DNA from: Pseudomonas furukawaii
GTDB lineage: Bacteria; Pseudomonadota; Gammaproteobacteria; Pseudomonadales; Pseudomonadaceae
Assembly (NCBI RefSeq): GCF_002355475.1
Contig: NZ_AP014862.1
Location: forward strand, 4,588,001-4,652,000
Length of the DNA: 64,000 nt
Direction of reading: 5' to 3'
Positions 1-64,000 of the stretch are shown piece after piece. Below the pieces are notes generated by a model. The model was not told the origin of the DNA. It saw only the letters and a program-made list of their open reading frames with translations, and searched no databases. The translations under genes and the position numbers were made by a program. Position 1 is the first letter of the stretch. Each line of letters starts with the position of its first letter.

Positions 1-2
1 TC

Positions 3-2210
3 GACCTGGAAGGCGACCAGGGCGCCGAGCTGCTGGCCTTCGCCGGCAGCCGCCCGGCCCTCGGCGCCCTCGGCCTTGCGGAAAGCCCCGGCGCCGATTT
101 CATCGGCCACCTGCTGCGGGACGGCAGCCGCGAGTCTGCCCATGTCAGCGCCGGCCTGGTCCGGCGCGGCATCGACTGCCGCCACCTGCCGACCGCCGCA
201 CGGCTGTGGCCCGCCGGCACCCCGGCCGGCTTCAGCCGCGCCTTCAGCGCCAGCGAGGCGCTACTGGTGCTGGTGGCCGCACCCGGCGGCGCCACGCCGG
301 TGGACAGCCAGCGGCGCGCCAGCGAGCTGCGCCTGCTGGTCCAGCGCGCCAACCCGCGCGCCACGCTGGCCCCGCCACTGCCGGCGCCCCTGGGGGAACT
401 GGTCGACGAGTTCACCATCAGCCCCGGCACCGCGCGGGACTACGTGGTGGGCGCCGGCCAATACCTCCAGGTGCTGGACGTGGCCGGGCGCCAGTGCTCG
501 GACTTCGTCGCCTTCGACCGCCGGGGCCTGGACGCCGGCCGAGAGATCGACCTCGACCCCACGGTGACCCGCACCCTCAACGGCAACGCCTACCCCGGCC
601 CCGGCCTGTACAGCCGCTTCTACGACCGCGACCTGCAACCGATGCTGGAAGTGGTGCGCGACACCGTGGGCCGCCACGACACCTTCGCCCTGGCCTGCAC
701 CGCCCGCTACTACGAGTCCCAGGGCTTCTTCGGCCACGCCAACTGCAGCGACAACCTCAGCCGCAGCCTCGCCGCCCATGGCGTGCAGGGCCGCGCCGGC
801 TGGCCGGCGATCAACTTCTTCTTCAACACCGGCGTCGACGCCCACCAGCAGCTCACCCTCGACGAGCCCTGGTCGCGCCCCGGCGACTACGTGCTGCTGC
901 GCGCCATGACCGACCTGGTCTGCGCCAGCAGCGCCTGCCCCGACGACATCGACCCGGCCAACGGCTGGCAGCCCACCGACATCCATATCCGCGTGTATTC
1001 CGAAAAGGAGCGCTTCAGTATCGCCATGGCCAACCGCAAGACGCCCGACGCCGACCCGGTGCTGACCCGCGAAAGCGGCTTCCACCCCGGCACCTCCGCC
1101 CTCACCCGCCAGTTCATGGACTACCGCGGCTTCTGGACGCCGATCCAGTACGACGGCCATGGCGTCCTGGCCGAATACCACGGCTGCCGCGAGCGCGTGG
1201 CGGTGATGGACCTGTCCGCCCTGCGCAAGTTCGAGGTACTCGGCCCCGACGCCGAGGCCCTGCTGGACCACTGCCTGACCCGCGACGTGCGCAAGCTGGC
1301 GGTGGGCCAGGTGGTCTACAGCGCCCTGTGCTACGAGCATGGCGGCATGCTCGACGACGGCACCCTGCTGCGCCTCGGGCCCGACGCCTTCCGCTGGATC
1401 GGCGGCGAGGACCTGGCCGGCGACTGGCTGCGGGAACAGGCGGCGAAGCTGGGCATGAAGGTGTGGGTCAAGAGTGCCTCGGAACAGATCCACAACATCG
1501 CCGTGCAGGGCCCGCTGAGTCGCGAGCTGCTGCGGCAGATGGTCTGGACGCCCGGCACCCAGCCTCGGCTCGAGGACCTCGGCTGGTTCCGCTTCCTGGT
1601 GGGCCGCCTGGACGACTACAACGGCCCGCCGCTGATGGTCTCGCGCACCGGCTACACCGGCGAGCTGGGCTACGAGATCTGGTGCCACCCGCAGGACGCC
1701 ATGGCCGTGTGGAACCGCCTCTGGCAGCTGGGCGACCCGCTGGGCCTGGTGCCCCTCGGCCTGCAGGCCCTGGACATGCTGCGCATCGAGGCCGGACTGA
1801 TCTTCTCCGGCTACGAATTCTGCGACCAGACCGACCCCTTCGAGGCCGGCATCGGTTTCTGCGTCCCGCTCAAGAGCAAGCAGGCGGACTTCATCGGCCG
1901 CGATGCCCTGCTACGGCGCAGTGCCCATCCCCAACGCCGTCTCGTGGGGCTGGAACTGGAGGGCAACGAACCGGCGGCCCATGGCGACTGCGTGCGCATC
2001 GGCCGTGCCCAGGTGGGCGTGATCACCAGCGCCACCCGCTCCCCGGTGCTGGGCAGGAACATCGCCCTCTGCCGGCTGGACCTGGCCCATTGCGAACCGG
2101 GCACCCGCGTCGAGGTGGGCAAGCTGGACGGCCAGCAGAAGCGCATCCCGGCGACGGTGGCCGCCGGCACCGTCGCCTACGACCCGGAGAAGACCCGCGT
2201 GCGCGCCTGA
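3..2210 (+). CDS. DUF1989 / aminomethyltransferase (GcvT-like) fusion protein, 5' truncated
   Basis: The reading frame is open from base 3, so the true start lies upstream of the window. After an N-terminal stretch without a clear family, a DUF1989 (urea-carboxylase-associated) domain begins near LVDEFTISPG and carries the motifs CSDFVAFD and GHANCSDN. The second half is a GcvT-type folate-binding aminomethyltransferase, shown by MDLSALRKFEV, RTGYTGELGYEIW and a C-terminal barrel. The family moves one-carbon units from methylamines to tetrahydrofolate. Next to the N-methylglutamate genes, a role in one-carbon or amine metabolism is likely, but the substrate is not known. The gene ends 75 bp before the chemoreceptor gene. 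Confidence 0.85.
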   Translation, partial: DLEGDQGAELLAFAGSRPALGALGLAESPGADFIGHLLRDGSRESAHVSAGLVRRGIDCRHLPTAARLWPAGTPAGFSRAFSASEALLVLVAAPGGATPVDSQRRASELRLLVQRANPRATLAPPLPAPLGELVDEFTISPGTARDYVVGAGQYLQVLDVAGRQCSDFVAFDRRGLDAGREIDLDPTVTRTLNGNAYPGPGLYSRFYDRDLQPMLEVVRDTVGRHDTFALACTARYYESQGFFGHANCSDNLSRSLAAHGVQGRAGWPAINFFFNTGVDAHQQLTLDEPWSRPGDYVLLRAMTDLVCASSACPDDIDPANGWQPTDIHIRVYSEKERFSIAMANRKTPDADPVLTRESGFHPGTSALTRQFMDYRGFWTPIQYDGHGVLAEYHGCRERVAVMDLSALRKFEVLGPDAEALLDHCLTRDVRKLAVGQVVYSALCYEHGGMLDDGTLLRLGPDAFRWIGGEDLAGDWLREQAAKLGMKVWVKSASEQIHNIAVQGPLSRELLRQMVWTPGTQPRLEDLGWFRFLVGRLDDYNGPPLMVSRTGYTGELGYEIWCHPQDAMAVWNRLWQLGDPLGLVPLGLQALDMLRIEAGLIFSGYEFCDQTDPFEAGIGFCVPLKSKQADFIGRDALLRRSAHPQRRLVGLELEGNEPAAHGDCVRIGRAQVGVITSATRSPVLGRNIALCRLDLAHCEPGTRVEVGKLDGQQKRIPATVAAGTVAYDPEKTRVRA

Positions 2211-2285
2211 GCCCGGAACTGGACGAAGAATTGCTAGGGAACGGCAACGGGCAGGAATACGTCACCAGCCAAGGAGGACCGACCG

Positions 2286-3275
2286 ATGTGGTTCAGCAAT
2301 GCATCCAGCAACCTGGCCAATGAAATCAGCCAATGGCTCGATCGCCTGTTCAGCGAACAGGGCACGGCCGACGCCAACCGGCGACACCTGCAGCGCCAGC
2401 CGCAACTGCTCGGCAGCCTGGACCGGCTGCAGCGCGACTGGGAGGAACTGCAGCGCATCCGCCGGCACACCGAGCGGCAGGCGCCGCCGCCTTGCAGCGC
2501 CGAGGAATACGCGGCGCTACAGCGGCGCCTGACCGAGGCGGAGGCCCGCACCGCGCAACTGCGTACCGAACTGGACGACGGCGAGCAGCGGCTCCAAGCG
2601 CTGGAAGCCGAACGCGAGCGCTGGGACGAAGATCGCCAGGTCTGGGAACTGACCAAGCGCACCCTGACCGAGGGCTGCTGGGCCATGAACGTGGTCAACG
2701 GCGACCCGGACCACCCGCAGAACCTGATCCGCTGGTCCGAGCAGTTCCGCGAGCTGGTCGGCTACAGCCGCGAGGAATTCCCCGACGGCTGGGACAGCTA
2801 CTTCGGCGTGGTCAACCAGGACGATGTGAAAGCGGTGATGCAGGCCTTCAACGCCGCCATGGTCGACCGCAACGGCGACGGCTCCTACGCCGTGGAGTAC
2901 CGCATGCGCCACAAGACCCGGGGTGAAGTGTGGTTCCGCGAACGCGGCCGCTGCCTGCGGGATGCCCGGGGCACGCTCATCCACGTCACCGGGGCGGTGC
3001 GCGAGATCAGCGACGAGAAGGCCGCCGCCGCCCTCCATGAACGGGAGCAGGCGAGCATCCAGTCCACCTACGGGCAGATCGCCCAGGTCGCCGGGGTGAT
3101 CCGTGGCATCGCCGAGCAGACCAACCTGCTGGCGCTCAACGCCGCCATCGAAGCGGCGCGGGCCGGCGAACAGGGCCGGGGCTTCGCGGTGGTGGCCGAC
3201 GAGGTGCGCAACCTGGCCCGGCGCACCCAGGAATCGGTGCAGCAGATCCAGGCGATGTTGCAGCAGCAGCGCTGA
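2286..3275 (+). CDS. short PAS-domain methyl-accepting chemotaxis protein
   Basis: This 329-residue protein has no membrane segment. An N-terminal coiled-coil region (about 1-130) is followed by a PAS fold (about 135-250, with [20 protein letters not shown] and a PAC-like [17 protein letters not shown]). A truncated MCP signalling hairpin containing the conserved tip ([22 protein letters not shown]) comes last. The protein stops about 20 residues after the tip region, so most of the return helix is missing. It is probably a cytoplasmic sensor that joins chemoreceptor arrays. A strong AAGGAGG stands 8 bp before the ATG. Its location beside ammonium and methylamine genes suggests taxis to reduced nitrogen or redox state, which is inference. 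Confidence 0.85.
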
Positions 3276-3413
3276 GAAACGACCCAAATTCAGGCGCCCC
3301 GCCGGGAGGATGACTGCAAACGGGGCATTTGCCGCCGGTGTGCACAGGCCCCCCCAACCTGGTGAGAGACCGGGGGCGCCGCGCGCACCGCGTGATAGCT
3401 CGGTGCCATGGAC

Positions 3414-3429
3414 TGGCACAGTGTTTGCC
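3414..3429 (+). promoter_or_regulatory. sigma-54 (-24/-12) promoter for the first ammonium transporter
   Basis: The sequence TGGCACAGTGTTTGCC has the GG and GC dinucleotides exactly 10 nt apart and matches the TGGCAC-N5-TTGC consensus. The predicted transcription start is near 3440, which gives a leader of about 100 nt before the ATG at 3545. No convincing NtrC palindrome was seen upstream. Confidence 0.8.
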
Positions 3430-3544
3430 TTTCCCAGTACGCACTTTTCTTGCTTGGAAATAAAAACAAGAAGCCGCCAGGCGCGTGTTCGACCTGATCT
3501 GCCGACCAACGCTATTCCAACGAATTCGTATCGAGGATTGAGTG

Positions 3545-4912
3545 ATGGAAGAACAGAAAACGCCGACCCTGGAGGAGTTGCAGGGTCTGATCGAGATGAC
3601 CAACACGCTGAATATGGAAATATTCTACTGGTGGTGCATCGCCCTGATGATCATGATCCACGCGGGCTTCCTCTCTTACGAGATCGGCGCCTCGCGGCTG
3701 AAGAACGCCCTGGCCGCCGGGGTCAAGAACATCCTCGCCTTCGGCTTCATCGTCCCCACCTTCTTCCTTTTCGGCTGGGCCATCTACAACGCCTTCCCCG
3801 ACGGCATCGTGCCGCGCATGGATGCCCTGATGGGGGCCATGCCCTGGAGCCAGTCCATGGGCCCGAACATCAAGGACAACGCCACCGGCATCTTCTGGGC
3901 GGCCTTCGCCCTGTTCGCCGCCACCACCGGCTCCATCCTCTCCGGCGCCATCATCGAGCGCGCCCGGATGAGCGCCTTCATCGTCATGACCATCCTGCTC
4001 GGCTCGGTGCTCTGGCTGTTCGCCGCCGCCTGGGGCTGGCACCCGGAAGGCTGGCTCACCGTGAAGTGGGGCTACCATGACGTCGGCGCCGCCGGCGTGG
4101 TGCACATGGTCGCGGGCTTCTTCGCCCTGGCGGTGGTGCTCAACCTCGGCGCGCGCATCGGCCGTTTCAACCCGGACGGCAGCGCCAACGCCATCGTCGG
4201 CCACAGCATGCCGATGAGCGTGGTGGGCCTGATGATGATCATCGTCGGGTTCTTCGGCTTCCTCGGCGGCTGCATCATCTACAGCTCCGGCGCCCAGTGG
4301 ATCAACATCTACGGCGCGCCCACCACCCTGTCCGCCTTCGCCTTCAACACCCTGATGGGGTTCGCCGGCGGCCTCATCGGCGCCTACCTGACCACCCGCG
4401 AGCCCTACTGGATGATGTCCGGCGGCCTGGTGGGGATCATCTCCGTGGCCCCGGGACTGGACCTCTACCACCCCGGCCTCGCCTACCTGATCGGCATGGG
4501 CGTGGCCGCCATGGCGCCGCTGGTGAACAACCTGTTGCTGAAGTTCCGCCTCGACGATGCCGTGGGCGCCTTCGCCGTGCATGGCTTCGGCGGCTTCGCC
4601 GGCCTGGTGGTCAGCGGCGTGTTCCTCTCGGGGTACCCGAACGTCAACGGCATGGCGGAGATCAGCTTCTTCGGCCAACTGGGCGGCGCGCTGGTGATGG
4701 CGGCACTGGGCTTCATCCCCGGCTTCCTCATTTCCTATGCCCTGAAGAAAGCCGGCGTGCTCCGGGTTCCGGCCCATGCCGAGGAACGCGGGCTGGACCT
4801 CACCGAAGTCCCGGCCCAGGCCTATCCGGAATGGAGCGCCCTCTACGGCGAACCCCTGAAACCCGCCGTCAGCGTGGCCGCCACCCTGGTGGTGGAAACC
4901 AAGACCGCCTGA
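3545..4912 (+). CDS. Amt-family ammonium / methylammonium transporter
   Basis: This 455-residue protein has about eleven hydrophobic segments and typical Amt motifs. The two pore histidine regions are present (GVVHMVAGF and AVHGFGGFAGLVVSGVF). It has no cleavable signal peptide and is clearly divergent from the AmtB encoded at 6065-7384. The ATG at 3545 is preferred over the GTG at 3542 because the GAGG at 3533-3536 is then 8 nt away. A sigma-54 promoter lies upstream. The Amt family conducts ammonium and its analogue methylammonium. Clustering with the N-methylglutamate pathway suggests methylammonium uptake, but specificity cannot be read from the sequence. Confidence 0.92.
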   Translation: MEEQKTPTLEELQGLIEMTNTLNMEIFYWWCIALMIMIHAGFLSYEIGASRLKNALAAGVKNILAFGFIVPTFFLFGWAIYNAFPDGIVPRMDALMGAMPWSQSMGPNIKDNATGIFWAAFALFAATTGSILSGAIIERARMSAFIVMTILLGSVLWLFAAAWGWHPEGWLTVKWGYHDVGAAGVVHMVAGFFALAVVLNLGARIGRFNPDGSANAIVGHSMPMSVVGLMMIIVGFFGFLGGCIIYSSGAQWINIYGAPTTLSAFAFNTLMGFAGGLIGAYLTTREPYWMMSGGLVGIISVAPGLDLYHPGLAYLIGMGVAAMAPLVNNLLLKFRLDDAVGAFAVHGFGGFAGLVVSGVFLSGYPNVNGMAEISFFGQLGGALVMAALGFIPGFLISYALKKAGVLRVPAHAEERGLDLTEVPAQAYPEWSALYGEPLKPAVSVAATLVVETKTA

Positions 4913-4937
4913 TCGCGGCCAGACGAGGAAGATTCCC

Positions 4938-5117
4938 ATGAGCATCAGCACCTACGAAGGCGCCAGCGCCGTGTTCACCTTCGCCGACAACCCCGCCGTG
5001 CTCGGCGTCATCACCGTCGTGGTGGTGGCCGCCACCCTCTACGCCCTGGCGGCCACCTTCATCCACGAGAAGCACAGCTACAACCTCCCGGACGAAGAGC
5101 TGCCCAAGCTGAAGTAG
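4938..5117 (+). CDS. 59-residue single-pass membrane protein downstream of amt
   Basis: A small open frame begins 25 bp after the transporter stop with ATG at 4938, preceded by GAGGAA (4925-4930). The product is a short soluble N-terminus (MSISTYEGASAVFTF), one strongly hydrophobic helix (about residues 20-41) and a charged tail ending in EELPKLK. Position and spacing suggest co-transcription with amt. It could be a small transporter subunit or stabiliser. I do not recognise a named family. Confidence 0.7.
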   Translation: MSISTYEGASAVFTFADNPAVLGVITVVVVAATLYALAATFIHEKHSYNLPDEELPKLK

Positions 5118-5124
5118 CCCTCTC

Positions 5125-5176
5125 GTAGCCCGGATGCAATCCGGGGGCTCCGGCTCCCGGATTGCATCCGGGCTAC
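5125..5176. repeat. inverted repeat of the GTAGCCCGGAT type
   Basis: Two 21-nt arms starting GTAGCCCGGATGCAATCC are separated by a short GC-rich loop, giving a near-perfect hairpin. It lies between the small membrane gene and the convergent SMR gene, where it can also serve as a bidirectional transcription stop. A shorter relative is at 26879-26903. Confidence 0.8.
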
Positions 5177-5232
5177 GGCCTTGAATGCCCCCTCATCCTG
5201 GCCGCGGCCAATGGCGGCTGGCCGGCGCGCGC

Positions 5233-5574
5233 CTACGCCACCTGAGCCTCGCCCACCAGCTTCAGGCCGACGATGCCGCCGATGATCATCAGCAGGCACA
5301 AGCCCTTGAGCACCCCCAGCGGCTCGCCGAGGAACAGGGTGCCGTAGGCCACCGTCCCCAGGGTGCCGATGCCCACCCACACGGCATAGGCAAGTCCCAG
5401 GGGCAGCTCGCGTACGGACAGGCTCAGGAGGTAGATGCTGAGGGCCAGGAAGAAACCGCAGTACAGGCTCGGCCAAAGCCGGGTGAACCCTTCCGTGCGC
5501 GGGATGATCGACGCGTACAGCACCTCGCAGAAGCCCGCCAGGAAGAGGAATCCCCATCCGTTCAACCATGCCAT
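5233..5574 (-). CDS. SMR-family efflux protein, Gdx/SugE-like
   Basis: This 113-residue, four-helix small multidrug resistance protein has the essential membrane glutamate in the first helix (LAGFCEVLYA). The motif AYAVWVGIGTLGTVAYGTLFLGEPL is close to that of SugE/Gdx proteins. The Gdx subtype exports guanidinium and some are quaternary-amine pumps. EmrE-type members are broad drug exporters. The subtype here is inferred from the AVWVGIG segment. A GAGGTGA ribosome-binding site precedes the ATG. It converges with the amt unit and is likely a separate transcript. Confidence 0.85.
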   Translation of the reverse strand: MAWLNGWGFLFLAGFCEVLYASIIPRTEGFTRLWPSLYCGFFLALSIYLLSLSVRELPLGLAYAVWVGIGTLGTVAYGTLFLGEPLGVLKGLCLLMIIGGIVGLKLVGEAQVA

Positions 5575-5600
5575 CCGTCACCTCTCCTACTCGAAAGTAT

Positions 5601-5655
5601 CCGGTGCGCGCGGCGAACCCTACACAGCCCGTAGGGTGCGCCGCGCGCACCGCGT
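5601..5655. repeat. paired inverted copies of the GTAGGGTGCGC repeat
   Basis: A copy on the minus strand (TGTAGGGTTCGCCGCGCGCA, 5603-5624) faces a plus-strand copy (GTAGGGTGCGCCGCGCGCAC, from 5631). Related copies occur near 3371-3394, 7895-7918, 13249-13337 and 26854-26877, always between genes. This is the behaviour of a dispersed REP-like element. Confidence 0.7.
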
Positions 5656-5674
5656 TGGCTTTTCACCAGGGAAA

Positions 5675-5697
5675 GCGCCGACGCAAGGCGTCGGCGC
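5675..5697 (-). terminator. terminator-like hairpin after glnK
   Basis: A 10-bp perfect stem (GCGCCGACGC / GCGTCGGCGC) with a 3-nt loop lies 18 bp past the glnK stop. On the minus strand it is followed by TTTCCC. The short T-run makes it a modest intrinsic terminator. Confidence 0.55.
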
Positions 5698-5714
5698 GGG
5701 GTATTGCAGAGGAC

Positions 5715-7384
<1,670 letters not shown>

Positions 7385-7482
7385 TGCCTATTGCCTCCAA
7401 CCGACGGGGATTAGGCCGGTCCGCTGTCGGAAGGACGGACCGCCGTGCGTGCGCCCTAGGGGGAATGTCCAACTTCCTGAAG

Positions 7483-7497
7483 GGCAATTTTGTTTCC
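7483..7497. promoter_or_regulatory. predicted operator A1 (GGCA-N7-TTCC palindrome)
   Basis: GGCAATTTTGTTTCC is a relaxed match to the GAA-N7-TTC palindrome found in the gmaS and purU control regions. It lies 10 bp downstream of the sigma-54 -12 element of amtB, over the expected transcription start. The gmaS operator B1 has the same geometry. Confidence 0.5.
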
Positions 7498-7507
7498 CCA
7501 GAGGCAT

Positions 7508-7523
7508 AGCAATTGGCCTGCCA
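7508..7523 (-). promoter_or_regulatory. sigma-54 promoter of amtB-glnK
   Basis: On the minus strand the sequence reads TGGCAGGCCAATTGCT, with GG and GC 10 nt apart. It fits the sigma-54 consensus well and lies about 125 bp upstream of the amtB start. Confidence 0.85.
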
Positions 7524-7621
7524 AGGCCGCAGCATGGGCTTGTATTTCTACTAAATCGTTGAATGTAAACGCTTTATGGGGAGGGACGGGGAGCGGTCGG
7601 GGTGGCTTGGCACAGGCGCAC

Positions 7622-7636
7622 GCATTTTCTTGGTGC
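7622..7636. promoter_or_regulatory. NtrC-like upstream activator site for amtB
   Basis: GCATTTTCTTGGTGC matches the NtrC pattern GCAC-N7-GTGC with one change. It lies about 100 bp upstream of the sigma-54 promoter, the normal enhancer distance. Its last base is shared with operator A2, the same arrangement as at 12581-12609. Confidence 0.55.
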
Positions 7637-7650
7637 GAATTTGATTTTCC
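7636..7650. promoter_or_regulatory. predicted operator A2 (CGAA-N7-TTCC)
   Basis: CGAATTTGATTTTCC is a strict GAA-N7-TTC palindrome directly abutting the NtrC-like site. It resembles site B3 at 12595-12609. Confidence 0.5.
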
Positions 7651-7784
7651 TGTGAGTCAAAATGGCCATTCATTCATCAGGATGGTGCCGGACCCGCACC
7701 AGAGGACAAGGTGCGCCAGTCCCCAGGATGGGTCGGGCGGCGTTCCGCGAGCCTGCGAAACCCATCGTTACCGAGCGCTCCAGC

Positions 7785-7811
7785 ATGGGTTTCGCTTCGC
7801 TCTACCCATCC
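7785..7811. repeat. ATGGGTTTCGC-type dispersed repeat
   Basis: The element starts ATGGGTTTCGCTTCGCTC, ends ACCCATCC and can fold on itself. Close copies lie at 28478-28504, 30021-30048 and 30128-30154, all outside genes. Confidence 0.7.
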
Positions 7812-7894
7812 CACCGATCCACCATTCGGGCCCACGACAAGCATCGCCGGTGGAGGTGAAGCGCGACGTCCACCCTAGGCCCCTTGCGACACCC

Positions 7895-7918
7895 TGTAGG
7901 GTGCGCTGTGCGCACCGC
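7895..7918. repeat. GTAGGGTGCGC dispersed repeat
   Basis: TGTAGGGTGCGCTGTGCGCA followed by CCGC is a self-complementary copy of the repeat seen at 5631, 13316 and 26854. Confidence 0.65.
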
Positions 7919-7937
7919 AAAGCCGTCCCAGAAACAG

Positions 7938-7965
7938 GAAGGCCGGCGATCGCTCGCCGGCCTTC
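7938..7965. terminator. bidirectional hairpin terminator after mgsC
   Basis: A perfect 12-bp stem (GAAGGCCGGCGA / TCGCCGGCCTTC) with a TCGC loop lies 23 bp past the mgsC stop. Flanking T-runs are short on both strands. It probably ends the gmaS-mgsABC transcript. Confidence 0.65.
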
Positions 7966-7987
7966 TTTGACTCGCACTACCGGGGAA

Positions 7988-9310
7988 TCAGTAACCCTGC
8001 CCCGGAATCCAGCTGGTGCCGGCCAGCGGCACGCGGGCCATGGCGGCGGCTTCGACGGTCAGGGCCACCAGGTCCTCGGGGTCGAGGTTGTGCAGGTGGG
8101 ACTTGCCGCAGGCGCGGGCCATGGTCTGGGCCTCCAGCACCAGCACGCGCAGGTAGTTGGCCAGGCGGCGGCCGGCTTCCACCGGGTCCAGGCGCCTGGA
8201 CAGCTCCGGGTCCTGGGTGGTGATGCCGGCCGGGTCGCGGCCGTTCTGCCAGTCGTCGTAGTAGCCGGCGGCGGAGCCGATCTTCTTCAGCTCGGCGTCC
8301 AGGCGCGGGTGGTTGTCGCCCAGGGCCACCAGGGCGGCGGTGCCGATGGCCACCGCGTCGGCCCCCAGGGCCATGGCCTTGGCCACGTCGGCGCCGTTGC
8401 GGATGCCGCCGGAGACGATCAGTTGCACCTTGCGGTGCATGCCCATCTCCTGCAGCGCCTGCACGGCTTGCGGGATGGCCGGGAGGATCGGGATGCCCAC
8501 GTGCTCGATGAAGACTTCCTGGGTGGCCGCGGTGCCGCCCTGCATGCCGTCGAGGACGATCACGTCGGCGCCGGCCTTCACCGCCAGCTTGACGTCGTAG
8601 TAGGGGCGGCTGGCGCCGATCTTCACGTAGATGGGTTTTTCCCAGTCGGTGATCTCGCGCAGCTCGGCGATCTTGATCGCCAGGTCGTCCGGGCCGGTCC
8701 AGTCGGGGTGGCGGCAGGCACTGCGCTGGTCGACGCCGATGGGCAGGGTGCGCATGCCGGCCACGCGCTCGGTGACCTTCATGCCCAGCAGCATGCCGCC
8801 GCCCCCCGGCTTGGCGCCCTGGCCGAGGACGATCTCGATGGCGTCGGCCTTGCGCAGGTCATCGGGGTTCATGCCGTAGCGCGATGGCAGGTACTGGTAG
8901 ACCAGGTGCTGGGACTGGCCGCGCTCTTCCGGGGTCATGCCGCCGTCGCCGGTGGTGGTGCTGGTGCCGGCGATGCTGGCGCCACGGCCGAGGGCTTCCT
9001 TGGCGTTGGCCGACAGCGCGCCGAAGCTCATGCCGGCGATGGTCACCGGGATCTTCAGGTGGATCGGCTTCTTGGCGAAGCGGGTGCCGAGCACCACGTC
9101 GGTGCCGCATTTCTCGCGGTAGCCTTCCAGCGGGTAGCGGGAGACGGAGGCGCCCAGCAGCAGCAGGTCGTCGAAGTGCGGCAGCTTGCGCTTGGTGCCG
9201 CCGCCACGGATGTCGTAGATGCCGGTTTCGGCGGCGCGCTGGATTTCCTGGATGGTCAGGCGGTCGAAGGTGGCGGACTCGCGCAGCACCGGGGTGTGTT
9301 GTTCGCTCAT
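7988..9310 (-). CDS. mgsC: N-methylglutamate synthase subunit C (FMN/Fe-S glutamate-synthase-like)
   Basis: This 440-residue protein matches the FMN-binding synthase domain of glutamate synthase. It has a TIM-barrel core with PVTIAGMSFGALSANAKEALGRGA, GGGMLLG and a phosphate-binding segment (LIVSGGIRNGADVAKAMALGADAV). In the N-methylglutamate pathway this subunit forms N-methylglutamate from glutamate and methylamine released by subunit A. Homologues also occur as GlxD-type proteins of unclear role, so the name rests on the neighbouring gmaS, mgsAB and mgdABCD. A GAGGAA ribosome site precedes the ATG. It is the last gene of the operon. Confidence 0.85.
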   Translation of the reverse strand: MSEQHTPVLRESATFDRLTIQEIQRAAETGIYDIRGGGTKRKLPHFDDLLLLGASVSRYPLEGYREKCGTDVVLGTRFAKKPIHLKIPVTIAGMSFGALSANAKEALGRGASIAGTSTTTGDGGMTPEERGQSQHLVYQYLPSRYGMNPDDLRKADAIEIVLGQGAKPGGGGMLLGMKVTERVAGMRTLPIGVDQRSACRHPDWTGPDDLAIKIAELREITDWEKPIYVKIGASRPYYDVKLAVKAGADVIVLDGMQGGTAATQEVFIEHVGIPILPAIPQAVQALQEMGMHRKVQLIVSGGIRNGADVAKAMALGADAVAIGTAALVALGDNHPRLDAELKKIGSAAGYYDDWQNGRDPAGITTQDPELSRRLDPVEAGRRLANYLRVLVLEAQTMARACGKSHLHNLDPEDLVALTVEAAAMARVPLAGTSWIPGQGY

Positions 9311-9334
9311 TTGCAGTTCCTCGTCGGTGCTGGA

Positions 9335-10009
9335 TCAGTACGCCGAAGCGTTGTCGACCTTGAAGTTGTACAGGGTGCGTGCCGAGCCGTAGCGCTTGAA
9401 GGCGGCCGGGTCCTCAATGAAGCCCGCGCGATTGAGCAACTCCTTCAGCTCCTCCAGGTGCTCGGGGCGCATCTCCTTCTCGATGCAGTCCGAACCCAGG
9501 GACTTCACGGTCCCCTTCACATAGATGCGGGTCTCGTAGAGGGAGTCGCCCAGGGCGTCGCCGGCATCGCCACAGACCACCAGGCGCCCGGCCTGGGCCA
9601 TGAAGCAGCTCATGTGGCCGATGCTGCCGCCGACGACGATATCGACGCCCTTCATGGAGATGCCGCAGCGAGCGCCGGCATCGCCCTCGATCACCAGCAG
9701 CCCGCCATGGGCGGTGGCACCGGCGGCCTGGGAGGCACTGCCCTTCACCCGCACGCTGCCGGACATCATGTTCTCGGCCACGCCGACGCCAACGTTGCCG
9801 TGGACGGTGATGCTCGCCTTCTGGTTCATACCGGCGCAGTAGTAGCCGGCATGACCCTGGATATCGATGCTCACGGCCTGGTTCACGCCCACGGCCAGGT
9901 TGTGCTTGCCGTCGGGGCGGGTCACCACCCATTCGCGGTCCTGCACGTCGCCATGCAGGGCCTGGTTCAGTTCACGCACCGAGGCGGTGGAAAGATCGAT
10001 GGTTTTCAT
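9335..10009 (-). CDS. mgsB: N-methylglutamate synthase subunit B (GXGXG-domain)
   Basis: This 224-residue protein corresponds to the C-terminal GXGXG beta-helix domain of glutamate synthase. Repeated G-x-V-G turns are visible (HGNVGVGVAENMMSG, GGSIGHMSCF, GDAGDALGDS). The domain is structural and couples the amidotransferase and synthase parts. The ATG at 10009 is chosen over the upstream frame because family members begin MKTIDL and it follows the mgsA stop by 11 bp. It lies between mgsA and mgsC in the operon. Confidence 0.85.
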   Translation of the reverse strand: MKTIDLSTASVRELNQALHGDVQDREWVVTRPDGKHNLAVGVNQAVSIDIQGHAGYYCAGMNQKASITVHGNVGVGVAENMMSGSVRVKGSASQAAGATAHGGLLVIEGDAGARCGISMKGVDIVVGGSIGHMSCFMAQAGRLVVCGDAGDALGDSLYETRIYVKGTVKSLGSDCIEKEMRPEHLEELKELLNRAGFIEDPAAFKRYGSARTLYNFKVDNASAY

Positions 10010-10020
10010 ACGGATGCTCC

Positions 10021-10920
10021 TCAGGCACGTTCCCAGATGTACAGGGTGGCCGGCTCCGGCTCCCACACTTTTGCTTTATCGATACCCGGCAGACTCGCCA
10101 GGGCCTGGTACTCCGAGGCCATGGCCACGTAGTCGTCGGTCTCGGCGAGGATCGCCGGCTTGCAGGCGATGGGGTCGCGGATCACCGCGAAGCCATTGCG
10201 GGTGCCGATGGCGAAGGTGAAGAAGCCGTCCAGGTCCTCCAGGGACTTGTCCAGGGCCTCCTTCAGGCTGTCGCCCTGCTGCAGGCGCCAGGTCAGGTAG
10301 CCGGCGGCCACCTCGGTGTCGTTCTCGGTCTCGAAGGCGATGCCCTGGCGCTTGAGTTCCTGGCGCAGGCGGAAGTGGTTGGACAGCGAGCCGTTGTGCA
10401 CCAGGCAGAGGTCGGCGCCGGTGGAGAAGGGGTGGCTCCCTTCCATGGTCACGGCGCTTTCGGTGGCCATGCGGGTGTGGCCGATGATGTGGCTGCCCTT
10501 CATTCGGGCCAGGCCGAAGCGCTCGGAGATTTCCTTCGGCAGGCCCATGCCCTTGAGGATCTCGATGCTCTGGCCGGCGCTCATGATGCGCACGCCGGGG
10601 GCCAGCTCGGCGAGGGCGGCACGCACGGCGGCCTCGTCGCTGTGGACCTTGAGCACCGCGGCGCTGGCGTTCTGGAACCAGTCCAGGGAACAGCCGAGGC
10701 GGCCTTCCAGGGCGCCCATCAGGGCCTTCCAGTCGTAGCCGCCCTCGGTGGCCTGGAGGGTCAGCTTGATCCAGCCCTCGGCCACTTCATCGCCGTAGAT
10801 GGCGAAGCCGGCGCTGTCCGGGCCACGGTCGGTCATGGCTTCCAGCATGGGTTCGAAGAGCTTGCCGAGCTGGCCTTCCAGCTCGGGCTTTTTCAGGTAA
10901 AGACCTACGATGCCGCACAT
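10021..10920 (-). CDS. mgsA: N-methylglutamate synthase subunit A (class II amidotransferase)
   Basis: The 299-residue protein begins MCGIVGLY. After removal of Met, the Cys is the N-terminal nucleophile of the Ntn glutamine amidotransferase family, and this fixes the start at 10920. Motifs such as RMKGSHIIGHTRMATESAV and HPFSTGADLCLVHNGSLSNH are typical of the GltB/PurF amidotransferase domain. In this pathway it is thought to release methylamine from gamma-glutamylmethylamide for transfer to subunit C. It lies 29 bp after gmaS. Confidence 0.87.
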   Translation of the reverse strand: MCGIVGLYLKKPELEGQLGKLFEPMLEAMTDRGPDSAGFAIYGDEVAEGWIKLTLQATEGGYDWKALMGALEGRLGCSLDWFQNASAAVLKVHSDEAAVRAALAELAPGVRIMSAGQSIEILKGMGLPKEISERFGLARMKGSHIIGHTRMATESAVTMEGSHPFSTGADLCLVHNGSLSNHFRLRQELKRQGIAFETENDTEVAAGYLTWRLQQGDSLKEALDKSLEDLDGFFTFAIGTRNGFAVIRDPIACKPAILAETDDYVAMASEYQALASLPGIDKAKVWEPEPATLYIWERA

Positions 10921-10949
10921 GGCGTGTCTCCTCGGGAGGCAGTGGGTAA

Positions 10950-12284
10950 TCAGAAGAATTCGGTGTAGCGCTGGATCTCCCAGTCGGAGACGTGGCGGCT
11001 GTACTCCACCCACTCCATGCGCTTCTGCTTGATGAACTCGTCGACGATCTCGCGGCCCAGCACCTCGCGGAACAGCGGGTCGGCGTCGAGGGCGTCGGTG
11101 GCTTCCTTGAGCGACTGCGGCAGCGTCTTGATGCCGCGCGCGGCGATCTCCTCCAGGCTCAGGTCGTAGAGGTTCTCGTTGCAGATGGTGCCGGGCTCCA
11201 ACTGGCGGTCGATGCCGTCGAGGCCGGCGGCGATGATCGCGGCGGTGACCAGGTAGGGGTTGCAGCCGGCATCGGGCAGGCGCAGCTCCAGGCGGCCGTA
11301 GGGCACGCGAACCATGGCCGAGCGGTTATTGGCGCCGAAGGCGATGAAGGCCGGCGCCCAGGTGGCGCCGGACAGCGAACGCCCCACCACCAGGCGCTTG
11401 TAGGAGTTCACCGTGGGCGCGGCGAAGGCGCACAGGGCCGGGCCGTGGGCCAGCAGGCCGGCGGCGAAGTGGTAGGCGAGCCGGGACAGGCCCATGCCGT
11501 TCGGGTCACTGTCGTCGTGGAACAGGTTCCTGTTCGTCGCGCTGGCGATGGAAAGGTGGAAATGCATGCCGTTGCCGGCGCGCCTCGGATCGGGCTTGGG
11601 CATGAAGGAGCAGATCATGCCCATGTCGTTGGCGATCTCGCCGGCGGCCATGCGGAAGAAGGTGAAGCGGTCCGCCGACTCCATGGCATCGCTGTAGGTG
11701 TAGTTGATCTCGAACTGGCCGTTGGCGTCCTCGTGGTCGATCTGATAGATGTCGAAGCCCACCGGTTGCAGGGCCTCGGTCAGGCGCTCGAGGAATTCGC
11801 GGGAGCGGGACAGGCCCTTGTAGTCGTAGCAGGGCTTGTCGAGGTTGTCGGAGGCGTCCACCAGTTGCAGCCGGCCACTGGCATCACGACGGAACAGGCT
11901 GAATTCCGGCTCCAGGCCGGTGTTCAGGATCCAGCCCTTGTCGGTCAGGCGCTGTACCTGCTGCTGCAGGACATAGCGTGGGTCATAGGGCCAGGGCTTG
12001 CCTTCGACGTGGCCGATGCACACCACGCGGCCATAGCCGGGCTGCCAGGGCACCGGGATCAGGGTAGAGAGGTCGCCACGGGCCATGAAGTCCGGGCCAT
12101 GGGGCTGCATACCCATGCCGCAGATGGCGAATCCGGCGAACCCGGCGCCCTCTTCCGCCACCGCCTTGAGGCCGGACACGGGCACGGACTTGGTCTTCGC
12201 GGCGCCGTGGATATCGACGAACTGGGCCAGCACGTACTTGATGCCGTGCTGGTCGATGATGCGCTGCGTTTCGGTTGGCAACAT
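10950..12284 (-). CDS. gmaS: gamma-glutamylmethylamide synthetase (glutamine-synthetase family)
   Basis: The 444-residue protein is a type III/GlnT-like glutamine synthetase. Metal-ligand and ATP regions are visible ([34 protein letters not shown] and [18 protein letters not shown]). GmaS ligates methylamine to glutamate with ATP. True glutamine synthetases of this subfamily look similar, so the assignment rests on the mgs and mgd neighbours. It is the first gene of the minus-strand operon, with AGGAG ahead of the ATG. A sigma-54 promoter and an NtrC-like site lie upstream, consistent with use of methylamine as nitrogen source. Confidence 0.87.
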
Positions 12285-12423
12285 GGGTCTTCACTCCTGG
12301 ATTAGGGCAAGGCGAGCGTTGGATGGCAGGCGATCAAGGACGGAGCGGCGCACGACTGCCACCGGGGTCCGGGTCGTCTGAATGGGCGGGTGGCGGCCAG
12401 GCTTTTTCATTGAATTCCACACA

Positions 12424-12438
12424 GGAAATTTAGTTTCC
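12424..12438. promoter_or_regulatory. predicted operator B1 (GGAA-N7-TTCC)
   Basis: GGAAATTTAGTTTCC is a strict palindrome with CA before it. It lies 9 bp past the gmaS sigma-54 -12 element, over the predicted start of transcription. Confidence 0.6.
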
Positions 12439-12447
12439 CATCAGGAA

Positions 12448-12463
12448 TGCAAGCAGCTTGCCA
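12448..12463 (-). promoter_or_regulatory. sigma-54 promoter of gmaS-mgsABC
   Basis: The minus strand reads TGGCAAGCTGCTTGCA, with GG and GC 10 nt apart, a near-consensus sigma-54 promoter. It lies about 165 bp upstream of the gmaS ATG. Confidence 0.85.
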
Positions 12464-12519
12464 ATCCGGAATGCACGAGGAGGAAGAACTCGGTTTTGCG
12501 CCGAGCTACTGTTTATATG

Positions 12520-12534
12520 GGAAAATCGTTTTCA
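12520..12534. promoter_or_regulatory. predicted operator B2 (GGAA-N7-TTCA)
   Basis: GGAAAATCGTTTTCA keeps the strict GAA-N7-TTC pattern. It lies between the gmaS promoter and the regulator gene, so it could serve autoregulation. Confidence 0.5.
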
Positions 12535-12580
12535 CTGTGGGAAAGTCCCGTGCCGCCTTCCGGACCTGGACACCCGATTC

Positions 12581-12595
12581 GCACTTTCTCAGTGC
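12581..12595. promoter_or_regulatory. NtrC-like upstream activator site for gmaS
   Basis: GCACTTTCTCAGTGC is a perfect GCAC-N7-GTGC palindrome, the NtrC pattern. It lies about 120 bp upstream of the gmaS sigma-54 promoter. The next palindrome, B3, begins on its last base. Confidence 0.65.
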
Positions 12596-12609
12596 GAAAA
12601 ATAAATTCT
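12595..12609. promoter_or_regulatory. predicted operator B3 (CGAA-N7-TTCT)
   Basis: CGAAAAATAAATTCT is a strict GAA-N7-TTC palindrome abutting the NtrC-like site and 30 bp upstream of the XRE-cupin start codon. Confidence 0.5.
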
Positions 12610-12638
12610 TGAACTGAAACCGTGCAGGATAGCCGCCC

Positions 12639-13232
12639 ATGACCACCGAGACCCCGCCCCGCCTCCGCCTGGAGCAGTACCTGGGCATGCAGATCAAGCG
12701 CCAGCGCCAGGCCCAGGAGCTGAAACTGGCGGATGTGGCGCGTATCGCCGGTATCAGCCAGGGCATGCTGAGCAAGATCGAGAACGCCCAGGTCTCCACC
12801 AGCCTGGACACCCTCAGCCGCCTGTGCGACGTGCTGGGCATGCCCATGTCCAAGCTGTTCAGCCAGTACGACCAGCCCGACGGCAATGCCATCCTGGTGA
12901 AGGCCGGCGACGGCATGGAGGTGGTTCGCCGGGGCACCGAGAAGGGCCACACCTACCACCTGCTCAACCACACCCGTGGGCCCAAGAAGAACTTCGAGGC
13001 TTACATGGTGAGCATGGATGACGCCAGCGAGGAGTTCCCCACCTTCGCCCACCCCGGCACCGAGTTCCTCCACCTGCTGGAAGGCGAACTGGTCTACCGC
13101 CACGGCAACCAGCTCTACCACATGGAAGCCGGCGACAGCCTGACCTTCGACGGCGACGTGCCCCACGGGCCGGAAAAGCTGCTGAAGGTGCCGATCCGCC
13201 TGCTGTCGGTGATGAACTACGGCAGCGAGTAA
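12639..13232 (+). CDS. XRE-family regulator with C-terminal cupin domain
   Basis: The 197-residue protein has an N-terminal helix-turn-helix of the XRE type (about 13-66, with QELKLADVARIAGISQGMLS). A small cupin fold follows (about 115-190, with HPGTEFLHLLEGELVYRHG and MEAGDSLTFDGDVPHGPE). Regulators of this design sense a small ligand in the cupin barrel and often control amine or polyamine catabolism. It is divergent from gmaS and followed by purU. The recurring palindromes in the surrounding spacers are its most likely operators, but binding is inferred from position only. Confidence 0.9.
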   Translation: MTTETPPRLRLEQYLGMQIKRQRQAQELKLADVARIAGISQGMLSKIENAQVSTSLDTLSRLCDVLGMPMSKLFSQYDQPDGNAILVKAGDGMEVVRRGTEKGHTYHLLNHTRGPKKNFEAYMVSMDDASEEFPTFAHPGTEFLHLLEGELVYRHGNQLYHMEAGDSLTFDGDVPHGPEKLLKVPIRLLSVMNYGSE

Positions 13233-13248
13233 GGCCGTTTCCCCCGCA

Positions 13249-13337
13249 AGGTGCGCCCGGTAACGCCATTCCGCTGCGCATGGCGCACCCTACCCCTCTG
13301 TTTCCCGCCATGCCGCAGGGTGCGCCGCGCGCACCGT
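13249..13337. repeat. inverted pair of GGTGCGC-type repeats
   Basis: Copies of the GTAGGGTGCGCC element stand in opposite orientation (CATGGCGCACCCTACC on one side, GCAGGGTGCGCCGCGCGCAC on the other). They follow the regulator stop and can form a large hairpin. Confidence 0.65.
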
Positions 13338-13376
13338 TCTGCGCTCCATCGCTAACGCGACAAAAGTTTCCTGACA

Positions 13377-13391
13377 GGATAAAAATTTTCA
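13377..13391. promoter_or_regulatory. predicted operator C1 (GGAT-N7-TTCA)
   Basis: GGATAAAAATTTTCA is a relaxed match to the palindrome. It lies just upstream of the predicted -35 of purU. Confidence 0.4.
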
Positions 13392-13399
13392 CAACAGGC

Positions 13400-13428
13400 T
13401 AGACCTGCACCCTCACTTCGCCTATAAA
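13400..13428 (+). promoter_or_regulatory. candidate sigma-70 promoter for purU-folD-mgdABCD
   Basis: TAGACC and TATAAA are separated by 17 bp. The predicted start near 13435 lies beside operator C2. No sigma-54 site was found in this spacer. Confidence 0.4.
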
Positions 13429-13437
13429 AGCGCCACA

Positions 13438-13452
13438 GGAATTTTAATTTCC
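13438..13452. promoter_or_regulatory. predicted operator C2 (GGAA-N7-TTCC)
   Basis: GGAATTTTAATTTCC is the most symmetric copy, extended to CAGGAA...TTTCCTG. It overlaps the expected transcription start of the purU operon. Confidence 0.6.
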
Positions 13453-13475
13453 TGACAGTAAAAATAATTCGCCCG

Positions 13476-13490
13476 CGAAATCCCATTTCG
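13476..13490. promoter_or_regulatory. predicted operator C3 (CGAA-N7-TTCG)
   Basis: CGAAATCCCATTTCG is a strict palindrome 56 bp before the purU ATG. Confidence 0.45.
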
Positions 13491-13546
13491 CCCATGCAAT
13501 CTTCCCGCCTTGCGATGAGCTGCCGCCCCACAACCGAGGACCCGAC

Positions 13547-14413
13547 ATGCAACACGCCACCAGCCATTTCATCCTCAAGGTCAGTTGCCCGGCCACGTCC
13601 GGCATCGTTGCGGCGGTGACCACCTACCTGGCGGACAAGGGCTGCTACATCAGCGAGATGTCCCAGTTCGACGACGACACCAGCGGCCGCTTCTTCATGC
13701 GCGCGGTGTTCCGCTTCAACGACCGGTACGAAGGCGATATCGACGAGGTCGAACAGGGCTTCGACACCGTGGCTCGCCGCTTCGAGATGGAATGGTCCCT
13801 GCACGGCACCGCGCAACCGATGCGCGTGCTGCTGATGGTCAGCAAGTACGACCACTGCCTGGCCGACCTGCTCTACCGCCACCAGAAGGGCGAGATGGAC
13901 ATGCGCATCACCGCCATCGTCTCCAACCACCTGGACCTGCGCCCGATGGCCGAGCGCGAAGGCATCCGCTTCGTCTACCTGCCGGTCACCCGGGACACCA
14001 AGGCCCAGCAGGAAGCCGCGCTACTGCAACTGGTGGAGGAAACCGGCACTGAGCTGGTGGTGCTCGCCCGCTACATGCAGATCCTCTCCGATGACCTCTG
14101 CAAGCAGCTCTCCGGCCGCGCCATCAACATCCACCACTCCTTCCTCCCCGGCTTCAAGGGCGCCAAGCCCTACCACCAGGCCTTCGAACGCGGCGTGAAG
14201 CTGATCGGCGCCACCGCCCACTACGTGACCTCCGACCTCGACGAAGGCCCGATCATCGAGCAGGAAGTGCAGCGCGTGGACCACGCCTACCTGCCCGACG
14301 ATCTGGTCGCCATCGGCCGCGATACCGAGACCGTGGCCCTGTCCAGGGCGGTGAAGTACCACCTGGAGCACCGCGTCTTCCTCAATGGCGACCGCACGGT
14401 GATCTTCCGGTGA
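13547..14413 (+). CDS. purU: formyltetrahydrofolate deformylase PurU
   Basis: The 288-residue protein has an N-terminal ACT domain (about 8-85) and a formyl-transferase fold. The catalytic region [20 protein letters not shown] and the aspartate segment [15 protein letters not shown] are present. It hydrolyses 10-formyl-tetrahydrofolate to formate and tetrahydrofolate. In this locus it ends the path of the methylamine-derived carbon and regenerates free folate. It is the first gene of a six-gene plus-strand operon and overlaps folD by four bases. Confidence 0.95.
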
Positions 14414-15333
14414 ACGCACAAGCCCCCGTACAGATCATCGACGGCAAGGCCGCCGCCGCCCGCGTGCTGGCCGAGGTCAGCGCCGAGGTGCAGGCCATGA
14501 AGGCCCGGGGCGTCGCCCCGGCCCTGGCGGTGATCCTCGTCGGCCAGGACCCGGCCAGCCAGGTCTACGTGCGCAACAAGGTGCTGCGCGCCGAGGAATG
14601 CGGCATCCGCTCCCTGGAGTTCAGGCGCCCGGCCGAGACCGACGAGGCCGAGCTGCTGGACCTTATCCACAACCTCAATGCCGACCCCGACGTCCACGGC
14701 ATCCTGGTCCAGCTGCCGCTGCCGGACCACATCGACGAAGCCCGCGTGCTCCAGGCCGTCAGCCCGCTGAAGGACGTGGATGGTTTCCACGCCGAGAACG
14801 TCGGCGGACTCAGCCAGGGCCGCGAGGTGCTCACGCCCTGCACCCCGGCCGGCTGCCTGCGCCTCCTGCAGGACAGCTGCGGCGACCTCGCCGGCAAGCA
14901 CGCCGTGGTGATCGGCCGCTCCAACATCGTCGGCAAGCCCATGGCCGCCCTGCTGCTGAAGGCCCATTGCAGCGTGACCGTGGTGCATTCCCGCAGCGCC
15001 AACCTGAAGGACCTCTGCCGCCAGGCCGACATCGTCGTCGCCGCCGTCGGCAGGCCGCGCCTGGTGGACGCCGACTGGCTCAAGCCCGGCGCCGTGGTCA
15101 TCGACGTCGGCATCAACCGCATCGACGAAGGCGGCCGCTCGCGCCTCGTCGGCGATGTGGATTTCGACTCCGCCATCGCCCGGGCCGCCGCCATCACCCC
15201 GGTTCCCGGCGGCGTCGGCCCCATGACCATCGCCTTCCTGATGAAGAACACCCTGGCCGCAGCTCGCCTGCAGCATTCCGACCTGCCCGCAACCGTCCAG
15301 CATCCGGAGGCGCCATGCCTTTCAATCTCCTGA
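14410..15333 (+). CDS. folD: bifunctional methylenetetrahydrofolate dehydrogenase/cyclohydrolase FolD
   Basis: The 307-residue protein starts with GTG overlapping the purU stop. Catalytic Tyr53 and Lys57 lie in YVRNK. The NADP site ([15 protein letters not shown]) and the signature [18 protein letters not shown] are intact. It converts 5,10-methylene- to 10-formyl-tetrahydrofolate, linking NMG dehydrogenase to PurU. The C-terminus runs about 20 residues past the usual family end and overlaps the mgdA start by 19 bp. It is probably a pathway-dedicated paralogue; a housekeeping copy is expected elsewhere. Confidence 0.95.
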
Positions 15334-16556
15334 AATACGGCCTGAGCTCCGAATACCCGGTGGAGGTGGACCTGCCGCCGCCCACCGAGCTCAAGCCCTC
15401 CTACGACGTGGTGATCATCGGCGGCGGCGGCCATGGCCTGGCCATCGCCTACTACCTGTCGAAGTACCACGGCATCACCAATGTGGCGGTGCTGGAGAAG
15501 GCCTACCTGGGCGGCGGCAATACCGCGCGCAACACGGCGGTGATCCGCTCCAACTACCTCACTTCCGAGGGCGTGCGCTTCTACGCCGAGTCGGTGAAGC
15601 TGTTCCAGAACCTCTCCAACGAGTTCGACTTCAACATCATGTATTCCGAGCGCGGCCAGCTCACCCTGGCCCACACGGACGCCACGGTGCGCGCCTTCCG
15701 CCAGCGCGCCGAAGTGAACAGGCACTTCGGCGGACGCACCGAGATGATCGACCGCCAGCAGATCCGCGAGCTGGTGCCGACCCTGAACCTCGACCCCGGC
15801 CACCTGCCGGTGCTGGCCGGGCTCTGGCACATCGACGGCGCCACCGCCCGCCACGACGCCGTGGCCTGGGGCTACGCCAAGCAGGCGGCCAAGCGCGGCG
15901 TGGAAATCCACCAGCTCACCGAGGTGCAGGACCTGGTGATCGAGCACGGCCGCATCACCGCCGTGAAGACCAATCGCGGCACGGTGAAGTGCGGCTGCGC
16001 GGTGCAGGCCATCGCCGGCGCCAGCTCGCTGCTGCTGGCCAAGGCCGGTATCCGCGCGCCGATCCACACCTACCCGCTGCAGGCCATGGTGACCCAGCCG
16101 TTCAAGCCCTTCCTCGACCCGCTGGTGAGTTCCTCCGCCCTGCACTGCTACGTGCAGCAGACCAGCCGGGGCGAGATCGTCTTCGGCGGCGGTTCCGACC
16201 CCTACCCGCTGTACAACACCCGTTCGACCCTGGACCTGAAGGAAAGCCTGCTGGCCCATGCCATCGAGATGTTCCCCTTCATGGCCAACGCCAAGCTGAT
16301 GCGCCAATGGGCGGGCATCACCGACATGACCCCGGACTACAGCCCGATCATGGGCCTCTCCCCGGTGCAGAACTATTACCTCGACGCTGGCTGGGGCACC
16401 TGGGGCTTCAAGTCCACGCCCATCTGCGGCAAGACCATGGCCGAACTGGTGGCCAGCGGCGGCAAGGTGCCGGACCTGATCAGGCCCTTCGCCCTGGACC
16501 GCTTCAGCACCTTCCAGCAGGTCAACGAGATGGGCGCCACCGCCGCCAGCCACTAA
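15315..16556 (+). CDS. mgdA: N-methylglutamate dehydrogenase subunit A (SoxB-like flavoprotein)
   Basis: The 413-residue protein is an FAD-dependent amine oxidase of the DAO family. It has a dinucleotide-binding [19 protein letters not shown] near residue 35 and the C-terminal FAD loop [16 protein letters not shown]. It is homologous to the beta subunit of heterotetrameric sarcosine oxidase, which oxidises the N-methyl group. The ATG at 15315 has GGAGG 4 bp upstream. Co-location with gmaS and mgs, and the absence of glyA, favour N-methylglutamate over sarcosine as substrate. Confidence 0.85.
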
Positions 16557-16566
16557 GGAATCCCCC

Positions 16567-16593
16567 GTAGGAGCGAGCGGAGCTCGCTCCTAC
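16567..16593. repeat. GTAGGAGCGAGC hairpin repeat
   Basis: A perfect 12-bp inverted repeat (GTAGGAGCGAGC / GCTCGCTCCTAC) with a GGA loop lies between mgdA and mgdB. It is a Pseudomonas-type REP unit, also seen at 24958-25018. Being inside the operon, it could tune mRNA stability. Confidence 0.75.
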
Positions 16594-16636
16594 GATTACC
16601 GACTACCGCAGCCTTGATCGCTAGGGAGTGAAGCCT

Positions 16637-16939
16637 ATGAAGATCATGAATTGCCCATTGAACGGGCCACGGAACATCAGCGAATTCACCTACGGCGGCG
16701 AATTCAAGGTGATGCCCGACCCGGCCACCTGCAGCGACGCCGAGTGGGCCGACTACGTGTTCAACTGCGACAACCGCGCCGGCATCGTCCGCGAGTGGTG
16801 GCTGCACAACGCCTCCAGCTACTGGTTCATCGCCGAGCGCCACACCGTCACCGACCAGATCGTTCGCACCTTCGACCCGAAGGAAGTCTTCACCCAGCGG
16901 GTCGAGTTCGCCCCCCTCGCCCAGGAGATCGCCGGATGA
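16637..16939 (+). CDS. mgdB: N-methylglutamate dehydrogenase subunit B (SoxD-like, altered zinc site)
   Basis: The 100-residue protein matches the delta subunit of heterotetrameric sarcosine oxidase across NCPLNGPRNISEF, FTYGGEF, SDAEWADYVF and WWLHNASSYWF. In SoxD, zinc is held by C-P-x-C and by H-x3-C. Here the second and fourth ligands are Asn and Ser, so the classical zinc site is lost. ATG 16637 is preferred over GTG 16628 because GGGAG then stands at normal distance. It overlaps mgdC by four bases. Confidence 0.85.
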   Translation: MKIMNCPLNGPRNISEFTYGGEFKVMPDPATCSDAEWADYVFNCDNRAGIVREWWLHNASSYWFIAERHTVTDQIVRTFDPKEVFTQRVEFAPLAQEIAG

Positions 16940-19833
16940 GCCGCCTCCCCGCCCCCATGGGGCTGCTGATCGACCGTGACCAGCCGCTCCGCTTCAGCTT
17001 CGATGGCCGTGACTACCAGGGCCTGGCCGGCGACAGCATCGCCAGCGCCCTGCTGGCCAACGGCCGCTGGCTGCTCTCGCGCTCCTTCAAGTACCACCGC
17101 CCGCGCGGGCCTCTGACCCTGGCCGGCCAGGACGCCAACACCCTGGTGCAGTTGCCGGACGAGCCCAATGTGCTGGCCGATGCCCACGCCATCAGCGCCG
17201 GCCTGAGCGTCACCGGACAGAACTTCAACGGCTCGCTGGACAACGACCGCGACGCGTACCTCGGCAAGTTCTCGAAGTTCATGCCGGTAGGCTTCTACTA
17301 CCGCTCCTTCTACAAGCCCAGGGGCATGTGGAAGGTCTGGGAACCCCTGATCCGCAAGAAAGCCGGCCTCGGCGTGCTGAACCTGGACTTCAAGCCCCAG
17401 TACTACGACAAGGCCTACCTGTTCGTGGACGTCGCCATAGTCGGCGCCGGCCCGGCCGGGCTTTCCGCCGCCCTGACCGCCGCCAACGCCGGCGCCAAGG
17501 TGCTGCTGATCGAGCAGCAGCCGGTGCTCGGTGGCTCGCTCACCTACGCCCGCTTCGATGTGGAAGGCCGCCGCGCCGAACACCTGCGCCGCGAGCTGGT
17601 GGCGGCCGTGGAAGGCCACGCCAACATCCAGGTGCTGAAAGAAGCCACCTGCAACGCCTGGTTCACCGAGCACTACCTGCCGGTGATCCAGGGCAAGCGG
17701 ATGTACAAGGTGCGCGCCCGCCGCTGCATCGTCAGCGCCGGCTCCTTCGACCAGCCGGTGGTGTTCCGCAACAACGACCTGCCCGGCGTCATGCTGGCCA
17801 GCGCCGCCCAGCGGCTGATGAAGCTCTATGCGGTCAAGCCCGGCCAGCGCGCCGTGGTGCTCACCGGCAACGACGACGGCTACCTGGCCGCCCTCGACCT
17901 CGCCGAGCAGGGCGTGCAGGTGGCCGCCCTGGTGGACATGCGCCCGCAGCCCGCGGACGGCGCACTGCAGATCGCCGTGGAAAGGCAGGGCATCCCCTGC
18001 CACCTGGGCAGCACCGTCTACGAAGCGCTCCATGAAAAAGGCCTGCGCCATGTCAGCGGCGTCGACATCCGCCGCATCACCGCCCAGGGCCAGGTGGCCA
18101 GCCAGGGCCAACTGCTGGCCTGCGACCTGCTGTGCATGTCCGCCGGCTACATGCCGGTCTACCAGTTGCTCTGCCAGGCCGGCGGCAAGCTGACCTACGA
18201 CGACCCGCGCGCCGAGTTCGCCATCAGCGGCCTGCCGGACGGCCTGGACATCGCCGGCTCGGTGAACGGCCGGCACCACCTGGACAACGTGCTGCAGGAC
18301 GGCGCCCGCGCCGCAGCCGAGGCCGTCGCCGCCCTGGGCCTGGACGCCGGCATCGGCGCCCTGAGCTTCCGTGGCGAGGCCCGGGTGAACTTCGACTGGC
18401 CGATCTTCCCCCACCCCAAGGGCAAGGATTTCGTCGACTTCGACGAGGACCTGCAGGTGCGCGACATCGTCAACGCCACCCGCCACGGCTACCGCGACGT
18501 GCAACTGGTCAAGCGCTTCTCCACCGTCGGCATGGGACCGTCCCAGGGGCGGCACTCGGCGCTGCCCACCGCGCGCCTGGTGGCCCAGGCCACCGGCCGC
18601 AGCATCAGCGAAACCGGCGTGACCACCGCGCGTCCGCCCTTCGAGGCCGAGAAGCTCGCCCACGTCGCCGGCCGCGCCTTCGACCCTTACCGCCAGACCG
18701 CGATGCACAGCCGCCACCTGGCCGCCGGCGCGAAGCTGATGCCGGCCGGCATCTGGCAGCGCCCGGCCTACTACGGCAAGCCGGAGGACCGCGAACGCTG
18801 CATGCAGGAAGAGGCCCGCCATGTGCGCGAAAAGGTCGGCCTGATCGACGTTTCCACCCTGGGCGGCCTGGACCTGCGCGGCCCGGACGCCGCCGAGCTG
18901 CTGGAGCGCATGTACACCCTGCCCTTCAGGAAGCAGCCGGTGGCCCGCACCCGCTACGCGCTGATGACCAACGAGCACGGCGTGGTGATCGACGACGGCG
19001 TCTGCGGCCGCCTGGCGGAGAACCACTTCTACGTCACCGCCACCACCAGCGGCGTCGACCGCATCTACCAGCAGATGCTCAAGTGGAACGCCCAGTGGCG
19101 CCTCCAGGTGGACATCACCAACGTCACCGCCGCCCTGGCCGCGGTGAACCTCGCCGGCCCCCTCTCCCGCCGCGTGCTGGAGAAGGTCTGCCGCGACGTC
19201 GACCTGTCCGCCGGGGGCTTCCCCTACCTCGCCCTGCGCACCGGCACCGTGGCCGGCATCCCCGCGCGCCTGATGCGCGTCGGCTTCGTCGGCGAGCTGG
19301 GCTACGAGATCCACGTACCCGCCCGCCACGGCGGCGCACTGTGGGACGCCCTGATGGACGCCGGCGCCGAGTTCGGCATCCGCCCCTTCGGCGTCGAGAC
19401 CCAGCGCCTGCTGCGCCTGGAGAAGGGCCACCTGATCATCAGCCAGGACACCGATGGCATGACCCACCCCGGCGAGATCGACATGGACTGGGCCATCGGC
19501 CGCAAGAAGCCCTTCTTCGTCGGCAAGCGCTCGATCGAGATCCTCGAACGCCAGCCGCTGAAGCGCAAACTGGTGGGCTTCACCCTGCCCAAGGGCAGCC
19601 CGCAGCCGCTGGAAGGCCACCTGGTGCTGAAGGGGCCGGACATCAGCGGCAACGTCACCTCCTGCGAGTACTCGGCCACCCTCGGCCGGATCATCGGCCT
19701 GGCCTACGCCGGGGCCGACCAGGCCGAGCCGGGGTCGCTGATCCCGATCCGCGTCGAAGGTGGTGCCGTGGTCCAGGCCACCGTGGTGCAACTGCCCTTC
19801 TATGACCCCGCCAACCTGCGCCAGGAGCTCTGA
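16936..19833 (+). CDS. mgdC: N-methylglutamate dehydrogenase subunit C (SoxA-like)
   Basis: The 965-residue protein has three parts. An N-terminal ferredoxin-like domain (about 10-100) comes first. An NAD/FAD module follows, with VAIVGAGPAGLSAALTAANA (about 165-190) and a second nucleotide fold near residue 310. A GcvT-like folate-binding domain (about 590-965, with RVGFVGELGYEIH) forms the C-terminus. It is homologous to the sarcosine oxidase alpha subunit. The GcvT part would pass the released one-carbon unit to tetrahydrofolate for FolD. Confidence 0.87.
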   Translation: MSRLPAPMGLLIDRDQPLRFSFDGRDYQGLAGDSIASALLANGRWLLSRSFKYHRPRGPLTLAGQDANTLVQLPDEPNVLADAHAISAGLSVTGQNFNGSLDNDRDAYLGKFSKFMPVGFYYRSFYKPRGMWKVWEPLIRKKAGLGVLNLDFKPQYYDKAYLFVDVAIVGAGPAGLSAALTAANAGAKVLLIEQQPVLGGSLTYARFDVEGRRAEHLRRELVAAVEGHANIQVLKEATCNAWFTEHYLPVIQGKRMYKVRARRCIVSAGSFDQPVVFRNNDLPGVMLASAAQRLMKLYAVKPGQRAVVLTGNDDGYLAALDLAEQGVQVAALVDMRPQPADGALQIAVERQGIPCHLGSTVYEALHEKGLRHVSGVDIRRITAQGQVASQGQLLACDLLCMSAGYMPVYQLLCQAGGKLTYDDPRAEFAISGLPDGLDIAGSVNGRHHLDNVLQDGARAAAEAVAALGLDAGIGALSFRGEARVNFDWPIFPHPKGKDFVDFDEDLQVRDIVNATRHGYRDVQLVKRFSTVGMGPSQGRHSALPTARLVAQATGRSISETGVTTARPPFEAEKLAHVAGRAFDPYRQTAMHSRHLAAGAKLMPAGIWQRPAYYGKPEDRERCMQEEARHVREKVGLIDVSTLGGLDLRGPDAAELLERMYTLPFRKQPVARTRYALMTNEHGVVIDDGVCGRLAENHFYVTATTSGVDRIYQQMLKWNAQWRLQVDITNVTAALAAVNLAGPLSRRVLEKVCRDVDLSAGGFPYLALRTGTVAGIPARLMRVGFVGELGYEIHVPARHGGALWDALMDAGAEFGIRPFGVETQRLLRLEKGHLIISQDTDGMTHPGEIDMDWAIGRKKPFFVGKRSIEILERQPLKRKLVGFTLPKGSPQPLEGHLVLKGPDISGNVTSCEYSATLGRIIGLAYAGADQAEPGSLIPIRVEGGAVVQATVVQLPFYDPANLRQEL

Positions 19834-19836
19834 GCC

Positions 19837-20406
19837 ATGACCAGTCTCAACCCCATCGAGCGCTGTGCGCTCGTCGACCTCACCGACCTGCCCCGGGTCG
19901 GCTTCCGTGGCCTGGACAGCGCCGCATGGCTCGGCACACGCGGCTACCAGTTGCCGGAGGCGCCCAACCGCGCCCTGGCCCAGCCCGACGGCGGCTGGGT
20001 GGCGCGGCTGTCGCAGACCGAGTACCTGCTGCTCGGCAGCCTGGCGGACCGGGGCGCGCGCATCGCCGCCGAGGAAGCCGGCTGGCAACTGACGGACGCG
20101 GCCAACTACCTGCTTCCGCGCCAGGACAGCCACGCCTGGCTGCAACTGTCCGGGTGCCACGTGGCGGAGGTGATGGCCAAGGTCTGCGGCGTCGACCTGC
20201 GGCCCCAGGCCTTCCCCGCCGGCAGCGTGGCGCAGACCTCGGCGGCGCGGATCAACGTCATCCTGATCAACGTCGGCACGGACGAGCTGCCGCGCTTCCA
20301 TATCCTCTGCGACCGGCCGTCCCTGGAATATTTCCAGGGCGCCATGCTGGATGCCATGGACGAGTTCGGCGGCCAGCCGGTTGGGTTGGACGCCCTGCTC
20401 TCGTAG
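19837..20406 (+). CDS. mgdD: N-methylglutamate dehydrogenase subunit D (SoxG-like)
   Basis: The 189-residue protein matches the gamma subunit of heterotetrameric sarcosine oxidase, a small GcvT-related fold that packs against the alpha and beta subunits. Recognisable segments are LPRVGFRGLDSAAWLGTRGY and FPAGSVAQTSAARINVILI. It follows mgdC by three bases and completes the mgdABCD set. Confidence 0.85.
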   Translation: MTSLNPIERCALVDLTDLPRVGFRGLDSAAWLGTRGYQLPEAPNRALAQPDGGWVARLSQTEYLLLGSLADRGARIAAEEAGWQLTDAANYLLPRQDSHAWLQLSGCHVAEVMAKVCGVDLRPQAFPAGSVAQTSAARINVILINVGTDELPRFHILCDRPSLEYFQGAMLDAMDEFGGQPVGLDALLS

Positions 20407-20489
20407 GTTGGCGCAGAGCGGAGCGAAGCCCAGCATGGCGCGCACAGCGGGCCCTGATCGTTGGGCTTCGTATCTCTGCCCAACCTACG
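20402..20489. repeat. GTAGGTTGG inverted repeat after mgdD
   Basis: Outer arms CGTAGGTTGG and CCAACCTACG and inner arms around GAAGCCCA and TGGGCTTC form a long imperfect hairpin directly after the mgdD stop. It is a dispersed-repeat type and a plausible transcript end. Confidence 0.65.
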
Positions 20490-20516
20490 CCGAGCCCACC
20501 TGATCGGAGGAACCCC

Positions 20517-21305
20517 ATGACCGCCATCGAAACCCCGGAACGCGATACGGACTACCGGGTGCCCGCCCTGCAGCGCGGGCTGACCATCCTCGGCCTGTTC
20601 AACGCCCGGGAGCGGGTGCTGGCGATGACCGACATGGCCGAACGCCTGGACGTGAGCACCTCGGCGCTCTACCGCATCGTCCAGACCCTGGTGGACATGG
20701 GCTACCTGCAGAAGGTCGGGCGCAACGCCTTCGAGCTGGGCCCCCAGGTGATCCGCGACGGCTTCGCCTACCTCGCCAGCCGCGACATCGTCGAGGTGGC
20801 CATGCCTCAGCTCAACGCCCTGCGCGACCGCACCTCGCTGTCCTGCCACCTGAGCATCCGCGAGCACACCGACAGCCTCTACCTCTACCGCGCCTTCGCG
20901 CCGCAGCGGCTGACGGTGAACATCCCCATCGGCACCCGTCTGCCCTGCCACGGCACCGCCCTGGGCCGGGTGCTGCTCACCGCCCTCGACGACGCCGGGC
21001 TGCGCCTGCTCTACCAGCACCTGCGCCTGGACGACTACCCGCCGCCCGCCCCCCGCACCCTGCCGGAACTGCAGGCGCTGATCGCCCGGGACCGCGAACG
21101 CGGCTGGGTGCTGCACCGTTCCGACTACTCCACGGCCATCGCCACCGGCATCCGCGACCACAACGGCCAGGTGGTCGCCGCCATCAACCTCTCCGGCCCC
21201 GACGCGGTGATGGATGGCCCCGAGGCCCAGGCCACCTTCCTCCAGGCGCTGTTCCAGTGCGCGGCAGCCATCTCGGCACAGCTGGGGTACAGCGCAGCGG
21301 GTTGA
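20517..21305 (+). CDS. IclR-family transcriptional regulator
   Basis: The 262-residue protein has an N-terminal winged helix (about 15-75, with ALQRGLTILGLFNARERVLA and LDVSTSALYRIVQTLVDMGYL). The C-terminal IclR effector domain contains LPCHGTALGRVLL and YSTAIATGIRDHNGQVVAAINLSG. GGAGG lies 6 bp before the ATG. It is followed by the DUF1185 operon on the same strand, which it may control. Its effector cannot be inferred. Confidence 0.92.
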   Translation: MTAIETPERDTDYRVPALQRGLTILGLFNARERVLAMTDMAERLDVSTSALYRIVQTLVDMGYLQKVGRNAFELGPQVIRDGFAYLASRDIVEVAMPQLNALRDRTSLSCHLSIREHTDSLYLYRAFAPQRLTVNIPIGTRLPCHGTALGRVLLTALDDAGLRLLYQHLRLDDYPPPAPRTLPELQALIARDRERGWVLHRSDYSTAIATGIRDHNGQVVAAINLSGPDAVMDGPEAQATFLQALFQCAAAISAQLGYSAAG

Positions 21306-21475
21306 TCGCGTCACAACCCCCCGCGCCATCCATTCCCGCCGCGCACCGTCATCGGGATCCCGTATCACGGTATTCCATATTCTCCCCTATGCTTCCGCGC
21401 CCTTCCCGGCCTGCATGACCTTCCGTCGCCAAGCCCTGCTCTCCCCTGGCCCCTGGCTCTTGCATATTCAATATT

Positions 21476-21487
21476 ATGGTATACCAT
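21476..21487. promoter_or_regulatory. predicted GntR operator ATGGTATACCAT
   Basis: A perfect 12-bp palindrome lies 36 bp before the DUF1185 start codon. The identical 12 bases recur at 27241-27252. GntR/FadR-type regulators bind palindromes of the form TGGTATACCA. The GntR gene at 25511 is the natural candidate. Confidence 0.65.
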
Positions 21488-21523
21488 CAGACAGCAAGAG
21501 ACTTCCCCAACCAGGAGAGCCCA

Positions 21524-22114
21524 ATGAGCTTCGAAATCCGCAAGATCGTCAGCTACGTGGAAGAAACCTTCATCGAGGGCGGCAAGGCCGCCGAGAAGCC
21601 GGTGACCATGGTGGGCCTGGCCGTGGTGATCAAGAACCCGTGGCTGGGCCGTGGCTTCGTCGAGGACCTGAAGCCCGAGATCAAGGCCAACTGCTCCGAC
21701 CTGGGCGCGCTGATGGTGGAACGCCTGACCGCGGCCATCGGTGGCGCCGACAGGATCGAGGCCTACGGCAAGGCCGCCGTGGTGGGCGCCGACGGCGAGA
21801 TCGAGCACGCCTCCGCCGTGATCCACACCCTGCGTTTCGGCAACCACTACCGCCAGGCGGTGAATGCCAAGAGCTACCTGAGCTTCACCAACAAGCGCGG
21901 CGGCCCCGGCACCTCCATCCAGATCCCGATGATGCACAAGGACGACGAGGGCCTGCGCTCCCACTACATCACCCTGGAAATGCAGATCGAGGACGCACCC
22001 CGCGCCGACGAGATCATCGTGGTCCTGGGCGCCGCCGACGGTGGCCGCCTGCACCCGCGCATCGGCAACCGCTACATCGATCTGGAAGAACTGGCCGCCG
22101 AGCAGGCCCAGTGA
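21524..22114 (+). CDS. DUF1185 ('amino acid synthesis' family) protein
   Basis: This 196-residue soluble protein of family PF06684 has no signal or membrane segment. It carries conserved-looking segments VGLAVVIKNPWLGRGF, GKAAVVGADGEIEHASAVIHT and NKRGGPGTSIQIP. The biochemical role of the family is not established. Members often sit with hydrolases and dehydrogenases, as here. The ATG at 21524 has AGGAGA upstream. It is the first gene of a five-gene operon behind the GntR-type palindrome. Confidence 0.8.
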   Translation: MSFEIRKIVSYVEETFIEGGKAAEKPVTMVGLAVVIKNPWLGRGFVEDLKPEIKANCSDLGALMVERLTAAIGGADRIEAYGKAAVVGADGEIEHASAVIHTLRFGNHYRQAVNAKSYLSFTNKRGGPGTSIQIPMMHKDDEGLRSHYITLEMQIEDAPRADEIIVVLGAADGGRLHPRIGNRYIDLEELAAEQAQ

Positions 22115-22139
22115 ACCAAGGCCCGTGCAGGAGCGATCC

Positions 22140-22973
22140 ATGATTCGGCTCACCGCTGAACGCACCCCGGCCGGCACCAGCTACCTGGCGACCGGCCAAG
22201 GCCACCCCGTGGTGCTGATCCACGGCGTCGGCCTCAACAAGGAAATGTGGGGAGGCCAGATCGTCGGCCTGGCCCCGCACTTTCAGGTCATCGCCTACGA
22301 CATGCTGGGCCACGGCGCCAGCCCGCGCCCCGATCCGGGCACGGGGCTGGCCGGCTACGCCGAGCAGTTGCGCGAGCTGCTGGAGCACCTGAAGCTGGAA
22401 CGGGCCACCGTCATCGGCTTCTCCATGGGCGGCCTGGTGGCCAGGGCCTTCGCCCTGCACCACCCGGAGCGCCTGGAGGGACTGGTGATCCTCAACAGCG
22501 TCTTCAACCGCAGCGCCGAGCAGCGCGCCGGGGTGATCGAACGCACCCGCCAGGCCGCCGAGCACGGCCCGGACGCCAACGCCGAAGCGGCCCTGTCGCG
22601 CTGGTTCAGCCATGAATACCAGGCGGCCAACCCGGCGCAGATCGCCGCCATCCGCCAGACCCTTGCCAGCAACGATCCGCAGGGGTATCTGACGACTTAC
22701 GAACTCTTCGCCACCCAGGACATGTACCGCGCCGACGACCTCGGCGGCATCCAGGTCCCGACCCTGGTGGCCACCGGCGAACTGGACCCCGGCTCCACGC
22801 CGGAGATGGCCCGCCAGTTGGCCGAGCGCATTCCGGGCGCCCGGGTGGTGGTGCTGGAGGAACAGCGCCACATGATGCCGGTGGAGTCGCCGCGCCTGGT
22901 GAACCAGATGCTGCTGGACTTCCTCCGGCAGGCGGAGCCTTTCCAGAATCAAGCAAAGGGGATAGTCGCATGA
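22140..22973 (+). CDS. alpha/beta-fold hydrolase
   Basis: The 277-residue protein has the oxyanion motif LIHGVGLNKEMWGGQ, the nucleophile elbow GFSMGG (Ser95), an acid in the VATGELDPGSTPEMA loop and the catalytic histidine in EEQRHMMPVESP. It resembles ester, lactone or C-C hydrolases of the 3-oxoadipate-enol-lactonase kind. The start at 22140 follows AGGAG. It overlaps the aldehyde dehydrogenase gene by four bases. Confidence 0.88.
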   Translation: MIRLTAERTPAGTSYLATGQGHPVVLIHGVGLNKEMWGGQIVGLAPHFQVIAYDMLGHGASPRPDPGTGLAGYAEQLRELLEHLKLERATVIGFSMGGLVARAFALHHPERLEGLVILNSVFNRSAEQRAGVIERTRQAAEHGPDANAEAALSRWFSHEYQAANPAQIAAIRQTLASNDPQGYLTTYELFATQDMYRADDLGGIQVPTLVATGELDPGSTPEMARQLAERIPGARVVVLEEQRHMMPVESPRLVNQMLLDFLRQAEPFQNQAKGIVA

Positions 22974-24451
22974 CCCTCGCACGCTTCCAGATGTGCATCG
23001 GCGGACAGTGGGTCGACGCGCTGTCCGGCAAGACCTTCGAAAGCCTCAACCCGGCCCTGGCCGAGCCCTGGGCGGAACTGCCCGACGCCGACGAGGCCGA
23101 TGTCGAGCGCGCCGTGCAGGCGGCCCAGCAGGCCTTCGAGAGCCCGGCCTGGCGCGGTCTCTCCGCCACCGCGCGGGGCAAGCTGTTGCGCCGCCTGGGC
23201 GACCTGATCGCCGAGAACAAGGAGCACCTGGCCCAGCTGGAAAGCCGCGACAACGGCAAGCTGATCCGCGAAACCCGTGGCCAGGTGGGCTACCTGCCGG
23301 AATTCTTCCACTACACCGCCGGCCTCGCGGACAAGCTGGAAGGCGGCACCCTGCCCATCGACAAGCCGGACATGTTCGCCTACACGGTGCACGAGCCCAT
23401 CGGCGTGGTGGCCGGGATCATCCCCTGGAACAGCCCGCTGTACCTGACCGCGATCAAGCTGGCCCCGGCGCTGGCCGCCGGCAACACCATCGTGCTCAAG
23501 CCCTCCGAGCACGCCTCGGCGACCATCCTCGAACTGGCGCGCCTGGCCCTGGAAGCCGGCTTCCCGGCGGGCGTGGTCAACGTGGTCACCGGCTTCGGCC
23601 CCAGCACCGGCGCCGCCCTGACCCGCCACCCGCTGGTGCGCAAGATCGCCTTCACCGGCGGTGCCGCCACCGCGCGCCACGTGGTCCGCAGCAGCGCCGA
23701 GAACTTCGCCAAGCTGTCCCTGGAGCTGGGTGGCAAATCCCCCAACATCATCTTCGCCGACGCCGACCTGGACAGCGCCGTCAACGGCGCCGTGGCCGGC
23801 ATCTTCGCCGCCTCCGGGCAGAGCTGCGTGGCCGGTTCGCGCCTGCTGGTGCAGGACGGCATCTACGACGAGTTCGTCGGCCGGCTGATCGAACGCGCCC
23901 AGCGCATCCGCATCGGCAATCCCCAGGACGACGCCAGCGAGATGGGCCCCATGGCCACCGCCCAGCAACTGGCCGTGGTGGAAGGCCTGGTGGCCGACGC
24001 CGTCGCCGAAGGCGCACGCCTGCGCATGGGCGGCAAGCGCCCGGCCATCGACGCCAAGGGCTGGTACTACGAGCCGACGCTGTTCGAGTGCGACCGCAAC
24101 TCGATGAAGATCATGCAGGAAGAGGTCTTCGGCCCGGTGGCCTCGGTGATCCGCTTCAAGGACGAGGCCGAGGCCCTGGCGATCGCCAACGACTCCCAGT
24201 TCGGCCTCGCCGCCGGCATCTGGACCCGCGACCTGGGCCGCGCCCACCGCATGGCCCGTGACGTGCGCTCGGGGATCATCTGGGTCAACACCTACCGCGC
24301 GGTCTCGGCCATGGCCCCCATCGGCGGCTTCCACAACAGCGGCTACGGCCGGGAGAGCGGCATCGACTCGGTGCTGGCCTATACCGAATTGAAGACGGTG
24401 TGGATCAACCTCTCCCAGGCGCCCATGCCCGACCCCTTCGTGATGCGCTGA
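22970..24451 (+). CDS. aldehyde dehydrogenase
   Basis: The 493-residue NAD(P)-dependent aldehyde dehydrogenase has catalytic Cys286 in GQSCVAGSRL and general base Glu252 in LSLELGGKSPN. Cofactor-binding segments IIPWNSPLY and KPSEHASA are intact, as is the C-terminal NSGYGRESG. It oxidises an aldehyde to the acid in the unknown catabolic pathway, and the exact substrate cannot be read from sequence. It lies inside the DUF1185 operon. Confidence 0.93.
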   Translation: MTLARFQMCIGGQWVDALSGKTFESLNPALAEPWAELPDADEADVERAVQAAQQAFESPAWRGLSATARGKLLRRLGDLIAENKEHLAQLESRDNGKLIRETRGQVGYLPEFFHYTAGLADKLEGGTLPIDKPDMFAYTVHEPIGVVAGIIPWNSPLYLTAIKLAPALAAGNTIVLKPSEHASATILELARLALEAGFPAGVVNVVTGFGPSTGAALTRHPLVRKIAFTGGAATARHVVRSSAENFAKLSLELGGKSPNIIFADADLDSAVNGAVAGIFAASGQSCVAGSRLLVQDGIYDEFVGRLIERAQRIRIGNPQDDASEMGPMATAQQLAVVEGLVADAVAEGARLRMGGKRPAIDAKGWYYEPTLFECDRNSMKIMQEEVFGPVASVIRFKDEAEALAIANDSQFGLAAGIWTRDLGRAHRMARDVRSGIIWVNTYRAVSAMAPIGGFHNSGYGRESGIDSVLAYTELKTVWINLSQAPMPDPFVMR

Positions 24452-24463
24452 GAGGAGCCCGCC

Positions 24464-24949
24464 ATGATCGAACCCGGCATCTACAAAGAAGTGATGGGCT
24501 CCTTCCCATCCGGCGTGACCGTGGTCACCACCCTGGACCCGGAAGGCGACATCGTCGGCATCACCGCCAGCGCCTTCAGCGCCCTGTCCATCGACCCGGC
24601 CCTGGTGCTGTTCTGCCCCAACTACGCCTCGGACACCTACCCGATCCTGCGGGACAGCAAGCAGTTCGCCATTCACCTGCTCTGCGCCGACCAGCAGGCC
24701 GAGGCCTACGCCTTCGCCAAGAAGGGCAAGGACAAGGCCAAGGGCATCGAGTGGCACCTGAGCGAGCGCGGCAATCCGCTGCTGAACAAGGCCACCGCCA
24801 TCATCGAGTGCGAGTTGTGGCGCGAGTACGACGGCGGCGACCACGCCATCATCGTCGGCGCGGTGAAGAACCTGATCCTGCCCAAGGAGCCGGTCACCCC
24901 GATGGTCTACCACCGGGGCAAGCTCGGCGCCCTGCCGGAGATCGCCTGA
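24464..24949 (+). CDS. flavin reductase domain protein
   Basis: This 161-residue protein has the split-barrel flavin reductase fold (SGVTVVTTLDPEG, GITASAFSALSIDPALVLFC and GGDHAIIVGAV). Such proteins reduce FMN or FAD with NAD(P)H and pass the flavin to a separate monooxygenase. No monooxygenase gene is present in this operon or elsewhere in the window. Confidence 0.9.
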   Translation: MIEPGIYKEVMGSFPSGVTVVTTLDPEGDIVGITASAFSALSIDPALVLFCPNYASDTYPILRDSKQFAIHLLCADQQAEAYAFAKKGKDKAKGIEWHLSERGNPLLNKATAIIECELWREYDGGDHAIIVGAVKNLILPKEPVTPMVYHRGKLGALPEIA

Positions 24950-24957
24950 ACGACTGT

Positions 24958-25018
24958 GTAGGAGCGAGCTCGCTCGCGAACCCGTCCCGGGAGCCTTCGC
25001 TGGCAAGCCAGCTCCTAC
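24958..25018. repeat. REP-type element with GTAGGAGC ends
   Basis: The element runs from GTAGGAGCGAGCTCGCTCGC to CTGGCAAGCCAGCTCCTAC and folds into a Y-shaped hairpin typical of Pseudomonas REP units. It lies inside the operon between the flavin reductase and CMD genes. Confidence 0.8.
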
Positions 25019-25037
25019 AGAAGAAAAGGAGTCCACG

Positions 25038-25427
25038 ATGAGCAACGAAAAATACGAAAAGGGCCTGGAAATCCGCACCCAGGTGCTGGGCGAGGCCTAT
25101 GTGAACAAGTCGATCCAGAACGCCGACGACTTCACCCGGCCGCTGCAGGAACTGGTCACCGAGTACTGCTGGGGCCATGTCTGGGGGCGGGACGGCTTAT
25201 CGCTGAAAGAACGCAGCATGATAAACTTGGCGATGATTTCGGCGCTCAATCGACCCCATGAACTGAAGCTTCACGTTCGCGGCGCCCTGCGCAACGGCCT
25301 GTCCCGCGAGCAGATCCGCGAGATCCTCCTGCAGGTCGGCATCTATTGCGGCGTGCCGGCGGCGGTGGACAGCTTCCGCATCGCCCGCGAGGCCTTCGCC
25401 GAAGCCGATGCCGAGGCCCGGGATTGA
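25038..25427 (+). CDS. carboxymuconolactone-decarboxylase-family protein
   Basis: The 129-residue, all-helical protein matches 4-carboxymuconolactone decarboxylase-like proteins over VTEYCWGHVWGRDGLSLKER, HELKLHVRGALRNGLSREQI and ILLQVGIYCGVPAAVDSF. The family includes decarboxylases and AhpD-like redox proteins. Here a single Cys in the YCWGH segment replaces an AhpD CxxC, which favours decarboxylase-type chemistry. An intrinsic terminator follows it. Confidence 0.87.
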   Translation: MSNEKYEKGLEIRTQVLGEAYVNKSIQNADDFTRPLQELVTEYCWGHVWGRDGLSLKERSMINLAMISALNRPHELKLHVRGALRNGLSREQIREILLQVGIYCGVPAAVDSFRIAREAFAEADAEARD

Positions 25428-25448
25428 GCGCCAGCAAGAACTGATGAG

Positions 25449-25480
25449 GGAGCACCTGCGGGTGCTCCTTCGTTGTTTTT
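25449..25480 (+). terminator. intrinsic terminator of the DUF1185 operon
   Basis: An 8-bp stem (GGAGCACC / GGTGCTCC) with a TGCG loop is followed by TTCGTTGTTTTTC. It ends the transcript 22 bp after the CMD gene stop. Confidence 0.85.
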
Positions 25481-25510
25481 CTACGGACAGCCAGAACCAG
25501 AGCGGACCCC

Positions 25511-26831
<1,321 letters not shown>

Positions 26832-26853
26832 GGCAGGAACACGGCTGCCACTC

Positions 26854-26903
26854 GCAGGGTGCGCCGCGCGCACCGCCGGTAGCCCGGATTTAATCCGGGC
26901 TAC
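26854..26903. repeat. GGTGCGCC repeat plus 25-nt perfect palindrome
   Basis: A GTAGGGTGCGCC-family unit (26854-26877) is followed by a fully self-complementary 25-mer that starts GTAGCCCGGATT and ends AATCCGGGCTAC. It lies between convergent genes and can terminate both transcripts. Confidence 0.75.
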
Positions 26904-26916
26904 GAACGGCCACAAC

Positions 26917-27207
26917 CTACTCGACACCCTCCACGATGATCACCTCCGCCTTCGCCACGCCCTGGCGATAAGCACAGGCTTCCTGGTATTCCGCCGAGTG
27001 GTAGCAGGCCAGGGCCTGGTCGTAGGAATCGAACTCGATCACCACGCTACGCTGGGGAGTGGCGCGCCCCTCCATTGCCTGCGAACGTCCCCCCCGGGCC
27101 AGCAGGCGACCGCCATACCTGGCGAACGCCGCCGGTGCGCGGCGGGTGTACTCGCTGTAGCGCTCCGGGTCCGTGACATCGACGTGGGCAATCCAGTAAG
27201 CCTTCAT
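26917..27207 (-). CDS. DUF1330 family protein
   Basis: This 96-residue ferredoxin-like alpha+beta barrel protein has the family segments MKAYWIAHVDVTDPERYSEY, RGGRSQAMEG and SVVIEFDSYDQALACYHS. The start at 27207 is chosen because MKAYW is the family start and GAGGT precedes it. Related small proteins assist catabolic pathways, but no reaction is established. It is divergent from ribBA across one ATGGTATACCAT palindrome. Confidence 0.87.
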   Translation of the reverse strand: MKAYWIAHVDVTDPERYSEYTRRAPAAFARYGGRLLARGGRSQAMEGRATPQRSVVIEFDSYDQALACYHSAEYQEACAYRQGVAKAEVIIVEGVE

Positions 27208-27240
27208 GGCGACCTCTGCTGTTTCGGCTAATTTGGTATG

Positions 27241-27252
27241 ATGGTATACCAT
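27241..27252. promoter_or_regulatory. predicted GntR operator ATGGTATACCAT (second copy)
   Basis: It is identical over 12 bp to 21476-21487. It lies 33 bp from both divergent start codons (27207 and 27286), so one dimer could control both genes. Confidence 0.65.
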
Positions 27253-27285
27253 AATTCAATCACCGCTAGCGCTCCAGGTGCCGAC

Positions 27286-28395
27286 ATGCCGTTCAATCGA
27301 ATCGAAGACCTCATCGAAGACTACCGCCAGGGCAAGATGGTGCTCCTGGTGGATGACGAAGACCGCGAGAACGAGGGCGACCTGCTGCTGGCCGCGGAAG
27401 CCTGCACCCCCGCCGCCATCAACTTCATGGCCCGCGAGGCCCGTGGCCTGATCTGCCTGACCCTCACCGACGAACACTGCCAGCGCCTGGGCCTGGAACA
27501 GATGGTGCCGGCCAACGGCAGCGTCTTCTCCACCGCCTTCACCATCTCCATCGAGGCCGCCAGCGGCGTCACCACCGGCATCTCAGCCGCCGACCGCTGC
27601 CACACGGTGCTCACCGCCGTGGCGCCCGGCGCCAAGGCCGAGGACCTGGTGCAACCCGGGCACATCTTCCCCCTGCGCGCCCGCGAAGGCGGCGTGCTGA
27701 CCCGCGCCGGGCACACCGAAGCCGGTTGCGACCTGGCGCGCCTGGCCGGCTTCAGCCCGGCGTCGGTGATCGTCGAGGTGATGAACGACGACGGCACCAT
27801 GGCCCGACGCCCGGACCTGGAGGCCTTCGCCGAGAAGCACGGCATCAGGATCGGCACCATCGCCGACCTCATCCACTACCGCCTCAGCACCGAACACACC
27901 GTCGCCCGCATCGGCGAACGGGAACTGCCCACGGTGCATGGCACCTTCCGCCTGGTGACCTTCGAGGACCGCATCGAGGGCGGCGTGCACATGGCCATGG
28001 TGATGGGCGAGATCCGCCGCGACGAACCGACCCTGGTGCGCGTCCACGTGATCGACCCGCTCAGGGACCTGGTGGGCGCCGAGTACACCGGGCCGAAGAA
28101 CTGGACCCTCTGGGCCGCCCTGGAGAAAGTGGCCGAGGCGGGCCACGGCGTGGTGGTGGTGCTGGCCAACAACGAGTCGTCCCAGGCCCTGCTGGAGCGG
28201 GTCCCGCAGCTGACCCAGCCACGCCGGCAGTTCAGCCGCTCGCAGTCGCGCATCTACTCCGAGGTGGGCACCGGCGCGCAGATCCTCCAGGACCTGGGCG
28301 TGGGCAAGCTCATCCACCTGGGCGCCCCGCTGAAGTACGCCGGCCTCACCGGCTACGACCTGGAAGTGGTGGACACCCTGCCGTTCGAGGGGTGA
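27286..28395 (+). CDS. RibBA-like protein (DHBP synthase with degenerate GTP cyclohydrolase II domain)
   Basis: The 369-residue protein has an intact N-terminal 3,4-dihydroxy-2-butanone-4-phosphate synthase ([27 protein letters not shown]). The C-terminal domain follows the cyclohydrolase II fold but lacks the zinc-binding cysteine cluster; the site reads [17 protein letters not shown]. It should make the riboflavin precursor but not open GTP. It is probably a second copy that raises flavin supply for the pathway served by the flavin reductase. The start at 27286 lies just past the GntR-type palindrome. Confidence 0.88.
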
Positions 28396-28477
28396 TCCGC
28401 CCGCGCCGCGCCCTTCCGCAGCCGGGGACGGGCGGTGTTCCGTGAGCGAAGCAGGACCCATCGCGGGTGGTGGGCTG

Positions 28478-28504
28478 ATGGGTTTCGCTGCGCTCTACCC
28501 ATCC
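28478..28504. repeat. ATGGGTTTCGC-type dispersed repeat (IS left side)
   Basis: ATGGGTTTCGCTGCGCTC followed by TACCCATCC is a copy of the repeat also at 7785, 30021 and 30128. It lies 30 bp from the left inverted repeat of the insertion sequence. Confidence 0.7.
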
Positions 28505-28610
28505 TACGGGCGCGAGCCGGCTCTCGTAATTGGATGGACTCGCCCTCGCCGAGGCGTCGAGCGCGCCACGGTGGCACCCTACGATAACCACCGACAGCGA
28601 GGGCAAGGCC

Positions 28611-29714
28611 ATGCAAAAGCGTACGACGAAACCGCAAGCTGCACACCCGGAAACGCTCTCTCTGTGCACGACAGTCGCTGTTGATCTGGCCAAGCAGGTG
28701 TTCCAAATCGCCGGCGAAGAGGCGCACGGAGAGCTGGTGTACGAAAAGCGTCTCCAGTCGCGCGAGGCGTTCTCGAGGTTTTTGTACCAGATCGCCAAGG
28801 GCGCGACGGTCTTGCTGGAGACCGGGCCGGGCGCACAAGCCTGGGCAAGACAGGTGCAGGCCCTGGGTTGTCAGGTGCGCTTGTTACCCGCACAGCGAGT
28901 CGCCGAGCACCGCAGTGGTGCCAAGAACGATCGCAACGATGCGCAGGCGATCTTGCGCGCCGGACGCGATACCACCATCCATGCCGTACCGGTGAAAACC
29001 GTGGAGGCCCTGGCCATGCAGGCGGCGCATCGGGTCAGACAGGGCTACATACGGCGCCGGACGACGCTGGGTAATCAAATCCGGGGGCTGCTGCTCGAGC
29101 ATGGCCTGGCGATCCCGCAAGGCGCTGCAGCGCTCAGCGACCGCGTGAGCCGGATTCTGGAGGATGCCACGTTGCCGCTGCCAGACCTGCTGCGTGAGCT
29201 GATCGCCGATATGCAGGCGGAATGGCAGGCTCTGGAAGGCCGTCTCCTGCTGCTGACCAAACGGCTGGAACAATGTGCGCACGCGGACAAGACCGCCTCG
29301 CGACTGATGAGCGTGCGCGGGGTTGGGCCGATCATCGCCACTGCCCTGGTCGCCAAGCAGGTCGAGCCCGCGCGCTTCCCGAATGCACGCCAGTTCGCGG
29401 CCTACTTTGGCCTGGTACCCGATCAGCACAGCAGCGGCCAGAAGGTTCGGCTCGGCAAGATGAGCAAACGCGGTGATGGTTATCTGCGCAGCCTGATGGT
29501 CGAGGGCGCCCATGCGGTGCTCCGCACGCTCAAGGCTGACTCCGAGGAAGTGGACGACCGTCGGCTGAACCGCTGGATGCAGCGGCACGGACGCAAGGGG
29601 GCGGCCATACGTCTGGCCAACCGCAACTTGCGTATCGTCTGGGTGCTGCTGCAGTCGGACGCCCGCTACTGCCGTAATCCCTCTGTCCAACCGGGAGCAA
29701 CGATAGCCGAATAG
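28611..29714 (+). CDS. IS110-family DEDD transposase
   Basis: The 367-residue protein has an N-terminal RuvC-like DEDD domain (VAVDLAKQVFQIAG, LLETGPGAQAWAR, KNDRNDAQAILRAGR). A C-terminal transposase-20 domain follows (LMSVRGVGPIIATAL, FPNARQFAAYFGLVP, GQKVRLGKMSKRGDGYLR). All motifs look intact. The family acts with a structured bridge RNA encoded in the element. ATG 28611 is chosen over earlier in-frame codons because it follows the non-coding left end. Confidence 0.93.
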   Translation: MQKRTTKPQAAHPETLSLCTTVAVDLAKQVFQIAGEEAHGELVYEKRLQSREAFSRFLYQIAKGATVLLETGPGAQAWARQVQALGCQVRLLPAQRVAEHRSGAKNDRNDAQAILRAGRDTTIHAVPVKTVEALAMQAAHRVRQGYIRRRTTLGNQIRGLLLEHGLAIPQGAAALSDRVSRILEDATLPLPDLLRELIADMQAEWQALEGRLLLLTKRLEQCAHADKTASRLMSVRGVGPIIATALVAKQVEPARFPNARQFAAYFGLVPDQHSSGQKVRLGKMSKRGDGYLRSLMVEGAHAVLRTLKADSEEVDDRRLNRWMQRHGRKGAAIRLANRNLRIVWVLLQSDARYCRNPSVQPGATIAE

Positions 29715-29963
29715 ATCCCACGAGATCCCGCCACCGAGGCGCTGAGCGCCTCAACCGCTGCTGAGAACATTGACCCCAGGTCAGACCGCCGCGCGATGAT
29801 GCCTGCCATCCTACTGGCCCCTAAGCCTCTTCGTAATTGGCACGGCGCGAGCTCAGACAATGTTGGCCCGGAGCCCCTTTGCGGCTCCCTTGCTGAGGCC
29901 TGATACATAGATGCAACCGGGTTTCTCTGTTCAAAGCGGGTTGACAGTAAAAGGCGAGTCCAT
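29715..29963 (+). ncRNA. candidate bridge RNA in the IS right end
   Basis: The 249-bp non-coding right end contains a perfect hairpin (GAGGCGC-TGA-GCGCCTC, 29736-29752) and a second stem (GGAGCC/GGCTCC, 29870-29888). The 10-mer TCGTAATTGG at 29831-29840 repeats the genomic flank just left of the element (28524-28533), as expected for a target-binding loop. IS1111-type elements are known to encode their bridge RNA at this end. The exact RNA ends are not determined. Confidence 0.45.
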
Positions 29964-29967
29964 ACAT

Positions 29968-30154
29968 AGGGTGGGTCACGCTTCACCGACCCACCATCGG
30001 GGCCGGTCGTGGGCACGGTGATGGGTTTCGCTGCGCTCTACGCCATCCTACGGACCGCTCGCCAGCACGCTTATGGGGTGGGTCACGCTGCACCGACCCA
30101 CCGGCGAGGTCCGGTGCGGCCACGGCGATGGGTTTCGCTGCGCTCTACCCATCC
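29968..30154. repeat. two tandem copies of a ~90-bp composite repeat
   Basis: Copy 1 (29968-30051) and copy 2 (30074-30158) each contain GGGTGGGTCACGCT, CACCGACCCACC and then ATGGGTTTCGCTGCGCTC. They are separated by about 22 bp and diverge at scattered positions. They fill most of the gap between the IS element and the ABC transporter control region. Confidence 0.75.
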
Positions 30155-30245
30155 AATTACGCGCTGCACCTGACCCGCCGCGCGAAACCCTCCATTTCTG
30201 CAACCGTCGGCGATGACCGGCAGGGCGAAGGACTTGCAGAAAGTT

Positions 30246-30257
30246 TGGAATACCATA
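30246..30257. promoter_or_regulatory. degenerate GntR-type operator upstream of the ABC transporter
   Basis: TTGGAATACCAT differs from ATGGTATACCAT at two positions. It lies 173 bp upstream of the substrate-binding protein gene in a short AT-rich stretch. Confidence 0.4.
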
Positions 30258-30374
30258 ATATGACATTCCGTAGGCCGGAGATTTTTTGCGAGTGCGCCCA
30301 TCCGGGATCCGCATGAACAAGAGCACTCGACACGGCCGCCCTTGACGGCCCCCATGGGGTCCACTGCTCCTGAT

Positions 30375-30399
30375 AAGCGGGCATACGAAAGGCCCGCTT
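30375..30399 (+). promoter_or_regulatory. leader hairpin before the ABC substrate-binding gene
   Basis: A perfect 8-bp stem (AAGCGGGC / GCCCGCTT) with a 9-nt loop ends 31 bp before the ATG. No T-run follows, so it is more likely an mRNA stabiliser or leader structure than a terminator. Confidence 0.35.
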
Positions 30400-30430
30400 G
30401 CGTACAAACACAACAATGAGGGCAAGCAAG

Positions 30431-31456
30431 ATGGTGTTCAAAAAACGTGCAACCGCGGTGCTCACCGCCGCATTCCTGGCCCTGTCCGGCACTGCCGCCA
30501 TCGCCGCCGACAACCTCAGCTTCGTCAGCTGGGGCGGCACCACCCAGGATGCGCAGAAACAGGCCTGGGCCGAGCCCTTCAGCCAGGAAAGCGGCATTCG
30601 CGTCGTGCAGGACGGCCCCACCGACTACGGCAAGCTGAAAGCCATGGTGGAAAGCGGCAACGTCCAGTGGGACGTGGTGGACGTGGAAGCGGACTTCGCC
30701 CTGCGCGCCGCCGCCGAAGGCCTGCTGGAGCCCCTGGACTTCAGCGTCATCCAGCGCGACAAGATCGACCCGCGCTTCGTCTCCGACCACGGCGTCGGCT
30801 CCTTCTACTTCTCCTTCGTGCTCGGCTACAACCAGGGCAAGGTCGGCGGCAACGCCCCCCAGGACTGGAGCGCCCTGTTCGACACCGCCAACTACCCGGG
30901 CAAGCGCGCCCTCTACAAATGGCCGAGCCCCGGCGTGCTGGAGCTGGCCCTGCTGGCCGACGGCGTGCCCGCCGACAAGCTCTACCCGCTGGACCTGGAC
31001 CGCGCCTTCAAGAAGCTCGACACCATCAAGAAGGACATCGTCTGGTGGGGCGGTGGCGCCCAGTCCCAGCAACTGCTCGCCTCCGGTGAAGCCACCCTCG
31101 GCCAGTTCTGGAACGGCCGCGTCTACGCCCTGCAGCAGGACGGCGCGCCGGTGGGCGTGAGCTGGAAGCAGAACCTGGTCATGGCCGACTTCCTGGTGAT
31201 CCCCAAAGGCGCCAAGAACAAGGACGCGGCGATGAAGTTCCTCGCCGCCGCCAGCAGCGCCAAGGGCCAGGCCGACTTCGCCAACCTCACCGCCTACGCC
31301 CCGGTGAATGTGGACAGCCTGAGCCAGCTCAAGGGCGACCTCGCCCCGAACCTGCCCACCGCCTACGCTAAGGATCAGATCACCCTCGACTACGCATACT
31401 GGGCCAAGAACGGTCCGGCCATTGCCGCGCGGTGGAACGAATGGCTGGTCAAGTAA
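30431..31456 (+). CDS. ABC transporter periplasmic substrate-binding protein (spermidine/putrescine type)
   Basis: The 341-residue protein starts with a signal peptide (MVFKKRATAVLTAAFLALSG, cleavage after AIA). The mature part matches family 1 extracellular binding proteins of the PotD group (FVSWGGTTQDAQKQAWAEPF, WDVVDVEADF). The PotD group binds polyamines and other small cationic or zwitterionic compounds. Here the ligand is probably the substrate of the neighbouring catabolic genes. It is the first gene of a four-gene import operon. Confidence 0.9.
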   Translation: MVFKKRATAVLTAAFLALSGTAAIAADNLSFVSWGGTTQDAQKQAWAEPFSQESGIRVVQDGPTDYGKLKAMVESGNVQWDVVDVEADFALRAAAEGLLEPLDFSVIQRDKIDPRFVSDHGVGSFYFSFVLGYNQGKVGGNAPQDWSALFDTANYPGKRALYKWPSPGVLELALLADGVPADKLYPLDLDRAFKKLDTIKKDIVWWGGGAQSQQLLASGEATLGQFWNGRVYALQQDGAPVGVSWKQNLVMADFLVIPKGAKNKDAAMKFLAAASSAKGQADFANLTAYAPVNVDSLSQLKGDLAPNLPTAYAKDQITLDYAYWAKNGPAIAARWNEWLVK

Positions 31457-31458
31457 AG

Positions 31459-32397
31459 ATGGCGGCCGTCCAGCCCACCCCGGCCAAGGCCACCGGAGGC
31501 GCAGCCCGCGCTTCCGGCGGCTCCGACTCCAAGGCTGCGTCGATGAAGCATGACAACCAGACCGCGCTGCGCTGGCGCGGTGCCCGCAACCTGATCCCGG
31601 CGATGCTGTTCCTGGGCCTGTTCTTCCTGGCCCCGCTGATCGGCCTGCTGCTGCGCGGCGTGCTCGAGCCCACCCCGGGCCTGGGCAACTACGAGCAACT
31701 GTTCGCCAACTCGGCCTACGCCCGGGTGCTGTTCAACACCTTCGCCGTCGGCGGCCTGGTGACCCTGATCAGCGTCCTGCTGGCCTTCCCCCTGGCCTGG
31801 GTGATCACCCTGGTGCCCAATGGCTGGGGCCGCTGGTTGCTGAACATCGTCCTGCTGTCCATGTGGACCAGCCTGCTGGCGCGCACCTACTCCTGGCTGG
31901 TGCTGCTGCAGGCCTCCGGCGTGATCAACAAGACCCTGATGGCCCTGGGGATCATCGACCAGCCCCTGGAGATGGTGCACAACCTCACCGGCGTGGTGAT
32001 CGGCATGACCTACATCATGATCCCGTTCATCGTCCTGCCCCTGCAGGCCACCATGTCCGCCATCGACCCCTTGGTGCTGCAGGCCGGCTCCATCTGCGGC
32101 GCCAGCCCCTGGACCAACTTCTTCCGGGTGTTCCTGCCGCTGTGCCGTCCGGGCCTGTTCTCCGGTGGCCTGATGGTCTTCGTCATGTCCCTGGGCTACT
32201 ACGTCACCCCGGCCCTGCTGGGTGGCGCGCAGAACATGATGCTGCCGGAGTTCATCGTCCAGCAGGTGCAGTCCTTCCTCAACTGGGGCCTGGCCAGCGC
32301 CGCCGCCGCGTTGCTGATCGCCATCACCCTGGCCCTGTTCTACGTCTACCTGAAGCTGCAACCGGAATCCCCGGTGGCTTCCAGTACCGCGAGGTAA
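31459..32397 (+). CDS. ABC transporter permease (PotB-like)
   Basis: This permease of about 312 residues has an unusually long Ala- and Gly-rich N-terminus before the first membrane helix (LIPAMLFLGLFFLAPLIGLL). Six helices and the EAA loop region (LQAGSICGASPWTNFFRVFLPLC) follow. The start is uncertain: 31459 is 2 bp after the upstream stop, and 31543 would remove the extra N-terminus. It pairs with the next gene. Confidence 0.87.
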   Translation: MAAVQPTPAKATGGAARASGGSDSKAASMKHDNQTALRWRGARNLIPAMLFLGLFFLAPLIGLLLRGVLEPTPGLGNYEQLFANSAYARVLFNTFAVGGLVTLISVLLAFPLAWVITLVPNGWGRWLLNIVLLSMWTSLLARTYSWLVLLQASGVINKTLMALGIIDQPLEMVHNLTGVVIGMTYIMIPFIVLPLQATMSAIDPLVLQAGSICGASPWTNFFRVFLPLCRPGLFSGGLMVFVMSLGYYVTPALLGGAQNMMLPEFIVQQVQSFLNWGLASAAAALLIAITLALFYVYLKLQPESPVASSTAR

Positions 32398-32400
32398 GCC

Positions 32401-33210
32401 ATGCTGCTGTCACCCAACGCCATGGGCCTGCGCCTGCGCATCGGCCTCTACCTCACCACCGGGGCGATCGCGGCCTTCCTGCTGCTGCCGATCCTGTTCA
32501 TCGTGCTGCTGTCCTTCGGCTCCTCCCAGTGGCTGGTGTTCCCGCCGCCCGGCTGGACGCTGAAGTGGTACGAACAGTTCTTCTCCAACGCCGAATGGAT
32601 GGACTCGGCCCTGGCCAGCCTCAAGGTCGCCCTGCTGACCACCGTCTGCGCCGTGGCCCTGGGCCTGCCCACTGCCTTCGCCCTGGTGCGCGGCAAGTTC
32701 CCCGGCCGGGAGTTCCTCTACGCCCTGTTCACCCTGCCGATGATCGTGCCGCTGGTGATCATCGCCGTGGCCGTGTACGCCCTGTTCCTCAAGCTGGGCT
32801 ACACCGGGACGCTGTTCTCCTTCGTGGTCAGCCACGTGATAGTGGCCTTGCCCTTCACCATCATCTCCATCATCAACTCGCTGAAGCTGTTCGATCAGTC
32901 CATCGAGGACGCCGCGGTGATCTGCGGCGCCTCCAGGCTGCAGGCGGTGTACAGGGTGACCTTCCCGGCGATCCGCCCCGGCATGATGGCTGGCGCCCTG
33001 TTCGCCTTCCTGGTCTCCTGGGATGAAGTGGTGCTGAGCGTGATGATGGCCAGCCCGACCCTGCAGACCCTGCCCGTGAAAATGTGGACCACCCTGCGCC
33101 AGGACCTGACCCCGGTGATCGCCGTCGCCTCGACGCTGCTGATCGGCCTGTCCCTCCTGGTAATGGTGATCGCCGCCGTGCTGCGCCGGCGCACCCCTGC
33201 AAGCGCCTGA
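32401..33210 (+). CDS. ABC transporter permease (PotC-like)
   Basis: The 269-residue inner-membrane permease has six helices and the EAA motif EDAAVICGASRLQAVYRVTF, which contacts the ATPase. It starts 3 bp after the first permease gene and forms the heterodimeric channel with it. Confidence 0.92.
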   Translation: MLLSPNAMGLRLRIGLYLTTGAIAAFLLLPILFIVLLSFGSSQWLVFPPPGWTLKWYEQFFSNAEWMDSALASLKVALLTTVCAVALGLPTAFALVRGKFPGREFLYALFTLPMIVPLVIIAVAVYALFLKLGYTGTLFSFVVSHVIVALPFTIISIINSLKLFDQSIEDAAVICGASRLQAVYRVTFPAIRPGMMAGALFAFLVSWDEVVLSVMMASPTLQTLPVKMWTTLRQDLTPVIAVASTLLIGLSLLVMVIAAVLRRRTPASA

Positions 33211-33227
33211 GCGCCGAGGTAACGAAT

Positions 33228-34376
<1,149 letters not shown>

Positions 34377-34781
34377 GGCCAATGGGATGACGCCCCCGGG
34401 GCACGCCAATGCGCCCCGGGTTGGCCTCACCCCTCCTATGCGGGCACTCGCACTCTCACAGGCGCCGGTGATAGCGCACCTGATTCGCCGGGGCCTGATA
34501 TCGCGGGAAAAGAACAACGGCCATGAGAATAACGAGACAGTGCGCGAGAGTCTGTTGGAGGCGGCAACCCATCTTGTCACCGGACAACTTCAAACAACTT
34601 TGAAGTGTATGAATCCTGCGAAGAACCGGCTGCGATCCGCGAGACAACTCCACCAGAAAGTACAGATCAGACAGACAGCGAAATATTAAAAAATAGTTTC
34701 AAACACTAACTCGCAAAAAATAAAAAACCAGGCAAGACATGCCTTGAAAACTTCTGACATGCGAAACAACTCACAACTAGT
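34377..34781. other. 405-bp gene-free, AT-richer spacer between ABC operon and rfaH
   Basis: Base composition falls well below the surrounding genes, with runs such as AATATTAAAAAATAG. A GC-rich inverted repeat (CCCGGGGC / GCCCCGGG, 34395-34420) and a small perfect hairpin (CTTCAAA-CAAC-TTTGAAG, 34588-34605) follow the ABC operon. No coding region is supported. The composition shift marks a likely boundary of the eCIS island. Confidence 0.6.
34715..34744 (-). terminator. intrinsic terminator of rfaH
   Basis: On the minus strand AGGCA-TGTCT-TGCCT is followed by a long T-rich run (GGTTTTTTATTTTTT), 37 bp past the rfaH stop. Confidence 0.8.
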
Positions 34782-35285
34782 TCAAGCCACAAGATGGGAT
34801 ACGGGAATACTCACTTGCTGTTGTCGATTGAGGATGTTCAACAGGAGTATGACCCGTTGCTCGCCATCCATGGCGAGGAACAGCGCATCCATCTCCGCGA
34901 AGGGCCCGACCTGGACCTGGACCTTGTCGCCCGGGTTGAAGGCCGCACGGTGATCAGGCCGTTCACAACGCGACATGAGATGCTCGACGACCGCGTCAGG
35001 CACCCTCGAGGGCGCGCCAGAGAAGCTCACAACCCTCGCCACGCCTCGCGTTGAGCGCAACGCAGCCCAGTTGTCCTGGGCCCGGAGATGGACGAAGAGG
35101 TAACCCGGAAACAGGGGCTGGATGAGTCGCCGCAGCCGGCCACCCTTGAGACTTTCCACACTGAGGACCGGGCAGAAGCAATCGAAACCCTGGCGCTGGA
35201 GGTGCTCCTGGGCGCGCTCGTCCTGGCGTGCCTTGCATTGCACGAGATACCAGGCGATTTCAGGGAGAAGTATGTTTTTATCCAT
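34782..35285 (-). CDS. rfaH: RfaH, specialised NusG-paralogue antiterminator
   Basis: The 167-residue protein aligns along its length with RfaH. It has the NGN domain start WYLVQCKARQDERAQEHLQRQ, the core PLFPGYLFV, TRGVARVVSF and a C-terminal KOW part (GPFAEMDALFLAMDGEQRVILLLN). RfaH is recruited at ops elements and suppresses pausing and Rho termination in long operons. It is divergent from the 27-kb eCIS operon, whose leader carries an ops-like element. It carries about ten extra N-terminal residues compared with E. coli RfaH, and I found no alternative start. Confidence 0.9.
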   Translation of the reverse strand: MDKNILLPEIAWYLVQCKARQDERAQEHLQRQGFDCFCPVLSVESLKGGRLRRLIQPLFPGYLFVHLRAQDNWAALRSTRGVARVVSFSGAPSRVPDAVVEHLMSRCERPDHRAAFNPGDKVQVQVGPFAEMDALFLAMDGEQRVILLLNILNRQQQVSIPVSHLVA

Positions 35286-35822
35286 GGCCGTCCCTAGCGA
35301 AATAGATCCTCAGTCAGACGCTAGTTCCTCCCTGAAACCCACGCCGCCATGCAAATCGGCTTTCCGACTAGTGGTAGGGACCGCCTTCGGAGTTGAGGAC
35401 GCAACTTGTCCGCCGGTCGGAAATCACCCTCTTCCCACGCGGAAGGTTTGTCCCCCTTGAATGCCGAACTATCCTCAAGCCTTGTCCTCTGACAGCACTA
35501 ACTGAAGGCACTCTGCCATCAATTAATGCACATGGAATTGTGATCCCCAGTTAGTACACAAGTTCCAGATGAACAAACTTTCCCCCAACTTGCTGAAAGC
35601 GAGTGGCGGTAGCCTTGTCTCTGGAAAAACAACTGCACGGTCGACAAGGACGCGGCCCCATCCTCCCCCGCCCCACCGTGCCTCGCCGTTCCAGCGTCCC
35701 GCTGGACACGGCAGCTGTCCCGCCCCGCCCCAAGTCGAACCGAGTCATCCAAGAGTCCTCCAGGGACGCGTTCCGGCGCCGCCCTGGCTGGGTCCCCTGC
35801 ACAGCGCAAAGGAGTCGGCGTC
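35286..35822. other. 537-bp rfaH-eCIS intergenic leader
   Basis: This spacer separates divergent rfaH and the eCIS genes. It contains an inverted repeat CTTGA-N14-TCAAG (about 35456-35479), which may bind a regulator, and the ops-like element. I could not assign a convincing -35/-10 pair. No gene is supported. Confidence 0.6.
35605..35617 (+). promoter_or_regulatory. ops-like RfaH recruitment element
   Basis: GGCGGTAGCCTTG keeps the invariant GGCGGTAG core of the ops consensus and departs only near its 3' end. It lies on the coding strand of the eCIS operon, about 206 bp before the first start codon. The core can form a GGC-GGTA-GCC mini-hairpin, as exposed in known ops DNA. Confidence 0.65.
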
Positions 35823-37712
35823 ATGGTCCAAGTCAGCTATCCCGGTGTCTACATCGTCGAAAAGGCCAGCGGGGTACGCACCATCACCGGTGTCGCGACC
35901 TCCATCGCCGCCTTCGTCGGCTATACGCGCAAGGGCGTGCCCGACAAGGCCGTGGCCATCACCAGCTTCGCCGATTTCGAACGCGGCTACGGCGGCCTCG
36001 ACCGCGACAGCCCGCTCTCCTACGCGGTCCGGCAGTTCTTCCTCAACGGCGGTACCCAGGCCCTCATAGTGCGGGTGGCCGTCGGTCACGGCACCAGCGC
36101 CTGGGTGCTGGAGAACGGCGCCGGCGACCCGGTCCTCGAAGTCACTGCGGCCAGCCCCGGCACCTGGGGCAACGGCCTGCGGCTGAGCGTGCAGCACAGC
36201 GGCGTCCGCAACCCCGACAGCGACTTCAACCTGGTGGTGTCGCAGCTTCAGGCCGACGGCGCCACCCTTCTGCCGGTGGAAACCCATCGCAACCTCAACC
36301 TCGACGCCAACTCGGCTCAGTACGCCGTCTCGGTGATCAACAACGCCTCCGCCCTGATCCGCGTGGCCCGCAGCGGCGGCCTGACCTTCGCCGAGGCCGG
36401 GCGCGCGGTCAGCGGCGAGATCAGCAGCTTCCCCCTGGACCCGACCGGGACCACCATCGCCGGCACCCTGGATGGCACCACGCCCTTCGCGCTTCTCGTC
36501 GAAGGCGGGCCCTGGAACAGCGTCGGCGACCTGGTGACCTCCACCAACGCGGCCATAGTGAACGCCAGCCTGGCCGCCCAGTTGCTGGCCTCGGAAACCG
36601 GCGCCGATGGCGAGACTGGCAGCGATCACCTGACCCTGGAATCCCTGGTGCCCGGCGAGTCCTCCAGCGTGACCATCGCCGCCGGGGCCTTCGGCAGTCT
36701 CAGCGCCACCATCCACCTCGGGCTAGTCAACCAGGGCCGGGAATTCACCGGTGCCGCCGAGCACCGCCCGGCGGTGGTCGCCAACCAGATCCCCGCGACA
36801 CCCGGCGTGGACGGCACACCCGGCGACGGTACGGCCGTGGTCGGCAGCCCATCGATGAAGACCGGCATCCACGCACTGCTGGACGTGGACCTGTTCAACA
36901 TCCTGTCCATTCCGGAAACCTTCACCATGAGCGCCCTCGAGCAGGCCCTGGTGATTCCCGCCGCCACGGCCCTGTGCGAGGCCCGGCGGGCCTTCTACAT
37001 CGTCGACGCGCCGATCGACAGCACCCTGGCCACCATCGGCGGCTGGGCCAACGCCGCCTCCCAGTCGCGCAACGCCGCCACCTACTTCCCCGCCGTGCGC
37101 ATCGTCGACCCGCTGGACGGATTGCGGCCACGCGCCATGGCGCCCTCCGGCACCCTCGCCGGCGTCTATGCGCGCACCGACGCCACCCGTGGCGTGTGGA
37201 AGGCCCCCGCCGGCACCGATGCCGTACTCAACGGCGTGCTCGACCTGGCCCTGCCCGTCAACGACCTGGAGAACGGCCAGGTCAACCCGCTGGGGGTCAA
37301 CGTGCTGCGCAGTTTCCCCGCCTACGGAAGGGTCGCCTGGGGGGCGCGCACCATGAAGGGCGCCGACGCCCAGGCCGACGAGTACAAGTACATCCCCATC
37401 CGCCGTCTCGCCCTGTTCATCGAGGAAAGCCTCTACCGGGGCACCCAATGGGTGGTCTTCGAGCCGAACGACGAACCGCTCTGGGCGCAGATCCGCCTGA
37501 ACATAGGGGCCTTCATGAACGGCCTGTTCCGCCAGGGCGCCTTCCAGGGCAGGACGCAGCAGGAGGCCTTCTTCGTCAAATGCGACAAGGAGACCACCAC
37601 CCAGGCCGATCGCAACCTCGGCATCGTCAACATCCAGGTCGGTTTCGCCCCGCTGAAGCCGGCGGAATTCGTCGTTCTCACCATCCAGCAGATCGCCGGC
37701 GATCTGCAGTAA
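35823..37712 (+). CDS. eCIS tail sheath protein
   Basis: The 629-residue protein is a phage-type contractile sheath subunit. It has the family start (VSYPGVYIVEKASGVRTITGV), PDKAVAITSFADFERGYGG, and a conserved C-terminal domain (YGRVAWGARTMKGADAQADEYKYIPIRRL and FEPNDEPLWAQIRLNIGAF). The sheath contracts to drive the inner tube through a target membrane. Only one sheath gene is present, whereas Afp and PVC clusters carry three. AAAGGAG stands upstream of the ATG. It is the first structural gene of the operon. Confidence 0.95.
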   Translation: MVQVSYPGVYIVEKASGVRTITGVATSIAAFVGYTRKGVPDKAVAITSFADFERGYGGLDRDSPLSYAVRQFFLNGGTQALIVRVAVGHGTSAWVLENGAGDPVLEVTAASPGTWGNGLRLSVQHSGVRNPDSDFNLVVSQLQADGATLLPVETHRNLNLDANSAQYAVSVINNASALIRVARSGGLTFAEAGRAVSGEISSFPLDPTGTTIAGTLDGTTPFALLVEGGPWNSVGDLVTSTNAAIVNASLAAQLLASETGADGETGSDHLTLESLVPGESSSVTIAAGAFGSLSATIHLGLVNQGREFTGAAEHRPAVVANQIPATPGVDGTPGDGTAVVGSPSMKTGIHALLDVDLFNILSIPETFTMSALEQALVIPAATALCEARRAFYIVDAPIDSTLATIGGWANAASQSRNAATYFPAVRIVDPLDGLRPRAMAPSGTLAGVYARTDATRGVWKAPAGTDAVLNGVLDLALPVNDLENGQVNPLGVNVLRSFPAYGRVAWGARTMKGADAQADEYKYIPIRRLALFIEESLYRGTQWVVFEPNDEPLWAQIRLNIGAFMNGLFRQGAFQGRTQQEAFFVKCDKETTTQADRNLGIVNIQVGFAPLKPAEFVVLTIQQIAGDLQ

Positions 37713-37725
37713 AGGGAGTCGGATC

Positions 37726-38244
37726 ATGGCCCAGTTCGCCGTCAACACCCATCGTTTCGATCCCTACAAGAACTTCAAATTCCGCATCAAGTGGGATGGC
37801 CGCTACGTCGCCGGAGTGAGCAAGGTCGGCGCCCTCAAGCGCACCACCGAAGTGGTCGAGCACCGCGAGGGTGGCGACCCGTCCACCTCGCGCAAATCCC
37901 CCGGCCGCACCAAGTACGAGGCCATCACCCTGGAGCGCGGCGTGACCCACGACCTCGAGTTCGAGGCCTGGGCCAACAAGGTCTGGCACGTCGGCACGGG
38001 GCTCGGCGCCGAAGTGAGCCTGAAGGACTTCCGCAAGGACCTGATACTGGAGGTCTACAACGAAGCCGGCCAGGTCGTGCTGGCCTACAAGCTCTACCGC
38101 TGCTGGGTCTCGGAGTTTCAGGCGATGCCCGACCTGGATGCCAACGCCAACGCCATCGCGATCCAGACCCTGAAGCTGGAGAACGAGGGCTGGGAACGTG
38201 ATCCGGACGTGTCCGAGCCGACCGAGCCGGTTCTGGTGGGATGA
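37726..38244 (+). CDS. eCIS inner tube protein (T4 gp19-like)
   Basis: The 172-residue protein matches phage tail-tube family members (DPYKNFKFRIKWDGRYVAGV, EGGDPSTSRKSPGRTKYEAITLERG, YRCWVSEFQAMPDLDANANA). It stacks as hexameric rings inside the sheath. AAGGGAG precedes the ATG. It overlaps the next gene by four bases. Confidence 0.93.
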   Translation: MAQFAVNTHRFDPYKNFKFRIKWDGRYVAGVSKVGALKRTTEVVEHREGGDPSTSRKSPGRTKYEAITLERGVTHDLEFEAWANKVWHVGTGLGAEVSLKDFRKDLILEVYNEAGQVVLAYKLYRCWVSEFQAMPDLDANANAIAIQTLKLENEGWERDPDVSEPTEPVLVG

Positions 38245-38981
38245 ACCGCGCCATGCAGACGCTTCCCTCGGGGATCGCCCTGCGGCCCTTCGGCGAACTC
38301 CCGGACCTCGACCTGGATTTCGCCGACCTCGACCGCCCGCGCCTGGTCACCGACCTGCTGGCCCGCTGCGCCGCCGACGCCGAGTTCTGGTGGGCGCAGC
38401 CGGTGGCGGTGCGCAGCGCCGCCCTGCTGCGCCTGGTCGCCATCACCGACGGCATTCAGGCCCTGTCCTTCACCGCGCGCTGCCCGACCTGCGCCGAAGC
38501 CTTCGAGTTCGAACTGCAACTGGCGGCGCTGGTGGCCGTCGCCGGCGAGCGCGAGCCCATCCGCGTAAGCCTCGGCCAGGACACGGACGTGGTCCTGCGC
38601 CGCCCGACCGGTGACGACCTGCGCCGCTGGCGCAGTGCGCACCCCGCCACCCGCGCCGAGGCCCGGCGACTGATGCTCGACAGCCTGCTGCTGGAGGGAC
38701 GGGTGCGGCCCGAGGACGAGGCTCGGCTATCGTCGGCCGTCGCGGCGTCGGACCCGCTGGTGGCCCTGTCCGTGGCTTGCGACTGCCCGGCCTGCGGCGA
38801 TGCCAGCGAAGTACCGGTCGACCTCGACGACACCGCCCTGGCCCGCCTCGCCGCGCGGCAGGGTGCGCTGCTGCGCGAGGTCCATTGCCTGGCTTCGCGC
38901 TACGGCTGGAGCGAAGCCCAGGTCATGGCGCTGCCGCCCGCGCGCCGCGCCCGCTACCTGGCCCTGATCGAGGCCTCATGA
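38241..38981 (+). CDS. T4 gp26-like baseplate assembly protein with two CxxC pairs
   Basis: The 246-residue protein resembles the T4_baseplate (gp26/gp51) family. Its C-terminal part reads LLREVHCLASRYGWSEAQVM followed by LPPARRARYLALIE. Two cysteine pairs, CPTC and CPAC, probably hold a zinc ion. It is likely a chaperone or baseplate hub assembly factor. Start and stop overlap its neighbours, indicating translational coupling. Confidence 0.7.
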   Translation: MNRAMQTLPSGIALRPFGELPDLDLDFADLDRPRLVTDLLARCAADAEFWWAQPVAVRSAALLRLVAITDGIQALSFTARCPTCAEAFEFELQLAALVAVAGEREPIRVSLGQDTDVVLRRPTGDDLRRWRSAHPATRAEARRLMLDSLLLEGRVRPEDEARLSSAVAASDPLVALSVACDCPACGDASEVPVDLDDTALARLAARQGALLREVHCLASRYGWSEAQVMALPPARRARYLALIEAS

Positions 38982-39823
38982 TGAGCGACTACTTCGCCGC
39001 CCTGATGCGTTCCAGCGGGCTGTTCAGCCACCGCGCCGAGCAGGCGCCGGAAGCGCCCCCGGAGCTTGAGATGGACGTCCCGGCGCCCAGGGCGCCGGAC
39101 GCCCCCGGCCCGGCCATCGGTATCCCCCGGGAAAGGGTACCCGGCCGCGAAACGCCGATGCCCACCAACGGGCAGCCGCACCCCGCGCCCGACCCGGCCC
39201 ACCATGGCCAGAGCCGCCCCGCGCCGAGCATCGACCCGGGCGACCTTCCTCAATGGCAACAGGCCGCGCCCGACGCGCCGCGCCCCCGAGAGCAGGTGCC
39301 AGCGCCCGGCGCCCCGTCGCAGGACGGCCCGCCGCGCCCGCCACAGGCTGACGAACTGCTCCGCGCGGCGATGCACTGGGTGGCCAGCGACCCGCAGCAG
39401 GCGGCGTCGGCGCAGCGAGCGTCCCTCGACCGCGCCACGCAACCCCATCCGGGCACCCCCGACACCGCGACCACGCGTGTCGCGGCCGTCCCGCCGCACA
39501 CCATGGCCACGCCCGGCCAGTCCCGCCGTCCGGCCCCAGCGGACGGGGACCGCGCCCAGGAGGTGGTGACAACGCCGGAACCCGTGCCCCTGGCGCCCCG
39601 GGTCGCCGCACCGGCCATCCTCCGCGCCGAACCCGATGGACCCGATGGGACAGCGGAAGAGCCCCTGACAATCTCCATCGGCGCCATCCACCTGCGCGTC
39701 GAGGCCCCGGCGCCGCAGACCGTCGCCCGCCCGGCCGCGCCAACACCCCCGGCACAGCGTCCGGCGGCCCCCGCCTCCCCCACCCGCAGCGGCCTTTCGC
39801 GCCGCGCGCTGCGGCGGCTCTGA
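38978..39823 (+). CDS. proline- and alanine-rich eCIS protein, unknown
   Basis: The 281-residue protein begins MMSDYFAALMRSSGLF and then is almost entirely Pro/Ala/Arg-rich low-complexity sequence. A short folded-looking segment (EPLTISIGAIHLRVEAP) lies near residue 230 and the end is basic (SRRALRRL). It is a plausible linker or tape-measure-like protein, because no other tape measure is visible in the cluster. That role is a guess. ATG 38978 overlaps the previous stop. Confidence 0.65.
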   Translation: MMSDYFAALMRSSGLFSHRAEQAPEAPPELEMDVPAPRAPDAPGPAIGIPRERVPGRETPMPTNGQPHPAPDPAHHGQSRPAPSIDPGDLPQWQQAAPDAPRPREQVPAPGAPSQDGPPRPPQADELLRAAMHWVASDPQQAASAQRASLDRATQPHPGTPDTATTRVAAVPPHTMATPGQSRRPAPADGDRAQEVVTTPEPVPLAPRVAAPAILRAEPDGPDGTAEEPLTISIGAIHLRVEAPAPQTVARPAAPTPPAQRPAAPASPTRSGLSRRALRRL

Positions 39824-39825
39824 CC

Positions 39826-40995
39826 ATGGCCCTCGCGGATTCCGGCAGGGCCATCGGCGCCGTCACCCGCCTGCTCCAGGATCACCTGATCAGGCGCGGC
39901 TTCGACGTGTCCATCGGCAAGCCGGAGGATGCGGCGCAGAACGACTCCAACGAGAAGCTCAACCTCTTTCTCTACGAAACCGCCTTCGACCCGCAGTTGC
40001 GCAACCTCTCCCTGCGCGACGGTGAGCCGCCGCCGCTGTGGCTGGTGCTGAAGTTCCTCCTGACCGCCTTCGACATCGGCGAAAGCAGCGACACCGCCGC
40101 CGCCCACGAGTTGCTCGGGCGCGGCATGGCGGCACTGCACGAACTCAGCTTCCTGCCGCTGGACGCCCTGGTGGCGCTGGACGTGCGCCAGGCCCTGGAA
40201 CACAACCCGGAGCCGCTCAAGCTGAGCTTCGACGAATCCGGCGCCGACCTCCTCGCCAAGACCATGCAGGGCGCCGAGGAACGCTACCGGCTCTCGGTGG
40301 CCTTCCAGGTGCGGCCGGTGATGATAGTGCCGTCCAGCCTGCCGCGAGGCGCGCTCCTGGTGGGCGTCGACTACAGCACCACGCCCGAGACCCTGATCGG
40401 CCGCGAAGGCGTGCAGGTGGCCGTGATCCCGTCCATGGGATCGCGCCTGGACCGGGTCGAGCCCGCCCGCTTCGAGACCGGCGCCACCCTCACCCTGCTG
40501 GGCGACGACCTCAACCCGAGCGACCTGGAAGTCATGCTGGGCAACGTCCAGCTCAGCGTGATCGAGCGCCAGCCGCAGCGCCTGGTGGTGACCGCCGAGG
40601 GCAGCCCCGGCACCCCCATCGCCTCCGGCACCACCCTGTCCGCCGGGGAGATGCCCTTGGTGGTGCGTCGGCGCCTGTCGCCCACCCGTACCCGCTCCAG
40701 CAACCTGCTCGCCGCGCGCCTGCTGCCGACCCTGGACAGCGCCGCGCTGGTGGGCGGCGACCTGCACCTTCAAGGCACCCTGCTGGGGACCGACAGCGAC
40801 GACCTGATGCTGCTCTTCCTTCGCGAATCCGATGGCCTGACCCTGCACCTGTTCGACGAGGCCACCACCGCCGCCGATCAGCGGAGCCTGGTCGTCGCCG
40901 GCGCGGCGGCGGCGGTCCCGGCGGGCAGCTACCGGGTGATCCTGCGGGTGAACAACCAGCAGGCCAAGGCCAGCCCACGGGTGACAGTGCCATGA
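39826..40995 (+). CDS. DUF4255 protein, eCIS sheath/tube terminator cap (Afp16/Pvc16-like)
   Basis: The 389-residue protein has an N-terminal DUF4255 domain (about 5-175, with AVTRLLQDHLIRRGFDV, NLFLYETAFDPQLRN, YRLSVAFQVRPVMIVP). An IPT/TIG-like Ig domain follows (about 200-290). DUF4255 proteins cap the distal tube end and set particle length in Afp and PVC. It is coupled to the ATPase gene by a four-base overlap. Confidence 0.85.
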   Translation: MALADSGRAIGAVTRLLQDHLIRRGFDVSIGKPEDAAQNDSNEKLNLFLYETAFDPQLRNLSLRDGEPPPLWLVLKFLLTAFDIGESSDTAAAHELLGRGMAALHELSFLPLDALVALDVRQALEHNPEPLKLSFDESGADLLAKTMQGAEERYRLSVAFQVRPVMIVPSSLPRGALLVGVDYSTTPETLIGREGVQVAVIPSMGSRLDRVEPARFETGATLTLLGDDLNPSDLEVMLGNVQLSVIERQPQRLVVTAEGSPGTPIASGTTLSAGEMPLVVRRRLSPTRTRSSNLLAARLLPTLDSAALVGGDLHLQGTLLGTDSDDLMLLFLRESDGLTLHLFDEATTAADQRSLVVAGAAAAVPAGSYRVILRVNNQQAKASPRVTVP

Positions 40996-43103
40996 CCAAT
41001 CCGCTGGGCACCCACGCGCTGGCCGATCCGGTGGCCTTCCTCCCGGGCATCCACGGCCAGGACGCCCAGGCGGGGCACTGGCTGGCCCAGGTCACCTTGC
41101 GCCTGCGCCGCGAAGTCTGCTGGCTATGGCGCGAACGCCTGCTCCAGGGCGGCGGCGAATCTCCCTTGCCGCCGCCGGTGGATGGCGCCCTGGCCGCCCT
41201 CGACCTGCTGCGCTACGACCGCGACAAGCGGGCCTTCTTCAGCGAGGACGTCACCGCCCGCTACCTCAGCGAACGCATCGCATCGGCCGCGCCGGCGGAT
41301 GGCGACCAGGCGCCCCGTGGCTCTTTCGGCTGGGTCGCGCGGGAGCTGGAACTGGCCCCGGTGGAGCGCTTCGTGCTGGCCCTGGCCTTGCTGCCAGGCA
41401 TCGACAGCGCCGCCGGGCCGGTGATCGCCAGCTGCCTCAACGACCCCACGCGCACCCGCCCCAACCTGGCCCTGGCCCAGCGCCTGTGGGACGAACCCGA
41501 CGAACTCCTGCTCTGCTTCGACCCGGCCCACCCGCTGCTGCGCCACGGACTGCTGAGCACGGCCCAGCCCCATGACTGGCAAACCGCCCTCGCCGTGCCG
41601 GCGCTGGTGGCCCGCGAGCTGCTGTTCCCCGGCAGCGAACCACCGGCGGCCCTGCAACGGGTTTCCCCGACTCCCCTCGCCGAGGGCCTGGCGCCGGCCG
41701 CCGCGCGGGTTCGCGCCGCCCTCAGCCGGAGCAACGGGATGCAGCTGCTGCCGCTGCTCGGCGCACCCGGCGCCCCATTGGCGGAAACCGCCGCGGCCTG
41801 CGCCGCGCGGGCCGGTGTGGAAACGCTGCAACCCAGCGCCGCCCTGCACCGCGAACACCTCGCCGAGGCGCTCTGCACCAGTTGGCTGCGCGGCTGCGCA
41901 CTCTACCTGCCGGCCAGCCTCCTGGCCGATCCCACGGCCCACGATGGCGGCCTCGACGCGCCACCGCTGCCCGGCCTGCCGCTGATGCTCTTCATCGGCG
42001 CCCATGAGCGCAACGCCCTGCGCGGCCTCGGCGAGACGCTGCCGGTACTCGCGGTGCCAGCCGCTGACCATGCCCAGCGGCTGGCCTGCTGGCGCCAGCA
42101 CCTGCCCGCCCGCGAACTGGAGCCGCTGCTGCCGGAACTGGCGCGACGCTTCCGCTACGAACGCTCGGCCATCGCCCGGGTCGCCGGCGAGCTCGCGGCC
42201 CTGGGCCGGGTACCCAGCGCCGCCGAACTGTTCGCCGCCGCGCGCGCCGACCTCGACCTCGGCACCCTGGCCCAGCCCGTCACGCCGCGCTTCGGCCGAG
42301 CCGAACTGATGTTGCCACCGCCACAGGCCGCGCAGATCGACGAGCTGGTGGCGGCCATGCACAACCTCACCCGGGTGCATTACGACTGGGGCACCGCGCG
42401 GGCCTGGAGCGAAGGGGGGCTCAGCGCGCTCTTCGCCGGACCTCCGGGCACCGGCAAGACCATGGCCGCCGAAGCCATAGCCGCCGACCTGGATCTGCCG
42501 CTCTACCGCATCGACCTGTCCCAGGTGGTCAACAAGTACATCGGTGAGACCGAGAAGAACCTGCGCCGGCTGTTCGACGTCGCCGACTCGGCCGACCTGA
42601 TCCTGTTCTTCGACGAGGCCGACGCCCTGTTCGGCAAGCGCACCGAGGTCAAGGACGCCCACGACCGCTACGCCAACCTGGAGATCAGCTACCTGCTGGA
42701 ACGCATGGAACGTTTCAAGGGGCTGGCGATACTCGCCACCAACCGCCGCAAGGACCTGGACGAAGCCTTCCTGCGTCGCCTGCGCTTCCTGGTCGAGTTC
42801 CCCATGCCCGGAGCCGAGGAACGCCTGCGCATCTGGCGCGGTGCGATCCCCGCCGGGGTCGACGCCAGCGCCCTGGATTTCGACTTCCTCGCCCAGCGCT
42901 TCGCCCTGGCCGGCGGGCACATCCGCAGCGTGGTGTTCAACGCCTGCCTGCAGAGCGCCACCGAGGGTGCGCCGCGCCGACTCGACATGCCGGTGGTGGT
43001 GCGCGCCCTGCAGCGCGAGTACGACAAGCTGGACCGCGCCAGCAGCCTCGACCAGTTCGGCCCCTACGCCGCCCTGGCCGCCACCCACCGCACCCGCCGC
43101 TAG
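40992..43103 (+). CDS. eCIS AAA+ ATPase (Afp15/Pvc15-like)
   Basis: The 703-residue protein has a variable N-terminal half and a C-terminal AAA+ module. Walker A GPPGTGKT is near 483-490, Walker B LILFFDEADALFG has Asp541 and Glu542, and the sensor region is ILATNRRKDLDEAFLRRLRF. Such ATPases are a hallmark of eCIS clusters and are absent from R-pyocins. They assist particle assembly or effector loading. Confidence 0.93.
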   Translation: MTNPLGTHALADPVAFLPGIHGQDAQAGHWLAQVTLRLRREVCWLWRERLLQGGGESPLPPPVDGALAALDLLRYDRDKRAFFSEDVTARYLSERIASAAPADGDQAPRGSFGWVARELELAPVERFVLALALLPGIDSAAGPVIASCLNDPTRTRPNLALAQRLWDEPDELLLCFDPAHPLLRHGLLSTAQPHDWQTALAVPALVARELLFPGSEPPAALQRVSPTPLAEGLAPAAARVRAALSRSNGMQLLPLLGAPGAPLAETAAACAARAGVETLQPSAALHREHLAEALCTSWLRGCALYLPASLLADPTAHDGGLDAPPLPGLPLMLFIGAHERNALRGLGETLPVLAVPAADHAQRLACWRQHLPARELEPLLPELARRFRYERSAIARVAGELAALGRVPSAAELFAAARADLDLGTLAQPVTPRFGRAELMLPPPQAAQIDELVAAMHNLTRVHYDWGTARAWSEGGLSALFAGPPGTGKTMAAEAIAADLDLPLYRIDLSQVVNKYIGETEKNLRRLFDVADSADLILFFDEADALFGKRTEVKDAHDRYANLEISYLLERMERFKGLAILATNRRKDLDEAFLRRLRFLVEFPMPGAEERLRIWRGAIPAGVDASALDFDFLAQRFALAGGHIRSVVFNACLQSATEGAPRRLDMPVVVRALQREYDKLDRASSLDQFGPYAALAATHRTRR

Positions 43104-43119
43104 CCAAGGGGAGACCGTC

Positions 43120-43371
43120 ATGAGCCGCCAACTGCGGATAGACAGCCTGCAACTGGACCTGCGCGGCATAGCCCCGGAAGTCGCCGAGGCCGCCGCCCGC
43201 GCGCTGGGCCCGGCGCTGGCCGAGGCGCTGGCCGGGCAGGACCTGCAGCCCGCTCCCCACGAGCGCCTGGACGCCGGGGCGCTGGCCACCCCGGCCGCGA
43301 CACAGGCGTCGGACCTGGCCGCCGGCATCGCCCGGCGGATCGCCAGCAGCCTGGCCGGAGAAGGGTCATGA
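43120..43371 (+). CDS. small eCIS protein, 83 residues, unknown
   Basis: This short helical protein (MSRQLRIDSLQLDLRGIAPE, then Ala-rich) has AAGGGGAG ahead of its ATG and a four-base overlap with the next gene. Similar small proteins stand before the CIS tube-domain gene in other eCIS clusters, from general knowledge. No function is assigned. Confidence 0.7.
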   Translation: MSRQLRIDSLQLDLRGIAPEVAEAAARALGPALAEALAGQDLQPAPHERLDAGALATPAATQASDLAAGIARRIASSLAGEGS

Positions 43372-44036
43372 GCCTGCTGCGCGGTGCACTGATCGAGTAC
43401 GGCACCGACCTGATCGGCCCCATCCCCAATGTGGTGATCTTCCAGTACAACCCCGAGTCCCTCACGCGAACCCTGGAAATTCCACCGCGCCCCACCGGCG
43501 CCACCCAGCGCGAAACCGGCCAGGCCGGCGAGAAGACCTTCGAAAAGATCAGCTTCAAGGCCCACTTCAGCGCCGCCAACCTGCTGGACGAGGGCAAGGT
43601 GCTGGCCGAGATGTTCGGCATCGGTCCGCAGCTCGCGGCACTGGAGAAGATGGTGCTGCCGAGCTCGAAGCTGGCCGGCCTGGTCGGCGCCGCCATCGAC
43701 GCGATCGGCGATGCGCTGGGGGGCGGAGGCGATGACGCGCCGGCCCAGCCGATCCCCCGCGAGAAGTACCCGCGCATCCTGTTCATCTGGGGCCTCACGC
43801 GGGTGCTCCCGGTGACCATCGACTCCATGAGCATCGCCGAACTGGAGTACGACGCACTGCTCAACCCGACCCGCGCCGAAGTGGACATCAGCCTCAGCGT
43901 CGTCGCCGTCGACGACTGCTCCGACGACGTGCTGGCCAAGGGGGCGCTGGAGTACTCCACCCTCGCCAAGGAAGCCCAGGCCATCGCCAACCTGGCCAAT
44001 ACCGCCGAACAGATCGTCGAGCTGATCCCGCTCTAG
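43368..44036 (+). CDS. CIS tube-domain protein (Afp7 N-terminal-like)
   Basis: The 222-residue protein matches the contractile-injection-system tube N-terminal domain (IPNVVIFQYNPESLTRTLEI and EKISFKAHFSAANLLD). A second half follows, containing YPRILFIWGLTRVLPVTIDS. In Afp7 this domain is fused to LysM; here the LysM part is encoded separately by the next gene. It probably joins the tube to the spike hub. Confidence 0.8.
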   Translation: MSLLRGALIEYGTDLIGPIPNVVIFQYNPESLTRTLEIPPRPTGATQRETGQAGEKTFEKISFKAHFSAANLLDEGKVLAEMFGIGPQLAALEKMVLPSSKLAGLVGAAIDAIGDALGGGGDDAPAQPIPREKYPRILFIWGLTRVLPVTIDSMSIAELEYDALLNPTRAEVDISLSVVAVDDCSDDVLAKGALEYSTLAKEAQAIANLANTAEQIVELIPL

Positions 44037-44046
44037 GAGGCCACCC

Positions 44047-44325
44047 ATGTTCCTGCCCAACTCCCGCTACGCCCGGGTCGCCACGGTGCAGACCACCGGA
44101 TCCACCGGCGAAACCCTGGTCGCCCTCAAGCTGCGCCGCCTGACCCCCGTCCCCGGCGAGCCGCGCATGGTCCAGGCCGGCGACCGCCTCGACCTGCTGG
44201 CCCACGCCGGGGCTGGCGATGCCACGCAGTTCTGGCACATCGCCGACGCCAACAGCGCCCTGGACGGCCGCAGCCTGGTGGAAAACCCCGGCGATACGCT
44301 GCTGGTGCCGGGGAGCCGGGCATGA
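44047..44325 (+). CDS. LysM-like baseplate protein
   Basis: The 92-residue protein carries a gpX/LysM-type module (MVQAGDRLDLLAHAGAGDAT, WHIADANSALDG and LVENPGDTLLVPGS). Such modules bind the hub or baseplate in contractile tails. Together with the preceding gene it forms the split counterpart of Afp7. Confidence 0.8.
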   Translation: MFLPNSRYARVATVQTTGSTGETLVALKLRRLTPVPGEPRMVQAGDRLDLLAHAGAGDATQFWHIADANSALDGRSLVENPGDTLLVPGSRA

Positions 44326-45467
44326 CCGAACAACGTTTCCGCGTCTGGTTCGGCGCCGATGCCGCCAGCGAGGACCAGTTGCGCCGCATCGAGGAGATCG
44401 AGGTCACCCAGGAGATGGACGCCTTCTGGGAAGCCCGCCTGCGCATGGTGCTCTGCCTGGACGCCAGGGGAGCCTGGCTGCACTGGCCGGGGGAGACCCA
44501 GGAGCCCTTCTCGCGGATACGGATCGAGCTGGACATCGGCGACGGTCGCTTCACCCCCCTGATCGACGGCCCGCTGGTGAGCATCGACGCCGCCCTCGAT
44601 TCGCAGCCCGGCCGCAGCACCGCGACCCTGGTGGTACGGGACGACAGCGCCTTCCTCAACCGCGACGAAGAAGCCGAAGCGCCCTTCGAGCACCGCAAGG
44701 CCAGCGAGATCGCCAGCGAGTTGTTCGGCCGCTTCGCCCAGATCGCCGAAACCCGCCTCGACGCCACCGAGGCCAGTCCCGAAACCACCACGCGGCGTGG
44801 CACCGTGCTGCAGTTCCTGCGCGAGCTGGCCACGGCCAACGACCGCCACGCCTATGTCCTGCCGGGGGACGAGCCCGGCGCCAGCATCGGCTGCTTCCTC
44901 GCCGCCCCCACGGACGCGGCGGACCTGCCGCCCCTGGTCATGATCGGCGACGGCCGCAACCTCGCCAACGCCAGCATCACCCAGGACCCGGACGGCGGCG
45001 AGCGCACCCACGCCCAGGTGCTGCGGCTGGACGACCAGGGCGTCACCACCTTCGCGACCAGCGCCGCGGACCTCGGCCTGATGCGCAACCTGCCGGCCCT
45101 GCCCGCCGACCTCACGCCCCGGCGCATGCTGCCCCCGGCCGAGGCCACCGGTGAAGACCCCACCGCCGCCGCCACCGCGCGGGCCCGGCGCAGCGGGTAC
45201 GTCTTCCACCTCGCCAGCCAGGTGATTCCGGGCTGCTACGCCGCCGTGCTGAACCCCTATCGCAAGGTGCGCCTGGACGCCGGCGCCACCCCCTACAGCG
45301 GCGACTACCTGATCACCCGGGTGGTTCACCGCATCACCCCGTCGCTCTACACCCAGGAACTCGAAGCCAAGGCCGACTCGGTGTCCGAAGTATCGGGCGC
45401 GGCGGTGGCCGAGGCCCTCGGCGGCGGCCTGCAACTCTCGGTTTCCGCAAGCGTGGGGATCTTCTGA
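44322..45467 (+). CDS. baseplate hub protein (gpD/gp27-like, late control D)
   Basis: The 381-residue protein belongs to the phage late-control D family (RFRVWFGADAASEDQLRRIE, STATLVVRDDSAFLNRDEE and ATANDRHAYVLPG). It would form the trimeric hub that joins the tube to the spike. In Afp8-type clusters hub and spike are fused in one VgrG-like protein; here the OB-fold spike is the next gene. It overlaps the LysM gene by four bases. Confidence 0.85.
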   Translation: MTEQRFRVWFGADAASEDQLRRIEEIEVTQEMDAFWEARLRMVLCLDARGAWLHWPGETQEPFSRIRIELDIGDGRFTPLIDGPLVSIDAALDSQPGRSTATLVVRDDSAFLNRDEEAEAPFEHRKASEIASELFGRFAQIAETRLDATEASPETTTRRGTVLQFLRELATANDRHAYVLPGDEPGASIGCFLAAPTDAADLPPLVMIGDGRNLANASITQDPDGGERTHAQVLRLDDQGVTTFATSAADLGLMRNLPALPADLTPRRMLPPAEATGEDPTAAATARARRSGYVFHLASQVIPGCYAAVLNPYRKVRLDAGATPYSGDYLITRVVHRITPSLYTQELEAKADSVSEVSGAAVAEALGGGLQLSVSASVGIF

Positions 45468-46055
45468 ATGGACAGACTCCTGGAAAACACCGTCGAGCGT
45501 CTCGTCGAGCGCGCCGGCACCAGCTATTTCGGCAAGTACCGTGGCACCGTCACCGCTATCGACGACCCCGAGGACCAGTGCCGGATCCGCGCCACGGTAC
45601 CTGCCGTGCTCGGCGAGCATGCCTGCGGCTGGGCGCTGCCGGCCGCGCCCTTCGCCGGTGACGGCCACGGCATGGTGCTGCTGCCCAGGGTCGGCTCTGG
45701 GGTGTGGATAGAGTTCGAGGCGGGCCGGCTGGACCACCCCATCTGGTCGGGCGCCTGGTGGGCCGGTGGCCAGCGGCCCGAGCCCAAGGGCGCCGGTGTG
45801 CGGGTCATAGTCTCCGAGCGGGGTCACAAGGTGGTGCTGGACGACGACGCCAACGAGGTGCGCATCAGCCATGGCGACGAGGCGCTCGCCAAGACCATCA
45901 CCCTCACCGCCAGCGAGATCATCATCACCTGCGGCGCCTGCGAGATCCGCCTGAGCAACGAGGCCATCTCGCTGAACAACGGGCTGATCAAGGTCGGCCT
46001 GGCCGGGGTCAGCCTGGTCAACGGCGCCATGAGCTTCGGGGTGCCGCCGACATGA
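45468..46055 (+). CDS. baseplate spike protein (gpV / gp5 OB-fold)
   Basis: The 195-residue protein has an OB-fold (KYRGTVTAIDDPEDQCRIRA, LPRVGSGVWIEFEAGRLDHP, WSGAWWAGG) and a C-terminal beta-helix-like repeat stretch (TITLTASEIIITCGACEIRL). It is the trimeric central spike. It starts immediately after the hub gene stop. Confidence 0.9.
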   Translation: MDRLLENTVERLVERAGTSYFGKYRGTVTAIDDPEDQCRIRATVPAVLGEHACGWALPAAPFAGDGHGMVLLPRVGSGVWIEFEAGRLDHPIWSGAWWAGGQRPEPKGAGVRVIVSERGHKVVLDDDANEVRISHGDEALAKTITLTASEIIITCGACEIRLSNEAISLNNGLIKVGLAGVSLVNGAMSFGVPPT

Positions 46056-46378
46056 TCCCGATCCTCACCACCAGCAGCACCGTGATGTGCCCCCATGGCG
46101 GCATGGCCCAGCTGATCACCCGCAATACCGAGGCACGCGTGGACGGCGCCCCCATGCTGCTGCAGACCGATATCCACCCCATTGTCGGCTGCCCGTTCAC
46201 CCCGTCGATCTACTCGCCCTGCGTGTCGATCCGCTGGGTGACGGCGGCGACCCAGACCTCGATACGCAACGTGCCGGTGCTGCTGCAGAACAGCGTCGGC
46301 CTCTGCCTCAACGCCGCGCAGGTGCCCCAGGGCACCGCCCTGGTGGTGCAGACCCAACAGAAGGCCAAGGGGATCTGA
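46052..46378 (+). CDS. PAAR-like spike tip protein
   Basis: The 108-residue protein carries the PAAR-like metal motif MCPHGG near residue 12 and further Cys residues (GCPFTP, SPCVSIRW, GLCLNA). The family sharpens the spike tip and can carry cargo. It overlaps the spike gene by four bases. Confidence 0.85.
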   Translation: MIPILTTSSTVMCPHGGMAQLITRNTEARVDGAPMLLQTDIHPIVGCPFTPSIYSPCVSIRWVTAATQTSIRNVPVLLQNSVGLCLNAAQVPQGTALVVQTQQKAKGI

Positions 46379-46380
46379 GC

Positions 46381-46767
46381 ATGGCACTCTCCAACGGACG
46401 GCACCTCGCCTTCCCCTTCCGCATCGGCGACGACGGCCGCACGGTCGCCCCGGCCAACGACGACGCCCATGTGCGCGACGAACTGCTCCAGCTCCTGCTC
46501 ACCAGCCCGGCCGAGCGCCTGTTCCTGCCGGAGTTCGGCGGCGGCGTGCGCAAACTGGTGTTCGAGCCGGCCTCCGAGGCGCTGCGCGGGGTGGTCAAGG
46601 CGCGCATCACCAACGGCCTGACGCGCTGGCTGGGGCACCGGCTGACGGTGGAGCTGGTCGAGGTTCTCTGGGACGACGCCGCCGCGACCCTGGAAGTGAC
46701 CCTGAAGTACCGGCCTGCGGGCAGCCCGGACTCCCGGGTCATCAAGTTCCAGCGCAGTTCACGCTAG
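46381..46767 (+). CDS. baseplate wedge protein gp25-like
   Basis: The 128-residue protein of the GPW/gp25 family has the signature LLLTSPAERLFLPEFGGGVR. It nucleates sheath assembly on the baseplate. It starts 2 bp after the tip gene. Confidence 0.93.
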   Translation: MALSNGRHLAFPFRIGDDGRTVAPANDDAHVRDELLQLLLTSPAERLFLPEFGGGVRKLVFEPASEALRGVVKARITNGLTRWLGHRLTVELVEVLWDDAAATLEVTLKYRPAGSPDSRVIKFQRSSR

Positions 46768-46779
46768 GGGACGCCCAGC

Positions 46780-49341
46780 ATGGCCGCCATCCAGTTCCCA
46801 GACCTCGTCGACGAGCGCGCGGACCAGTTGCAGAGCCATGGCCTGGACGGCCTGAAGCTGGCCCTGGTGAGCGTGCCGCCGGGCCCCAACCCGAGCCATG
46901 CCGACCTGGAACTGCACTTCTTCAACGGCCTGCACCTGGCCGCCATCCTCGCGGACACGGGCGGCGACCCGGCGCGGGTGCGGCAGGTGTTCCGCATCCG
47001 CGGCGGCGCGCGGCTGGTGGCAGGCAACGCCAGCGGGCAGGTGCAGGTGAGCGCGGTGGCGCCACTGGACGCCACACGCCTGTCCCTGCGCATCGAGCCG
47101 GTGGGCGACTACTCCACCTACCGCCTGGAACTGGTCTGGGACGCCGCCCTGATCGACCCCTTCTTCAGCGCCATCGGCTTCCGCTTCCGCCCCGGCTGCT
47201 TCACCAACGACTGCGCTCCGCCGCAGGCCGGACGGCCACCGGCGCCCAACCCGGCGATCGACTACCTGGCCAAGGACTACGACTCCTTCCGCCACACGCT
47301 GATGGTCGCCATGGCCGAGCGCGTACCGGGATGGGCCAGCACCAGCGAGGCCGATCTGGACCAGGTGCTGATCGGCCTGTTCGCCGCCGCCGCCGACGAG
47401 CTCAGCGACTTCCAGGACCGCGTCATGGCCGAGGCCTACCTGGCCACCACGCGCAAGCGCGTCTCCCTGGCCCGCCATGCCCGACTGGTGGACTACCACC
47501 TGCACGAAGGCAACCAGGCCAGCACCTGGCTCGCCCTGGAGCTGGTGGACGGCCAGGCCCCCTTCAGTCTCGACGACCAGGAACTGGTGGCCTGGACCGG
47601 CGACGACCCGCCCACCGCCGGCGCGGTGTTCTTCGCCAGCCGCCAACGCCGCCTCGCCCCCGCGCAGCGCCAGTATCTGGACCCGCGCCTCAATCGCCTG
47701 CGCCTCTATACCTGGGGCAACGCCCAGCCGGCCCTCGCCGCCGGCAGCACCACGGCAGACCTGGTGCCCGAGCTGCCCCTGGCGTCCCAGGCCGAGGCCG
47801 ATGCGCTGCGCGACCTGGTGCGCGAGGGCCGCTGGCGCGAGCTGCTGATCGAAGAGCGCCTCAACCCGCTCACCGGGCAGACACCCGGCCGCAACCCCAT
47901 GAAACGTCAGTTGCTGCGCCTGCTGCCCGGTGCCGACCTCGACGGGGGCGCTGCCGAAAGCCGCTTCGACCCCCTCACCGGCACCTGGATGCTGCGTGTC
48001 AGCTGGCGCACGGAAGACGCCCTGCGCTTCGACTTCGCCTTCACCAGCTTCTGCCCCGGCCCGCCGCCCACCGTGGTGGAAGACATCTCGGTGTTCCGCG
48101 GCAACCTGCTGCCGGTGCATGAAGGGCGGCCCCTCCGGGTACGGTTCCTGGAACCCGGCAGCCCGCTGCCGAGCGACGTCCCGGGCCTGCGCCACCGCCA
48201 CTACCAACGCCTGGACCGCCATGGCGACGGCCACGACTGGGTGCTCGCCCCGCTGCCCGACGACGGCCCGCTGGCCTACCTGCCACCGCGCCTGGGCGGC
48301 GCCCCCACGGGCGAGGAGCCGGCCCGCTCGACGCTCTGGCTGCAGGTCGAGACCCCCGGCGGCGGCCGCGAGGACTGGGACGAGGTGGAAAGCCTGGTGC
48401 ACAGCGACGACTCGGCGGAAAACGGCGACCACTTCATGGTGGAAACCGACGAACACCGCCGCAGCCTGCTGCGCTTCGGCAACGGCAGCAACGGCCGCCT
48501 GCTGCCCGCCGGCGCCGTGGTGCATGCCGAGTACCAGGTGGGCGGCGGCCATGCCGGCAACATAGGCGCGGACCAGCTGGTCAACCTGCAACCCCTGACC
48601 GGTGCCCTGAACGGTGCGGTACTGGCCGCCAGCAACCCCTTCGACGTGACCGATGGCCGCGAGCCGGAAGCGGCCGAACGCATCCGTCGCAACGCCCCGG
48701 AAGCCTTCCGCGCCCGCCAGTTGCGGGCGGTGACCCTGGCCGATTACGTCAAGCGCGCCGAGGAAGTGACGGGCGTGTCCCGCGCGGTGGCCCGCTACGC
48801 CTGGACCGGCAGCTGGCGCACCGTGCGCATCGCCATCGACCCGGCGGGCTTCACCGCCCTGGGCGACGAGCGTTCCGACGCGCTCTGGAGCGAACTGCGC
48901 CCCCGCGTGGCGGACCACCTGGAAGCGGTGCGGCTGATCGGCGAGGACATCGAGATTCGGCCGCCGCGCTACGTGCCGCTGGATATCCGCGTGGTGGTCT
49001 GCGCCGACGACGCCTACTGGCGCGAAGACCTGCGCTTCGTGCTGGAACAGGAGTTCTCCGATGGCTGGACCGCCGACGGCCGTCGCGGCTTCTTCCATCC
49101 GGACCAGTGGAGCTTCGGCCAGTCCCTGCACCGCAGCATGATCGAGGGTCGCCTGCAACGCATCGCCGGCATCCGCCACCTGGTCAGCCTCGGCATGAAG
49201 CGTTTCTCCGCGCCCTTGCCCGGCGTGCCCGGCGCACCCCTGCTGGAGATCGGCTTCGACGAGACCCTGCTGCTGGCCAATGACCCGGACCACCTCGAAC
49301 GCGGGCTGATCCGCTTCGACATACAGGGGGGGAGGCGCTGA
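46780..49341 (+). CDS. baseplate assembly protein J-type, first copy
   Basis: The 853-residue protein belongs to the 'putative baseplate assembly protein' group related to gpJ/gp6. Its core reads AIDYLAKDYDSFRHTLMVAM and LADYVKRAEEVTGVSRAVAR. It forms the wedge ring with the next protein (Afp11/Afp12-like). Its stop overlaps the next start. Confidence 0.87.
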   Translation: MAAIQFPDLVDERADQLQSHGLDGLKLALVSVPPGPNPSHADLELHFFNGLHLAAILADTGGDPARVRQVFRIRGGARLVAGNASGQVQVSAVAPLDATRLSLRIEPVGDYSTYRLELVWDAALIDPFFSAIGFRFRPGCFTNDCAPPQAGRPPAPNPAIDYLAKDYDSFRHTLMVAMAERVPGWASTSEADLDQVLIGLFAAAADELSDFQDRVMAEAYLATTRKRVSLARHARLVDYHLHEGNQASTWLALELVDGQAPFSLDDQELVAWTGDDPPTAGAVFFASRQRRLAPAQRQYLDPRLNRLRLYTWGNAQPALAAGSTTADLVPELPLASQAEADALRDLVREGRWRELLIEERLNPLTGQTPGRNPMKRQLLRLLPGADLDGGAAESRFDPLTGTWMLRVSWRTEDALRFDFAFTSFCPGPPPTVVEDISVFRGNLLPVHEGRPLRVRFLEPGSPLPSDVPGLRHRHYQRLDRHGDGHDWVLAPLPDDGPLAYLPPRLGGAPTGEEPARSTLWLQVETPGGGREDWDEVESLVHSDDSAENGDHFMVETDEHRRSLLRFGNGSNGRLLPAGAVVHAEYQVGGGHAGNIGADQLVNLQPLTGALNGAVLAASNPFDVTDGREPEAAERIRRNAPEAFRARQLRAVTLADYVKRAEEVTGVSRAVARYAWTGSWRTVRIAIDPAGFTALGDERSDALWSELRPRVADHLEAVRLIGEDIEIRPPRYVPLDIRVVVCADDAYWREDLRFVLEQEFSDGWTADGRRGFFHPDQWSFGQSLHRSMIEGRLQRIAGIRHLVSLGMKRFSAPLPGVPGAPLLEIGFDETLLLANDPDHLERGLIRFDIQGGRR

Positions 49342-51995
49342 TGCCCTGCGATCCGCTGATCAAGGACCCCTTCATCTTTCCCCGGCCCATCGACAACCGG
49401 CCCGGCCTGCCGCGCATCGCCTACCGCATCGGCCGCTACGCCGACTTCCTCGAGGCGATGACCCGCAGCATCGACGCGGCGCCGGAACTGGCCGCCTGGA
49501 CCCACCGTGGCGCCGACGACCCCGGCATCGCCCTGCTGCAGGGTGCTGCGGTGCTCGGCGACATCCTCAGCTTCTACCAGGAGCACTACGCCAACGAGGC
49601 CTACCTGCGCACCGCCGCCTGGCGCGAGAGCGTGGCCGAACTGGTGCGGCTCACCGGCTACCGCCTGGCGCCGGGCATCGGCGGGCGCGCCACCCTCGCC
49701 GTCGAAGTGAGAGGCGACGGCCCGCTGACGCTGCGCGCCGGCTTCCCGGTCAAGGCCGACCTGCAGGACCTGCCCGACCCGGCGGATTTCCAGACCGACG
49801 CCGAGCTGCTCGCCTGGCCGCACCTCGGACGCTTCAACCTCTACCGTCCAAGGGCCTACGCCGCCACGCTGGCCGCTGGCGCTACCCGCTTCGAACTGCA
49901 CAGTGTCGGCAACGCCAGCGACAGCGCCAGCCTCGACGCCTTCGAGCTGAAGCCCGGCGACCAGCTGCTGCTGATGTCGGCGGAGCCGGGCTGGACCTCC
50001 AGCGGCTCCAACCTGACCCCGCAGCAGGCACCGCAGCAGGTCCGGGTGAAGACCGTCAATCGCCTGCTCGGGCGCGTGATAGTGGAAATCGACGCCCCGC
50101 TGCAGAACAGCTGGAACCAGCCGGTGGCGGCCTGGCGGGTGGGCCGCAGCTTCCGCCATTTCGGCCACAACGCGCCGACCCGGACGGTGACCAGCAAGAA
50201 GAGCGGCAGCGAGATAGTCGGCGCCTTCGAGTCCGACACCGGCTTCCAGCGCCACCTCTATCCCCACGACTGCACCAACACCAGCGCTTCCATCGCGCTG
50301 CCGGCGGACCTGATGCCGCTGGATGCGGAGGTCAGCGACCTGCGGCCCGGCATGCGCGTGGTGGTGCAGGTGCGCGTGGCCAGGAGCGGCATGACCGGCG
50401 CCGTCCCCCTGGCGCTGGTGCGCAAGGTGCTTGCGGTGCGTTCGGCCACCCTGGGCTTCGGCAACCTCAATGGCGCCAGCAGCCTGTTGAGCCTGGACCA
50501 GCCGCTGATCCGCCATGCCATGTCCGGCTCGCCCTGGAGCGACGTGCGCGACTTCCTGATCCGCGAGATCACCAGCCCGGCGCTCAGCCTCAAGCCGGTA
50601 TCCACGCCGTCGTCCGCCGCCTTCGCCAGCGGCAGCGGCGCCCTCTTCTTCCACGGCAGCGCAGCCCAGGCACGGGCCCTGGCCGGACGCCGGCTGTACC
50701 TCAGGCACCCCGACGGACGCAGCGTCGAACTGACCTGCACCAGCGGCCCGAACAGCTTCCCCACGCCGACGCCCGATGTCGCCCGGCCCTGGCTGCTGAA
50801 CTTCGACCGCCCGCCAACGCCTTTCACCCGCGCCGACTTCGATGAAGCCGAGCCCAGGGTGACGGTCTACGGCAACCTGGTGGATACCTCCCAGGGCAAG
50901 GCCGAGCACGAGGCGGTGCTGGGCAATGGCGACAACCGCCAGCGGTGGCAGACCTTCCCCCTGCCCAAGTCGCCGCTGACCTGGTTCCTCTCCGCCGACG
51001 CCGTGCCGCCGCATACCCCGGCACTGGAGGTCTGGGTCGAGGGCCGCCTGTGGACGCGCGTCGACAGCTTCTACGGCCATGGGCCCGACGAGCCGCTGTA
51101 CATCGTCCGGGAGGACGCCGAAGGTCGCAGCTTCGTGCAATTCGGCGACGGCGAGACCGGCGCCCGCCTGCCCTCCGGCCTGAAGAACGTCCTGGCGCGC
51201 TATCGCAGCGGCGTCGGCGCGCGCGGGCCGATCAAGCCCGGCGCCACCCCCACGGCGGGCGAACGGCCGGCGGGCTTCGACAAGGTGGCGCTGGCGGGCA
51301 TCGTCTCCGGCGGCGCGGACCCCGAGCCCGGCGACAAGGCACGCGAAGCGGCGCCGGGCAAGGTGCAGAGCCTGGGCCGGCTGGTCAGCATCCGCGACTA
51401 CGAGAACGAGACCCTGGCGGTGCCCGGCGTGGTCCGTGCGGCCGCCGCCTGGGACCTGCACGGTGGCGTGCCGGCGGTGATCCTGCGGGTGCTGCTGGCC
51501 GCCGGCCGCGAGGCCGAGTTCGCCGCCGTGCAGGCCACCCTGGCCCATGCCCAGCGCTGCCGGGGCCCCGATCGCTTCCCGCTGGTGGTGCAGCAGGCGC
51601 GTCCGCGGCAGGTCTTTCTCGACCTCGGCTACGCCCGTGACCCGCGCTATCGCCAGGAGGAGGTGGAGGCCGCCCTGCGCGCCAGCCTGGGCCTGGCCGC
51701 CCACGTCGCGGACGAACGCAGCGGGCTGTTCGGACTCCATGCGCGGCGCCTGGGTGAACCCGAATACGCCAGCCGCGTCGAAGGCCGGGCGCAGAATGTC
51801 GCCGGAGTGCTCTGGTGCCGGGTCACCGCCTTCGGCCTGTTCGCCCCCGGACTCGACGCCACGGCCACGCTGCCGGCGGCGCCCCGGCCACTGGCCCAGG
51901 TGCTGCCCTGCAGCCCCTTCGAGCTGCTGCAGCTGGCCGCGCCGCACCTGACCCTGACCCCGGTCGCCGATCCCTCAGCGGGGGAATGCCCATGA
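49341..51995 (+). CDS. baseplate assembly protein J-type, second copy
   Basis: The 884-residue wedge protein has the family segments DDPGIALLQGAAVLGDILSF, VQFGDGETGARLPSGLKNVL and LGRLVSIRDYENETLAVPGV. The two J-like proteins differ strongly, and probably form a heterodimeric wedge as in other contractile systems. It overlaps the following gene by four bases. Confidence 0.87.
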   Translation: MPCDPLIKDPFIFPRPIDNRPGLPRIAYRIGRYADFLEAMTRSIDAAPELAAWTHRGADDPGIALLQGAAVLGDILSFYQEHYANEAYLRTAAWRESVAELVRLTGYRLAPGIGGRATLAVEVRGDGPLTLRAGFPVKADLQDLPDPADFQTDAELLAWPHLGRFNLYRPRAYAATLAAGATRFELHSVGNASDSASLDAFELKPGDQLLLMSAEPGWTSSGSNLTPQQAPQQVRVKTVNRLLGRVIVEIDAPLQNSWNQPVAAWRVGRSFRHFGHNAPTRTVTSKKSGSEIVGAFESDTGFQRHLYPHDCTNTSASIALPADLMPLDAEVSDLRPGMRVVVQVRVARSGMTGAVPLALVRKVLAVRSATLGFGNLNGASSLLSLDQPLIRHAMSGSPWSDVRDFLIREITSPALSLKPVSTPSSAAFASGSGALFFHGSAAQARALAGRRLYLRHPDGRSVELTCTSGPNSFPTPTPDVARPWLLNFDRPPTPFTRADFDEAEPRVTVYGNLVDTSQGKAEHEAVLGNGDNRQRWQTFPLPKSPLTWFLSADAVPPHTPALEVWVEGRLWTRVDSFYGHGPDEPLYIVREDAEGRSFVQFGDGETGARLPSGLKNVLARYRSGVGARGPIKPGATPTAGERPAGFDKVALAGIVSGGADPEPGDKAREAAPGKVQSLGRLVSIRDYENETLAVPGVVRAAAAWDLHGGVPAVILRVLLAAGREAEFAAVQATLAHAQRCRGPDRFPLVVQQARPRQVFLDLGYARDPRYRQEEVEAALRASLGLAAHVADERSGLFGLHARRLGEPEYASRVEGRAQNVAGVLWCRVTAFGLFAPGLDATATLPAAPRPLAQVLPCSPFELLQLAAPHLTLTPVADPSAGECP

Positions 51996-54340
51996 GCCGA
52001 GTACCGCTGTTCGAGCGCCTGCCCGAGATCTATCGCACCCGTGACGCCGAGGTCACCCCGGCCAACCAGCTGCGCGCCTACCTCGGTGCCGTGGAAGGGC
52101 CATTCGAGGCCCTGCACCGGCACATCGCCCAGCTCTACGAAGACCTCTTCATCGACACCTGCGACGACTGGGTGATCCCTTACCTGGCCGACCTGCTCGG
52201 CACCACCCATCTCAAGGGCGATCCGCGCACCCTGCGCGCCGACGTCGCCGACACCATCGCCCTGCGCCGGCGCAAGGGCACCCTGGGGGCGATCGAACGC
52301 CTGGCGGTGAACCTCACCGGCTGGGCCTGCCGTGGCGTCGAGCTGCGCGAGAACCTCGGCTGGACCCAGCACCTCAACCACCCGCGCCCCGATGCCGGTG
52401 GCCTGCCCCCCTACGGCAGTCCGGCCCTGACCCGCTTCGAGGTCCCCCGTGGCGGCACGGCGCCCATCCGCGAACCGGCCACCCTGGCACTGCTGGGTAC
52501 GCCCTTCGACCCCTTCGCCAGCAGCGCCGACGTCAAGCCGGCGGTGGACGACCAGCGCCACCTCAACCTGCCCAACCTGGCGATCTTCCTCTGGCGCCTG
52601 GCGGCCTACCGACTGCCACGGGTCACGCCCCTCGCCAAGGGACGCATCGACCTGGGCCCGCAGCCGGCCGGGCTGGCGCGCTTCGTCCTGCGCCTGGACC
52701 TGCACCCGCTGGACATCCCGGTGCGCCTGTTCAACACCAGCCGCCCCGGTTTCCTGCGCGCGGCCACCTCGGGCGGCCTGGTGGCCCCCCTGACCGAGGC
52801 CGACGCCGTGCCCGGCCCCCTGCTCGACGCGCGCCTGGCCAGCCACGGCGACGCCTACGTGCAACTGGACTTCTACGACCCGGCGCAGACGCCGCCGAGC
52901 GGCTTCGACCTGGGTGACGTCGGCCTCCACCTGTTCATGCCCCAGGACCTGGCGCCGCTGCTGGTGCCGCCCGCCCCCCAGGACCAATGGCGCTGGCTGC
53001 TGCGTGGCGACAACCTGTGCGCCTGGGAAACCGGCCTGCGCCGCCCCGCCGGCATCGGCGAGATCATCATCGACCCGGATATCGGCCGGCTGCTGGTGGG
53101 CCTGGAGACCGCCGACCAGGCCGACCGGCTCCTGGCCCCGGTGGACGGCACCCTGGTCTCGCGGATGCAGGCCAGCTTCACCTACGGCGCCACCGGCCCG
53201 GTGGGCGCGCACCCACAGTCGCGGCACTTCCCGGCGCCGCCGGCCGATGCCGAGGTACGCCATGTCGGCGCGGTGACGGGCGGCACAAGCCTGCAAGAGG
53301 CACTGGAAGGGCTGGAGAACGCCACCGGACCGGTGATCGTCGAAATCCACGACAGCCTGGTGCACCCCCTCGACCTGGCCGGCTTGACCGGCACCGCCGT
53401 GGACGGCACCCATTCCCTGCGCCTGGCGCAGTCGCTGACCCTCCGGGCGGCAGGCGGCCACCGCCCCATCCTGCTGCTGGCCCGGCCCCTGTCGCTGCGG
53501 GTGCTGGAGGCCGGCAGCGCGACCCCCTTCTCGCCCGGGGTGCGCCTCGAAGGCCTGTACCTGGCGGCGGACGAGGCCGCGCCCTTCCCAACTGGGCAGG
53601 CGCTGATCGACCGTGTCGCGGTGGCGCGCCTGGAACTGGTCGGCTGCACCCTCGCCCCCGGCGGCCACAGCCTGCGCGACGGCGCGCGCGCGCCCATGCA
53701 GCCGGGGCTGCGCCTGGCGGACGGTTACGGTTTCAGCGACCCGGAGGATATCGAGGCCTTCGTGCCCACGCCCGATATCCTCATCCAGCGCTCGATCACC
53801 GGCAGCCTCGCCGTCGACCCGCGCTACCGGCTGGATATCCAGGACAGCGTGGTGGACGCCGGACTCGGCTTCGACGACGCCCCCAGCGGCCGGTACGCCA
53901 TCGCCGCGGCGAGCGATCCGGCCAACGCCTGGGGCGCCGCCCTCGATTTCCAGGGCCTGACCTGCTTCGGCCCGGTGCGGGTGGCCGCCGTCGGCGGCCT
54001 GGGCGGCATCTTCAGCCAGCGTTTCGAAGTCCTGGACGATCAGCACGGCTGCATCAAATGGAGCGCCTTCAGCGGCGCCGCCGATCGCCTTCCAGCCAAC
54101 CACTTCTGCGTGCATGCGCCGGATGCGCGGGTGTACTTCACCTCTGAACGCTTCAACGACCCGGGCTATGCGCAACTGCAGCGGGAAACCGACCGTCGCG
54201 TGCGCGAGCTGGGGCCGGACGACGATGCGATGGGCGCCTTCGGCTTCCTGCTGGAGGCACACAAATGGACCAACCTGCACGTGCGGCTGCGTGAATTCAT
54301 GCCGGTCGGCGTGAGGCCGCTGGTGGTACCCGTCACCTGA
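51992..54340 (+). CDS. tail protein I-like baseplate protein with beta-rich extension
   Basis: In this 782-residue protein the N-terminus matches phage tail protein I/gp7-type proteins (LFERLPEIYRTRDAEVTPAN, YLADLLGTTHLKGD, RRRKGTLGAIERLAVNLTGW). The C-terminal half (from about residue 430) is rich in short beta-strand repeats and could form a parallel beta-helix. It probably completes the baseplate periphery. The ATG at 51992 overlaps the upstream stop; an ATG at 51986 is also possible. Confidence 0.8.
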   Translation: MSRVPLFERLPEIYRTRDAEVTPANQLRAYLGAVEGPFEALHRHIAQLYEDLFIDTCDDWVIPYLADLLGTTHLKGDPRTLRADVADTIALRRRKGTLGAIERLAVNLTGWACRGVELRENLGWTQHLNHPRPDAGGLPPYGSPALTRFEVPRGGTAPIREPATLALLGTPFDPFASSADVKPAVDDQRHLNLPNLAIFLWRLAAYRLPRVTPLAKGRIDLGPQPAGLARFVLRLDLHPLDIPVRLFNTSRPGFLRAATSGGLVAPLTEADAVPGPLLDARLASHGDAYVQLDFYDPAQTPPSGFDLGDVGLHLFMPQDLAPLLVPPAPQDQWRWLLRGDNLCAWETGLRRPAGIGEIIIDPDIGRLLVGLETADQADRLLAPVDGTLVSRMQASFTYGATGPVGAHPQSRHFPAPPADAEVRHVGAVTGGTSLQEALEGLENATGPVIVEIHDSLVHPLDLAGLTGTAVDGTHSLRLAQSLTLRAAGGHRPILLLARPLSLRVLEAGSATPFSPGVRLEGLYLAADEAAPFPTGQALIDRVAVARLELVGCTLAPGGHSLRDGARAPMQPGLRLADGYGFSDPEDIEAFVPTPDILIQRSITGSLAVDPRYRLDIQDSVVDAGLGFDDAPSGRYAIAAASDPANAWGAALDFQGLTCFGPVRVAAVGGLGGIFSQRFEVLDDQHGCIKWSAFSGAADRLPANHFCVHAPDARVYFTSERFNDPGYAQLQRETDRRVRELGPDDDAMGAFGFLLEAHKWTNLHVRLREFMPVGVRPLVVPVT

Positions 54341-54353
54341 CGAAGGGGGAGCC

Positions 54354-57300
54354 ATGCAAGGCGATTTCTCGATACTGAACTTCGACCCCCACCAGCACGA
54401 AAGCGGGGTCAACCCACCGTCCCTGGGCGTGCTGCGCAACCTCAGCGGCGTGCTCCACCAGCAGGGCCGCGTGACCCTCGACGCCGACCTCACCGAGGGC
54501 GAGTTGCTGGATCTCGCCTGGCAGGGCCAGGCGGGTCGCGATGTCATCGGCGCCGGCGTCTGCGCGGTGCCGGCCAGCGAACCCGAGGGGTTCCGCGTGG
54601 AAGCGGCGGCGGTGGTGGATGGCGGGGTGCAGGTGCATCTGCGCCCCGGTCGTGCCTGGGCCGACGGTATCCTGACGCACCTGGCGGGCGTCACCCCCGA
54701 CCCGCAGGCATTGGTCACGCGCCTGGCCACCTACCTGGGCCCGCCGCTGGCCACGCCCGAGCCGAGCACCGACCAGATCGACGACGGCATCCGCGACGCG
54801 GTGATACTCGAGGTCTCGGAGGAGGCGTTGCACGGCTTCCAGTACCCGCAACGGCTGATCGAACCGGCCCTGGGCGGCCCGGACACCAGCGAACGCGCCT
54901 ACGTCAACTTCCGCCTGCGCCTGCTGCGCCTGGGCGCCGGCGAAGACTGTCACAGCCTCCTCGCGCGGTTGCGTGACGCCCCATCCGCCAAGGGACGCCT
55001 CAGCGCCACCCTGGCGCCGGTGCTGAACCTGGTGGGCGACTGCCCGGTGGTGGGCGGTGGCGGCTACACCGGATTCGAGCATTGCCTCTATCGCATCGAG
55101 ATCGCCGAGGCTCCGGACGGCGCCCCGGCGCGCTTCAAGTGGAGCCAGTGGAACGGCGGCCTCGCCGGCCGTGGCCGCTTCGACGCCAGCGGCGACCCCG
55201 ACCGGGTGATCATCGACGCCGGCCGCGCGGCCATCGTCAACTCGGGGCTCAACGAGTTCTACCTGGAAGCCCTGGAGTACGACGAACGGGTGGGTGCCTG
55301 GACGGTGGTCTACGGCAGCATCGCCCGCCTCAACACCGACCACGACCTGGAACTGCAGGCGCCCGCCAGCTTCGGCAGCCTGCCGGGCACCCTGGATTCG
55401 GTGTTCTTCCGCCTGTGGAACGGCATCGGCGAGATCCAGGACTATCCCGAGATCGCCGACCCGCGAGCGCTGCGTGACGGCATCCGCCTGGCCTTTGACC
55501 CCACCGGCCACTACCGGCCGGGCGACTACTGGACCTTCAGCGTACGCGCCGGGGAGATCGGCAATCCGCAGGTCCTGCTCGACCGCGCGCCGCCGGTCGG
55601 CATCGTCCATCACCGCGTGCCGCTGGCGGAGATCAACTGGACCGGCCGGCGCAACACCGAGATCTCGGGCAGCATCGAGGACTGCCGCAGGCGCTTCCGC
55701 CCGCTGACCAACCAGAAGCTCTGCTGCACCTTCCTGGTGGGGGACGGCGTGAGCAGCTTCGGCGACTTCAATGCCCTGGAGGAAGCCGCCTTCCACCTGC
55801 CGGCGGCCGGTGGCGAGCTCTGCCTGCTGCCCGGCGTGCATCGCACCAACCTGCGCCTGGAAGGCCGGCGCAACGTGAAGATCCATGGTTGCCGCTGGCG
55901 CACCCTGGTGCTGCCACGCACCGAAACCCGCAGCCAGCCGCTGCTGCACTTCGTCGACTGCGCCGGAATCGAGGTCTGCGACCTGGACCTGGTGACGTTC
56001 GACAGCATCGCCGTGCGCATCGACGGCAGCCGCGAGGATGGCTGCCGCGATCTGGACATCCATGACAACCGCATGATCGCCCGCACCAACGCGATCCGCG
56101 CCACCCAGGCCATGGGCCTGAAGATCGCCGGCAACCGCCTGCACCTGCTGGACACCGTCGACGGCCGGGCCACCCTGTCGATCGCCGCCGACGACGTGCT
56201 GGTCGAGCGCAATACCCTGGTGCTGCTGCCCTTCATCGACCAGACGCCCGACGAGCCGGACGAACCCGACGACGACCCTACCCGCGACCCCGCCGATCCC
56301 TGCGCCAGGCCGCAGATCCTCTACCTGCATCCGCTGCTGGTGCGGCAGTACGCCCTCGCCGTCTGGGCCCTGCCGATCGCGCAGCTGCTGCCGCAGCAGC
56401 CGTACCGCGCCCTGGGCGGGATCCATCTGCGGGCCGGCTCCGAGCGCGTGCGTCTTGTGGAAAACACCCTGGCCGGCGGTGCCGGCAACGGCGTCACCCT
56501 GGGAGGCGACCTCGACCCGGCCGAGGCCCCGCCGCCCGCCGAGCCGCCCGCCCTCCTCTCGGCGACGGGGACTGCCGCGCCGCCGGCGACCGTCAACGTG
56601 GCCGCCGGCGGACAATTCCTCGCCCTGGTGCAGGACGAGCGGGGCACGCCCCTGTCCGGCGTCGACCTGTACCTGGAAGACGCCACGGTCGCCACCGACC
56701 GCAGCGATGCCCAGGGCATGGCCAGCATCAAGACCGCCCCCGGCACCTACCGCCTGGACGTGTCGCCGCAATTCCAGGTGCTGCGCATCACCGAAGCGCG
56801 GGACCAGGGCGTGCTGGTCAACGCCGTGACCCTGGCGGCCCGCGCCCCATCAGAGCTGCGCGGATTCCTGCACGAGATCAGCATCGAGGCCAATGACATC
56901 TCGATGATGGGCCTGTCCGGCATCGGCTTCGCACCACGCAACGGCACCGACCTGAAGGGCCCGAGCCGTGGGATTCCCGGCAATGATCCGAAAGCGGCGT
57001 TGCTGGCCTACCTCGATGCGGCGCTGCTCAACCTCGCACTGACGCCGTTGCTGCGCGCAACCGATCCGGTACGCGACCTGGTGATCCGGGGCAACCGCCT
57101 GCACCACAACCTGCGCAACCCCTTCGACGACGCGCTGCTGGCCGACGCCCAGTTCATCGGACGGGGTGGCGTTTCCCTGGCCCTGGTCGAAGCGGCGCGG
57201 ATCAGCGGCAACCACATCCATGAGAACGGCCCCCGCGCCGTGGATCCGGTGTGCGGCATATTCGTCGGCTACGGCGACAACCTGGAAATCACCGACAACC

Positions 57301-59063
57301 AGCTCGCCGCCAATGGCGCCACCACCACCGGCTTCGAGGAGAACCGCAACGCCGGCATCCGTGGCGGCCTGTACCTGCGTTTCGCCGGGGCGCTCACCTC
57401 GCACCTGTCCACGTCCAGCGGCCGCCACGCCGCCCTGCGCGTGCATGACAACCGCATCGACCAGCCCGCCGGCCGCGCCCTGACCGCCTTCGCCTTCGGC
57501 CCCGTGTCGGTGGCCAACAACCATTTCAACAGCGAGTTCAGCGGCCAGTTCGGCTTCCTCGACACGATGGTGGGCGGGGTGCTGATCCTCAACCTCGGCG
57601 GTATCCATCGCCTGCTCGCACGGACCTATGGCGCCTATCTCGCGTTCGAGCCCGGTGGCACCGGCAAGGGCCGCTTCAGCGACCTGGCCGAGCGCGCCCT
57701 GCCGGGTGGCGAGACGCTGTTCGACGACAACTACGTGCGCCTGGGCCTGGCCAACCGCTCGATCACCTCGCAGGTACTGCTGGCCGCGGACGACCTGGGC
57801 TACGCCGCCAATACCTCGGCGGTCTATCGCGGCGCACCCTTCTTCGCCAACGCCGTGCTGATGGCCGACACCGTCCGCGCGACGGCATCACGGCTGCGCG
57901 AGGACCTCGCCAGGACACTCTCCCTGCTGACCATCGGCCTGCGCATGAACATGACGGCGCTGAACCAGGCGGACCACTGCATCGTCGCCCAGCCCGCCGC
58001 CGGGATGGGGCCGTTGCCGACCCTGGACCAGCCCAACCAGGTGCTGGACGCCGTCCAGTGCGGCCGGCTGTTTCCCAACCGCGCTGCGGTCGGCCAGTTC
58101 CTCGTCAGCGTGCTGGCCGCCAACGCCGAGCCGCTCGGCGGAACGCTGTCGTCCGACGCCTTCACTGCGGCGGAACTGGATACCCTGGGCCGGCAGGCCG
58201 GCGCCCGCGCACTCGCCCAGGTGAACGCGACCCAGGTGGCGACCGCCAGGGTCTACCAGGCCGAGGCGGCGCGCATGACGCTCAAGCACGGTGCCGGGTT
58301 CCCGGCCAGCGTGGCCCTCAACGCGAGAAGCCAGGCCGACGCGGAAACCAACCGCCTGCTGGCCACCAGTTCGGAAACCCTGACGATCAGCACGCCGACG
58401 GCCCCCGAGGGCGGTTCGACCTTCAGCGGCCGCCTCATCAACGACCGCGGCCAGGGCCTGGCCGATTACCGGGTCGCGCTGCTGCGCAGCAACGGCACCG
58501 CAGTCGAGACCCTGGGCGTCACCGATGCCAGCGGCGCCTTCAGCGCGGCCTATGACAGCGCCCGGACCGCACGCCTGGCCAAGGAAGGCGAGCTGTTCGC
58601 CCAGGTCAGCGATCTTGCCGGCAGGGAGGTGCTGCGGGACAGCACCGCGCTGCGCTTCGACACCGGTGCCGCGCTGCAAGCCACCCTGGTGATGCCGGTG
58701 CGCGTAGTGCCGAAGTCGGTGGTGGTCGACGCCACGCTGATCTACGGAACGCCCGCCGCGAGCGCGCCCACCTCGCCGAAGCCGACACCCGAGCCGCCAC
58801 CCAGGGTGCGTACGCCACTCGACAGGCTCGAGCTGGACGACGCGACCCGCAATCAACTGGCCGCCAGCGGTATCCGGGACGTCGAAGGCATAGTCGAAAC
58901 CAGTCCGAAGACCCTCGCCAGGATCCTCGGCGGTGCGGAGCAGGCGGAGAAGCTGACCGGGATGGCGAAGCAGGCGCTCGCGCAGACGCCACCGCCGAAA
59001 CCGACCGCCCCCGGCCGCGCGGCTCGCACGACCGCGAAGAAACCCACCCCCAGGAAACGCTGA
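54354..59063 (+). CDS. giant beta-helix eCIS protein (DUF6519-like N-terminus), putative fibre
   Basis: The 1569-residue protein begins with a DUF6519-like part (MQGDFSILNFDPHQHESGV, QGRVTLDADLTEGELLDLAW). Right-handed beta-helix segments follow at about 480-660 and 900-1060, with many N-N-x-I/L turns. Two carboxypeptidase-regulatory-like Ig domains are visible at about 755-810 and 1355-1430. The C-terminus has a helix-hairpin-helix segment (LARILGGAEQAEKLTGMAKQ) and a Lys/Arg/Pro tail. No separate tail-fibre gene exists, so it is the best receptor-binding candidate, by inference. Confidence 0.8.
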   Translation: MQGDFSILNFDPHQHESGVNPPSLGVLRNLSGVLHQQGRVTLDADLTEGELLDLAWQGQAGRDVIGAGVCAVPASEPEGFRVEAAAVVDGGVQVHLRPGRAWADGILTHLAGVTPDPQALVTRLATYLGPPLATPEPSTDQIDDGIRDAVILEVSEEALHGFQYPQRLIEPALGGPDTSERAYVNFRLRLLRLGAGEDCHSLLARLRDAPSAKGRLSATLAPVLNLVGDCPVVGGGGYTGFEHCLYRIEIAEAPDGAPARFKWSQWNGGLAGRGRFDASGDPDRVIIDAGRAAIVNSGLNEFYLEALEYDERVGAWTVVYGSIARLNTDHDLELQAPASFGSLPGTLDSVFFRLWNGIGEIQDYPEIADPRALRDGIRLAFDPTGHYRPGDYWTFSVRAGEIGNPQVLLDRAPPVGIVHHRVPLAEINWTGRRNTEISGSIEDCRRRFRPLTNQKLCCTFLVGDGVSSFGDFNALEEAAFHLPAAGGELCLLPGVHRTNLRLEGRRNVKIHGCRWRTLVLPRTETRSQPLLHFVDCAGIEVCDLDLVTFDSIAVRIDGSREDGCRDLDIHDNRMIARTNAIRATQAMGLKIAGNRLHLLDTVDGRATLSIAADDVLVERNTLVLLPFIDQTPDEPDEPDDDPTRDPADPCARPQILYLHPLLVRQYALAVWALPIAQLLPQQPYRALGGIHLRAGSERVRLVENTLAGGAGNGVTLGGDLDPAEAPPPAEPPALLSATGTAAPPATVNVAAGGQFLALVQDERGTPLSGVDLYLEDATVATDRSDAQGMASIKTAPGTYRLDVSPQFQVLRITEARDQGVLVNAVTLAARAPSELRGFLHEISIEANDISMMGLSGIGFAPRNGTDLKGPSRGIPGNDPKAALLAYLDAALLNLALTPLLRATDPVRDLVIRGNRLHHNLRNPFDDALLADAQFIGRGGVSLALVEAARISGNHIHENGPRAVDPVCGIFVGYGDNLEITDNQLAANGATTTGFEENRNAGIRGGLYLRFAGALTSHLSTSSGRHAALRVHDNRIDQPAGRALTAFAFGPVSVANNHFNSEFSGQFGFLDTMVGGVLILNLGGIHRLLARTYGAYLAFEPGGTGKGRFSDLAERALPGGETLFDDNYVRLGLANRSITSQVLLAADDLGYAANTSAVYRGAPFFANAVLMADTVRATASRLREDLARTLSLLTIGLRMNMTALNQADHCIVAQPAAGMGPLPTLDQPNQVLDAVQCGRLFPNRAAVGQFLVSVLAANAEPLGGTLSSDAFTAAELDTLGRQAGARALAQVNATQVATARVYQAEAARMTLKHGAGFPASVALNARSQADAETNRLLATSSETLTISTPTAPEGGSTFSGRLINDRGQGLADYRVALLRSNGTAVETLGVTDASGAFSAAYDSARTARLAKEGELFAQVSDLAGREVLRDSTALRFDTGAALQATLVMPVRVVPKSVVVDATLIYGTPAASAPTSPKPTPEPPPRVRTPLDRLELDDATRNQLAASGIRDVEGIVETSPKTLARILGGAEQAEKLTGMAKQALAQTPPPKPTAPGRAARTTAKKPTPRKR

Positions 59064-59099
59064 GACCCGGGACCCGCGAAGGGAAGGACAGGACTCGCC

Positions 59100-60275
59100 A
59101 TGCTCACCACACAGCAGGAAGCGCACCCCCAGCGGGTACGCCGAAACGACGGGGCGCTGCCGGCACTCGCAGGCTCGTCGCCACGGCAGCCCGCCCTTGT
59201 CCAGCGGCGGAGTTCGCCCGCATCCTGCGCCTGCGGCGGGTCCTGCCCGCGCTGCCAGGCCGGGTCGGGGCTGAAGGTCGGAGCCCCCGACGATGCCCAC
59301 GAGCGCGAAGCCGACGCGGTGGCCGAGCGCCTGATGCGCAGGGACTCGACAAGCGGCCCCGTCACCCCCGTTGCCGCAGGCCTGCAACCCAGGTCCGCTG
59401 GAACCGCGACACCCGGGGCCGTCGCGCCCGCCAGCGTCGATGCGGTCCTGAGCGGTGCGGGCGAAGCGCTGGACAGCGGGACCCGGGGATTCTTCGAGCC
59501 GCGATTCGGCCAGGACTTTTCCAGGGTGCAGGTGCACCTCGACGCGGCCGCCGGGCGGTCGGCGCGAGACCTGGGCGCCCAGGCCTACACGGTGGGGCAG
59601 CACATGGTGTTCGCACCGGGCCGCTTCGCCCCCGGAACCGCCGAGGGCCGGCACCTGCTGGCCCACGAACTCACCCATGTGGTGCAGCAATCGGGGCGAA
59701 GCGACGGTTACCTGCGACGGCAAATCGATGACAGCGATGGCGGCACGCCGGGGTCCGCCGACTCGGGCTCCCCGGGTTCCTTCGACGGCGACAGCGCCGA
59801 TGTCGAGATTCCCGCCGCCCCACCCCGTCGCGACGCCGGGGCCGATACCGCTGAAACCGCCGCCCCGATGGGGTCGGGAACCACGGCCGAAATCACCCTG
59901 GAAACCGGCAATACGGGCGCCGGGGCCTTGAACAACCTGGTTCACCAGCAGGTTTGCGTGGATCGGCCGTCCCGCTCCAAGCGCTGCTATTCCTTCGCCG
60001 CCACCGGCGCCCAGCTGCCGCAGTTCGCTTCGACCTGGCTGGGCTGGAGCAGTTGGGTGACGGGGGCGATCCTGCAGGGCGAGGTCTATGACCCGGCTCC
60101 CGTCCCCGGCGCCTCCATCGTGAGCACCCACACCCCCACCGTTGCCCAGGCCGATAACTGGGTCAACTACATGGACGGCAGCCGCCTGGGCCTGCAGGAC
60201 GGCTATTCCGTCGCACGCCACAACTGCCGGCTGTTCTCGCAGTGGGAGTTCAGGGATGCACCGAGTCACTGGTAG
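59100..60275 (+). CDS. eCIS effector 1: DUF4157 protein with possible papain-like C-terminus
   Basis: The 391-residue protein has a Cys motif C-x-C-x3-C-x2-C (Cys43-52). A DUF4157 domain follows (about 60-200), with LAHELTHVVQQ, where His189, Glu190 and His193 form HExxH. DUF4157 is a known marker of eCIS-associated toxins. After a Gly/Asp-rich linker the C-terminal domain (about 275-391) ends with ARHNCRLFSQWEF. The His374-Asn-Cys376 order recalls permuted papain-like enzymes. The C-terminal activity is a weak inference. Confidence 0.82.
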   Translation: MLTTQQEAHPQRVRRNDGALPALAGSSPRQPALVQRRSSPASCACGGSCPRCQAGSGLKVGAPDDAHEREADAVAERLMRRDSTSGPVTPVAAGLQPRSAGTATPGAVAPASVDAVLSGAGEALDSGTRGFFEPRFGQDFSRVQVHLDAAAGRSARDLGAQAYTVGQHMVFAPGRFAPGTAEGRHLLAHELTHVVQQSGRSDGYLRRQIDDSDGGTPGSADSGSPGSFDGDSADVEIPAAPPRRDAGADTAETAAPMGSGTTAEITLETGNTGAGALNNLVHQQVCVDRPSRSKRCYSFAATGAQLPQFASTWLGWSSWVTGAILQGEVYDPAPVPGASIVSTHTPTVAQADNWVNYMDGSRLGLQDGYSVARHNCRLFSQWEFRDAPSHW

Positions 60276-60284
60276 GCGAGGTCA

Positions 60285-60638
60285 ATGGTGAAGGGGCTCG
60301 CAGCCTGCCTCGGCGCCCTGAGGAACGCCCTGCTGGCGCTCCCGCGATTCTTCATCGCCACCATCCCGCCGCGCGATCTCACCGTCACCCGGCTCGGCGT
60401 CACCCGGTCGAGGATCAGGGCCTACTGGCAGGCCCATGGCCGCCTTCCGCCCAGCCTGTCCGACCTGCCGCCTACCCCCGGCCGCGACAACGCCACGGTC
60501 GATGGCTGGGGCCGCCGCATCCTCTACCGCGTCACGGGCGACTCGATCGTCACGCTGTCGAGCCTGGGCGCGGACGGAGCGGTTGGCGGCACGGGGCAGG
60601 ACGAAGACATCAGCGTTCACTTCGATGCCCGCGATTAG
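60285..60638 (+). CDS. small GspG-like (pseudopilin C-terminal) protein between effectors
   Basis: The 117-residue protein has a hydrophobic N-terminal helix (ALRNALLALPRFFIATIPP). The rest follows the GspG major-pseudopilin globular pattern: RIRAYWQAHGRLPPSLSDL, VDGWGRRILYRV and SLGADGAVGGTGQDEDI. No prepilin peptidase site (G-F-x4-E) is seen, so it is not a normal pseudopilin. GAGG precedes the ATG. Its place directly after effector 1 suggests an immunity protein or accessory factor, which is inference. Confidence 0.75.
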   Translation: MVKGLAACLGALRNALLALPRFFIATIPPRDLTVTRLGVTRSRIRAYWQAHGRLPPSLSDLPPTPGRDNATVDGWGRRILYRVTGDSIVTLSSLGADGAVGGTGQDEDISVHFDARD

Positions 60639-60649
60639 GAGTCTTTCCC

Positions 60650-61960
60650 ATGGTCCTGGCACGCCACTCCCCGGAACCATCACGCACCTCGATGCCGGCC
60701 ACGCTGTCCAGGCAGGCTCCGCCAACCCCGGGGCAACCGGCCCCACCCGCGCCGGGACGACCGGCGGACCGATGCGCCTGCGGCGGCGGCTGCCCACGCT
60801 GCGGCGGGACTTCGCCGCTCCAGGCGAAACTGGCCATCAGCGACCCGGGAGACCGTTTCGAATGGGAGGCGGACCAGGTGGCCAGTGCGGTACTGGCAAG
60901 GAGCGCGACGCCCGGCATCAGCCACCTTTCCTCCTCGATCCAGCGCTCCGGCGGGACGCCCGCCGGGCAATCCATTCAGGCCCCCGAGAGCGTGATGCGG
61001 ACGCTGGAAAGCCCGGGGCAACCGCTGGAACCGGCCGTGCGAGAACAGATGGAGCCGCGTTTCGGCTACGACTTCTCCCAGGTACGGGTCCACCTTGGCA
61101 GCCAGGCCGAACGTTCGGCCCGTGAGGTCGATGCCGATGCCTACGCGGTGGGACGCGACCTGGTGTTCGGCGCCGGCAGGTACGCGCCCGACACCTCGGC
61201 CGGCAAGCACCTGATCGCCCATGAACTGACCCATGTGATCCAGCAATCCGGCACCGCCGGCGCAGACCGGCATCCCACGCTGGCCCGCTACCGCAGCAAG
61301 GGCAAGGACACCATCGCCTTCGATGCCGCCAATGAAACCCTCACGGACCCGAAGAAGCAGCCCTGGGTGGAGACCATCACCATTCACTTCGACAAGGCCG
61401 TGGTCGACGACGGGCACAAGGCCGCCGCGAAAGCCGCCGGGCAGTTGGAGCCACGCATGCCCACCGGCACCCTGACCGCCAAGTACAGCGCGAAGTCGAG
61501 CACGGTCCCGGCCGATGTCGTGCTGCCGATCTCCGGCGGCTCGACGATGCTGGGCGTGGGCCTGACCGACCGGGTGAAGGCATCCAAGGTGACGCGGCTG
61601 GAAGGCCTGGGCTACATGGACTCCGAGAACGTCAGGCTCGGCAACCTGATCGACCCGGTCGCCAAGTCCGGCAAGGGAGCGCGCTATTCCAAGAGCGGCG
61701 CCGGCAGCATGAACTACGCGATCTTCTTCAAGGGCATCCAGGCGATCCACGAGGGCCTGCTCAATACCGGCTCCCACGCCTGCGTGCACGTCGGCAGCCA
61801 GAGTTCGATCCGGGACATCAACTACCACACGCGAATCGGCGTGACCACGGTGACCGTCAGCTACGACAGCTCGGTGCTGGCCGACCTCTGCTGCCACCGC
61901 AAGAAGACCGGCAACGCCAGCTGGAACACCAATCCCTGCAACTCGACCAAGTGCCCCTGA
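60650..61960 (+). CDS. eCIS effector 2: DUF4157 plus L,D-transpeptidase-like (YkuD) domain
   Basis: The 436-residue protein has the Cys motif (Cys42-51). A DUF4157 domain follows (about 60-205, with IAHELTHVIQQSG). The C-terminal domain has a YkuD-like catalytic arrangement: His367 in AIHEG, then Ser375-His376-Ala-Cys378 in GSHACVHV, compared with the usual SHGCxR, and then a GVTTVTVSYD strand. YkuD enzymes cross-link or exchange peptidoglycan peptides through the Cys. Gly to Ala and Arg to His changes leave activity uncertain. AGGAG precedes the ATG. Confidence 0.8.
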   Translation: MVLARHSPEPSRTSMPATLSRQAPPTPGQPAPPAPGRPADRCACGGGCPRCGGTSPLQAKLAISDPGDRFEWEADQVASAVLARSATPGISHLSSSIQRSGGTPAGQSIQAPESVMRTLESPGQPLEPAVREQMEPRFGYDFSQVRVHLGSQAERSAREVDADAYAVGRDLVFGAGRYAPDTSAGKHLIAHELTHVIQQSGTAGADRHPTLARYRSKGKDTIAFDAANETLTDPKKQPWVETITIHFDKAVVDDGHKAAAKAAGQLEPRMPTGTLTAKYSAKSSTVPADVVLPISGGSTMLGVGLTDRVKASKVTRLEGLGYMDSENVRLGNLIDPVAKSGKGARYSKSGAGSMNYAIFFKGIQAIHEGLLNTGSHACVHVGSQSSIRDINYHTRIGVTTVTVSYDSSVLADLCCHRKKTGNASWNTNPCNSTKCP

Positions 61961-62005
61961 GCGGGGCCGCAGGTCGTCGCAGGCAACCGAAGGAGGGCAA
62001 TCGAC

Positions 62006-62821
62006 ATGTACAGCGCCTTGCAGGAAGAGGCCATCCAGCGGGCCGGACGCAAGGGCGCCCCGACGCCCCAGGCCGCCCCCGCACCGCCGGCAGGACGCCC
62101 GCGCCGGTTCGCGCGCTCCAGCTGCGCCTGCGGTGGCGGCTGTCCGAACTGCCGGGAAGAGAGCCGCCCACCCGGTCCGCGCCAGGCCCGCGACGGCGAG
62201 GCCGCCACGGCCAGCGACGCGGCCGAGCCCCTGGCCGAACCCGCGGCCGCGCCCAGCTTCCGTGATTGCAGCGAACGCATCACCGGCATCACCGACGCCA
62301 ACGAACGGCTGGAAACCGCCCGCCAGCGCGCCCGGGAATACGTCGGCGCGGCACGCCGTGCCCTGGGCGCCGCGCCGGCGGCCGGCACCACCTACGAGAC
62401 GGCCCTGGGCCGCCACTTCATCACCCCCAGCGCCGCCGACCGCGCCACCATCGAGGACAACTACCGGCGGATTCTCGGCACCCTGGTGCCGGCCAACTAC
62501 ATCTGCAACAGCCAGAACATCTGCGAAGGCGAACAGGCCTTCTGGATCGAGGCCGACGACCTGGTTCACGTCTGCCGGCCATTCTGGGAGCTGTCGCCGA
62601 CCTGCCGCGCCATCATCCTCATCCACGAAGGCGCCCACGACGTCGGCATCGGCGTGGCCGGCGCGCATCCGCCGAACCGGGGCAGCGCGCAGTACCCCAC
62701 CGGCGACACCGCCGCCCCCGCCGGCCAGACCACCGCCGGGCGCATGGACAATCCGGATGCCTATGCCTTCTTCGGCGCACACATCTGGCGTGACACCGAT
62801 ACCGGAAGGCCCTGTTTCTAG
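62006..62821 (+). CDS. eCIS effector 3: aspzincin-like metallopeptidase with Cys motif but no DUF4157
   Basis: The 271-residue protein keeps the N-terminal C-x-C-x3-C-x2-C motif (Cys40-49) but lacks the DUF4157 domain. Its C-terminal domain carries a zinc peptidase motif IHEGAHDVG (His207, Glu208, His211) and the downstream NPDAYAFFGAHIW (Asn249-Tyr253). The latter resembles the NAdsYxxF of M35/lysine-specific metalloendopeptidases. The canonical aspartate ligand segment (GTxDxxYG) is not clear. AAGGAGGG precedes the ATG. It is the last gene of the eCIS operon. Confidence 0.78.
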   Translation: MYSALQEEAIQRAGRKGAPTPQAAPAPPAGRPRRFARSSCACGGGCPNCREESRPPGPRQARDGEAATASDAAEPLAEPAAAPSFRDCSERITGITDANERLETARQRAREYVGAARRALGAAPAAGTTYETALGRHFITPSAADRATIEDNYRRILGTLVPANYICNSQNICEGEQAFWIEADDLVHVCRPFWELSPTCRAIILIHEGAHDVGIGVAGAHPPNRGSAQYPTGDTAAPAGQTTAGRMDNPDAYAFFGAHIWRDTDTGRPCF

Positions 62822-63173
62822 TGTCCTGTTTGCCAAGTTCGTTGACTTTGATCCGAGCGAGCAAGCGCTGGTCTCCCTTCTCCCTCCGGGAGAGGGGCCG
62901 GGGTGAGGGAAGTGCATCCAGCCGACAAAACCGCGACAGATAAACCAATCAACCAGACAGGCCACTCGTCCAATCCCGGTTCGATGATCCACCCCGCTCC
63001 AACGGACCCCGGCCCCGGGGACCGCTGGAGCCCCGCCTCCTCCCCGCTCCACCCCATCCCGCCGACCTCGCCGCCAGGGGCGCCGCGCCAGACTGGCGCG
63101 ATTCCCTGCCCCGCGCGCCCTTCCTGCTCTAAAATGTCGCCCCCGCAAGCCCCCGCTTCCAAGGAGAGACCCC
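62822..63173. other. 352-bp gene-free spacer after the eCIS cluster
   Basis: The spacer contains a CCCTCTCCC-type inverted repeat (62872-62910) and a perfect hairpin CGCGCCA-GAC-TGGCGCG (63084-63100). A TAAAAT -10-like box at 63130-63135 lies ahead of the antiporter gene. No coding sequence is supported. Confidence 0.55.
62872..62910. repeat. CTCCCTCCGGGAGAGGGG interspersed repeat
   Basis: Interlocking inverted repeats (TCTCCC/GGGAGA, CCCTTC.../...GTGAGGG) form a hairpin about 50 bp after the last effector. It can act as the operon's transcript end. Confidence 0.55.
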
Positions 63174-64000
63174 ATGCCCCACGACGGCAGCCTGCTGCAG
63201 GCCGCAGTGATGTTCCTGTTGGCCGCCGTCCTGACGGTTCCCCTGGCCAGGCGCCTGCAACTGGGGGCGGTCCTTGGCTACCTGCTGGCGGGGGTGCTGA
63301 TCGGCCCGTCGGTGTTGAAGCTGGTCACCGACCCGGAAAGCGTCGCCCGGGTATCCGAACTGGGGGTGGTGCTGCTGCTCTTCATCATCGGCCTGGAGCT
63401 GTCCCCCCGGCGGCTCTGGGTGATGCGCCGCTCGGTCTTCGGCGTCGGCCTCGCCCAGGTGCTGCTCACCGCCCTGGCCATCGGCCTGGTGGCCTGGCTG
63501 GCCTTCGCGAAATCCCTCAGTACCGCGGCCGTGCTGGGCTTCGGCCTGGCCCTGTCGTCCACCGCCTTCGGCCTGCAGATCCTCGCCGAGCGCAAGGAAC
63601 TCACCAGCCCCCACGGGCGCCTGGCCTTCGCCATCCTGCTGTTCCAGGACATCGCCGCCATCCCGCTGATCGCCCTGCTGCCCCTGCTCAGCGGTGCCGG
63701 TCACCTGGACACCGAGGAGATGGACTCCCGGGACGTCCTGCTGGCGGTGGCCGTCATCGGCGCCGTGATCGTCGGCGGACGCTACCTGCTGCGTCCGGTG
63801 TTCCGCGTCGTGCTCAAGGCCGGCCTCAAGGAAGTGTCCACCGCCACCTCGCTGCTGGTGGTGATCGGCACCGCCTGGCTGATGGAACTGGCCGGCGTGT
63901 CCATGGCCCTGGGCGCCTTCATCGCCGGCCTGCTGCTGGCGGACTCCGAGTACCGCCATGAACTGGAGGCCCAGATCGAACCCTTCAAGGGCCTGCTGCT
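63174..64000 (+). CDS. monovalent cation:proton antiporter (KefB/CPA2-like), 3' truncated
   Basis: The first 275 residues are visible, with about eight membrane helices. CPA2 features include LGYLLAGVLIGPSVLKLVTD, GVVLLLFIIGLELSPRRLW, SSTAFGLQILAERKE and FQDIAAIPLIALLPLL, where the Gln-Asp pair is the ion site. It is a Kef-type potassium/proton exchanger. AAGGAGAG precedes the ATG at 63174. The gene runs off the window and marks normal chromosome beyond the eCIS island. Confidence 0.92.
   Translation, partial: MPHDGSLLQAAVMFLLAAVLTVPLARRLQLGAVLGYLLAGVLIGPSVLKLVTDPESVARVSELGVVLLLFIIGLELSPRRLWVMRRSVFGVGLAQVLLTALAIGLVAWLAFAKSLSTAAVLGFGLALSSTAFGLQILAERKELTSPHGRLAFAILLFQDIAAIPLIALLPLLSGAGHLDTEEMDSRDVLLAVAVIGAVIVGGRYLLRPVFRVVLKAGLKEVSTATSLLVVIGTAWLMELAGVSMALGAFIAGLLLADSEYRHELEAQIEPFKGLL

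Follow-up and report, generated by a model that had tools for sequence, protein, structure and literature searches.

A divergent RfaH gene and a shifted ops-like element as candidate regulators of an eCIS operon in Pseudomonas furukawaii

The rfaH gene and the injection operon

The window, a stretch of 64,000 nucleotides from Pseudomonas furukawaii, contains an operon for a phage-tail-like injection system (eCIS) and, divergent from it, a gene for an RfaH-type regulator. In window coordinates the features are:

34782-35285, minus strand: rfaH, divergent from the eCIS operon; TIGR01955 score above cut-off
35503-35521, no strand assigned: imperfect palindrome TGAAGGCACTCTGCCATCA, possibly belonging to an operator or promoter; its GGCAC..TGCC part is conserved
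35605-35617, plus strand: ops-like element GGCGGTAGCCTTG, with an intact core and its TG at positions 12-13
35618-35822, plus strand: variable leader from the element to the sheath start codon; length and sequence vary among relatives
35823-37712, plus strand: sheath, first gene of the operon; PF17482 and PF04984
37726-62821, plus strand: remaining eCIS run, from profile matches and codon-usage tiling; provisional 3' end

The product of rfaH is 167 amino acids long, has an ATG start and scores 162.7 bits with the NCBIfam equivalog profile TIGR01955 (RfaH; cut-off 144.5) and 140.9 with PRK09014 (cut-off 124), while falling below the cut-offs for UpxY, NusG and LoaP. The first-pass annotation had described a clear rfaH divergent from the injection-system genes, and the equivalog scores and minus-strand position bear this out. 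The NusG-family genes of the genome are this rfaH and the housekeeping nusG, so it is the sole RfaH there. No RfaH was found in viral contigs, and all 1,246 plasmid RfaH records (40 of the 1,246 listed) are below 60% identity.

The operon encodes a sheath, a T4-gp19-like tube, a Pvc16_N protein, an AAA ATPase, an OB-domain spike, gp25, two baseplate-J proteins, Tail_P2_I and two eCIS_core (PF13699) proteins, with a large beta-helix protein also in the run behind the sheath; the sheath, tube, spike, baseplate, AAA ATPase and eCIS_core genes stand together at the locus, which identifies it as an eCIS. By codon-usage tiling, no gap between genes exceeds 16 bp in 35823-59063, and the last plus-strand gene ends at 62821, in agreement with the earlier description of a run of about 27 kb with nearly touching genes. 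The tube scores only 51.7 bits against the CIS1_fam cut-off of 220 and 55.3 against the CIS5 cut-off of 260, which points to an eCIS subtype other than the Afp/PVC type. Across 369 genomes of the class, the CIS1_fam profile gave 39 weak matches and none above its cut-off. Cargo genes of eCIS loci usually sit near the 3' end; near that of the present run, 62006-62821 has a weak match, under the Pfam cut-off, to M35 lysine-specific metallopeptidases. The G+C content is 61% in rfaH and 60% in the intergenic region vs 71% in the eCIS run, which fits separate origins.

The ops-like element

The element GGCGGTAGCCTTG lies 218 nt upstream of the sheath start codon at 35823 and differs from the 12-nt form GGCGGTAGNNTG by one mismatch, at position 12 (T instead of G). 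The ops core noted here in the first-pass annotation is indeed intact and on the eCIS coding strand, but its TG is found at positions 12-13 instead of 11-12, and the element is therefore classed as ops-like rather than canonical ops.

Significance of the bare motif by itself was rejected, as its counts are at background or lower: the window holds 51 two-mismatch ops matches (shuffle mean 41) and 26 copies of GGTAGC (shuffle mean 19), and the genome has 41 sites of GGCGGTAGN(2-3)TG against 107 for the reversed control pattern. Among 20,000 dinucleotide-shuffled versions of the 537-bp intergenic region, 55 had GGCGGTAG on the coding strand and 2 had GGCGGTAGCN(1-2)TG. The coding context of the 41 genomic sites, 40 of them taken from their own loci and the eCIS one from the window, was assessed by a codon score trained on the window genes, a heuristic. 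Of the 15 sites with C9, the state in eCIS leaders and in nearly all RfaH-linked ops sites seen here, only that of the eCIS leader is clearly non-coding by this score. Two other C9 sites (L127, L191) have weak codon scores and were judged coding from their open reading frames. It is by its position and its conservation in relatives, not by motif match, that the element stands out from chance.

Linkage of rfaH, element and eCIS across relatives

An RfaH of 67-100% identity occurs in six of 18 genus genomes (the present one included) and a sheath of 83-100% identity in the same six, with the two genes adjacent and divergent in 6/6; the other 12 lack both this rfaH and this eCIS. Since these genomes are related, the 18 are not independent trials. 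The same pair is present in P. akapageensis (RfaH 60%, sheath 73%), and the group is placed in Pseudomonas near P. resinovorans and P. boanensis. With a further locus in G208, a genome of another genus (sheath 81%), eight leaders of this eCIS subtype were available for comparison. The first-pass annotation had proposed conservation with the cluster in relatives as a check on its reading, and both parts are conserved: rfaH adjoins the eCIS in 7/8 loci of the subtype and the element is present in 8/8.

Leaders were searched for bare GCGGTAG in the 650 nt before the sheath, with no TG demanded, and this string occurs exactly once in each of the eight. The ops core C3 G4 G5 T6 A7 G8 is present throughout (8/8), as are C9 and T12-G13, while variation is seen at position 1 (G in seven leaders, T in that of P. 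akapageensis), position 10 (C, A or T) and position 11 (T or A); TG is thus at positions 12-13 in 8/8 leaders and at 11-12 in none. The element is the best-conserved 12-nt stretch of the leaders in a comparison anchored on patterns with TG at 12-13 or 13-14, so the claim for the TG rests on the bare-core search. The flanks are largely diverged in G001, P. akapageensis and G208, and the distance from element to ATG ranges from 211 to 462 nt. Intact amid diverged flanks and at changing distance, the element appears to be maintained by selection as a unit.

In G208 the shifted element stands without a local rfaH, and one RfaH of 49% identity is encoded elsewhere, beside canonical ops. The same-subtype eCIS of this genome (L091, 7876-11557) has a Ku-like gene, named by eye, in the place of rfaH.

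Linkage to RfaH is confined to this subtype among the loci compared. Nine Pseudomonadaceae eCIS loci of other subtypes (G287, G162, G227, G165, G245, G231, G683, G807 and G828) have no RfaH in the 20 kb covered at each locus (0/9), and GCGGTAG is missing from the 1 kb that precedes their sheath genes (0/9); neither RfaH nor GCGGTAG was found in four plasmid eCIS loci (Cupriavidus, Novosphingobium, Rhizobium and Ensifer; 12.5 kb each). G213 (a sheath piece with no tube), G077, G149, G157, G080 and G141 were not counted as eCIS controls, and weaker matches were treated likewise; 25 genomes of the genus of G080 have no sheath above 57%. Given that these related loci are free of RfaH linkage (0/9 and 0/4), the present subtype apparently gained it separately from the Afp/PVC-type loci.

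Further conserved sequence lies upstream of the element, where 35467-35541 is likely a promoter/operator region for a putative regulator. It includes AACTATCCT at 35467, conserved in 7/8 leaders, GGAATTGT at 35534, conserved in 6/8, and the palindrome at 35503-35521, of which the GGCAC..TGCC part is found in 6/8, these being the six of the genus. No sigma-70-like promoter was found in the leader region. Closer to rfaH, CCGACTA and TCGGAAA (35364-35423) form a partly inverted pair with a spacing of about 50 bp, conserved in 7/8 leaders; the sole leader without the pair is that of G208, which has no rfaH beside it, and the pair perhaps serves in control of rfaH.

The conserved block upstream of the element, together with the persistence of the element in G208 with no rfaH beside it, could be read to mean that the GGCGGTAG core is a leader feature of some other role, an RNA or operator element, whose linkage to RfaH is historical. 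We consider this very unlikely, as RfaH is known to be recruited at this very core, which the RfaH paralogs of the family mostly have nearby.

The RfaH protein and its relatives

Residues that touch ops have been reported for E. coli RfaH (PMC5995543), and when mapped onto the eCIS-linked proteins, K10, H20, R23, Q24, T72, R73, G74 and V75 are kept in 7/7, as is R16. At the contact positions the eCIS-linked proteins differ little from other RfaHs. The autoinhibited state of E. coli RfaH is stabilised by a salt bridge between Glu48 and R138 (PMC12168481), a feature of the E. coli protein and not a criterion for the RfaH family. R138 is kept in the eCIS RfaHs, and Glu48 is absent from all seven (Q in five, L in two).

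The AF2 model, built with a 30-row alignment, has a mean pLDDT of 73.3 and a C-terminal domain predicted at modest confidence to be helical, with helices at 130-136 and 141-154 (block pLDDT 62-80). The best Foldseek match to this model is E. coli RfaH bound to ops DNA (5ond_A; TM 0.70 and 0.85), followed by autoinhibited RfaH complexes.

In a tree of 54 proteins, the seven eCIS RfaHs form a clade (support 100/99) with three others, from P. dryadis (L056), a Pseudomonadaceae MAG and Azomonas (L059). Position 48 is Q in these three sisters as well, so that Glu48 is missing from 10/10 members of the clade, while it is present in 19/20 of the other RfaHs aligned. A clade of the eCIS RfaHs by themselves is not supported: linkage to eCIS requires two changes on the tree, and a single change in only 4% of bootstrap trees. 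The three sisters have canonical ops, GGCGGTAGCGTG, just downstream, and the genes after rfaH in P. dryadis and Azomonas are exopolysaccharide-like, as identified by eye. This mixture suggests, as the probable course, recruitment of a polysaccharide-type RfaH to the eCIS or the reverse change within the clade.

Nine other RfaHs (44-50% identity) were found in the genus, two each in the eCIS carriers G001, G014 and G016, besides their eCIS rfaH, and the rest in the non-carriers G006 and G010. Eight of the nine lie within 1 kb of GGCGGTAGCGTG, and the ninth has GGCGGTAGCGTT about 0.4 kb away. Canonical GGCGGTAGCGTG is absent from the window's own genome, and the eCIS RfaH seems, from the sites found, to have one target there. 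Where the eCIS RfaH is likewise the sole RfaH, G004 has two copies of GGCGGTAGCGTG and G011 one; of these three sites two score as coding and L214 is ambiguous.

These distributions bear on the idea that the protein is a general RfaH, serving surface-polysaccharide operons in trans and lying beside the eCIS by happenstance. That it is the only RfaH of its genome would suit such a role, as would the exopolysaccharide-type neighbours (assigned by eye) of its clade relatives. The idea is nevertheless unlikely, because the ortholog is missing from exactly the 12 of 18 genus genomes that have no eCIS and the canonical sites that accompany the other RfaHs of the genus are lacking from the genome or, in G004 and G011, largely coding-like.

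A one-base shift of the TG relative to canonical ops

RfaH recruitment is understood in detail mainly in E. coli, where the spacing from the RfaH-contacting core to the pause-inducing TG is fixed. The validated E. coli RfaH targets all have TG at ops positions 11-12, and the T11G substitution causes one of the strongest defects (PMC5995543). The G12C substitution abolishes the pause at U11, but recruitment of RfaH in vitro is not lost, and complexes stopped at C9, G10 or U11 can each take up RfaH (PMC5995543). Loading at C9 and G10 makes some slack in the register plausible.

Outside the eCIS loci the canonical spacing prevails. The pattern GGCGGTAG[CT]NTG is present in 27/34 RfaH loci without this eCIS (reversed control, 3 loci) and in 11/11 further RfaH loci (reversed control, 0 loci; L111, with the 38% RfaH of G077, was left out of these 11, which may repeat species of the 34), and in 0/5 eCIS loci of the same survey as the 34. 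The shifted form is found in 5/5 of those eCIS loci and in 3/34 of the others (reversed control, 1 of 34). The possibility that the shift tracks the RfaH subclade is not supported, as canonical ops accompanies three members of the clade, and the shifted form occurs in G208, which lacks an RfaH of that clade.

It is quite conceivable, if short of probable, that the element is a general ops usable by any cellular RfaH, with the shift as neutral slack and the neighbouring rfaH as a convenient copy. G208, whose distant RfaH lies by canonical ops and whose eCIS has the shifted element alone, is what such an arrangement would look like; the shared contact residues, the three same-clade RfaHs beside canonical ops and the loading of E. 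coli RfaH at C9, G10 or U11 (PMC5995543) are in keeping with it. It leaves unexplained why G001, G014 and G016 retain the eCIS rfaH despite two other RfaHs each, and neutrality does not predict a TG fixed at 12-13 in 8/8 leaders while positions 10 and 11 vary.

Proposed regulation of the eCIS operon

The rfaH and eCIS genes, the element, their linkage and conservation, and the kept contact residues are observed here, and an RfaH-type fold is predicted; on this evidence a cis-encoded, dedicated RfaH probably controls the eCIS operon. Its recruitment, antitermination and the dependence of the eCIS on it are inferred from E. coli RfaH and Serratia AnfA1. Under this dedicated control, polymerase starting upstream of 35605 would transcribe the ops-like element, and the non-template strand would form the C3-G8 hairpin, exposing G5 and T6. 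RfaH from the divergent gene would dock at the exposed bases and stay on polymerase for the roughly 27 kb of the run, where it would ward off NusG/Rho-dependent termination and also help translation. With termination kept off and translation helped, the promoter-distal eCIS genes could be expressed.

Two features of the proposed control are put forward with less assurance. If the pause follows the TG, it would move to U12, one base later than in canonical ops, and the missing Glu48 hints that autoinhibition may be looser in the eCIS RfaH. A pause at U12 instead of U11 would place the RfaH-binding hairpin one base further from the active site. That a 13-nt ops, a pause at U12 and a Glu48-less RfaH acting mainly in cis together make up a distinct loading geometry is a tentative suggestion that we regard as rather doubtful; if true, this geometry would insulate the injection operon from other RfaH/ops circuits in the cells that have them. 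These natural leaders, in which the TG is moved by one base with the core kept and whose neighbouring private RfaH has an altered autoinhibition contact, offer a direct test of whether pausing and docking are tied rigidly to each other.

Relation to known systems

The first-pass annotation had presented the pairing of RfaH with an eCIS as new, a claim that does not hold because afp/AnfA1 and the pvc ops, both from insect-associated bacteria, were already published (PMC6748792). RfaH operators are reported to precede the pvc operons of Photorhabdus, Xenorhabdus and Yersinia as well as the afp of Serratia entomophila, and AnfA1, a linked distant RfaH homologue, regulates afp positively (PMC6748792, the latter citing Hurst et al.). 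An attempted rfaH deletion in P. luminescens is reported to have failed. Regulation of eCIS operons by adjacent genes such as RfaH is described in PMC8213781 and PMC12961389, and S. entomophila toxins are among the targets of NusG paralogs, of which recent ones may be recruited in cis (PMC6391919). RfaH-like control of eCIS is already in print (afp/AnfA1, pvc ops and Geller 2021).

The TG shift conserved in 8/8 leaders and the loss of Glu48 in the RfaH clade look new. The literature searched mentions neither a shifted ops nor an RfaH that accompanies a Pseudomonas eCIS, a weak negative as most subscription journals lie outside its coverage; the available portions of PMC13015549, PMC7593976, PMC11001881 and PMC11150451 likewise contain neither. 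With the present locus, RfaH linkage reaches beyond the Afp/PVC-type loci and takes in a further eCIS subtype, in Pseudomonas.

One close parallel is afp with AnfA1, where an RfaH operator and a closely linked, RfaH-like positive regulator accompany an eCIS operon (PMC6748792), regulation in the window being predicted. In contrast to the window, where the tube is far from the CIS1_fam cut-off, afp is plasmid-borne and of the Afp type. The pvc class I/III operons (GGCGGTAGNNT) share an ops upstream of the first structural eCIS gene, but their ops has T at position 11 and the available part of PMC6748792 describes no dedicated rfaH next to them, whereas the window has TG at 12-13 and an adjacent rfaH. 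The Pseudomonadaceae RfaHs beside exopolysaccharide-type genes belong to the same family and differ in their canonical GGCGGTAGCGTG, which in L056, L058 and L059 lies downstream of rfaH on the same strand rather than in a divergent leader. The E. coli system resembles that of the window in the core and the contact residues, and the model of the window protein predicts, at modest confidence, an autoinhibited fold like that of E. coli RfaH (PMC5995543, PMC11001881); E. coli RfaH, however, serves several unlinked operons, has Glu48 and acts at targets with TG at 11-12 (PMC5995543).

A 'cryptic' pvc motif of Photorhabdus was considered as a further instance of the shifted ops and rejected, despite its resemblance to TGCGGTAGCTTTG of P. 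akapageensis: in 9/9 IMG/VR loci the motif is followed by A, and TG is lacking. The motif reads CAGGTTG[TC]TGCGGTAGCTATA in all nine (L181-L189), and a sheath relative lies near it in 8/9. As it contains the ops core CGGTAG without TG, an RfaH-like reader of this motif is conceivable.
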